This document shows positions 1-36,186 of a stretch of DNA of 36,186 nucleotides, in pieces. The position numbers and the translations under genes are program-made. This stretch comes from Candidatus Iainarchaeum sp. (GTDB taxonomy: Archaea > Iainarchaeota > Iainarchaeia > Iainarchaeales > UBA10191): positions 1 through 36,186 of the forward strand of contig JAUSFL010000001.1 in NCBI GenBank assembly GCA_030649735.1, read 5' to 3'. The notes under the pieces were generated by a model. The model did no database searches. It was not told the DNA's origin and saw nothing but the letters and a program-made list of their open reading frames with translations. Each line of letters starts with the position of its first letter. Within the stretch, counting starts at the first letter, position 1.

Positions 1-1097
1 GGCGGAGAGCCGGCAATATAATTATTGTTGGCTTGGAAAGTGCTGAGAACTCCAGCCCCCACGCTATAAAGGCTGTTGTTTGCGTGCATGCCAGAATCAA
101 CAAACAAGTTATTGAATACTCTTGCATTGGATGCCGCTCCAGCGTTTCTGGCATCGTTCTGATTTATATTCAAAAAAATCGTGTCTATTCTTGTATTGAT
201 AAAAGTATTGTTGTAAAATGACACGTTTGGAATATAAACATTGCAGGAATAGGCAACATTCACTAAAAGATTATTGCGAAACGTCCAATCACGAATATCG
301 GCAATTCCGTCTTGTGAAAGATTGCATAATTGGGCTTCAGAATTAGTGATTGTGTTGTTCTCAAAAATAATGTCATAGGCAGAATCGCCATTATTCCCAA
401 AAGTTTGAATGATATCAGTATGGTGGCCATTTTCCCACATATTAGTAAAATAATTTCCTCGGAAAATATGGTGCGCGCCAAAAGGCTGAATCACGTCAAA
501 ACCTCCGCCATTGGCGCCGTCAAAAGTGTTGTTTTCTATCAAATGGCTGTCGCCAAAAAGAAACAAGCTCACATACCCAATGTCCTTAATTATATTCCCC
601 TTGACAATGCAATGGCCTGCAGACTGTGACGGCAAATTGCCGCCTTTATTGAATTCAATGCCTGACGCACTGTCAAAAGGAACATCATGAAGCGTATTAT
701 TCAATATTTGACAGTAATGCGCGCCAGTGCCAACTGAAATCATTCCACGCCAAGCCACGGCCTCAGAAGTGCCAGTAATGTCAAAACCGTCAACAATCAC
801 ATAAGGCGCCGAAATGTTAATTTGGCTAGTGACAACAGCCCCATTAGCCTTGAAAGTCACTGGGCTTCCAGCACTCCCCCCGCGGCTTAAATTTACATTT
901 TCGTTATAGCCGCCAGCGCTTACAATGCAAGAATCCCCTGGAGAAACCATGCCTGTGCACTTTTGGATAGTCCTGAAAGGCTGCGCTTCACTCCCGGGAT
1001 TAGAATCACTGCCTGTGATCGAAACATTATAAGTTGCGGAAAAAGCAAAGCCTGCAAAAAGCAAGAAGAAAACCAGCAGCAATAATTTGAATCTCAT
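1..1097 (-). CDS. Secreted right-handed beta-helix protein, C-terminus cut by window edge
   Basis: The frame is open from an ATG at 1095-1097 to the left edge (365 codons), so the C-terminus lies outside the window. Residues 1-20 form a signal peptide (MRF, then a Leu/Phe-rich core ending in AFA/FS). The next stretch, NVSITGSDSNPGSEAQPF, followed by RTIQKC, is the typical opening of DUF1565/pectate-lyase-fold proteins. Repeated short beta rungs with Asn ladders follow (NNTLHD, GNIIKD, NNTFDG, GNYFTN, NNTITN, NNLLVN, NNTFIN, NNLFVD), the signature of a parallel beta helix. Such proteins are extracellular and bind or cleave polysaccharide, but no catalytic residues can be assigned here, so the substrate is unknown. 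It is divergent from purB and shares a short promoter region with it. Confidence 0.85.
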   Translation of the reverse strand, partial: MRFKLLLLVFFLLFAGFAFSATYNVSITGSDSNPGSEAQPFRTIQKCTGMVSPGDSCIVSAGGYNENVNLSRGGSAGSPVTFKANGAVVTSQINISAPYVIVDGFDITGTSEAVAWRGMISVGTGAHYCQILNNTLHDVPFDSASGIEFNKGGNLPSQSAGHCIVKGNIIKDIGYVSLFLFGDSHLIENNTFDGANGGGFDVIQPFGAHHIFRGNYFTNMWENGHHTDIIQTFGNNGDSAYDIIFENNTITNSEAQLCNLSQDGIADIRDWTFRNNLLVNVAYSCNVYIPNVSFYNNTFINTRIDTIFLNINQNDARNAGAASNARVFNNLFVDSGMHANNSLYSVGAGVLSTFQANNNYIAGSP

Positions 1098-1116
1098 TCA
1101 TTTAGAAAAAAGGGGT

Positions 1117-1130
1117 TTTAATATTTAATT
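1117..1130. promoter_or_regulatory. Shared TATA region between beta-helix gene and purB
   Basis: The 55-base divergent gap holds one near-symmetric A/T box, TTTTAATATTTAAT. It lies about 25-30 bases before the purB ATG on the plus strand and about 20-30 bases before the beta-helix ATG on the minus strand. It could serve as the TATA box for both leaderless transcripts. Assignment is from spacing and composition only. Confidence 0.45.
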
Positions 1131-1152
1131 CTAATGGATAACGTGGTTCTTA

Positions 1153-2535
1153 ATGGATTCTTTTGATTTCATCAGCCCTTTAGATTACAGGTATATTGGA
1201 AGAGACAAGGATTTTGCAAAAATTGCCGGCTTTTTTTCAGAAAACTCCCGCATCAAATACCAGGCTAAAATAGAGCTTGCGTTGATAAAAGCTTTAGCCG
1301 CAAGAAAAGTTTGCTCTCAAAAAGTTGTTGAAGAAGTAGAGAAAGCAATTCAGGAAATAAAAGCAGAAGAAGTTTACAATGAAGAAGACATTACAAAACA
1401 CGACATTAAGGCTTTAGTTAATGTGCTGCGCTCGAAAGTTTCTGAAGAGGCAAAGCCATTCATTCACTTGACTTCAACATCCTATGATATCGTTGATACC
1501 GCGAATTCATTGAGGTTTAAGGAAGGCACGCTGGAGCTTTTGATTCCCGCATTAAAAGAGCTTGAGAAAACCATAATTGAGCTTGCATTGCGGGAGAAAG
1601 AGACAGTGCAGATTGGAAGGACTCATGGGCAGCACGCAGAGCCAATAACTTTCGGGTATTTTTTGGCATGCTATGCAAGCAGGATTGGGCAAAGAATCAA
1701 GGAAATTGAAGCACGCGCAAATTCATTGAAGGGAAAATTTTCAGGAGCAGTTGGGGCATACAATGCTTCAAGCCTTTTCTTTGACAATGCGCTGGAGTTT
1801 GAGAAAGAAGTCCTTGCGCAATTGGGCCTTTTGCCAAGCGAGTCTTCAACTCAAATCATAGAGCCAGAGCCATTGACTGACTTAAGCCATGCAGTGGTTT
1901 CCTGCTTTGGGGTTTTGGCAAACTTGGCCGATGATTTAAGGCATTTGCAAAGGAGCGAAATTGCGGAAGTCGCGGAAGCCTTTGATTCAAAGCAGGTCGG
2001 CAGTTCAACAATGCCTCACAAGCGCAATCCAATAAACTTTGAGAACGTTAAAAGCTTTTACAAAGAATTCATGCCGCGCATGACTTCAGTCTATCTGGAC
2101 CAAATTTCAGAGCATCAAAGGGACTTGACTAATTCTGCAAGCCAGAGGTTTTTGCCAGAGCTTTTCGTGGGCTTTTATTCAAGCGTGAAAAGAATGGACA
2201 AAATTCTTTCAAAATTAGTGGTGGACAAGGAAAACATGCGAAAGAATTTTGAAACAGCAAGCGAAAGCATTATTGCAGAGCCATTATACTTGCTGTTCGC
2301 TTTCAAGGGCCATCCTGACGCGCACGAGTTTTTGAAGCAATTGACGCTGAAGGCACAGCAGGAAAAAAAGCCATTGATTGAAATAATAAAGCAAGACAAG
2401 GAAGCCAAAGAATGGCTGGAAAAGCTTGATGAACGGCAAAAGGAAATCGCCCTCCAGCCTGAAAAATACATTGGAAAGGCTGTGGAAAAGACGGGCTTAA
2501 TTTGTGAACACTGGAAGAAAGAACTGAAAATTTAA
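1153..2535 (+). CDS. purB: Adenylosuccinate lyase
   Basis: A 460-residue member of the fumarase/aspartase superfamily. PurB cleaves SAICAR to AICAR plus fumarate, and adenylosuccinate to AMP plus fumarate, in the cytoplasm. Visible motifs: TSYDIVDTANSLRF (about residue 107), GRTHGQHAEPITFG with the catalytic-region His (about 157), and the family signature GSSTMPHKRNP at about 282-292. Length is typical. The ATG at 1153 has a TATA box about 30 bases upstream and no Shine-Dalgarno site, so the message is probably leaderless. The other purine genes lie in a separate minus-strand operon at 3425-8895, so purB is close to but not co-transcribed with it. Confidence 0.95.
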   Translation: MDSFDFISPLDYRYIGRDKDFAKIAGFFSENSRIKYQAKIELALIKALAARKVCSQKVVEEVEKAIQEIKAEEVYNEEDITKHDIKALVNVLRSKVSEEAKPFIHLTSTSYDIVDTANSLRFKEGTLELLIPALKELEKTIIELALREKETVQIGRTHGQHAEPITFGYFLACYASRIGQRIKEIEARANSLKGKFSGAVGAYNASSLFFDNALEFEKEVLAQLGLLPSESSTQIIEPEPLTDLSHAVVSCFGVLANLADDLRHLQRSEIAEVAEAFDSKQVGSSTMPHKRNPINFENVKSFYKEFMPRMTSVYLDQISEHQRDLTNSASQRFLPELFVGFYSSVKRMDKILSKLVVDKENMRKNFETASESIIAEPLYLLFAFKGHPDAHEFLKQLTLKAQQEKKPLIEIIKQDKEAKEWLEKLDERQKEIALQPEKYIGKAVEKTGLICEHWKKELKI

Positions 2536-2613
2536 TTTATTAATAGCGAAAAAGCCGAAAATGCCCCAAAAAGTTCTTAAAAGCCAAAACCTATTTAAAT
2601 AAGATAAGAAAAA

Positions 2614-2653
2614 GAATATATAACACATTAACTAGTATTAGTTAATTTGGGGG
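2614..2653 (+). promoter_or_regulatory. Promoter and G-rich ribosome site of the metalloprotease
   Basis: GAATATATA at 2614-2622 fits an archaeal TATA box, predicting a start near 2645. GGGGG at 2649-2653, seven bases before the ATG at 2661, is a plausible though non-canonical ribosome site. A second A/T box, ATTTAAAT, lies at 2593-2600. Confidence 0.4.
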
Positions 2654-2660
2654 TTTTTGA

Positions 2661-3383
2661 ATGAAAAAGATATTAATTGCGGCATTAATTGCCTTAGTAC
2701 TCTTTGGATTCTTGGCAGTGGCAACACGGCCTGAAAAAGAAGACAAAGGGCCTTTAGAAAAAATAACTTTCATACATTACAAAAAAGGAACTCACGAAGC
2801 AAACAATTCCGGAAAAGCCAAGCCAGGAACATCCTGCTACTCTTTCTTGAGCACTGGCGCAAAATGGAAAACAACAGAGCCTTTCGCAATCAATCCATCA
2901 AACAATGACAGCGTAAGCGAAACAGCCGTTCAAAACGCAGTAAATGCCGGAGTTGCAGAATGGGAAAAGTCCGGCGGAAACATTTTTGGGAACGGAAGCA
3001 TTGACTATACTGCAAGCTATAATGGCGGAGCCTTGGATGGAATTAATACAGTAACTTTTGGAGACCTGGGCAATCAAGGAATCATTGCAGTAACCACTAT
3101 TTGGGGTTATTTCAGCGGGCCAACACAATCAAGGGAACTTATTGAATGGGACTTGCAATTCAATGATTACTTCCAATACGGCGATGCAACAACAACTGAT
3201 TATGTAATGGATGTGCAAAACATTGCAACCCACGAACTAGGGCACGCTGCAGGAATGGCTGACTTGTACACAGTCTCATGCAATAATGAAACAATGTACG
3301 GTTACAGCTCTGTTGGAGAAACACAAAAGCGCACTTTGAACATCGGCGACATTAAAGGAATAAAATTGCTTTACGGGGCCTAA
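2661..3383 (+). CDS. Secreted matrixin-like zinc metalloprotease
   Basis: 240 residues. Residues 1-22 are a signal peptide or N-terminal membrane anchor. The zinc motif HELGHAAGMAD occupies 191-201: H191 and H195 bind zinc, E192 is catalytic, and D201 stands where most matrixins have the third His. A Met-turn candidate, TMYGYSS, follows at 211-217. This places it in the metzincin/M10-like group, so it is likely a peptidase acting outside the cell or at its surface. The HExxHxxGxxD form with Asp as third ligand is known in some metzincins, so activity is plausible. It has its own promoter and faces purM convergently. Substrate unknown. Confidence 0.85.
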   Translation: MKKILIAALIALVLFGFLAVATRPEKEDKGPLEKITFIHYKKGTHEANNSGKAKPGTSCYSFLSTGAKWKTTEPFAINPSNNDSVSETAVQNAVNAGVAEWEKSGGNIFGNGSIDYTASYNGGALDGINTVTFGDLGNQGIIAVTTIWGYFSGPTQSRELIEWDLQFNDYFQYGDATTTDYVMDVQNIATHELGHAAGMADLYTVSCNNETMYGYSSVGETQKRTLNIGDIKGIKLLYGA

Positions 3384-3392
3384 AACAGCCCT

Positions 3393-3420
3393 GATTTTTC
3401 TTCTTTTAATCCTTCCTTTT
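3393..3420 (+). terminator. T-rich terminator after the metalloprotease
   Basis: After the stop codon the plus strand has a run of T tracts (TTTTTCTTCTTTT, then CCTTCCTTTTT). This is typical of archaeal T-tract termination, with no hairpin needed. It sits in the convergent gap before purM. Confidence 0.4.
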
Positions 3421-3424
3421 TGAC

Positions 3425-4510
3425 TCAATAGTCTTCAAAGACAATTTGCTTGGGCTTTATTTCAACTTTTTTAGGCCCTAAGACAGTCCTGCCTAATTCA
3501 AAAACTTCAAGGCCTGATTCCTTGCTGGCTTTTTGGATTGCTTTCGCGCTTTCTTCAGGCGCTATAACAGCATAGCCGATCCCCATGTTCCAAGTATAGT
3601 ATGCTTCAGAATCTGGAAGATTGCCTTTGCTTTGCAAAAATTTGAAAAGTTCGCTTGATTCTGGAACAAAATCAATCTTATAGGAAAAGTTCTTTTTGGC
3701 GCGCATTATTTTCTTCCACCCGTGCCCGGTGATTGGAGAAAAATAATGCACTTCGCAAGTTTCAAGGATTTTTTTAACGACTGGAGAGTAAAGCGCAGTG
3801 GGCTTGAGCAATTCTTCGCCCAAAATTTTGCCGGATTCAGGCAATTCTGTAAAATAGCCGTCAGAAAGGCCTTCAGCAATTTTTCTTGCAAGGGAAATTC
3901 CATTGCTGTGGATTCCAGAGCTTTGAATTCCAAAAATAAAGTCCCCAGCCTTCAAGTTTTGGCCAATTGTCAAATTCTGTTTTGGCTTTATCAAGCCGAC
4001 TGAAGAGCCGGCCAAATCCAAAGTTTCAGGAAAAACTACGCCTTTCAAGGTCGGGGTTTCACCGCAAGGAATTGCAATCTGCAATTCAACGGCGGCCTTC
4101 CTATAGCCTTCCAAAAGCGCTTGCGCTTTTTCTTCAGTGAACCAGTTGGAATCCCCAGTGCTTATTATGTCGCCGTAAATTATTGGCTCTGCGCCAATTG
4201 AGGAAAGGTCATTAGTGCTCATTGCGACAGTGTCAATTCCAATGCTCTCATAATATTTTACTCCCTTTCCGCGCGAGTCATTGCTCATTGAGTCTGCAAT
4301 CAAATTCTTTGTACCCAATCCTTCAACATTGAATGCGAGGTAGAAATCCTGCTCTGGAAAGTCTATCGCAACAGCGCTTTCGCCTAAAGTCCCATTGACC
4401 AATCGCAAGCCGAATTTTTTCGGAGAATCCATTGTTTCAGAGAACTTTTGAATCGCGGCCTTCTTTACAGGATCAAGCTTTGAATAATCAACAATGTCGG
4501 AGTACTTCAT
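3425..4510 (-). CDS. purM: Phosphoribosylformylglycinamidine cyclo-ligase (AIR synthetase)
   Basis: 361 residues from the ATG at 4508-4510; a TTG directly before it is in frame but less likely. It converts FGAM to AIR with ATP. AIR-synthetase landmarks are present in order: the ATP-binding stretch STNDLSSIGAEP (about 98-109), CGETP where GGET is usual, SSGIHSNGISLAR (about 195-207), ITGHGWKKIMR in place of the usual ITGGG stretch, and NMGIGYAVI near the C-terminus. It is therefore a divergent PurM; related AIRS-fold kinases (ThiL, SelD, HypE) fit less well, and the operon favours PurM. It is last in the purine operon, and AGTGATTT before the ATG is a fair ribosome site. Confidence 0.85.
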   Translation of the reverse strand: MKYSDIVDYSKLDPVKKAAIQKFSETMDSPKKFGLRLVNGTLGESAVAIDFPEQDFYLAFNVEGLGTKNLIADSMSNDSRGKGVKYYESIGIDTVAMSTNDLSSIGAEPIIYGDIISTGDSNWFTEEKAQALLEGYRKAAVELQIAIPCGETPTLKGVVFPETLDLAGSSVGLIKPKQNLTIGQNLKAGDFIFGIQSSGIHSNGISLARKIAEGLSDGYFTELPESGKILGEELLKPTALYSPVVKKILETCEVHYFSPITGHGWKKIMRAKKNFSYKIDFVPESSELFKFLQSKGNLPDSEAYYTWNMGIGYAVIAPEESAKAIQKASKESGLEVFELGRTVLGPKKVEIKPKQIVFEDY

Positions 4511-4516
4511 CAAAAA

Positions 4517-5113
4517 TCACTTTCCTTCAAGCTCTGCGCCCTGCAGTGAAACAAGCAAGTACTTTCCATTCTTTGCTTCTAGAATCATTATTGAGCAATC
4601 ACCTAATATCTTGAATTCTCCAAGATTTAATAATCCCCTAGCCAAAGTGCTAATTGGCCCACCGTGGGTTATTATTGCAATTTTCTTGTAATCTTCGCTT
4701 GAGATTTTCTTGAATGCTGCAATCACTCGCTTGGCAAAAAAATCATAATCTTCAGAGCCAGAAACAAAATTCCTGTACTTGTGCTTTGAAAGCTTTTCAA
4801 CTTCTTTTGGGAATTTAGCTTTGGCTTCAGACTTTACAAGGCCAGTCAGCACTCCATACTGGTTTCTTTCACGCAAATCATCAACAACTTTCATTTCAAC
4901 ATTGAGCTTTGCCGCAATTACTTTTGCTGTTTCAGCAGCCCTTTTTCGCGGGGAATGAAAAATAACTTCAATTCCTTTTCCCGAAAGTTTTTCAGCAAGT
5001 GCTTTGGCCTGCAATTTGCCTTTTTCTGAAAGGCAGTCATCAAAGTCTCCGCCATAGCGGTTTTCAACATCGCCAGTGGTTTCACCGTGGCGGATTAGGA
5101 AAATCTTGACCAT
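4517..5113 (-). CDS. Histidine phosphatase family protein inside the purine operon
   Basis: 198 residues, close to the family norm. The phosphohistidine motif is LIRHGETTGD (R8, H9), and the second catalytic His is in IITHGG (H150). An acidic-plus-loop motif RERNQYGVLTG lies near 81-91. The fold is the phosphoglycerate mutase/acid phosphatase superfamily, whose members hydrolyse many small phosphate esters, so the substrate cannot be read from sequence. It is separated from purQ by 12 bases and from purM by 6, so it is almost surely co-transcribed with them. That context suggests a role in nucleotide metabolism: a missing or by-passed step, or removal of a damaged intermediate. Alternatives are an alpha-ribazole phosphatase (CobC-like) or a general phosphatase. 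Confidence 0.85.
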   Translation of the reverse strand: MVKIFLIRHGETTGDVENRYGGDFDDCLSEKGKLQAKALAEKLSGKGIEVIFHSPRKRAAETAKVIAAKLNVEMKVVDDLRERNQYGVLTGLVKSEAKAKFPKEVEKLSKHKYRNFVSGSEDYDFFAKRVIAAFKKISSEDYKKIAIITHGGPISTLARGLLNLGEFKILGDCSIMILEAKNGKYLLVSLQGAELEGK

Positions 5114-5125
5114 TCACAAACCTTT

Positions 5126-5929
5126 TTACTTGAAGAAGTCCACAGCATTCTTGAAAATCTTCAGGCCAGAACTGTCTTCTGGAATTTCGGCGCCAGCGCG
5201 CTTGAGGATTTCCTTCTGCAATGGCCAATTGTCCTGCTGAGTGAACAGAATGTTCCTTTCAGGATGCGGCATTAACCCAAAAATCCTGCCTGTTTCATCG
5301 CAAATTCCAGCAATGTCAAGCATTGCGCCGTTAGGATTGAAAGGGAATTCTCCATTTGCAAGGCTTTCACGCTTTGCGTACTTGAGGACAATCTGGTCTT
5401 TGACTCCAAGCTTTTCCAAAACCTGCTGGCTTGCAGTGAATTTTCCCTCGCCGTGCGCTACTGGCAGGCTAATATTGTCAATGCCTTTGGTGAAAACGCA
5501 CTTTTTTGAGAAATTCTTTAAAGAAATCCAGCGGCATTCATAACGCGCAGTATTATTGTGCGCCAAGGCAACAGAGCGCTCGCCGTACTTTTTGTCAATT
5601 CCGGGCAAAAGCCCGAGATTTGTAATAACTTGAAAGCCATTGCAAATCCCAATGACCAACTTTTTTTCATCAATGAATTCCAAAAGGTTTTCCCACAAGT
5701 TGTTGCGAATTTTATTCGCCAAGGCATTTCCGGAGCCAGTGTCATCGCCGTAAGAAAACCCTCCAGGAAATGAAAGGATTTCAAAGCTTTTCAAAAGTTG
5801 CGGGTTTTTTATCAAGTCATTGACGTGGATTATTTGCGGCAGGGCGCCGGCTTTTTCAAAAGCAAAGGCTGTCTCTTCATCACAGTTTATTCCATAGCCA
5901 GTCAAAACCAAAACTCTGGGAATCGCCAT
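5126..5929 (-). CDS. purQ: FGAM synthase glutaminase subunit
   Basis: 267 residues, class I glutamine amidotransferase fold. It supplies ammonia from glutamine to PurSL for FGAR to FGAM conversion. The nucleophile is C96 in GICNGFQ; the His/Glu pair is H222 and E224 in MPHPER. The N-terminus LTGYGINCDEE is the PurQ opening, and SFPGGFSYGDD is the oxyanion-side loop. Its ATG overlaps the purSL stop in TAATG, sharing one base, which implies translational coupling and equal dosage. A free-standing PurQ is expected because PurSL here has no glutaminase domain. Confidence 0.95.
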   Translation of the reverse strand: MAIPRVLVLTGYGINCDEETAFAFEKAGALPQIIHVNDLIKNPQLLKSFEILSFPGGFSYGDDTGSGNALANKIRNNLWENLLEFIDEKKLVIGICNGFQVITNLGLLPGIDKKYGERSVALAHNNTARYECRWISLKNFSKKCVFTKGIDNISLPVAHGEGKFTASQQVLEKLGVKDQIVLKYAKRESLANGEFPFNPNGAMLDIAGICDETGRIFGLMPHPERNILFTQQDNWPLQKEILKRAGAEIPEDSSGLKIFKNAVDFFK

Positions 5930-8895
5930 TAAAAATCCCTCAATGTTTTCCTGTAAGCTTCATTCAAGTCCTTGATTGAATTCTTGCAAACTGCCTTGCC
6001 ATTCAAGCCCTTGATTTCCAGGCCGTTTCCTAAAACAACCCCGATTTTTGAGAATGCATTGCCTTGCATTAACTGCTCAAATGCGGCAGAGTCTTTTGGA
6101 GCCACAGTGACAATAATCCTGCCTGCTGATTCTGAAAAAAGCAAAGCGTCATTTCTTGAAATACCTTCCAACGGGGTTTTCTGCAAGTCAATTTGCGCTC
6201 CGCAATTGCCTGCAATACATGCCTTTGCCAAGGCAATTCCCAAACCGCCAAAGCCGACAGGAATTGAAGAAGCAACTAATTCTTTGTCAATTGCCTGGCT
6301 TAAAGAATTGTAAATTCCAATTGATTTTTCGGCATTCACTGAAGGCACGTTTTTTCCGACAAATCCCTTGGAAGCGTAATATTCAGAGCCGCCAAGCTCA
6401 TTCTTTGTCAGGCCCAAGGCATAAATGAAATCGCCTTCAAGCTTGAAGTCTATTGAAACGCTTTTTTCGGCATTGTCCATTATTCCCAGCGAGGAAATCA
6501 AGAGCGTTGGAGGCACTGAAATCTTGACTGGAGAATTGCTTTCGTCAAAGCCTGCAAAGTCATTGAACATGCTGTCTTTTCCGGAAATGAACGGAGTCCC
6601 AAAATTAACTGACAATTCAAAGCAAGCCTGCACTGAATCCTTCAATTGCCCCAAGCGTTCAGGCTGCAAGGAAGAGCACCAGCAAAAATTATCCATCAAT
6701 GCAATGTTTTCCAATTTTGTTCCAACGCAAACCAGGTTTTTTATTGCGGCATCAATCGCGCACGCGGCCATTTCATAAGTGCTAATGTCGCCGTACTTTG
6801 GAAACAAGGCCTGCGATAATGAAACAGCGCGCTTGCTTTGCAAAACCGGCCGCAGCACTGTTGCTTCGGCATTGACTTTTCCAGCGCCCTGCAATGGCTT
6901 TAGGACGCTTGTTCCCTGGACTTCAAAATCATACTGTGTTGAAACAAACTCTTTGCTGCAAATGTTCAATCGCGCAAGCATTGCAAGCAATTCTTCAGAA
7001 AGGCTTTCAGGCTCCTTGAATTCCGGCTCTTTCAGGTCTTTTGGAAAGTTTGCGCTTTTCAGGACTTTTTTCGGCAATCCGTCATGCAAGAACTTCAGGT
7101 CTATTTCCATTATTTTTTGGCCATTGCTGTTCACAATGCATTTTCCCGAATCATTGAATTCTCCAATTACTGTGGATTCTACTCCGCGAGAATCCATCAG
7201 GTCCAAAAACTTTTGCACTTTTTCCTTTGGAATTGCCAAAGTCATGCGCTCTTGGCTTTCTGAAACCCACACTTTCCAAGGCTGCATTCCAGGATATTTT
7301 ACCGGAATTTTCTCCAATTCCACAACGCAGCCATTGCATTCTTTGGCCATTTCAGCGACAGAACAGCTAAGGCCTCCGGCTCCATTGTCTGTAATGCTGT
7401 TAAACAATTCCAAATCGCGGGCTTCTTTCACTATTGCGTCGCTTAATTTTTTCTGCGTGATTGGATCGCCAATCTGCACTGCAGTTGCCGGGCTTCCTTC
7501 AGTCAAGGCTTCTGAAGAAAAAGTCGCGCCGTGAATTCCATCCTGTCCAACGCGGTTTCCAACCATTACAATTGCGTCTCCAGGCAATGCGGCTTTTTCA
7601 GTGGAGTCTTTTCCATTAACTTTTCTAGGAATCAGCCCTAAAGTGCCTACAAAAACCAGCGGCTTTCCCTTATAACGCTCTTCAAAATACAAGAATCCTT
7701 GAGGCGTTGGAATGCCAGAGCAGTTTCCTCCAACATTCACGCCTTCAATGACTCCAAGCATTATTCTTTCAGGCAGCAAAATCGGGCTTTGCCTGTCTTT
7801 TGCCTTGAACAATAATTTGGCGTCCTTGGGGTCTGCAAAGCAAAACCCGTAACGGTTTATTATTGGCTTTGCGCTCATTCCAAAACCAATCGCGTCCCTA
7901 TTGACGCCAACAATTCCGGTAATTGCGCCGCCGAAAGGATCCAAAGCGCTTGGGGAATTGTGCGTTTCTGCCTTGTCTGTAACAAGGAATTTTTCGTCAA
8001 AAAACAACGCGCCTGAATTGTCGACAAAAACTGAAGCGCACAAGTCCTTACTTCCCTTCAATGCGCGGATTTGCTCTGTTGACTTTTGGATTTTTTCCTT
8101 GAACAAACCACCTTTGATCTCGTCAAGCTCTGCGGCAAAAATCGTGTGCTTGCAGTGCTCGCTCCAAGTCTGCGCAAGGCTTTCCAATTCAATGTCTGTG
8201 GGCTTTCTTTGCAATGCATTGAAATAATCGCGAATAACTTTCATTGAATCCAAATCCAAGGCCAAAGGCCCTCTTCTAGACCCGTCAGAATCCGCGATTC
8301 CTTTCTTTCCAATTACAATCAATTCCTCGTCAGGAACATTCAAGTCAACCAAGTCAGAGTTTGGCGACTGATTCAAGCGAACTTTTGGCACTATCAAGTC
8401 CATTCCATTGTCTTGCGAGAATTTTTCCCAGCCTTTAATATGGATTCTTTGAATCAAAGGGTTTGCGAAAGACTTCGCGATTTTTTCAGCATCATCCGGA
8501 CTGGTTTTTCCGCGCAAGTAAAAAACCTGCGAGTAATAAACAGTTGTTCCTTCGGCTTTTTCTCCAAAAAAGTCATAAATTGTTTCAGCCGCGGTGTTTC
8601 CAACATTGTCTGTGACTCCGGGCAAAAAGCCTGTTTCAATCGCAAAATCAAAAATGCCCTGCAAAGAAGAAATCATGCCGTTTCCATTTATGCGAAAGCC
8701 CTGCATTACAGGGTTTGAAAGCAAAGAACCGCACTTTTCCAAGTCCGCAAGCTCTAGCTTTGGCGAAGAAACAGTGTAAACATCAATCACATCGACAGCA
8801 TTAACTGCCTTGAATCCAAGCGCGTGAATTTTCTTCAGCTTCGTCAAAGCGCGCGCGTCAGGAATTTTTGAAAAAACCTCAATTCTACAGTCCAA
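5929..8895 (-). CDS. purL: FGAM synthase, fused PurS-PurL subunit
   Basis: 988 residues from the TTG at 8893-8895. That TTG is chosen because GGTGG lies six bases upstream and the protein then begins MDCRIEVFSKIP, a PurS-like first strand; a longer frame to 8967 adds an unlikely hydrophobic leader. Residues 1 to about 170 look like two PurS-like halves (ending NPVMQGFRI and NPLIQRIHI). The synthase core follows: AQTWSEHCKHTIF (about 242-254), DNGAGGLSCSVAEMA, QGAGKVNAEATVLRP and GKDSMFND. Small PurL is about 720 residues with a separate PurS; large PurL is about 1300 with a fused glutaminase. This is the intermediate form, PurS fused and PurQ separate. It is first in the operon and is translationally coupled to purQ. 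Confidence 0.93.
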   Translation of the reverse strand: MDCRIEVFSKIPDARALTKLKKIHALGFKAVNAVDVIDVYTVSSPKLELADLEKCGSLLSNPVMQGFRINGNGMISSLQGIFDFAIETGFLPGVTDNVGNTAAETIYDFFGEKAEGTTVYYSQVFYLRGKTSPDDAEKIAKSFANPLIQRIHIKGWEKFSQDNGMDLIVPKVRLNQSPNSDLVDLNVPDEELIVIGKKGIADSDGSRRGPLALDLDSMKVIRDYFNALQRKPTDIELESLAQTWSEHCKHTIFAAELDEIKGGLFKEKIQKSTEQIRALKGSKDLCASVFVDNSGALFFDEKFLVTDKAETHNSPSALDPFGGAITGIVGVNRDAIGFGMSAKPIINRYGFCFADPKDAKLLFKAKDRQSPILLPERIMLGVIEGVNVGGNCSGIPTPQGFLYFEERYKGKPLVFVGTLGLIPRKVNGKDSTEKAALPGDAIVMVGNRVGQDGIHGATFSSEALTEGSPATAVQIGDPITQKKLSDAIVKEARDLELFNSITDNGAGGLSCSVAEMAKECNGCVVELEKIPVKYPGMQPWKVWVSESQERMTLAIPKEKVQKFLDLMDSRGVESTVIGEFNDSGKCIVNSNGQKIMEIDLKFLHDGLPKKVLKSANFPKDLKEPEFKEPESLSEELLAMLARLNICSKEFVSTQYDFEVQGTSVLKPLQGAGKVNAEATVLRPVLQSKRAVSLSQALFPKYGDISTYEMAACAIDAAIKNLVCVGTKLENIALMDNFCWCSSLQPERLGQLKDSVQACFELSVNFGTPFISGKDSMFNDFAGFDESNSPVKISVPPTLLISSLGIMDNAEKSVSIDFKLEGDFIYALGLTKNELGGSEYYASKGFVGKNVPSVNAEKSIGIYNSLSQAIDKELVASSIPVGFGGLGIALAKACIAGNCGAQIDLQKTPLEGISRNDALLFSESAGRIIVTVAPKDSAAFEQLMQGNAFSKIGVVLGNGLEIKGLNGKAVCKNSIKDLNEAYRKTLRDF

Positions 8896-8901
8896 AAAAA
8901 G

Positions 8902-8906
8902 CCACC
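8902..8906 (-). promoter_or_regulatory. Shine-Dalgarno site deciding the purSL start
   Basis: On the minus strand GGTGG lies six bases before the TTG at 8895. It is the only good match to the archaeal anti-Shine-Dalgarno near the start of the PurS-like domain, and it supports the short form of the protein. Confidence 0.5.
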
Positions 8907-8981
8907 AGCCCCAAACTCCCCATTTAGAAAGGAAGAAAACAATTAAAAACTCCGCCAAAAAAAACAATTTTGGCTTTTAAA

Positions 8982-9257
8982 CTACTGCACAGTGCAGTCG
9001 CTGCCTTTGCAAAAGCCGTCAATTCCGCAATAATAGCTTGCATTGACGCATTTCAAAAGATTTGGAGCGCCAGGACTGCAGAAAGAACTCATGCTTGAAA
9101 CAGAACAGTCATTATTGCCAGTGCAGGGAATGCTTTGTGCATTGCAGGAGACTGTATAATTGCCTGCGCCGGGCTGATTGCTGAAAAAAAGAAAGTATGC
9201 CGCAACAACTGCGATTGCCAGAATTAAAATTCCCGCAATGACTAATTTGCTCTTCAT
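8982..9257 (-). CDS. Small membrane-anchored protein with eight cysteines
   Basis: 91 residues. Residues 1-25 are a strong hydrophobic anchor or signal segment (MKSKLVIAGILILAIAVVAA). The remaining 65 residues hold eight Cys within a Ser/Asn/Gly-rich chain (SCN, PCT, DCS, FCS, KCV, YCG, FCK, DCT). An even count and outward topology suggest four disulfides in a small extracytoplasmic knot. The family is not recognised. It lies 86 bases upstream of purSL on the same strand, possibly sharing a transcript by proximity only. A plain ATG start is used. Confidence 0.65.
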   Translation of the reverse strand: MKSKLVIAGILILAIAVVAAYFLFFSNQPGAGNYTVSCNAQSIPCTGNNDCSVSSMSSFCSPGAPNLLKCVNASYYCGIDGFCKGSDCTVQ

Positions 9258-9282
9258 AATTTAATTCAGGATTTTCTAATAT

Positions 9283-9426
9283 TTAAGGCTTTTCAAGGCT
9301 GGTTTTTTGCAAAAATTCTGTTTTGTAGTAATTGCAGTGCTTTTGCAGACTGCACTTTGAACAATTAGGGTTTCTCGGAAAGCACTTGCGCTGGCCGAAC
9401 TTTACCATCAGTTCGTTGATTTCAAG
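9283..9426 (-). pseudogene. Relic of an endonuclease III 3' end (iron-sulfur tail)
   Basis: Read on the minus strand, this stretch encodes LEINELMVKFGQRKCF, continues with the cluster spacing C-x6-C-x2-C-x5-C, then NYYKT and a stop at 9283-9285. It matches residues 172-205 of the intact nth product (10371-11009) at about 22 of 34 positions, including all four cluster cysteines. Upstream of the Leu-Glu codons the similarity stops and an in-frame stop lies at 9466-9468, so there is no start and no glycosylase body. It uses GC-richer codons (CGC, GGC, CAG) than the tail of the intact gene. It is best read as the old 3' end of nth, displaced when the endonuclease gene at 9497 arrived. Confidence 0.8.
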
Positions 9427-9496
9427 CTTATTCAATTTACGACTGGAAGTCTGGCTAAATAAGCATTAATAAAGTGCAATTCAGAATATTCAATAT

Positions 9497-10450
9497 ATGA
9501 ATAGGCAAATTACCTTGGGAAAAGAGACAGGTTCAATCGCTGGGCACATTCTTGGAGACGGATCAATAACTGCAAGAGATAATGCAGTATTCTTCTCAAA
9601 CACAGACATTTCATTGCTGTCAGAGTTTTCAGAAAACATGATGGTTGTGTTCGGCGTTGAACCCAGAATCTGGGTTCAAGAAAAAAGAAGTTTTGAAGAA
9701 AAAACTAAATGGAAATTTAGGGCTAATTCATTAAAGGATATAGAATTTGGGTGTCCTGTTGGCTTATTTTATAAAAAAATCTGCGGAGTACTTCTTAATG
9801 CTGCTTTAGGCAATTTTGCCATTGGAAAAGATAAAAAGATAACTGAACAAATCATTACCGCACCAAAAGAATTCAAGAAAGCATTAGTTCGGGCTTTTTT
9901 TGATGATGAATGCACAGTAGATGTGCTTTCAAGAAACATACGGGTTTTTCAAGACCGACCTGCACTACTCGAGGACTTTAGGAAATTGCTGAAAGAATTT
10001 GAAATAAATTCAAGCGAACTTCATTTTTATCTAAAAAGAGAAAAACAAAGGTATTATTTCAACATTTCTGGCTTTGACAACTTAGCCAAGTTTGAAAGAA
10101 TAATTGGATTTACAGCAACTGAGAAAATGAACAAGTTAGCAATTTTAATTAAGAAATTAAATGAAAGTAAAACAAAAAGATTATGCAAAAAAGAGGCAAA
10201 ACACAAGATTTTGGAAATCATAAAAAATAACTCTCAGCCATTATGCCTTAAGGAAATAACTAAAGAATTGAGAAATTACAGTGCTAGGATTAAATGGAAT
10301 GAAAGTACGGTTTTAAAACACTTAAAATGGCTTGTTGAAGAGAAAATAATATCTAGAGAAAGAAAAGGAATTAGGTTTTACTGGTCTTGCGAATATAGTA
10401 ATCACAAATCTTTTGAAGATGGCAAATTTCGCATTTCGGTTTTCTTGTAA
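9497..10450 (+). CDS. LAGLIDADG homing endonuclease with winged-helix C-terminus
   Basis: 317 residues, two-motif monomeric type. Motif 1 is SIAGHILGDG at 13-22, with the acidic residue D21. Motif 2 is LVRAFFDDECT at 130-140, with E138 in the catalytic position and Cys where Gly is usual. Residues about 233-292 form a winged helix (LKEITKELRNYSARIKWNES, then a recognition-like KHLKWLVEEKIIS). Family members cut long specific DNA sites and spread by repair-driven copying. The gene is AT-rich compared with neighbours and has no intein splice motifs or host frame, so it is free-standing. Its last 26 codons lie antisense to the 3' end of nth, and the relic of another nth 3' end lies just upstream: the gene sits exactly at an nth 3' end. 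Activity is not certain. Confidence 0.85.
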   Translation: MNRQITLGKETGSIAGHILGDGSITARDNAVFFSNTDISLLSEFSENMMVVFGVEPRIWVQEKRSFEEKTKWKFRANSLKDIEFGCPVGLFYKKICGVLLNAALGNFAIGKDKKITEQIITAPKEFKKALVRAFFDDECTVDVLSRNIRVFQDRPALLEDFRKLLKEFEINSSELHFYLKREKQRYYFNISGFDNLAKFERIIGFTATEKMNKLAILIKKLNESKTKRLCKKEAKHKILEIIKNNSQPLCLKEITKELRNYSARIKWNESTVLKHLKWLVEEKIISRERKGIRFYWSCEYSNHKSFEDGKFRISVFL

Positions 10451-11009
10451 TGCAAACTCTTTGTCCGTGCTTTACCATTAACTCATTCAATTCAAGCCAG
10501 TATGGTTTTGGGACTTTTTTCATTAAATCTAACCTAATCTTGTCAGCTTCCTTCTCCTTTGTCAATCCAAGCCGTTGCGATATGACAGCAACATGAACGT
10601 CAACTGGAATATCAGGAATTCTAAAAGCATAAACTAAAACGCAACCGGCAGTTTTCTTTCCAACTCCGGGCAGGCTTGTGAGCTCTTCCAAAGTTTTTGG
10701 GACTTTTCCATTGAATTTTGAAAGCAAGAGCTTTGAAGCTTGAATAATGTGCTTTGCTTTGGTTTTGTAAAAACCGACTGGAAAAATCAGTTTTTCAATT
10801 TCTCGCGGAGAGGCGCGAGAAAGCTTTTCCGGAGTTGGGAATTTTTTGAACAGGCGCAATGATGCTGGAAAAGTCGTGGTGTCCTTGGTGCGTGCTGAAA
10901 GAATTGTCGCAATCAAAGTCTTGAAAGGCGTTGCATGCAGGACTGCTGGCGTTGTCACTCCAATTTCTTTGCGGAGCAAAAGCATTATTGCATGAATGTT
11001 TTTTTTCAT
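10371..11009 (-). CDS. nth: Endonuclease III (DNA glycosylase/AP lyase)
   Basis: 212 residues. It removes oxidised pyrimidines and nicks abasic sites in base excision repair. The helix-hairpin-helix is LPGVGKKTAG (113-122), with K119 matching the catalytic Lys; D137 in PVDVHV matches the catalytic Asp. The iron-sulfur cluster ligands are C186, C193, C196 and C202 (C-x6-C-x2-C-x5-C). Full length. The last 26 codons overlap the endonuclease gene on the other strand. The tail from about residue 172 is duplicated in diverged form at 9283-9426 and uses AT-rich codons (AGA, ACA, AAA) like the endonuclease gene. This suggests that the present tail was brought in with the insertion. It is last in a run with the radical SAM and KaiC-like genes, with a four-base gap. 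Confidence 0.95.
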   Translation of the reverse strand: MKKNIHAIMLLLRKEIGVTTPAVLHATPFKTLIATILSARTKDTTTFPASLRLFKKFPTPEKLSRASPREIEKLIFPVGFYKTKAKHIIQASKLLLSKFNGKVPKTLEELTSLPGVGKKTAGCVLVYAFRIPDIPVDVHVAVISQRLGLTKEKEADKIRLDLMKKVPKPYWLELNELMVKHGQRVCITRKPKCEICHLQKICDYYIRKTSKT

Positions 11010-11013
11010 AAGA

Positions 11014-12096
11014 TTATAGTCTTCTGCCAGAACGCTTTAATTTTATGGCGTCAAAACGCCTCAAGGCCTGCTTTGCAAACAAACCGGTTTTCGTGAGGTC
11101 TGGCTCTTCTGTAAAAACCCCGAAATATTTCCCGCCTAGAATTACCCGCTCTTTAGCTTTGCGAGCGCCAACCCATCCTTTAAGCATGTTCATTTTGAAA
11201 GGCAAATTTTTTCCCAAAATATCCCTCAATGATTCGCGTTTCCAGCTTCCTAAAGAAAGCTGCGGAGTGTACAAATAATCCTGGCCAAAAAGGTAAGATT
11301 TTCCGTCTGGCGAAAAAACAACATTGACTGGAAGGCTAAGCCCGGGCATTATTGGAACTCCCATACCGAACAATGCATAACCTTGCAATTCCCCGGGTTT
11401 TCCTTTAGTCGCTTCAACCAATGCCTGCCTTACTTTTCCGCCTCGCTTGCCGCGATAGAATTCATCCCTTACAAGAGTTTCTGAAGCCAGGCTTTCCTTT
11501 CTGACTTCTTTAGGAATTATTCTAGAAATTTCCGCAGGCCATGGATGCCGCTTTTCATAAGCATTGGTTGCAACGCTGATTACTGTTGCTCTAGACCCTA
11601 AAGACTTGATTGCTGAAAAAATTGCCTTCAATTTTTCTGGAGCCTGCCTGTCAAAGCGCAAGTGCTCGCGGTCTATTGAAAGATTCACTCTAGGCCTGCC
11701 GCACTTTTCAAGCAATGCTTTGACTTCTCCGGAATTTTTTGAGAAAAGAAAATAATTGGTGGTAACTGCAACGTTTTTTCTGCCTAAAATTCCGCAGGCG
11801 TAAGAAATCATTCTCGGCGCGTCCTTGTTCAAGAAAGGCTCGCCGCCTGCAACGCAAATTGAATGCTCTTTTCCAGTAATTCTGCCAAGCTCGCGAATTT
11901 GGTCAATTATGCCCTTGAATTCTTCAAAAGTAGTGTCCTTTCCAGAACCAGCATTTCCATACCCAAATCTTCCGTCCTGAAAGCAAAAAGAGCACTTGAA
12001 CTGGCAACGCGGAGTAATATCAATTCCAAAATTACTACTAAATTGAATTCGCTCTTCGCCAAAATTAGTAAAGCTTGGACGGGCCACAAAAACCAC
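11014..12096 (-). CDS. Radical SAM enzyme of unknown substrate
   Basis: 360 residues. The 4Fe-4S/SAM motif is C31-x3-C35-x2-C38 (PRCQFKCSFCFQDG). The SAM-binding motif AGGEPFLN lies near 94-101, and RVNLSIDREH is the usual strand-4 region. The C-terminal third has no SPASM-type cysteine cluster, so only the one cluster is predicted. The start is a GTG at 12096; a second in-frame GTG nine bases on (ARPSFTNF) is equally possible. It lies four bases after the KaiC-like gene and four before nth, in an apparent operon. The reaction is unknown: it could be RNA/protein modification or cofactor maturation. Confidence 0.85.
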   Translation of the reverse strand: MVFVARPSFTNFGEERIQFSSNFGIDITPRCQFKCSFCFQDGRFGYGNAGSGKDTTFEEFKGIIDQIRELGRITGKEHSICVAGGEPFLNKDAPRMISYACGILGRKNVAVTTNYFLFSKNSGEVKALLEKCGRPRVNLSIDREHLRFDRQAPEKLKAIFSAIKSLGSRATVISVATNAYEKRHPWPAEISRIIPKEVRKESLASETLVRDEFYRGKRGGKVRQALVEATKGKPGELQGYALFGMGVPIMPGLSLPVNVVFSPDGKSYLFGQDYLYTPQLSLGSWKRESLRDILGKNLPFKMNMLKGWVGARKAKERVILGGKYFGVFTEEPDLTKTGLFAKQALRRFDAIKLKRSGRRL

Positions 12097-12100
12097 TAAA

Positions 12101-12814
12101 TTATCTTCCTAAAACATCCCACATTACTTCATCCTTGTCGTTGATGACTATTCCTTTGTTATTGATTTCTAAAGGATGGATTTTCTTGCTGTGGCTTGTT
12201 CCCCTGAGCTTTCTTATGAAAACACTCCGGTTTGGCGGCATGAAGTATAATGCAATTATTCCGTCAGCAACAAACTCTTCAACGCCGAATGCTGAAAAGT
12301 CGCTTCTTCCGCCCTTGGTTTCAGCAACCAGCAATGAAGTGCAATCAAGCTCTTTCAAGGAATCGCAAAACTCGTAAAGGATGTTCCTCAATTCTCCATC
12401 ATTTGAAATTCTGGCCCCAAAGGCAGTAGTGCTGTCAACAACCAGGCGCTTGATGTTGAATTCCTTGCACATTTTGGAAATAATCCTTAATTCTGCCTCT
12501 ATCTGCTGGTGCAATTGCTCTGGCCTTGTTGCAGTCAAGTTCAGCTTGTAAATTTTCAGCATGCTTTTGTCCTGCAGCCGTTTCAAGTCCCAGCCAAAAT
12601 TCTCCATGTCCCACGCGATTGCCTTTTGATTGGCCTCAAAAGTCACGTACAAGCCGGCCTCATTAAATTTTGTCGCGCCATTGTACAAGAACTGCATTGC
12701 AAGGATTGTTTTTCCAGTTCCTGCGGCCCCGGCAAGCAGTATTGAAGCCCCGGTTGGGATTCCGCCATTCAAAATCTTGTCCAATCCGTCAATGCCAGTC
12801 AAAATTCTCTGCAT
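12101..12814 (-). CDS. KaiC/RadA-type RecA-fold ATPase
   Basis: 237 residues, a single KaiC-like domain. It opens TGIDGLDKILNGGIPTG, the family start. Walker A is GAAGTGKT (29-36), the acidic residue after strand 2 is E60 in YVTFEANQ, and Walker B is KRLVVDS (D127). Archaeal single-domain KaiC homologues are ATPases linked to signalling, motility or DNA transactions; none of these can be chosen here. It is first in a minus-strand run with a radical SAM gene and nth. Its promoter region holds a strong inverted repeat (12830-12863). Confidence 0.88.
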   Translation of the reverse strand: MQRILTGIDGLDKILNGGIPTGASILLAGAAGTGKTILAMQFLYNGATKFNEAGLYVTFEANQKAIAWDMENFGWDLKRLQDKSMLKIYKLNLTATRPEQLHQQIEAELRIISKMCKEFNIKRLVVDSTTAFGARISNDGELRNILYEFCDSLKELDCTSLLVAETKGGRSDFSAFGVEEFVADGIIALYFMPPNRSVFIRKLRGTSHSKKIHPLEINNKGIVINDKDEVMWDVLGR

Positions 12815-12829
12815 GATAGATGTTGGAAT

Positions 12830-12863
12830 TTGGCGTTTTTAAGAGTTTCCAAAAAAACGCCAA
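12830..12863. repeat. Inverted repeat in divergent promoter of KaiC-like gene
   Basis: TTGGCGTTTTT (12830-12840) and AAAAACGCCAA (12853-12863) form an 11-base perfect inverted repeat around 12 bases. On the minus strand the inner edge resembles a TATA box (CTTAAAAAC) about 27 bases before the KaiC-like ATG. The repeat could be an operator or an RNA hairpin in a short leader. It is 50 bases before the divergent gene at 12913, whose own A/T box (GGTTTTTATTG) lies at about 12881-12891. Confidence 0.5.
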
Positions 12864-12912
12864 TTCTCCAGTTTCAGCAAGGTTTTTATTGTAAAAAAAC
12901 ATTTTTTTATGC

Positions 12913-13227
12913 ATGATTTCAAGAAGGCCGTTCATTAATGCAAGGGCAAAGCTTGTCAAACGGACAGCAAGACCGCGGTTTTCTGCAAGGGCTGATGCTG
13001 GAAAAGAAAGCAGGCTTCACTTGCTTTTAAGCATGGAAATCAATCCATTAACCAAGCCACAAGTAATTAAACAGGCAGTTGCAGGCTTTGCCAGCGAAAG
13101 AATTGCGCGCGGAAATAAAATAATCAGCAGAAGCGAATTCGGGCAATTAGTTGGAAAATTCGGGCCTAACCACATTGACATAAGAACCATGCTAAAACGC
13201 TACGGGCTTGAAGTTGAAAAAGCTTAA
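12913..13227 (+). CDS. Small basic protein, paralogue of the next gene
   Basis: 104 residues, rich in Arg and Lys, not recognised. Its C-terminal half (ERIARGNKIISRSEFGQL, then VGKFGPN and LKRYGLEVEKA) aligns with the C-terminal core of the 150-residue product at 13258 (ISSRNRIISRQELAQI, VGKFGKN, MRRGLKIEKA). The repeated unit looks like a short helical, possibly DNA-binding, domain. The ATG at 12913 follows a TATA-like box by about 25 bases; an ATG four bases earlier leads to an early stop. Function unknown. Confidence 0.6.
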   Translation: MISRRPFINARAKLVKRTARPRFSARADAGKESRLHLLLSMEINPLTKPQVIKQAVAGFASERIARGNKIISRSEFGQLVGKFGPNHIDIRTMLKRYGLEVEKA

Positions 13228-13257
13228 AGTTAAATATTTTCAAGCACTAATTAAACA

Positions 13258-13710
13258 ATGCGTTTTGAAAGAAGAAAGATTCCAGTAATTACACAAATGA
13301 AAACCGCAAAGCCAATAAGCCTGCAGGAATTCTTGGGCAGGGAATTCTCGCCAACGGCTCCCAGCGGGGAAATTGGCGCTGCCTTTAATTCTTTTGCAAG
13401 GCACAGAATCAGTTCAAGAAACAGGATTATTTCAAGGCAAGAGCTTGCGCAAATTGTGGGAAAGTTTGGAAAAAACGCGATAACTTCATTGATGCGGCGG
13501 GGCTTGAAAATAGAAAAAGCGCAAAGAAAAGGAAGAATAGCGCCAATGACGCACTATAGGAAATTAGACCAGACTGACGGCGTAAAGCCAGTAAATCAGG
13601 CAATAGCGGCTACTGAAATGAAAATGAAGGCAGGGAAAGTCTTGCGGGAAAATCCAGGGCTTAATGCAGACTATACCCTGCACTCGGCTTGGAGAAAACG
13701 CAAAAAATAA
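13258..13710 (+). CDS. Basic protein sharing a domain with the preceding gene
   Basis: 150 residues, strongly basic, not recognised. Residues about 42-90 match the 104-residue neighbour (see motifs IISRQELAQIVGKFGKN and GLKIEKAQRKG). The C-terminal 60 residues (after APMTHYRKLDQTDGVKPVNQ) are unique and end in a Lys/Arg cluster, WRKRKK. It has its own TATA-like box (GTTAAATATTTTC, about 13228-13240), so the two genes are probably separately transcribed tandem duplicates. A nucleic-acid-binding role fits composition but is only inference. Confidence 0.6.
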   Translation: MRFERRKIPVITQMKTAKPISLQEFLGREFSPTAPSGEIGAAFNSFARHRISSRNRIISRQELAQIVGKFGKNAITSLMRRGLKIEKAQRKGRIAPMTHYRKLDQTDGVKPVNQAIAATEMKMKAGKVLRENPGLNADYTLHSAWRKRKK

Positions 13711-13765
13711 TTGTTTTTCCTAAACTAAACTCTTAAAAACCTGAAAGCAGCTTTAATTACTGAAC

Positions 13766-14491
13766 ATGCTAGAGAAAACTGAGACTTTACAAGAGCCTTT
13801 TGTCGAAGAAAAGCCAATGGACTTGGTTGAATTAATTTACGCGCCAGACTGGAAGACAATTCTTTTGGATTTGGTTCAAAGCGAAAGAATGGATGCTTGG
13901 GACATTGACTTGACAGCGCTTGCTGAAAAATACTACGTCAGGATTCAAAGCCTGACTGAAACAAACCTGCGGATTCCTGCAAACGCAATGCTTTGCTCTG
14001 CAATTTTATTGCGGTTCAAAAGCAAAAAATTAAGGATTTCAAGCATTGAAGACGCTGAAGAACTGGCAATCCAAGAGCAGGCATTAGAACTAAAAAACAC
14101 AAAGCTTTTCGCAGACTATGACCCTTTCTTGAAAAATCCGCGAATGAACCGGGAAGGAACAATCACGCTTAATGACTTGGTTTCCGCAATTGAGGAAATG
14201 ATGGAAAAGTCAAGGCAAAAGTCCTTGAAGAAAAGGCTTGACATGCCGGAATTCAAGCTGCCTTTCAGCGGAATAAACATTGAGGAACGGATTGCAAAAA
14301 CTTTGGAAGACGTAAATTCAAAAGCAGACTCTCAAGGCCTTTGCCTATTCAGCCAGTTGACTGAAGGAAAAAACCCGATAGAAACAATTGACGTTTTCTT
14401 GCCAGTGCTTTTCCTGTGCACTCGGGACAAAATAAACGCCTGGCAGGAAGAATGGTTCGGGGAAATATTCATTTCCATCATAAGCAGTTAA
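13766..14491 (+). CDS. scpA: Segregation and condensation protein A (kleisin)
   Basis: 241 residues, near family length. ScpA bridges SMC heads and binds ScpB in chromosome compaction. The N-terminal SMC-binding region has LDLVQSERMDAWDIDLTALA, followed by the helix LRIPANAMLCSAILLRFKSKKL, typical of ScpA. The C-terminal winged helix ends FLCTRDKINAWQEEWFGEIF, another family hallmark. A TATA-like box (TCTTAAAAAC, about 13730) lies about 30 bases before the ATG, so leaderless. It overlaps the convergent pirin gene by four bases, and its usual partner scpB lies beyond pirin. Confidence 0.9.
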   Translation: MLEKTETLQEPFVEEKPMDLVELIYAPDWKTILLDLVQSERMDAWDIDLTALAEKYYVRIQSLTETNLRIPANAMLCSAILLRFKSKKLRISSIEDAEELAIQEQALELKNTKLFADYDPFLKNPRMNREGTITLNDLVSAIEEMMEKSRQKSLKKRLDMPEFKLPFSGINIEERIAKTLEDVNSKADSQGLCLFSQLTEGKNPIETIDVFLPVLFLCTRDKINAWQEEWFGEIFISIISS

Positions 14492-15207
14492 TCAGTCTTT
14501 ATCATTGGAACTTCAATTAACAGAACAAATGATTTTTCCAAAGCATTGATTTCAAAGTCTTGAATGCCGGTAATTTCTGCAGAATCCCGTTCTGAAAGCT
14601 TTTTTCCAAAAACCTCAACTGAACCTTCAATCAGGAAAACAAAAACGCCATTGTTTTTCCACTCTAATTTATGGAACAATTCCTTGCCTTTTTCAAGCAC
14701 GCCAAGAAAGAATGCAGAATCCTGATAAAGCAATGCAGAGTTCTTGAGTTTTTTTCCAGAAGCAACCGCGAGCAGGCGGTTTTTCAGGCTTTCTTTAGAA
14801 AATTCAACAAGCTCATAAGACGGCTTCAAACCTTGCTTTTTAGGCAGCACCCAAACTTGCAAAAGCCTCAATTTCTCGCTTTTTGAAGGATTGGTTTCAG
14901 AATGCATTATTCCAGAACCTGCAGTCATTTTCTGCACCTGGCCAAACTTTAAAACGCCCTTGTTTCCAACACTGTCCTCATGCATTAACTCGCCTTCAAG
15001 GACAATAGTCACTATTTCCATGTCAGAATGAGAATGCATTCCAAAGCCTGAAGCCGGGCCTATAATGTCATCATTCAATGCCAGCAAGGCCCCAAAGCCC
15101 AAGCGTTCTGGATTATAATAGTCCGCAAAGCTGAAGCTAAAGCGCGAATGCAGCCAGCCGTGCTCTACAGTTCCTCTCTCAAAAGACTTGTGAATTTTAA
15201 CTTGCAT
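14488..15207 (-). CDS. Pirin family cupin protein
   Basis: 239 residues, bicupin. The metal ligands are visible as H58 and H60 in GMHSHSDME, and H102 and E104 in MHSE. The opening (GTVEHGWLHSRFSFSFADYY) is diagnostic. Pirins are iron-binding proteins; some bacterial ones have quercetinase activity and others act as redox regulators. Specific function here is unknown. The gene lies on the minus strand between scpA and scpB, converging with scpA by a four-base overlap and diverging from scpB. Confidence 0.92.
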   Translation of the reverse strand: MQVKIHKSFERGTVEHGWLHSRFSFSFADYYNPERLGFGALLALNDDIIGPASGFGMHSHSDMEIVTIVLEGELMHEDSVGNKGVLKFGQVQKMTAGSGIMHSETNPSKSEKLRLLQVWVLPKKQGLKPSYELVEFSKESLKNRLLAVASGKKLKNSALLYQDSAFFLGVLEKGKELFHKLEWKNNGVFVFLIEGSVEVFGKKLSERDSAEITGIQDFEINALEKSFVLLIEVPMIKTD

Positions 15208-15298
15208 TAAAAAAATAGTGAATTCTTTTATTTACTCTTTTTGGGGCAAGGCGGAAAAAGAATACTTTTTTAACCAGTTTCAGCACTCAATTTTTGTT

Positions 15299-15793
15299 AT
15301 GAACGACACCGCAAAAACAATTGAGGCAGCATTGTTCACAAGCCCAAACCCATTAAGCCTGACTGACTTTTACGAGCTGACAAAAAAGAATGTTTCAGAA
15401 CTGCGCATTGCATTAAATGAGCTCATAAGCCACTACAACGAGACAGAATCGGCCTTGGAGATTGTTGAAACACTGCAAGGCTATCAAATGAAAGTGCGCA
15501 AGGGATTTGACGAGAAAGTCACTCAATTGACTAAAGCGCCTGAATTAAGCAAGGGAGTAATGAAAACTTTGGCTTTCATTGCCTACAAGCAACCGCTCAA
15601 GCAAAGCGACCTTGTCAAATACAGGACGACTTCAGCCTATGATGAAATCAAGGTCTTGGAAGAAAAAGGCTACATTACTCGAGAGCCAAAAGACAAGACA
15701 TTCATTGTAAGGACTACAAAAAAATTCCTGAACGCTTTCGGCGAAGACTCTTTGATCTTGAAAGAAAAAGAGGGCTTGGAAAAAAAAAGCTAG
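15299..15793 (+). CDS. scpB: Segregation and condensation protein B
   Basis: 164 residues from the ATG at 15299. An in-frame GTG at 15218 would add 27 residues that do not look like ScpB, and a TATA-like box (GAATACTTTTTT, about 15260-15271) fits the shorter form. Tandem winged helices are visible: KTIEAALFTSPNPLSLTDFY in the first, and LAFIAYKQPLKQSDLVKYR, then YDEIKVLEEKGYI, in the second, the classic ScpB pattern. It partners with ScpA (13766) and SMC. It is separated from scpA by the oppositely oriented pirin gene and has its own promoter. Confidence 0.9.
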   Translation: MNDTAKTIEAALFTSPNPLSLTDFYELTKKNVSELRIALNELISHYNETESALEIVETLQGYQMKVRKGFDEKVTQLTKAPELSKGVMKTLAFIAYKQPLKQSDLVKYRTTSAYDEIKVLEEKGYITREPKDKTFIVRTTKKFLNAFGEDSLILKEKEGLEKKS

Positions 15794-15818
15794 GTTTTGA
15801 TTTTCTTCCTGGAAAAAA

Positions 15819-18800
15819 TCAGCCTATTTCTAGAACTTCTTTCGCTTGGGTTACAATCCACGTTTGCCTGTTGATTTTTACAACCCAGTAAGGGTCAAAG
15901 GGGCTTTTTGAGTATTTGTTTGGCTCCCAGGAAAGCACTGCGCTAGTGGAATCATTAGCTGCTTCAGACAGCACGATTGTAGCCGTGTCAGAATTTGAAT
16001 ATAATGTCTTGTCAATTTGGATTGTTTTCCCATTCGCTTGAATGCTCTTGAGCCTTACATCAGTGCTGCCAATTGTGCATTTGCTTCCATTCCAGCCAAT
16101 GCAGCAATCGTTCTGGTATTCAAAAGTCAGTGGTCCGCCCTCGCTCATTTGCTTTGAAAGCCTTAGTGATTGAGTTCCTTTCTTCAACTGTAATTGCAGG
16201 GTTTGCGTTTCATTGCTTGCGCTTGTTGCAATTATTGCTGGAATTTTCTTCTGGCTTTTGCATTCCTTAATTACCTGTGCCGAGCGGTTTCCAGCAATCA
16301 ACACTTCTGCAGTAATCCTGAACTGGGCTGTTGACGCTTGCTTGCTAACCACTGATGGCTGCTTTTGCTTTGCTGCTTTCTTCGCCAAAGACAACGCAAT
16401 TTCCTTGCTTACTGGCAAATAATTCACTGGCTTTAAAGTCCAAGAAGCCTGTTTGAAAGAGCCATCGCCGGCATCAAGCATTATCGCTCCAGAAGTCAAC
16501 TTGCCTTTCTTGAAAGCAACCAGATAATAATCCTGTTCGCTTGTTTGCCCTTGAATTTTAATTGCCTTACTCATTTTAGAGCCTTCAAAAGCAGAAACTG
16601 CCTCAGAATCTGAAAGCAAGTGCGAATCAACAAGGTCCTTCCAGCTTTTTTTCTTAGTGATTTTCGTCAAATTCTTTATTCCAGCCACTCCTATAAAATT
16701 AAGGTTTTCTAAATCCGCGGCTGGCTTGGCGACTTTTATTCCTGCAGAAATCATTTTTTCCTGTTTATCGCTAAAAGGAATTTTATCCCCATCTTTTTTC
16801 ACAGGCGGCTCGGCAATCTGCAAATATTTGCCGTTATAAGAATCATTTGTTTGCATTGGCTTGAAATAAATCTCGCCCGCATCGCTCGCGGTAACATAAA
16901 TGTGTTGTCCTAATCCATTTAAGACTGGATCAGTGATCCAAAACCCATAAAGCGTAACTTGGGGAGTAAACCAAGGGTCGGTTTTTGGGTTTGGAGTGGG
17001 ATTAGCGCTTGCGGCAAAGCCATTCACCGCAACCCATCTGGAGTAAGAACCAAAAATAGGCAAGGCAGCTGGAGTGTTTGGCTCAAATACTAATTCTCCT
17101 TGCTTCCACCACTCTTCTTTAGTGACTGGATAGGCCATCCAATGCGCAATATCCCGCAAATAATTATTCAACGCATCAGGAGAAGACGAGTCATAAACAT
17201 CAACAGAATAATTATATCCTTGGTAAGGATTTCCTCCAACTTGTGAATCATAATTATCATAATTATTGCTCACGATTGAATCATACGGGTCAAAATGCCC
17301 AAGCGCGGCATCCATTCCATCAGCATCCAATTCAGGCAGAGAAGAATTTTCAGCGCGATTATACTGATGGGCATAATCCTGAATTTCTTGCTGAGTCAAG
17401 TCTGACTGCCCCGCGCCATTACGAATATAATTCAGGATCATTTGAGCGCTCGCGGCCCCGCTAAAGTTATTCAAATCAGCTTGAAAAAAAGGCATGTCGG
17501 CCAAATGCAAGATATATTTGTTTTTATCAAACTCTTGCTGCAGCGCATAATATACTTTCCTTGGAGTCATAATGTCCGGATTAGAGCCATTATTAGTTAC
17601 TCTCATTACTCCCCACCATTCTTCATTCGAGTATCCATCAGGATGGCTTGTGGTAGGATATCCTCCATTGTCATGCGCAGAATAACTTCCCGCGGCTTTC
17701 CAAAATTCGTCACTGTATTCCATTAATGACCCGCCAATAGCAACGTTTGAGGCTGAAATTTCTCTCCAAAGCCTTACTGTCCAGTCGGCCTGGGTTTGCT
17801 CATACTCGCTAGAAACCCTATTATCCAAAGCATCAATTCCATACTCGGTTATGACAAGGGGTTTTGAAGTTTTTGATTCAAACATGCTGAAAAAATTGGT
17901 GAAAGTATATGTCGGGTAATGATTTATTCCCCAAATATCAATGTAAGGAATGTTCGCATCATCAGCCCCTCCGGCAGAATTTCCAACAGTGGTCATTTGA
18001 TCCGGCATTTCAAGCGAAACAGCCATTACTGGATGATAAGCGCTTCCTTCAATCAAATAAGCATTTTTTGCCATCTCGTTAACAAGGGAAAAATAAAGGG
18101 CGTGCCTTGCATTGTTTCCATTAGCGTAAAAGCGGTTCTCTTCATTTCCAATCGCCCAGACTAAAACAGCCGGATGATTCTTGTAAGCAGTAACATAATT
18201 GTTGAAATCAGCAAGAATCGAAGTTCTAACTGTAGGATCGCTAAAATCGCCCCTGTGACTCATCCAAAAGCCCATCATTACCCTAATTGGGTTATTTCCA
18301 TTATTCCAGGCAGCGTCCAAAAAAGCCGGGCTATTTACTTTGCCCCAAGTCCTAATAGTATTGGCATTCATTGTCCTTAGCAATGGAAAATCCCTTGCGG
18401 TAAGTTCTGGATGAACGGTTATGTCATAACCCTGATCTGGAGTGTTTCCAATGGGAACTGGCGCATACCCCACACTCTTGATTTTGTATTTCCCATTATC
18501 AACCAATAATTCTCTTCCGGAAACTTTTACACTGCCTGTGCTTTGCGGTTTTATTTCAGTTTCACAAACCCCGCCAGAGCAAACCGCGCAAACTTTTATT
18601 GTTTGAGTCTCATTCGTATCCGAAGCAGTGCAAGCCCCGCCATAACAGCCCTTGTTGTGAATTATTCTTGTTTTTTTGATTGCGCTTCCATCGCAATAAT
18701 TTGCGCCCCAATCCCCATAAGTTGTTGTACCGCAAACCTGCACAGTAACATAATTGTTATCAGTTACACAGGCTGCATCAGTAGTGTTGGGACTTGTGCA

Positions 18801-19640
18801 AATTGGAGTAATATAATCTTTAGCCGCATTCCCATTGTAACAAGTATTCCAAGTATTCGGCTTTCCGCAATCGGCATTCAATGTGCAAGTAATTAACTGC
18901 AAAGAATAACTATTATAGTCCTGGCTTATTTCAGCGCCTGTTTTTGTGTAATCAAAAACTTTCACTTCATCAATAACTGACTCTTTTACCCCATAAAAGT
19001 ATGATTGGCCAACCCTTAGCAGGAATGGCTTTAGGAAATTAACATCATCGCACTTATCCCAACTATTTGCGCCGCCAGGCATTCCGTCATAATAGACTCT
19101 AAATACTCCAGTGCTGTTTGGCCCGCAATTCCAAGTTAAGGCCATGTGATGCCATACTCCTGAAGAAACACGCCCTCCTGAAGATTGGCCCCCACTGTAT
19201 AACTCTAAATAAAATGCGTTAAAGCTGCTAATGAAACCCATGACATAAGGGATTCCATAACTTTTGTTTGTGTTCCAAAGCGTTGGGAAATTGCTGTCAA
19301 TTTGAACTAACCCTTGTTGCATTGAAGGGTCAAAGCGCTTAAAGAGAAGCTCTATTGTGCCTTGATTTAAAGTATCAAGATCTTTTAACTGGTATTGCAC
19401 AAACTCATTAGTCCGCATATGCAATGCATTCCCAACCACCCCGGATTCTATTGTAGAATACAAAGGATTAACATTAGCCTGGCCATTGCTCAAAGTAAAA
19501 AAACCATTCTTGTCTTTTACTGACTGGATTGAATCAAAAGGCTCATAAAAAACAGGATTAATTGCAAAGGCTGCTTGAATGAAAAATAAGGCAAAAAGAA
19601 ACACTGCCAAGCTTGTTAATTTGATTCCCATTCTCCCCAT
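15819..19640 (-). CDS. Giant secreted protein: LamG, glycosidase and inactive C39-like domains
   Basis: 1273 residues. Residues 1-26 are a signal peptide (ends QAAFA). About 28-243 is a LamG/concanavalin-like domain (FYEPFDS, GVWHHMALTW, DEVKVFDY). About 250-360 holds twelve Cys. About 370-700 is a TIM-barrel glycosidase of the GH2/GH5-like clan: ANTIRTWG, VWAIGNEEN (E500, likely acid/base) and PLVITEYG (E599, likely nucleophile). About 708-900 resembles a C39-like papain-fold peptidase, but the nucleophile Cys is Ser (NNFSGAAS, S727) and the usual His region reads SRWVAVNGF, so it is probably non-catalytic. The C-terminal 350 residues are beta-rich without a recognised family, and no C-terminal membrane anchor is seen. 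Likely a surface or secreted polysaccharide-degrading protein; substrate unknown. Confidence 0.85.
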   Translation of the reverse strand: MGRMGIKLTSLAVFLFALFFIQAAFAINPVFYEPFDSIQSVKDKNGFFTLSNGQANVNPLYSTIESGVVGNALHMRTNEFVQYQLKDLDTLNQGTIELLFKRFDPSMQQGLVQIDSNFPTLWNTNKSYGIPYVMGFISSFNAFYLELYSGGQSSGGRVSSGVWHHMALTWNCGPNSTGVFRVYYDGMPGGANSWDKCDDVNFLKPFLLRVGQSYFYGVKESVIDEVKVFDYTKTGAEISQDYNSYSLQLITCTLNADCGKPNTWNTCYNGNAAKDYITPICTSPNTTDAACVTDNNYVTVQVCGTTTYGDWGANYCDGSAIKKTRIIHNKGCYGGACTASDTNETQTIKVCAVCSGGVCETEIKPQSTGSVKVSGRELLVDNGKYKIKSVGYAPVPIGNTPDQGYDITVHPELTARDFPLLRTMNANTIRTWGKVNSPAFLDAAWNNGNNPIRVMMGFWMSHRGDFSDPTVRTSILADFNNYVTAYKNHPAVLVWAIGNEENRFYANGNNARHALYFSLVNEMAKNAYLIEGSAYHPVMAVSLEMPDQMTTVGNSAGGADDANIPYIDIWGINHYPTYTFTNFFSMFESKTSKPLVITEYGIDALDNRVSSEYEQTQADWTVRLWREISASNVAIGGSLMEYSDEFWKAAGSYSAHDNGGYPTTSHPDGYSNEEWWGVMRVTNNGSNPDIMTPRKVYYALQQEFDKNKYILHLADMPFFQADLNNFSGAASAQMILNYIRNGAGQSDLTQQEIQDYAHQYNRAENSSLPELDADGMDAALGHFDPYDSIVSNNYDNYDSQVGGNPYQGYNYSVDVYDSSSPDALNNYLRDIAHWMAYPVTKEEWWKQGELVFEPNTPAALPIFGSYSRWVAVNGFAASANPTPNPKTDPWFTPQVTLYGFWITDPVLNGLGQHIYVTASDAGEIYFKPMQTNDSYNGKYLQIAEPPVKKDGDKIPFSDKQEKMISAGIKVAKPAADLENLNFIGVAGIKNLTKITKKKSWKDLVDSHLLSDSEAVSAFEGSKMSKAIKIQGQTSEQDYYLVAFKKGKLTSGAIMLDAGDGSFKQASWTLKPVNYLPVSKEIALSLAKKAAKQKQPSVVSKQASTAQFRITAEVLIAGNRSAQVIKECKSQKKIPAIIATSASNETQTLQLQLKKGTQSLRLSKQMSEGGPLTFEYQNDCCIGWNGSKCTIGSTDVRLKSIQANGKTIQIDKTLYSNSDTATIVLSEAANDSTSAVLSWEPNKYSKSPFDPYWVVKINRQTWIVTQAKEVLEIG

Positions 19641-19779
19641 GCCCTAAATTTGCTTCAAAAGGCGTAAATACTGATCAGTCATTTAAATATGGTTTTTATA
19701 ATCCTTTAAAAAGCGTAAAAATACAACGGCAACTATAATAATTGAAAGAATATTAATCCAACACGACACACAACTTGAA

Positions 19780-22038
19780 GTGTTTGCAGTGAAAAACCGG
19801 AATTACAAATTCATTAAGGTTTTAAAAAACATTCCTGTGTCGCTTAACTGCCAATTGGGCGATCCTTTACAAAAAGACCAATGGAAAAACACATTAAGCA
19901 AATTAATTAGTTTGGAAATGTCCAATCATTCAGGGCCAGTGGGACTGATTACAAAATCTCTTTTGACCAAAACACAATTAGAGCGCCTTAAGAAATCCCC
20001 GCTGGATGTTTGGGTTTTCATGTCAATAACAGGATTAAATGAAAACAAAAAAACTAATTTTGACAAAATTAGAGAAAATTACCTCAAAGCCTGCAGTGAA
20101 TTAAAACATGTCATTGTCTACCTTAGGCCAATAATCCCAAATTATAATGATAATCTAAAAGCCATTAACCCAATAATTGATTTGGCGGCAAAGGGGCAAA
20201 AATTAATTGTTGTGCGCGGCTATAAAGACATTAATTTAAGCAATCGGCCTTATCTGGAAAACAAAAAATTGACCGCCCGCATTTCCAAAATCTGCGGGCA
20301 AAAGAAAGTAAAAATGTATGAAAGAACAGTTTGCGCAGTGTCAGACTTTTATAAGACTCCTTGCCCAGTTCACGAGAATTTGAATCCAGTAAACGTTGAG
20401 TTTATACGAAAAATAGGGTATCCCTTGCATGCTGTAAATGGGAATCTTTTCCCAGACCCCAAACTAGGGGGCGATTCTTACCCGTGGACGAGGGGAGACA
20501 AGAATTTTATTAAAATAATTTGCCATAATGCGCCTAAACTGCCAAAACTCAACAATTTGACTCTTTTGTCAAAAACAATAAATGATTCTTTTTGCGATTG
20601 CACTTCTTCCTGGTTTGGCTGGACGCGACAAGCGCCCTGCACAATAAATTGCTGGTATTGCATAGCAAGCTCAAAAGTTAAACCAAGCAAATTAAGGTCT
20701 GTCGGATGCAACCCATTAGATTTGAAATTGTGGCTAAGCAAAAAAAATTCGCCCTCAAAAGCAATGGCAGTTTTTGGAATTATTCATTCCCTTTATGCCG
20801 GCGGAATCGAATATTCCGCCGATGCAAGGTTTAAACTTGTCTGGCACAGAAAAAATTTCACAAATTTTCTAAAGTTTAAAGACGGGCTAATCCGGCCAGT
20901 GACAGCTGAATTTTGGCCAAGCCTTAGCTGCAATGCACGCTGCAGCCTTTGCCCATACCGCGCAAATAAAGCGCGCGAGAATGCAGATAAAAGCAATAAT
21001 CTGATCTTAACAACCCCAAAAATAGCAAAAAGAGTTTCATCACAGCTTGCAAAATTCGGAATTCATAGCGTGCTATTGACTGGTGGCGGAGAGCCATTCA
21101 TGAATCCAAACATAGACAAAATTGCTAAAATATTCAAGAATAAAGGACTAAAATTGGGAATATACACAAACGGCACTGTTCCAAATCGCGAATCACAAAT
21201 AAGAAACATTGTTAGACTTGAGCCAAAATTCATTCGAATGAGCATTAATGCAGGTTCGGAAAAAGAACACCAAAACGAATACCACATTGAATCAGCCAAT
21301 GGAAAAAGCGCTTGGAAAACAATCAAAGAAAATGCATTAATTTATTTGGATGAAATAAAGAAATCCAAAGCAAATACTAGTTTTGGGTTTTCTTTTGTTC
21401 TGCTTGGCAATGAACAGCCTTCAAGTTATGTTGGAATGGCCAAGTTCATCCGTGAAATTCACGAGGCGTCAAACAAATTGCCGCTTTATGCGCACTTTAG
21501 GCCAAAATTCATTTACTACAAAAGCAATGGCGCCGTGAACCCTGAACTTGCCGCCGAAGCAGCACTGAACATTGGGCGAATTGCAGAAAAAGTGAAGAAA
21601 TATGTTCTGCCCAATCTCCCAAAATCAAAAACCTTGAAAATACAAAATAATGCTTATGCCTTAAATTACGCTAGCAAAAATGCAAAAGCCCACCCTGCTT
21701 TTTGCACTGGATGGGCAACTTCATTTAATCATTTGGGAGAAGGATACATTTTGAGTGAATTATGCGGATCAAAATGGCCAGGTTCCAAATGGGGCAATTT
21801 GATGTCACAGACAATGAATAGCGCCTGGTTTTCTAAAGAACGGCTGAAACTTCATAAAGAATACTCTAATGGGAAAAGAAAAGCGCCAGTATACAATAAA
21901 TTAACTGGAGTGCAAAACTTGCTGTCTGAAATAAGAGCCACTGTCAAAACGCCATTAAATGATAAAGAGATTAAGTTGTTTTGGACGCTTTTTGACAACA
22001 AAAACTATGCAAGACCGTCTTCCTGGGATTTTATTTGA
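19780..22038 (+). CDS. Protein with two radical SAM modules
   Basis: 752 residues from GTG at 19780; GTG at 19789 is also possible, and the frame is open back to 19702 without an ATG. Residues 20-130 match the part of a spore-photolyase-like radical SAM barrel that normally follows the cluster: LGDPLQ (26-31), GLITKSLL (55-62), VWVFMSITG and LRPIIPNYND (115-124). A C-x3-C-x2-C motif (C287, C291, C294; APCTINCWYCIASSK) comes only afterwards, so the module looks circularly permuted. A second radical SAM domain starts at C384, C388, C391 (CNARCSLCPY), with TGGGEPFMNP (434-443) and IYTNGT. A SPASM-like tail has C642, C662 and WGNL. Function unknown. It is in a probable operon with the next gene, 35 bases away. 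Confidence 0.8.
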   Translation: MFAVKNRNYKFIKVLKNIPVSLNCQLGDPLQKDQWKNTLSKLISLEMSNHSGPVGLITKSLLTKTQLERLKKSPLDVWVFMSITGLNENKKTNFDKIRENYLKACSELKHVIVYLRPIIPNYNDNLKAINPIIDLAAKGQKLIVVRGYKDINLSNRPYLENKKLTARISKICGQKKVKMYERTVCAVSDFYKTPCPVHENLNPVNVEFIRKIGYPLHAVNGNLFPDPKLGGDSYPWTRGDKNFIKIICHNAPKLPKLNNLTLLSKTINDSFCDCTSSWFGWTRQAPCTINCWYCIASSKVKPSKLRSVGCNPLDLKLWLSKKNSPSKAMAVFGIIHSLYAGGIEYSADARFKLVWHRKNFTNFLKFKDGLIRPVTAEFWPSLSCNARCSLCPYRANKARENADKSNNLILTTPKIAKRVSSQLAKFGIHSVLLTGGGEPFMNPNIDKIAKIFKNKGLKLGIYTNGTVPNRESQIRNIVRLEPKFIRMSINAGSEKEHQNEYHIESANGKSAWKTIKENALIYLDEIKKSKANTSFGFSFVLLGNEQPSSYVGMAKFIREIHEASNKLPLYAHFRPKFIYYKSNGAVNPELAAEAALNIGRIAEKVKKYVLPNLPKSKTLKIQNNAYALNYASKNAKAHPAFCTGWATSFNHLGEGYILSELCGSKWPGSKWGNLMSQTMNSAWFSKERLKLHKEYSNGKRKAPVYNKLTGVQNLLSEIRATVKTPLNDKEIKLFWTLFDNKNYARPSSWDFI

Positions 22039-22073
22039 TGTAAATTTAGCAAATTCAATTTAAAGGCGATTAA

Positions 22074-24956
22074 ATGCTGGAAAAAAGAGGCAGTTTATTT
22101 TCAATCCCGCAAAAAATAGTTAAAAAAAACCCAAAAGACGCGCTTGAATATTTGAATTCACTCAAAATTGAATGCACTTTTGACCTTTGGGTATTTTTAA
22201 ACCAATTCCGGACATCACGCCAGGCCAGTTCTTTTAATTTCTCGGGCCTCTCAAATTTGCCGAAAGTTTCCATTAGAATAAAATCCAGTTTTAATCCAAA
22301 ACACCTAAAAACAGGAAATTCTGATTTCTCTTGGAAAAACGTTTGCAAATCGTTCAATTTTATTGTCGGATGCTTTAATAAAAAACCAGAAGTTGTCTGC
22401 AAGAATATTGACGAGCTGCTTGCATTCCACATTATTTCTGAATTTTTGGGCCATCCGGTCTTTTGTTATTGGGATTCCGGGTGTTTCTCCAAATCATGGT
22501 TTTTGAATCCAAACGATATACAAAAATTCTTTCCATGGGAATCCCAAAGATGCATCCACATTTGCAATTCAGACTTTGCCAAGCGGCTTCTTTTAGGAAG
22601 GGGACTGAATCCAGCGTTAGTTTTGGTTAATTCTAGAAAAAGCCGTGGGTTAAAGCACGCGATGAGCCGGCTTTGCTCGGACAAATCATTGAATTTTGCC
22701 AAAAAATACCTTAAAATAAGCAAAGAAAAAAACCATTTTGGCACGGCTAAATTAATAGGGAAATTATCTTTGCGAAAGCCTTATTTGGCGGGGCTTAATA
22801 AATTGGCTTATTTCTCCAACAAAGTGTCTTTAGAAAACAGCGTGAGCTTTAACTCAGAAGAGCAAATCATCAGAAGAAACTTTTTCGAGTATGCTAAAAA
22901 TAAGCTGGATGAATTAGAATTAACGCAAGAATCCAAATTAAGCATTCTTTTGCATAACTTTATTGACTGCTCATTTTATCTAAAATCTGGAAAAAAATTA
23001 ACTACACTTTCAGACTGCTCATTTGCATTTAGGCGGCGAAACCCATTAGATTTTGCATATTACCATTTTACAGAGATTGAGCTGAAAGGGGCAATTGATA
23101 AATTCATAAACACTATTCACAAAAATAAGGAAAAAAACCACTTAATACACAATTATAAGCTGGCAATCTCAAAAATTTCAGAAAACAACACTATCTTTTC
23201 TAAATTAGCGCAGCCCTCTTTTTCTAAAATAAATGATTCGCCCCAAATACTCAAAAAACTTGGGAATACTGCCGTGCCTCTTTTTTGTTTCTTGGACGGC
23301 TGTTCTTTGGAAGCATTCGCTTTGTCTGTTCTTAATCCGCTAAAAAAGCGAATCAAAAAAAAGGAATCTTCTGCGCCAGTGTATGTTTTTTCATCAACCC
23401 AAAAAAAGTTTGCCAAACGCGTGGATTGTGAATTCATTGATTTTGCAATAAAGAACGATTCCTTGCTAAAAAAATGCGCTAAATGCGGCTTATTAAAAAT
23501 AGCCCAAACCAAACAAATTTCAGGCGGGATTAATTTGCTTCAATTGAGCAAAAACAATTTGATGCTCTTGTACAAAAATAGAAATAATGGTTTGGTTTGT
23601 TCTTTCGATGAAGACGGGCTAGTAACCTCAAATAACCTAAACATTAATTGGATGAGCATTGGCAAAATAAAAAGCGAATGCACCGCGGCCCTAAGCGGCT
23701 TGAAGGCGGGGGAAAGATACGCAATAATCAATCTGGAAAGAAAAAGCTTGTTTACCGGCTTTCCTTTAGTGAATAAAACCATTCTTGATATGCGTGCCAC
23801 TTTTACAAACCCAATAAATTCACCAAGCATTCCAAGCCAGATTGTGAAAAAGAGCTTGTTCGCGGACAAAACTTTTGACGGCGCCCCAATATCAGGCAAT
23901 ATATTAGAAATCTCAAACCCCAATCAAAAATACGAGTTTGGCATTGAGTTTTTTGCCGCCCCCAACGCACCACAAAAAATGATCAGAAAATTTGAATTGA
24001 CCCATAATAAGAAAGTCTTATTTGCATGGAATGGGGGGTATTTCATAGATAAAAGAGTAACCAAGCGCGAGAATTTGCCCAGCCATTTGCTAAACTCGCC
24101 GCTGGGGCTATTAAAAATTAATCAGGAAGTTTTATCCCTGCCGTTGTTTAATAATCGGCCCGCATTAGCGATTGATCAAAAGGGAAATGTAAAAATAAGT
24201 TACTTGAATGTGAAAAAACTCAAACTAACAATACAACTATCTAACACAAATTTCAACATAGCCTTCAATCAAATAGATCCTGAAAAATTCTGGACCGGCA
24301 AGCCAGCGTTATGCACTGTAAAAAAACACATTCAAACAGCCCCTCAAGGATTTATAGCAATAAAATTCTTATTTAACAAAGTTATTGAAGTACTAAAAGA
24401 AAGGCAGGTTTCAAAAATAAGCATGCCTTCATTCACTTTACTAATACCTAAAAAACAATGTTCTAATTCATGGGCAAAATTAAAGAAAATCTCATTCACC
24501 CTGGGCAATTACAAAAATTTCGGTTCAATGATTGAAGCTGGGCCGGTGTTGATAAAAAACAGTAAAATAAGCATTAATTTAGAGAAAGAAGGCTGGACAA
24601 GCACTGAGTCAAAAGCAATTCAATTTTCACTAGTTCATTCCTTGTCTGTAAGGACTTCAAGAACTGCTTTTTGCATATTAAAAGGCGGGAAGGTTGCAAC
24701 TGTTACAATTAATGGCAGAACAGTTGAAAGCATTGGGGCAACACACCTTGAATTGGCTAAAATAATTAAGAAAATATTTAAAGGCAAAGTATTAGACGCC
24801 ATGGAGTTTGATTGCGGGGGCAGCGTTTCTCTTTTAGAAAGAGGCAATTATTTGAGCTTATTTAGTAGTTTCACTACTGGCAAAAAAAAGAATACAATTA
24901 TCAAATATCCTGGGAGATCAATTTCAACAGCAATTCTTCTGTTTGAGAAAGTCTAA
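22074..24956 (+). CDS. Large protein with C-terminal phosphodiester glycosidase (NAGPA/DUF2233) domain
   Basis: 960 residues, no signal peptide. Residues about 600-955 fit the NAGPA-type phosphodiester glycosidase fold: AWNGGYF (651-657), NRPALAIDQKGN, a GPVLI strand, RTSRTAFCIL, TVTINGR, and MEFDCGGSVSLLERG (910-924), the equivalent of the family LDGGGSxxM/L motif with Cys for one Gly. Known members release sugar from phosphodiesters, as in the mannose-6-phosphate uncovering enzyme, or act on surface polymers. Residues 1-590 are unrecognised; they include TFDLWVFLNQF (resembling PLDVWVFMSIT in the upstream protein), several Cys and a CAKCG pair near 470. Starts at ATG after GGCGATT. Co-directional with the double radical SAM gene, and the stop overlaps hsp20 convergently by four bases. 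The substrate is unknown. Confidence 0.75.
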   Translation: MLEKRGSLFSIPQKIVKKNPKDALEYLNSLKIECTFDLWVFLNQFRTSRQASSFNFSGLSNLPKVSIRIKSSFNPKHLKTGNSDFSWKNVCKSFNFIVGCFNKKPEVVCKNIDELLAFHIISEFLGHPVFCYWDSGCFSKSWFLNPNDIQKFFPWESQRCIHICNSDFAKRLLLGRGLNPALVLVNSRKSRGLKHAMSRLCSDKSLNFAKKYLKISKEKNHFGTAKLIGKLSLRKPYLAGLNKLAYFSNKVSLENSVSFNSEEQIIRRNFFEYAKNKLDELELTQESKLSILLHNFIDCSFYLKSGKKLTTLSDCSFAFRRRNPLDFAYYHFTEIELKGAIDKFINTIHKNKEKNHLIHNYKLAISKISENNTIFSKLAQPSFSKINDSPQILKKLGNTAVPLFCFLDGCSLEAFALSVLNPLKKRIKKKESSAPVYVFSSTQKKFAKRVDCEFIDFAIKNDSLLKKCAKCGLLKIAQTKQISGGINLLQLSKNNLMLLYKNRNNGLVCSFDEDGLVTSNNLNINWMSIGKIKSECTAALSGLKAGERYAIINLERKSLFTGFPLVNKTILDMRATFTNPINSPSIPSQIVKKSLFADKTFDGAPISGNILEISNPNQKYEFGIEFFAAPNAPQKMIRKFELTHNKKVLFAWNGGYFIDKRVTKRENLPSHLLNSPLGLLKINQEVLSLPLFNNRPALAIDQKGNVKISYLNVKKLKLTIQLSNTNFNIAFNQIDPEKFWTGKPALCTVKKHIQTAPQGFIAIKFLFNKVIEVLKERQVSKISMPSFTLLIPKKQCSNSWAKLKKISFTLGNYKNFGSMIEAGPVLIKNSKISINLEKEGWTSTESKAIQFSLVHSLSVRTSRTAFCILKGGKVATVTINGRTVESIGATHLELAKIIKKIFKGKVLDAMEFDCGGSVSLLERGNYLSLFSSFTTGKKKNTIIKYPGRSISTAILLFEKV

Positions 24957-25453
24957 TCAATTTTGATTTTCTTTCCCTTCAATTTTGGGTTTTGCTTTCT
25001 TTTGAAAACCAGTTCAAGAATTCCATTATTGAAAGAGGTTTTTTCAGGCTCTTCAACAACTTGGAAAGGCAAGGCAACTTGCTTGAAGAAAGGCTCTGCG
25101 CTTTCAGCGCTGATTGAAAGCTTTAATCCGTCCAAACGAACGTCAACGCTTTCTTTTTCAACTCCCGGCAATTCTGCAATTATGAAAACGTTTTCAGAAT
25201 CAGAACGAATGTCAACCAATGGCTCGCGCATTTTCAATTCTTGCTTTGGCTTGAGGTTTTTTGCAAGCTCTTGCATTATTGGCTTGCCGTCTTTTGAGAT
25301 TTTTATTGAAACCCCGAAAACTTCTGCCTTGTCAGCCTTCATTCCTTCAGACTCTTCAAAGCTCTTCATCAACTGGTCCATCAACTGCTCCAAGTTCTCA
25401 AAGTCAATCAATTCGTCAATCTTGCGCTTTTCAGGCTTTTCTTTCTCAACCAT
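24953..25453 (-). CDS. Small heat shock protein (Hsp20/alpha-crystallin)
   Basis: 166 residues. An N-terminal arm of about 75 residues precedes an alpha-crystallin domain: VDIRSDSENVFIIAELPGVE (VxxELPGV strand), VDVRLDGLKLSISAE, and the closing NNGILELVFKR (GxLxVxxxK). ATP-independent holdase that binds unfolding proteins. There is no clear C-terminal IxI motif; the tail is Lys-rich (GKKIKID). Its ATG overlaps the rnhB stop by one base (TAATG), so the two are translationally coupled. The C-terminus overlaps the convergent 960-residue gene by four bases. Confidence 0.88.
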   Translation of the reverse strand: MVEKEKPEKRKIDELIDFENLEQLMDQLMKSFEESEGMKADKAEVFGVSIKISKDGKPIMQELAKNLKPKQELKMREPLVDIRSDSENVFIIAELPGVEKESVDVRLDGLKLSISAESAEPFFKQVALPFQVVEEPEKTSFNNGILELVFKRKQNPKLKGKKIKID

Positions 25454-26115
25454 TAATTCTCACCATTAAACAATTTTGTCTGGAACCTTGCATTAAGCAT
25501 TCTTTGGCTTGTGTCCCAGCTTTTGCGCGCAATTGAAGGAAGCTTGTTGTGCTCTAAAAGGTATTTTTCAATGAATGCAATTGTGTCTGGATCGTGAGGA
25601 TAGCCGCTGCCTATTTTGCCAAAGGTTTTTTCAAGGACTTTGATTGCTGCATCGCGCTCGACTTTTGCCAAAATTGATGCTGCTGAAACAATCGGATAAT
25701 TTACATCGGCCTTGTGCTCTGACTTTATCGCAACATCAAAAGACAAGTATTTTTTGATTCGCAAGCCAAAATTCTCCTGCAAGACATCTGGAGAGTCAAC
25801 GTAAACAAGCTGGGGCTTGTTCTTCAAGCAATTCAATAATTCAGCAGCGCGCATTGCCTCAATCTCATTCAGGCTTTTGTGGTCGCGCAATGAATCAATT
25901 TCTTCGGGCAAAATGTGGACTGTGGCAAATTCGGAAAGAGATTTCTTGATTTTTGGAAACTGGCTCTCGCGCTCTGCAGGGGAAAGCAATTTGGAGTCTG
26001 CAACGCCAATTTCAGAAAGCAATGACTCGCGCTCTTTTTCAATGACTGCAACAGCCATTACCATTGGCCCAACGCAAGGCCCGCGGCCTGCCTCGTCAAT
26101 TCCGGCAATCAGCAT
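25453..26115 (-). CDS. rnhB: Ribonuclease HII
   Basis: 220 residues. It cuts the RNA strand of RNA:DNA hybrids and single ribonucleotides in DNA. The DEDD active site is visible: D7 and E8 in GIDEAGRGP, D107 in VYVDSPDV and D137 in HKADVNYP. ASILAKVERD follows, typical of archaeal RNase HII, and length is standard. It is first in a two-gene unit with hsp20, joined by a TAATG overlap. The divergent gene at 26180 shares a 64-base promoter gap with a TATA-like TATTAAAAAC. Confidence 0.95.
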   Translation of the reverse strand: MLIAGIDEAGRGPCVGPMVMAVAVIEKERESLLSEIGVADSKLLSPAERESQFPKIKKSLSEFATVHILPEEIDSLRDHKSLNEIEAMRAAELLNCLKNKPQLVYVDSPDVLQENFGLRIKKYLSFDVAIKSEHKADVNYPIVSAASILAKVERDAAIKVLEKTFGKIGSGYPHDPDTIAFIEKYLLEHNKLPSIARKSWDTSQRMLNARFQTKLFNGEN

Positions 26116-26179
26116 TCTAGAATAAGGCAGTCAAATTATTAAAAACAAAACGCCTCTTTAGTGCTGTAAAGTGAAATAA

Positions 26180-26911
26180 ATGCCGCCCGCAAGATTAAAA
26201 ACAAGAACAACGCTGAATTCAAAATTCGCCAAAATTGTAAAATTTTCTTTCAAAAACCCGCAATTAAACCCAAAGCAGATTGGAAAGCAATTGCAAATGC
26301 CGTCAGACGACATTTCGCAAGTCTTGCACTCTGCTGAAAGGCAAGGCTATCCAGTGAAAGGATTGGAAAAAAGGCCGGCGCCGGCCTGGAAAAATCCCGC
26401 AGTTGAAAAAAATGCGGTTTTAGCGCTTTCAGAAACTTTGAAGCCAATGAAGCAAATTGCAAGAGAAATGAAAATCCCGCAAGGAATAGTCTCTCAAATA
26501 AATGCAAGGCATTCGTGCAGGTCGCCCTTGATTACAAGGGCTTTAGGGCAAAGGACTGGCTTGGATTGGAGAAAACTGCCTTTGACAAATCATTTTAATC
26601 GCGCGGAAAAAAACCAGATTCTGATGGCTTGCACTGAAGAAATCGGGAAAATGGCCTGGAAAAAATACAAACGGGAATTGGAAAAAAGGGAAGACACGCA
26701 GGGAAAAGCGCTTGTTTCAGCGCTTGAAGCATTAGGCCATTACAGCCCGGAATTCGGCAACCCGAGGCTTTTTGCACTATTGGCGGCGCAAAGGGCAATA
26801 AGGGAAGAAGTGTTTGAAAACAACACTCACGACTATGGCCAAAGAATGATTCTTGCAAGGGCAATAATCCAGCATTTTAAGAGTGGAAGACTAGTCAAAA
26901 CGGCAAAATAG
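26180..26911 (+). CDS. Protein with two helix-turn-helix segments, family not recognised
   Basis: 243 basic residues. Two helix-turn-helix-like repeats are visible: about 31-57 (NPKQIGKQLQMPSDDISQVL) and about 85-110 (LKPMKQIAREMKIPQGIVSQ). The spacing resembles tandem sigma-4-like or MarR-like HTHs, so DNA binding is likely. The C-terminal 110 residues are helical with no known motif. It diverges from rnhB and is followed 65 bases later by the L35Ae gene. A local regulator is possible, but nothing ties it to a target. Confidence 0.6.
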   Translation: MPPARLKTRTTLNSKFAKIVKFSFKNPQLNPKQIGKQLQMPSDDISQVLHSAERQGYPVKGLEKRPAPAWKNPAVEKNAVLALSETLKPMKQIAREMKIPQGIVSQINARHSCRSPLITRALGQRTGLDWRKLPLTNHFNRAEKNQILMACTEEIGKMAWKKYKRELEKREDTQGKALVSALEALGHYSPEFGNPRLFALLAAQRAIREEVFENNTHDYGQRMILARAIIQHFKSGRLVKTAK

Positions 26912-26964
26912 CCTTGTTTTAAAATGCTTTTTGTCAATAAAATACTAAAAATAACCTGATTTTT

Positions 26965-26969
26965 GGTGA
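26965..26969 (+). promoter_or_regulatory. Shine-Dalgarno site deciding the L35Ae start
   Basis: GGTGA lies seven bases before the ATG at 26977 and only one base before the in-frame TTG at 26971. Spacing therefore favours the ATG. Confidence 0.6.
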
Positions 26970-26976
26970 ATTGAAA

Positions 26977-27237
26977 ATGAAAGGATTGATAATAAACTAC
27001 CGCAGGGGCTTGAAGACTCAGACTCCAAGACAGTACATTATTGAAGTTGAAGGAATTTCAACAAAAAACGCGACTGAAAAATTGCGCGGAAAAAAAGTGG
27101 TCTGGAAAACCAAGGCCGGAAAAAGCATGGCTGGAAAAATAATGCAGGCGCACGGGGCAAAAGGCGCAGTGCGGGCAAAATTTGACAAAGGCCTTCCAGG
27201 ACAGGCAATTGGAACTAAAGTAGAAATCAGCGATTAA
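26977..27237 (+). CDS. rpl35ae: Large ribosomal subunit protein L35Ae
   Basis: 86 residues. Family motifs run through most of the chain: GLIINYRRGLKTQTPRQY, LRGKKVVWKTKAGKSMAGKI, AHGAKGAVRAKF and KGLPGQAIGTKVEI. It is an archaeal/eukaryotic-specific 50S protein and thus evidence for an archaeal host. The start is set by GGTGA upstream. A T-rich stretch (CCTTTTTTACTTGCTTTTC, about 27258-27276) after the stop may terminate it. Confidence 0.93.
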   Translation: MKGLIINYRRGLKTQTPRQYIIEVEGISTKNATEKLRGKKVVWKTKAGKSMAGKIMQAHGAKGAVRAKFDKGLPGQAIGTKVEISD

Positions 27238-27297
27238 AGAAACCTAATTTCGTTAGACCTTTTTTACTTGCTTTTCTAAAGATAGCTTTATTAATTC

Positions 27298-27331
27298 CAT
27301 ATTAACACCATATTAATGTGGTATTAATATG
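27298..27331. promoter_or_regulatory. 34-base palindrome over the toxin-antitoxin promoter and start
   Basis: A near-perfect palindrome centred between 27314 and 27315, whose outer arms CATATTAA and TTAATATG are exact; 30 of 34 positions are self-complementary. It runs into the antitoxin ATG (27329-27331). Ribbon-helix-helix antitoxins usually repress their own promoter by binding such sites, so this is a likely operator. In RNA it could also form a hairpin hiding the start. Confidence 0.75.
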
Positions 27332-27574
27332 TCTATTACAGCAATTGTTAAGTTGAATGACGAAGCCAACAGAATAATTAATATTGTCAAGGCAAAGTAT
27401 GGTCTAAAGGACAAAAGCCAGGCGTTGAACAAAATGATAGAACAATACCAACTGGAAATTCTCGAACCAGAATTAAGGCCAGAATTCATCGCAAAAATGA
27501 AAAAAATTGAGAAAGAAAAGACCATTAAAGTCAGCAATGTTGATGAATATTTTGAAAAGCTTCGCAAGAGATGA
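27329..27574 (+). CDS. Ribbon-helix-helix antitoxin of a RelE-type module
   Basis: 81 residues. The N-terminal strand SITAIVKLND is followed by a helix with KAKYGLKDKSQALNKMIEQY, the ribbon-helix-helix pattern of small archaeal DUF2683-type antitoxins. The C-terminal 35 residues (MKKIEKEKTIKVSNVDEYFE) are the expected disordered toxin-binding arm. The ATG lies inside the palindrome. The stop is seven bases before the toxin start, so the two are co-transcribed. Predicted role: neutralise the toxin and repress the operon. Confidence 0.8.
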   Translation: MSITAIVKLNDEANRIINIVKAKYGLKDKSQALNKMIEQYQLEILEPELRPEFIAKMKKIEKEKTIKVSNVDEYFEKLRKR

Positions 27575-27580
27575 ATTCAC

Positions 27581-27850
27581 TTGAGTTATTTGCTTGAAGT
27601 CAAAGAGTCAGTCGAAAAATCCTTTGAAAAGACTGCAAAAAAAGACAGAGTTCAAAGCGAGGCAGTAAAAAGCAAAATAAAGCAAATTCTAGAAAACCCT
27701 TACAGATTCAAGCCATTAAAGGCGCCAATGCAAAACAAGCGCAGAGTCCATGTTTACGGGCCTTTCGTGCTTGTTTACTCAATAGTCGAAAATGAAAAAA
27801 AAGTGATAATTGAAAATTACTCGCATCACGATAAAATTTACAAAATTTAG
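27581..27850 (+). CDS. RelE/ParE-superfamily toxin
   Basis: 89 residues from a TTG start; GAGATGA about eight bases upstream may serve as ribosome site, and no in-frame ATG fits. The RelE fold is suggested by KSFEKTAKKDRVQSEAVKSK, then KIKQILENPYRFKPL, a basic RRVHVYGPFVLVYSI strand pair, and the C-terminal ENYSHHDKIYKI (the usual HR/HxxxxY end of archaeal RelE). These act as ribosome-dependent mRNA interferases or gyrase poisons, and which applies here is unclear. Confidence 0.8.
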   Translation: MSYLLEVKESVEKSFEKTAKKDRVQSEAVKSKIKQILENPYRFKPLKAPMQNKRRVHVYGPFVLVYSIVENEKKVIIENYSHHDKIYKI

Positions 27851-27860
27851 AACTTTCTTC

Positions 27861-27878
27861 CCTTGATTTTCTGGTTGA
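27861..27878. repeat. Left copy of an 18-base direct repeat (relic of a gene 3' end)
   Basis: CCTTGATTTTCTGGTTGA recurs exactly at 28876-28893, where it encodes NQKIK near the C-terminus of the 113-residue minus-strand gene. Read on the minus strand the left copy also encodes NQKIK, followed by GRKF and a stop at 27847-27849. The gap to 28045 otherwise holds no gene I can support. Confidence 0.6.
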
Positions 27879-28044
27879 GAATTAGACCATTTCGTTAACT
27901 CTTGGAACTTATAGAAATAAAAGTGTCCCTTTTTCATTAAACGTAGTCAAAAATGACTTACGAAGCAATTTGAACCCCAATTGTGATTGTGTGATAAATT
28001 AATAAACTTCTGATTATTTGTAATAGTTGGAGCGTGAGTTTCTG

Positions 28045-28566
28045 ATGAAATATATTGCGATATTGGGAGTAAGCCTTCTTTTTGTGTTCTTTTTGATGGG
28101 TTGTTCAACAAATGAAACTCCACTTAAGGAATTCAAACCAGCTGGCGCAGGATTCTCTGTTTTAATGCCCGGAACTCCTCAACTTCAAACTCAAACAATG
28201 AATACTGCAATCGGCCCGGTAGACATCAAAATGTATGTTCTTGAAAAGGATAATTTAGGATATACTGTAGGTTATACTAGTTATCCTGAAGCAGCCGTAT
28301 CTGAAAAAACACCGGATCAAATGTTAGATGGCGCTAGGGATGGAGCTGTCGCCAATGTGTTTGGGACTCTCACATCAGAAGAAATATTATCTATTAACGG
28401 CAATCCAGCAAGAGAGTTTACAATTACAGTTAAAGGTGGCGGAATTAGAGCACGGATAATTTTAGTTAAAAATAAACTGTATATGGTTCTAGTCGCAGCA
28501 AGCAAAGATAATATTATGAAAAAGCAAGTTGGGGACTTTTTAGAATCTTTTAAACTAGTTGAATAA
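28045..28566 (+). CDS. Lipoprotein of unknown function
   Basis: 173 residues from ATG at 28045; a TTG at 28027 would add six residues before the signal. N-terminal signal KYIAILGVSLLFVFFLMGC ends in a lipobox-like LMGC, with Cys21 as lipid site, followed by STNET. The mature part (EFKPAGAGFSVLMPGTP, later EEILSINGNPAREFTI and LYMVLVAASKD) resembles small surface lipoproteins of the PsbP/DUF1795-like type, a similarity of pattern only. It lies in a cassette with the next gene, bounded by 18-base direct repeats. Confidence 0.65.
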   Translation: MKYIAILGVSLLFVFFLMGCSTNETPLKEFKPAGAGFSVLMPGTPQLQTQTMNTAIGPVDIKMYVLEKDNLGYTVGYTSYPEAAVSEKTPDQMLDGARDGAVANVFGTLTSEEILSINGNPAREFTITVKGGGIRARIILVKNKLYMVLVAASKDNIMKKQVGDFLESFKLVE

Positions 28567-28567
28567 A

Positions 28568-28798
28568 ATGGATGAATCAAAAAATAAAAAAACCGATTAT
28601 GTCAGTTTAACCCTTTATGTTTCTTTAATCGTAATTTTAGGAAAAGTTGGAGAAACACTATTTGGCCCCATAATAAACTCACAAATGGGAATATTTTCAT
28701 TAGGCGAATTAATCGGGGCCGCGATAGGTGGCGGCATAGGCGCGTTGTTAGCTTTTATAATTGTCAAATATATTCTGAAAAAATCAATTACTAACTAA
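28568..28798 (+). CDS. Small protein with two membrane segments
   Basis: 76 residues from the ATG at 28568, one base after the lipoprotein stop, so translationally linked. A charged N-terminus (DESKNKKTD) is followed by segment 1, YVSLTLYVSLIVILGKVG, and a Gly-rich segment 2 (ELIGAAIGGGIGALLAFIIV) ending in KYILKK. No family recognised. The pairing with the lipoprotein suggests a shared envelope function. Confidence 0.6.
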   Translation: MDESKNKKTDYVSLTLYVSLIVILGKVGETLFGPIINSQMGIFSLGELIGAAIGGGIGALLAFIIVKYILKKSITN

Positions 28799-28849
28799 AC
28801 TCGCATCAATTCTTGCTAATTTCTCCGCGCTCGTTAAATTGCCCATTTA

Positions 28850-29191
28850 TTAAAACTTATGAGAAGTTAAGTGAACCTTGATTTTCTGGTTGACTAAATC
28901 TACTTCTTTGCCGCAGGCATTGCATTCGTCAATCAAGTCCAAAATAAAACGCCTGTCTTCTGCTGTTTGGACAACTTCCTTTCCGGGAACTTTAGGGTCT
29001 TTCTTCAAGACAGTGTACTTGTCCATCAAATAAGCGTACAATTCCTTCAATGAAGCCTGGACTATCGGACGCTCTTTTCCAGAAGGCTGGAAATTCCTGT
29101 ACGTGGCGCACATTTTGCAATTGCGCTTTATTGAATTAGCCAAAGAGTCTGCTGGAGTCAATTCTTGCAAAGGCACGCTATATTCATGCAA
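28850..29191 (-). CDS. Small protein with two CxxC pairs, probable zinc site
   Basis: 113 residues, not recognised. C25/C28 (CKMC) and C90/C93 (CNAC) flank a central helical stretch (IVQASLKELYAYLMDKY), suggesting one four-Cys zinc site closing over the helices. The C-terminus (VNQKIKVHLTSHKF) carries the 18-base repeat also found at 27861. A TATA-like TTTTTTATTC lies about 20 bases before the ATG, so probably leaderless. Confidence 0.6.
   Translation of the reverse strand: MHEYSVPLQELTPADSLANSIKRNCKMCATYRNFQPSGKERPIVQASLKELYAYLMDKYTVLKKDPKVPGKEVVQTAEDRRFILDLIDECNACGKEVDLVNQKIKVHLTSHKF
28876..28893. repeat. Right copy of the 18-base direct repeat
   Basis: Exact partner of 27861-27878, 1015 bases apart start to start, inside the 3' end of the 113-residue gene. 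The two copies bracket the lipoprotein and small membrane protein genes. Confidence 0.65.
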
Positions 29192-29230
29192 GGCCAGAAT
29201 AAAAAATTAGCGGTTTGCAAAGCTGTTTTT

Positions 29231-30130
29231 TCATTTCACAAGCTCAAGCCAGCCCAAATAACGCTTGTCTTTTCCTCGAACCGCGCTTTTGTAAATTTGC
29301 TTTAGCTTTTCGCCGATTTTTCCTTTCCCATCGCCGATTTTTTTATTGTCCAAGGATTCAATCAAAGTGACTTCGGCGGCTGTTCCAGTAAAGAATGCCT
29401 CGTCAGCGCCGTAAGCGTCATTTAGAGTCAAGTCAGTTTCCACAGTTTCAATTCCTTCATCTTTCGCAATCTTAAAAATGCTGTCGCGCGTGATTCCTGG
29501 CAAGATTGTCCCTGGCTTTGGAGTGATTAGCTTTCCATCCTTTATTATGAAAAAGTTTTCTCCAGGGCCTTCGGCAATGTTTCCCTTATAATCCAAAAGC
29601 AATGCCTCGTCAAACCCTGCCTTTTTTGCGTCAGCTGACGCGAGAATTGAGTTTGCGTAATGGCCGCTGATTTTTGCAGTCATTAAAGAGCTTGAAGGAT
29701 GAATCCTGATGAATTTTGAAGTCTTGACTCTGACTGCATTTTCACCCAAGTAAGAGCCCCAAGGGATTACAATCACTGAAAAATGCGCTTCCAAGTCAAT
29801 ATTGTTCAATCCCATTTTTTCGCCAAAAAACAAGAACGGCCTAATGTATCCTTCTTCAATGCCGTTTGCTTTCACGGCTTCCTTAATCGCATTAAATGCT
29901 TCCCTATTGGATAATGGAACTTTCATGTCAAAGGCAGAAGCTGAATGAAACAAGCGGTCAACATGCTCTTTAAGCCTGAAAATTGCGGTTCCTTTTTCAG
30001 TCTTGTAAAACCTCACGCCTTCAAAAACAGCATCTCCATAGTGCAGGCTGTGGGTCATTGGATGGACTTTGGCCTTTTCCCAATCAACAAGCTTGTTGTC
30101 GAGCCAAATGAACTTGCTTCCCTGCATCAT
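29231..30130 (-). CDS. ilvE: Branched-chain amino acid aminotransferase
   Basis: 299 residues, fold-type IV PLP enzyme that transfers amino groups between glutamate and the branched-chain keto acids. The PLP Lys is K153 in TAKISGHYANS; GNIAEGPGENFF and TGTAAEVTLIE are family motifs around the cofactor. The opening (WLDNKLVDWEKAKVHPMTHS) is the usual IlvE start. Two adjacent ATGs begin the frame. It diverges from leuB, sharing an 81-base promoter gap. With leuBCD, this gene completes leucine formation from isopropylmalate. D-amino-acid transaminase is a less likely alternative. Confidence 0.93.
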   Translation of the reverse strand: MMQGSKFIWLDNKLVDWEKAKVHPMTHSLHYGDAVFEGVRFYKTEKGTAIFRLKEHVDRLFHSASAFDMKVPLSNREAFNAIKEAVKANGIEEGYIRPFLFFGEKMGLNNIDLEAHFSVIVIPWGSYLGENAVRVKTSKFIRIHPSSSLMTAKISGHYANSILASADAKKAGFDEALLLDYKGNIAEGPGENFFIIKDGKLITPKPGTILPGITRDSIFKIAKDEGIETVETDLTLNDAYGADEAFFTGTAAEVTLIESLDNKKIGDGKGKIGEKLKQIYKSAVRGKDKRYLGWLELVK

Positions 30131-30180
30131 AATTATTATTCAAACCAGCAATTTAGTTTTTAAACAATTCTTTTGCGAGA

Positions 30181-30194
30181 GTTTTTAATTTTTT
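30181..30194 (+). promoter_or_regulatory. TATA region of leuBCD
   Basis: GTTTTTAATTTTTT lies 18-31 bases before the ATG at 30212, the right distance for a leaderless archaeal transcript. It supports that start over the TTG at 30173, which lies upstream of this box. Confidence 0.45.
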
Positions 30195-30211
30195 GCGGGC
30201 TTAATGAAGTA

Positions 30212-31330
30212 ATGCCTGAAAAAAGCTTTCACAACATTGCAGTGATTCCTGGAGACTTGAACGGAATTACAGTGACTGAAGCTGCCTTAAAATTAAGCGA
30301 GGCAGTCAAGGGCAAATTGTCAAAGCCGATAAAACATTCAAGGTTTGACTATAACGCAGACTATTTTCTAAAGCACGGCTTGAAAGAATTGGGAAATAAA
30401 GAGCTTGATGAGTTGAAAAAGTTTGACCAAATTTTTCTCGGGGCAATCGGAGATCCGACAAAAATGAAGCCGGGAATTCTGGAAGTCGGGATTTTATTGA
30501 AGCTAAGGCAGGCGTTTGACCAGTACGTGAACTTAAGGCCTGTGGCGCTTCCTGAAGGAGTCAGTTCAATACTTATCGGAAAAACATCCAAAGAAATCAA
30601 TTTTGAGATTTGCAGGGAGAATTCTGAAGGACTGTACGTTGATGCCGGATGGATTGAAAAGAAAGGGACTGAAGAAGAGGCAGGCTATCAAATAATGAAA
30701 TGCACTTACAAGGGCGTGAAACGGCTTGCAAAGTATGCTGAAGAACGGGCCTTTGCGAGAAAAAAAGGGGAAAAGCCGACACTGCATTTTGTTTTCAAAA
30801 CTAACGTGCTGACTTATGCAGGAAGCCCTTGGCAAAGGGTTTTTGACGAGTACAAGGACAGGAAAGACTTGACTGCAAAATACATGCACATTGACAATTT
30901 CCTAATGCAAATGCTTTTGAAGCCAGAACAGTTTGATGAAGTGCTTACTGAAAACATGTTCGGCGACATTGCAACAGACGCCGGGGCAGTAATTCAAGGA
31001 GGAATTGGCTCTGCGGTTTCGGGCAACATAAACCCGACTGGAGAGTTTCCTTCAATGTTTGAGCCAATTCATGGAACAGCGCCAGACAAGTGGTATGAAA
31101 TAAACTCTAATGGAGAATGCATTCCGGGAACTTTCGTGAAAGAAAAAGTCCAGCAAGTAAAGCCAGAAGCCGCTTTCCTTTCTTACGCAATGATGCTCGA
31201 GCAATTGGGCGAATTAAAGGCCGCAAAGGCAATCCAGCAGGCTGCCTTGGAAAACATCCGCGACCCAAATTACAAAACCAAAACTCTTGACGAGCTTGTG
31301 AAAAAGGCTTGCGATTTTGCGGGGCGTTGA
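30212..31330 (+). CDS. leuB: 3-isopropylmalate dehydrogenase family enzyme
   Basis: 372 residues from ATG at 30212. Predicted to oxidise and decarboxylate 3-isopropylmalate with NAD. Family motifs: LRQAFDQYVNLRPV (substrate Arg region), ICRENSEGLY with the catalytic Tyr, FKTNVL with the catalytic Lys, NMFGDIATDAG (248-258) with the metal-binding Asp pair, and EPIHGTAPD (284-292) binding NAD. Odd point: the first loop reads PGDLNGIT instead of PGDGIGPE. Neighbours leuC and leuD argue for isopropylmalate, although isocitrate or homoisocitrate are possible in this family. First gene of the operon. Confidence 0.85.
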   Translation: MPEKSFHNIAVIPGDLNGITVTEAALKLSEAVKGKLSKPIKHSRFDYNADYFLKHGLKELGNKELDELKKFDQIFLGAIGDPTKMKPGILEVGILLKLRQAFDQYVNLRPVALPEGVSSILIGKTSKEINFEICRENSEGLYVDAGWIEKKGTEEEAGYQIMKCTYKGVKRLAKYAEERAFARKKGEKPTLHFVFKTNVLTYAGSPWQRVFDEYKDRKDLTAKYMHIDNFLMQMLLKPEQFDEVLTENMFGDIATDAGAVIQGGIGSAVSGNINPTGEFPSMFEPIHGTAPDKWYEINSNGECIPGTFVKEKVQQVKPEAAFLSYAMMLEQLGELKAAKAIQQAALENIRDPNYKTKTLDELVKKACDFAGR

Positions 31331-31333
31331 AAA

Positions 31334-32734
31334 TTGTCTAATGGAACATTGTATGATAAGGTTTGGGAAAAGCACGTTGTCGCAAAACTTCCCACCGGAC
31401 AAACGCAAGTTTTTGTAGGCAGGCACTTGATTCATGAAGTGACAAGCCCGCAGGCTTTCGAAATGCTTCGCGAAAAAGGAATTAAAGCAAAATTTCCGCA
31501 ATTTTCAAAAGCAGTGGTTGATCACGTGATTCCAACTCACGACAGGAAAAGGCCTTTTGCTGACGCTGAAGCAGAATTAATGACCGCAACCCTTGAAAAG
31601 AACGCGAAAGAATTTGGAATTGAAGAATTTTCTGAAAGTTCTGGAAAGCAAGGCGTTTGCCACGTGGCTTTTCCAGAGCAAGGCCTGATTTGGCCTGGCC
31701 AGTTGGTTGTTTGCGGAGACAGCCACACTTGCACTTACGGGGCTTTCGGCGCTTTGGCTTTTGGGATTGGAACAACACAAGTAAGCCATGTTTTGGCAAC
31801 GCAAACAATGGCAATGGACAAGCTGAAAGTGAAACGCGTGAACTTTAACGGAGAATTAAATGCAGGAGTGACTGCAAAAGACATGGCATTATACTTGATT
31901 AGAAAGCTTGGCGTTAAAGGCGGGGTTGGATTTGCTTTCGAGTTTGGCGGAAAAGCCGTTGAAAGCCTGGGCATGGAAGGCCGAATGACTTTATGCAATA
32001 TGGCAGTGGAAGGCGGAGCGCGTTCAGGCTACATGAATCCTGATGAGAAAACTTTTGAATTCTTGAAGGGCAGGAATTTTGCGCCAAAAAAAGATTTTGA
32101 AAAAGCAGTGAGTTATTGGAAAAGCATTGCTTCAGAAAAAAATGCAATTTATGATTCTGTCGTTGATTTTAATGCCAGTGAAATAACGCCAATGGTTTCT
32201 TGGGGCGTGAATCCAGAGCAAAGCATTGGAATTGGAGAACGAATTCCTTCACTAGATTCTTTTGAGGGAAAAGCAAGGGAAGAAATGCAGGATGCTTTGA
32301 ATTACATGGGCTTGCAGGAAGGAAAAGAATTGCTTGGAACTCCGGTTGACGTGGTTTTCATTGGCTCTTGCACTAACGGCCGCTTGAGCGATTTGGAAGC
32401 AGCCGCAAAAATCCTGCAAGGAAAAAAGGTTGCTGTAAAAACTCTTGTTGTTCCAGGCTCTCAAATCATGAAAAGGCAGGCTGAAGAAAAAGGCCTTGAT
32501 AAAGTGTTCAAAGATGCTGGGGCAGAATGGCGTTTTGCAGGCTGTTCAATGTGCCTTGCAATGAATCCGGACAAGCTTGAAGGAAATCAAAGGAGCGCTT
32601 CAACTTCAAACAGGAATTTCAAGGGAAGGCAAGGCAGTCCTACTGGAAGAACTCACTTAATGAGCCCTTTAACTGCAGCAGCAACGGCGATTGAAGGCAA
32701 AATAGCGAATCCATTAAAGCACTTGAGGAATTGA
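31334..32734 (+). CDS. leuC: 3-isopropylmalate dehydratase large subunit
   Basis: 466 residues, the bacterial-type length. With LeuD it isomerises 2- to 3-isopropylmalate. The 4Fe-4S ligands are C346 (GSCTNGRLSDL), C404 and C407 (CSMCLAMNPD). The opening GTLYDKVWEKHVV, then GDSHTCTYGAFG and the closing NRNFKGRQGSPTGRTHLMSP are all LeuC hallmarks. TTG start three bases after leuB; the only nearby ATG is out of frame. One base separates its stop from leuD. Confidence 0.96.
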   Translation: MSNGTLYDKVWEKHVVAKLPTGQTQVFVGRHLIHEVTSPQAFEMLREKGIKAKFPQFSKAVVDHVIPTHDRKRPFADAEAELMTATLEKNAKEFGIEEFSESSGKQGVCHVAFPEQGLIWPGQLVVCGDSHTCTYGAFGALAFGIGTTQVSHVLATQTMAMDKLKVKRVNFNGELNAGVTAKDMALYLIRKLGVKGGVGFAFEFGGKAVESLGMEGRMTLCNMAVEGGARSGYMNPDEKTFEFLKGRNFAPKKDFEKAVSYWKSIASEKNAIYDSVVDFNASEITPMVSWGVNPEQSIGIGERIPSLDSFEGKAREEMQDALNYMGLQEGKELLGTPVDVVFIGSCTNGRLSDLEAAAKILQGKKVAVKTLVVPGSQIMKRQAEEKGLDKVFKDAGAEWRFAGCSMCLAMNPDKLEGNQRSASTSNRNFKGRQGSPTGRTHLMSPLTAAATAIEGKIANPLKHLRN

Positions 32735-32735
32735 A

Positions 32736-33338
32736 ATGAATTCTGAAATAAAATCATTGAAAGGAACTGCAATCCCGAAAATTTCAAACGACCAGAACAC
32801 TGACGACATTATTCCTGCAAGGTATTTGAAAGAAATCACGTTCAAGAACATGGGAAAATACGTTTACTTTGACGAGAGATTCAAGAACGGCATTGAAATC
32901 AAGGAACACCAATTTAACAATGCAAAATTCAAGGGCGCAAGCATTCTGATTGCCGGAGCAAATTATGGCTGTGGAAGTTCAAGAGAGCACGCTCCCCAGG
33001 CATTGCACAGGTTTGGGATTAAGGCAATAATTGCTGAAAGCTTTGCGGAAATTTTTGCTGGAAACTGCGCAAGCCTTGGAGTTGTCGGAGTTACGCTGCC
33101 GGCCAAAGAAATTGCAGCGCTCGCGCAGCAAGTTGAAAAAGAGCCAAAAACAGAATTGTCAATCAGCCTGCAGGACAAGACAATAAGCTTTGCTGGAAAA
33201 AAATTAGGCTTTGAAATTCCTGAAGGAAAAAGGCAGTCTTTCTTGAATGGAACTTGGGACGCAATGGCGGTCTTAAAGAACAGCGAGCAAGAAATCGAAA
33301 AAGTTGCTGAAAAACTTGATTATTTAAAGTACGAGTAA
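32736..33338 (+). CDS. leuD: 3-isopropylmalate dehydratase small subunit
   Basis: 200 residues, bacterial-type (archaeal LeuD is commonly about 165). The swivel domain motif GANYGCGSSREHAPQAL binds substrate, NTDDIIPARYL is the N-terminal signature, and SFAEIFAGNCASLGVV is the third. It pairs with LeuC. It is the last gene of leuBCD; a GNAT gene converges 12 bases after. The ATG overlaps closely with the leuC stop, so coupled translation is likely. Confidence 0.95.
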   Translation: MNSEIKSLKGTAIPKISNDQNTDDIIPARYLKEITFKNMGKYVYFDERFKNGIEIKEHQFNNAKFKGASILIAGANYGCGSSREHAPQALHRFGIKAIIAESFAEIFAGNCASLGVVGVTLPAKEIAALAQQVEKEPKTELSISLQDKTISFAGKKLGFEIPEGKRQSFLNGTWDAMAVLKNSEQEIEKVAEKLDYLKYE

Positions 33339-33350
33339 TTCAAGAATTTC

Positions 33351-33809
33351 CTAATTGAATTCCTTGACCATTATGAGCTTGTCAACGCCGTTCACAAAGC
33401 CGTTCGGAATTTCGCGCAGTCTCTGGAAGCCATTCCTGTAGTAAAAGTCCCTGACTTTCAAGAACGGCTGGTAATTGCCGGAAAAGCCGAAAGTGTGCAA
33501 AACAACCTTTTTTGCCTTGTGTGTTTTAATGTGGGATTCAGCGCGCTTCAAAAGCCTGCCGCCCAATCCAAAGCCTTGAAAATCCCGCCTCACAGCCAAA
33601 TAATGGATTTTGCTGTCCTTCTTGTGGGCTTTGAAAACAATGAATCCAACAGGCCTGGATTTGGCTTCTGCAACAACACAATGGTCTTTGAAAGCACAGT
33701 CCTTGATGTTTTTCAAATCCTTCAAGGTAAAATAGCCCAAAGCCTTGGCAATGCCGACGATACTTTTGGTATCTTGGGACTTGAAGCTCCTGAACTTGAT
33801 TTTAACCAT
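33351..33809 (-). CDS. GNAT family N-acetyltransferase
   Basis: 152 residues. Motif A is visible as LAVRRDFQGFGLGGRLLKRA, with the acetyl-CoA pyrophosphate loop QGFGLG. Motif B includes the C-terminal strand and helix (FLKVRDFYYRNGFQRLREI). The acceptor cannot be read: protein N-terminus, ribosomal protein or small molecule are all possible. AAGGTG eight bases before the ATG is a good ribosome site. Not linked to hicB, which lies about 255 bases upstream. Confidence 0.85.
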   Translation of the reverse strand: MVKIKFRSFKSQDTKSIVGIAKALGYFTLKDLKNIKDCAFKDHCVVAEAKSRPVGFIVFKAHKKDSKIHYLAVRRDFQGFGLGGRLLKRAESHIKTHKAKKVVLHTFGFSGNYQPFLKVRDFYYRNGFQRLREIPNGFVNGVDKLIMVKEFN

Positions 33810-34014
33810 TTTTGCACCTTAGAACTAGTGAATGATTTATTGTTGTATATTGGCTTAAAAAACTAATTGAGGGTGTTTCGCCAGTGGACGAAGTCAAGGC
33901 GTACAAAAAATAGCGGAAGTGAAGGGTTTTTTAAATAAAACGCGGGATAAAAAAACAAGCTTAAAAAGAGGAAAAATTGAAGTGGGTTTTTTTATTTTTG
34001 GAATTTTAAAAAAT

Positions 34015-34071
34015 GTAGTGCCTAACTATTTATTGCACAAAGTTTGCTCCGCAAACCAGTAGTGCCTAACT
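34015..34071. repeat. 13-base direct repeat flanking a small hairpin at the hicB 3' end
   Basis: GTAGTGCCTAACT occurs at 34015-34027 and 34059-34071; the second copy contains the hicB stop codon. Between them GTTTGC-TCC-GCAAAC (34042-34056) forms a perfect 6-base stem. CTCCGCAA recurs again inside hicB near 34091. The rest of 33810-34014 is A/T-rich with T tracts and shows no gene. Confidence 0.55.
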
Positions 34072-34275
34072 CTTCTCGCTTGCTTCATGCTCCGCAAGCT
34101 GTGCTCTTTTTGCTTTGTATTCTTCAACACAAAGCCCCATTGCTTCTTTAATATTATTTAAGGCTTCTTTCTTAGTTTTGCCTTGCGTATGGCAACCAGG
34201 CAGAGAAGGAACGTCTGCAATAAACCAGCCGCCCTCGTCTTTTTCTAAAATCACTTCAAAATTCTTAACTTTCAA
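34066..34275 (-). CDS. Solitary HicB-like protein
   Basis: 69 residues. The HicB fold opening is clear: FEVILEKDEGGWFIADVPSL, then PGCHTQGKTKKEALNNIKEA and a C-terminal helix. It starts at TTG (MKVKNFEV). Normally HicB neutralises HicA, a small dsRBD-like toxin with a catalytic His, encoded next to it. No HicA-like reading frame was seen on either side, so this is an orphan antitoxin or a stand-alone HicB-domain regulator. It lacks the C-terminal DNA-binding domain of long HicBs. Confidence 0.8.
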   Translation of the reverse strand: MKVKNFEVILEKDEGGWFIADVPSLPGCHTQGKTKKEALNNIKEAMGLCVEEYKAKRAQLAEHEASEKS

Positions 34276-34316
34276 AAAAACGCCTTTGTAAAAAAAAGGG
34301 AAAAGAAGTGCCGCCT

Positions 34317-35222
34317 TTAGGCGACGACTTCAATGTTTAATCTTTTCTTTAATTCTCTATAGCGGTTCCTGATTGTGACTTCAGTAACTCCGGCAACATT
34401 CGCGACTTCCTTCTGGGTTCTGCGTTCGCCTTTCAAAAGGCCCGCAATGTAAACTGCAGCTGCAGCAACTCCAGTTGGTCCGCGGCCGCTGATAAGGCCG
34501 TTTCCGATTGCTTCTTCAAGGATTTTTCTTCCTTCTTCCTGAACTTCTCCAGAAAGATTCAATTCCGAAGCAAATCTTGGAATGTAATGGATTGGATTAG
34601 TCAATGGAACATCCAACTTTAATTCCCTAACAAGGAACCTGTAGGTTCTTCCAATTTCTTTTTTTGTCAATCCGGATGCTTCTGCCATTTCATTCAAGGT
34701 TCTTGGAACATTATATGTCCTGCAAACAGTGTACAATACTGCCGCAACAACTGCTTCAATCAAGCGTCCCCTAATAAGGCCTTTCTTGACTGTTTTCCTG
34801 TAAAGCAATGCCGCTGCTTCAACCAACTGTTCTGGAATGTTCAGGTATGAAGCAACTCTCCTTAGCTCTGCAAGGGCTATTGAAAGGTTTCTTTGCATTG
34901 AAGAGCTTATTGATGCCCTTTTATGCCATTTTATCAAGCGGTACATTTGCGCACGGCTTTTAGTGGAAAGCTTGTTTCCCCTAAGGTCAGTTCCCCTACG
35001 GTCAATCATGGTCACAAGGCCCTTGTTTAACTTAACGTATTTCATTGGGCTTCCAGTCCTGGAGCGTTCCTCAAACTGGTCGGAGTCAAAGCTCCTCCAT
35101 TCTTTCCCAAAGTCTACTGCCTCATCACTAATAATAAGGCCGCAACTGCTGCAGACAACTTCTCCTTTCTCTGCATCTCTCATTAACTTAATGCTTCCGC
35201 ATTCAGGGCATTTTTCAACCAT
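34317..35222 (-). CDS. tfb: Transcription initiation factor IIB
   Basis: 301 residues. It bridges TBP-TATA and RNA polymerase at archaeal promoters. The zinc ribbon is C5, C8, C24, C27; the B-finger/B-reader has EWRSFDSDQFEERSRTGSPM, followed by the linker. Two cyclin repeats: about 110-200 (LRRVASYLNIPEQL, GRLIEAVVAAVLYTVCR) and about 205-300 (RFASELNLSGEV, GRGPTGVAAAAVYIAG), ending in the BRE-binding helix VTEVTIRNRYRELKKRL. Typical full length. GAGGTG eight bases upstream is a strong Shine-Dalgarno, so this mRNA has a leader, unlike many neighbours. Confidence 0.97.
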   Translation of the reverse strand: MVEKCPECGSIKLMRDAEKGEVVCSSCGLIISDEAVDFGKEWRSFDSDQFEERSRTGSPMKYVKLNKGLVTMIDRRGTDLRGNKLSTKSRAQMYRLIKWHKRASISSSMQRNLSIALAELRRVASYLNIPEQLVEAAALLYRKTVKKGLIRGRLIEAVVAAVLYTVCRTYNVPRTLNEMAEASGLTKKEIGRTYRFLVRELKLDVPLTNPIHYIPRFASELNLSGEVQEEGRKILEEAIGNGLISGRGPTGVAAAAVYIAGLLKGERRTQKEVANVAGVTEVTIRNRYRELKKRLNIEVVA

Positions 35223-35230
35223 TTAACTTA

Positions 35231-35236
35231 CACCTC
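35231..35236 (-). promoter_or_regulatory. Strong Shine-Dalgarno of tfb
   Basis: GAGGTG on the minus strand, eight bases before the tfb ATG at 35220-35222. It is an almost perfect anti-Shine-Dalgarno match and signals a leadered transcript. Confidence 0.7.
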
Positions 35237-35408
35237 TTATTAAATGCAAAATATTGGATTTTCCCACAGGTTTTGAAAACAAGCATTGCTGGGGTTGGTT
35301 AAACAACAAAAACTTATTATTATGTTGAACTAGTTGGGAAAAAACAATAAGCTATAATAACATGCCTACGCCATTATATTTAAACTTTCCGGTGCAATTT
35401 CTTAAGAA

Positions 35409-35437
35409 AGAATATAAAAAGCCAACAAATGGCTTTT
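35409..35437 (-). terminator. Hairpin terminator overlapping the rps8e stop
   Basis: AAAAGCCA (35417-35424) and TGGCTTTT (35430-35437) make a perfect 8-base stem with a 5-base loop. On the minus strand the stem is followed by T-rich sequence (TTTTTATATTC). The rps8e stop codon lies at the stem edge. The remaining gap to tfb (35238-35408) is A/T-rich, and I see no RNA gene in it. Confidence 0.55.
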
Positions 35438-35840
35438 AATTGAGCAATACTGCGTTAATTACGCCTGATTGTCCAGGACGGCTTGTAACGCGGGCTTTTA
35501 CGGTTTCAGAGCCTTTTTTAACCTCTATTATTGCGCCTTTTGTAAGTATGTTTCGCCTGGCATACTCCCTGTTTGCCGAGTTTTCCACTACATTCGCTAT
35601 ATCAAACTTTTGGGATTTCTTGGTTTTTGGGTCCAAAACATTGGCAAACTTTGCCTCATTCAACTTCAATTTTGAAGTCCCGCCAAGGCCTTCAGCAGTA
35701 AAAGAAACCTGCTTTACTGCATTGACTTTTGTTGAAGCAAAAATTCCGCCCTTCCAGGCAAGCTTCTTGTTGCAGCGCCTTAAAGTCCTTGACCTGCCGC
35801 CAGTAGGCTTTTTGCCTGATTTCATGTGCCATTCTGTCAT
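35436..35840 (-). CDS. rps8e: Small ribosomal subunit protein S8e
   Basis: 134 residues, the archaeal length. Family hallmarks: WHMKSGKKPTGGRSRTLR at the N-terminus and KKSQKFDIANVVENSANREY, then ARRNILTKGAIIEV, and the closing VTSRPGQSGVINAVL. Binds 16S rRNA in the 30S subunit and has no bacterial homologue, which supports an archaeal host. AGGTGA lies nine bases before the ATG. It diverges from cgi121 across 62 bases. Confidence 0.95.
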   Translation of the reverse strand: MTEWHMKSGKKPTGGRSRTLRRCNKKLAWKGGIFASTKVNAVKQVSFTAEGLGGTSKLKLNEAKFANVLDPKTKKSQKFDIANVVENSANREYARRNILTKGAIIEVKKGSETVKARVTSRPGQSGVINAVLLN

Positions 35841-35849
35841 ACTATAAAT

Positions 35850-35855
35850 TCACCT
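35850..35855 (-). promoter_or_regulatory. Shine-Dalgarno of rps8e
   Basis: AGGTGA on the minus strand, nine bases before the rps8e ATG. It matches the archaeal anti-Shine-Dalgarno and confirms the start. Confidence 0.65.
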
Positions 35856-35902
35856 GCTCTAAATAATGGTTTTAAAAGATGTTTAAACGTTAAATTTTCT
35901 CT

Positions 35903-36186
35903 ATGGAGAAAACAAGCACTGCCTTTGGAGAGGCAATAATAAAGGATTCCGAAGAAGTTATTAAAAACATTCTTGAAATTCTCGCGAAAAACCAATGCTT
36001 TGGGCAGGTTTTAAGCTCTAAGGCAATTGTTTCAGAAAAGCACTTGCTGCAGGCGGTCGAACAGACAGAAAGCGCTTTCGCGAACGGAACAAGCTTTGCA
36101 AAACGCAAGGAAATGGAATTGCTCTTGAGGATTTCCGGCAAAAAGCAGTTTCCAAAAGCCCTCGAGATTCTTGGAGTCAAGGAAGG
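35903..36186 (+). CDS. cgi121: KEOPS complex subunit Cgi121, C-terminus cut by window edge
   Basis: Open from ATG at 35903 to the window edge (94 codons plus two bases; no stop seen). The later part reads HLLQAVEQTESAFANGTSFA, then MELLLRISGKKQF and KALEILGVKEG, the conserved core of Cgi121/TPRKB: AxxAxxAFxxG, EiLLxLSGxxQI and AlexxGvk. Cgi121 binds tRNA and helps Kae1/Bud32 make t6A37. A TATA-like GTTAAATTTTC (about 35889-35899) lies very close, and GGTTTTAAAAG (about 35869) is better placed. Confidence 0.8.
   Translation, partial: MEKTSTAFGEAIIKDSEEVIKNILEILAKNQCFGQVLSSKAIVSEKHLLQAVEQTESAFANGTSFAKRKEMELLLRISGKKQFPKALEILGVKE

Follow-up and report, generated by a model that had tools for sequence, protein, structure and literature searches.

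A free-standing LAGLIDADG homing endonuclease very probably inserts into the active-site codons of the archaeal gene nth and restores the interrupted gene with a diverged, presumably uncuttable 3' end. The locus was analyzed in a stretch of 36,186 nucleotides from Candidatus Iainarchaeum sp. (the window), which is part of a 1.28-Mb genome; the named members found for the phylum of the window were Diapherotrites. Comparison of sequences revealed a mosaic nth, a displaced native nth tail, a common insertion point, an association specific to nth, and tail transfer.

The free-standing endonuclease gene (9497..10450, + strand, 317 amino acids) is located between the intact nth gene (10371-11009, - strand, 212 amino acids) and a second nth tail, the relic (9283..9426, - strand), which lacks a start codon. 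This layout had been described in an earlier note on the same DNA and was confirmed by coordinates, domains, and relic scores. The 3' ends of nth and of the endonuclease gene overlap by about 80 bases (10371-10450). The nth gene forms a single uninterrupted reading frame with the endonuclease gene behind it on the opposite strand; hence, the locus contains neither an intein nor a self-splicing intron. An integrase gene is absent at the locus. The nth product has an HhH-GPD domain (Pfam, E 4.3e-24) with the catalytic motifs GVGKKTA and VDVHV, the residues Lys119 and Asp137, and a C-X6-C-X2-C-X5-C cluster. The solved chains closest to it are endonuclease III, and its NCBIfam nth score of 190 bits is below the cut-off of 211.7. 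The relic has the orientation of nth, is in frame from Leu172-Glu173 to its own stop codon, contains the four cluster cysteines, and matches nth independently (E 2.5e-9, 61% over 36 amino acids).

As an empty-site relative of the window we used G001, a genome of the same genus. It has no such endonuclease and its nth ends in a relic-type tail, as the earlier note had predicted for an empty site. The relic is 86-89% identical to the G001 nth tail over 36 columns, and its alignment score is 188 to G001 nth as compared to 125 to the window's own nth (1000 shuffles gave 27 ± 5, with a maximum of 46). Over most of codons 1-100, window nth and G001 share about 72% of their nucleotides; beginning with codon 110, identity is about 50%, except for a conserved WLE(L/I)NELMVK stretch. 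MaxChi, an identity-switch test carried out with five donor proxies, placed a break at codons 106-108 (z 4.9-6.2, p = 0.0005); controls were not significant, nine in all for this and the further MaxChi tests given below. Separate trees of front and tail disagreed, again as predicted. In the tree of codons 1-108, window nth grouped with G001 (98/97), and its grouping with family f2 was rejected (AU p = 0.002). The tree built from codons 118-207 placed the relic with G001 (99/95) and the window tail with f2 (G002/G044/G030), another family of the same order. A sister position of the window tail to G001 was not formally rejected with the 90 columns of this tree (AU p = 0.32); therefore, MaxChi and the relic carry the weight there.

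Window nth is G001-like up to about codon 107 and foreign from there on. The native 5' part (codons 1-106) extends over 10692..11009 and the foreign 3' part (codons 107-212 and the stop codon) over 10371..10691, both on the - strand; the latter comprises the catalytic Asp loop and the Fe-S cluster. The relic represents the native tail from Leu172 to the stop codon. The earlier note had let the similarity begin at the Leu-Glu codons; this applies to the start of the relic, but the foreign part of nth starts near codon 107, and the replaced part is longer than had been supposed. A MutY origin of the relic was contradicted by trees and scores, which assign the relic to nth. Codon composition had also been put forward. 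The endonuclease gene is indeed AT-rich (GC 0.33), as no other part of the locus is, and the relic is GC-richer (GC3 0.53), but the claimed AT-richness of the nth tail is not significant (GC3 0.38 vs. 0.43 ± 0.04 for the other window genes; 2630 of 6815 windows were as low). AT-rich codons were discarded as evidence for a foreign origin of the tail, since its GC3 is within the usual range of the window.

When 84,980 species genomes were scanned with a three-sequence alignment of the endonuclease, ten further loci were obtained; a scan of genome contigs with the single endonuclease protein found no locus. Two of the ten belong to G072 and G073, which are from another family than the window and encode endonuclease homologues (47-48%) directly behind nth. 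Eight were new and belong to Pacearchaeota, Woesearchaeota, and unclassified archaea. Every genome is an assembly of the metagenome or single-cell type. Each of the 11 close homologues, including that of the window, is encoded directly behind nth; distant LAGLIDADG genes are not beside nth. Gene orientation at the further loci is convergent, i.e. antisense to nth, in 8/10 and co-oriented in two (L112, L115), and the stop codons of endonuclease gene and nth abut or overlap in most convergent cases. Relics were clear at two of the ten loci and decayed at four (L109, L113, L114, and L116, where the relic is short). Including the window, displaced nth tails were thus found beyond the gene at seven loci (window, G073, L109, L110, L113, L114, L116); both relic and junction are absent at L111, L112, and L115. 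Screening of other free-standing LAGLIDADG genes at 11 loci suitable for it gave no duplicated flanks, with top scores of 36-52; the known cases scored 62-205. An additional LAGLIDADG gene, unrelated to the nth-associated one, was observed near the 5' side of nth at L109 (6533-7483, - strand).

In G073, a native tail of 65 codons lies beyond the endonuclease gene. It is identical at 46/63 positions to the empty-site relative G074 and at 36/63 to its own intact copy, and it grouped with G074 in the tree (89/78). G073 nth resembles that of G074 up to the VDTH codons, where identity drops; its tail grouped with G070 from another genus (100/94), and joining it to G074 was rejected (p = 0.014). MaxChi was significant on protein (p = 0.012) and not significant on nucleotides. 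The nth genes of G070 and G072-G074 (L062, L063, L095, L069) lack all four Fe-S cysteines and keep the catalytic residues. Furthermore, in G065 and G062, nth is split by a change of frame near codon 120, at the HhH motif (L098:2622-3342, - strand; L099:2548-3121, + strand), which is an assembly error or a pseudogene.

The Pacearchaeota set contained 30 nth loci with four carriers. One of them, L133, holds only a gene remnant directly behind nth (1216-1497, + strand), a decaying copy encoding the last ~90 residues of the nth-associated endonuclease. The tails of the four carriers and of the gene-less L120 and L143 formed one clade (96/95); their fronts were scattered, and the tail clade was rejected for the fronts (p = 0.0001). 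The relic of L110 grouped with the non-carrier L119 (100/91), and most MaxChi comparisons for L110 were not significant. Mosaic nth genes were found in L113 and L127 (=L109) with breaks near codons 93-107 (protein MaxChi p = 0.0002 and 0.0004, respectively). The front half of L113 nth (5635-6351, - strand) is like that of the Diapherotrites genus g36 (56%) and like nth of G072-G074, middle and tail are like other archaeal lineages, and the break lies near codon 93-99. L120 (nth 1498-2199, - strand) and L143 (nth 1474-2148, + strand) have the carrier-type tails VDVHVHV/VDVHVHI with no endonuclease gene or relic nearby; they probably are former carriers. In all three empty-site comparisons (window with G001, G073 with G074, L110 with its Pacearchaeota relatives), it is the relic, not the tail now present in nth, that represents the native tail.

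Five relics (G073, L109, L110, L113, L114) begin at base 0-2 (first/third) of codon 138 (Thr138 in window numbering; ACT/ACA-CAY...), directly behind the codon for the catalytic Asp (VD|TH). These junction matches reached p 0.005-0.015 against shuffles, with scores of 14-25; the same stretch behind nth never scored above 12 in 24 non-carriers. G072 has the same start with a match that is not significant. After their start, the relics of L109, L110, L113, and L114 skip to a more distal portion of the tail; in L110 and L114, the skip occurs at short sequences shared by both sides (GAATTC, CCA). This pattern suggests decay by deletion. The window relic starts at codon 172 and not at 138; hence, its 5' part was deleted or the junction arose differently. 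Within the spacer between relic and endonuclease start (9427..9496), a codon-138 junction is not recognizable (p = 0.70).

The putative homing site comprises codons 137-141 (10587..10601, - strand), with the insertion point after Asp137. It reads Asp-Val-His-Val-Ala in the window and Asp-Thr-His-x-His in most empty sites. Codon 138 is changed in 4/4 Pacearchaeota carriers, where Val replaces Thr, vs. 1/24 others, of which 23 have Thr (Fisher 2.4e-4), and Val138 is also present in both tail-only genomes (L120, L143). Arg142 is lost in three of the four Pacearchaeota carriers and in window nth, and kept in 24/24 Pacearchaeota and 44/46 Diapherotrites non-carriers. Val138 alone occurs in 10/46 Diapherotrites non-carriers and is therefore no sure mark of a carrier. 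Judged from these sequences, VD|TH presumably is the cut site, and codons 137-141 may constitute a recognition site whose altered codons would protect the occupied allele. The earlier note had proposed that the endonuclease gene restores its target with a diverged, cut-resistant 3' end. Restoration is supported by G001, by G073 and G074, and by the Pacearchaeota; cut resistance is suggested by the altered codons.

Ordinary recombination might have replaced the nth tail, with an unrelated endonuclease gene landing later in the intergenic space behind nth. The tail-only L120 and L143 would fit, as they show carrier-type tails without the gene, and so would the endonuclease and tail distances of the 11 carriers, which were not correlated overall (Mantel). 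We nevertheless regard this as improbable: displaced nth tails lie beyond the gene at seven loci with five of them starting at one codon, the endonuclease family was found only behind nth, and carrier tails cluster whereas their fronts do not. The missing correlation indicates that one fixed tail was not carried across phyla, and the idea that endonuclease and tail form a constant unit in all phyla was abandoned as Mantel tests were not significant.

Still less credible is a scenario in which the nth tail was duplicated locally, the two copies diverged, and the endonuclease gene entered between them. The presence of two adjacent nth tails would fit, but the window relic resembles the tail of a different species far more than the intact copy next to it (188 vs. 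125; 99/95), and the intact copy is related to another lineage, most clearly in G073 (with G070 100/94; with G074 rejected, p = 0.014). Trees and scores likewise contradict an origin of the relic by duplication in place.

The preferred reading, in which a homing endonuclease displaces the native tail, also agrees with the properties of the protein. It contains the LAGLIDADG motifs GHILGDGSI and RAFFDDE in two LAGLIDADG_3 stretches (Pfam E 2.8e-14), and the motif acids Asp17 and Asp132 of the core are invariant in 11 sequences (GHILGDGSI and RAFxDDE-type motifs). The AlphaFold model (pLDDT 94.1, pTM 0.90) matched the TliVMA intein (3.7e-9), PI-PfuI (7.9e-8), and I-DmoI (about 4e-7) in Foldseek; sequence matches were to PI-PfuI and archaeal intein models. 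Because structure and sequence both match these proteins, the ancestor likely was an intein-type endonuclease. A winged-helix domain forms the C-terminus of the window protein (residues 234-304, 10196..10408, + strand; Pfam Penicillinase_R, E 4.1e-6) and was not detected in five homologues scanned. Most homologues have an N-terminal part of ~110 residues, N- and C-terminal extensions vary, and the homologue of L116 (4596-5876) has a longer C-terminus. The endonuclease is distributed patchily, occurring in 3/87 genomes of the phylum and 5/378 of one class sample; in the latter, scores drop from 314 to 87 bits at the next match. No relative was found in the viral contigs searched. That the protein is a WhiA-like transcription regulator of nth and not a nuclease, as WhiA among the structure matches and the winged helix of the window protein might suggest, is very improbable in view of motif acids invariant in all 11 homologues, intein and intron endonucleases as best matches, patchy distribution, and five scanned homologues without detected winged helix.

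The homing unit of archaeal nth would consist of a variant nth 3' end and the LAGLIDADG gene, usually antisense to nth. The targets of the endonuclease would be empty nth alleles, cut where the catalytic Asp-Thr-His loop is encoded, and the occupied allele would serve as the template for repair of the break. The predicted product contains, in this order, the recipient nth 5' part, the donor nth 3' part, the endonuclease gene, and the displaced recipient 3' end. With the reading frame completed by the donor 3' end, the host would remain nth-positive, and through divergence of its site codons the occupied allele would escape targeting. In later rounds of homing, the displaced tail could provide the right homology arm; it would decay by deletion. 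Breaks 30-45 codons upstream of the insertion point (window nth, L113, L109) are consistent with co-conversion of the upstream flank, and the L133 remnant and the tail-only L120 and L143 are consistent with later loss of the gene. Cleavage, resistance, current mobility, and the role of the relic are what we infer from these comparisons.

Endonucleases of inteins and introns (PI-PfuI, TliVMA, I-DmoI) resemble the family described here in fold and motifs, and they likewise insert into the active-site codons that are most conserved in a conserved gene; they differ in that here no splicing element is present and a replacement 3' end completes the gene at the DNA level. Phage endonucleases of the free-standing type (T4 seg/mob, F-CphI) also adjoin their target gene and spread with conversion of the flanks. 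They occupy intergenic spaces, and to our knowledge no displacement of the target's 3' end has been described for them. Certain integrases supply a replacement 3' end of their target gene and leave the old end at the far side; replacement end and leftover end are alike, whereas the enzyme differs.

According to a 2026 preprint, homing genes of the free-standing type are in general confined to intergenic sites (PMC13405050). The earlier note knew of no well-described LAGLIDADG example of the proposed strategy; a precedent exists in mobile ORFs with a foreign C-terminus in fungal mitochondria, namely in atp6 of Allomyces macrogynus and in atp6, atp9, cox2, and nad3 of Glomus (PMC3630166). There, too, a hybrid gene with a foreign 3' end is followed by an ORF for a LAGLIDADG or GIY-YIG endonuclease, and the native 3' end, like that of a close relative, is displaced downstream (PMC3630166). 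The same combination, a hybrid host gene with native 5' part and foreign 3' part plus a displaced native end, was found in the window, G073, and L110. The fungal ORFs are located in organelle genomes and respiratory genes, in contrast to the archaeal chromosome and DNA-repair gene described here. Their endonuclease is oriented like the host gene, in several instances also in phase with it, whereas here it is antisense in the window and at 8/10 other loci. Unlike them, a single endonuclease family here apparently uses one active-site codon in three phyla. No archaeal or bacterial report of a homing strategy with a foreign 3' end was found in the open-access literature; as far as we found, the strategy is known from fungal mitochondria and its occurrence in a cellular chromosome appears new.

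Without relying on a splicing element, the family appears to insert itself into catalytic codons of a gene for DNA repair, which extends the fungal mitochondrial strategy to archaeal chromosomes of three phyla (Diapherotrites, Pacearchaeota, Woesearchaeota). The predicted cut site is directly testable with recombinant enzyme, and the family is a natural source of new LAGLIDADG specificities. Mosaic nth genes would be explained by this nth homing family. A wider view, for and against which we see equal weight, is that beside introns and inteins there is a third lifestyle of homing endonucleases in active-site codons, which would use a replacement 3' exon at the DNA level and the displaced tail as homology arm; invasion, loss, and reinvasion may then drive the mosaic C-terminal half of nth in DPANN archaea.
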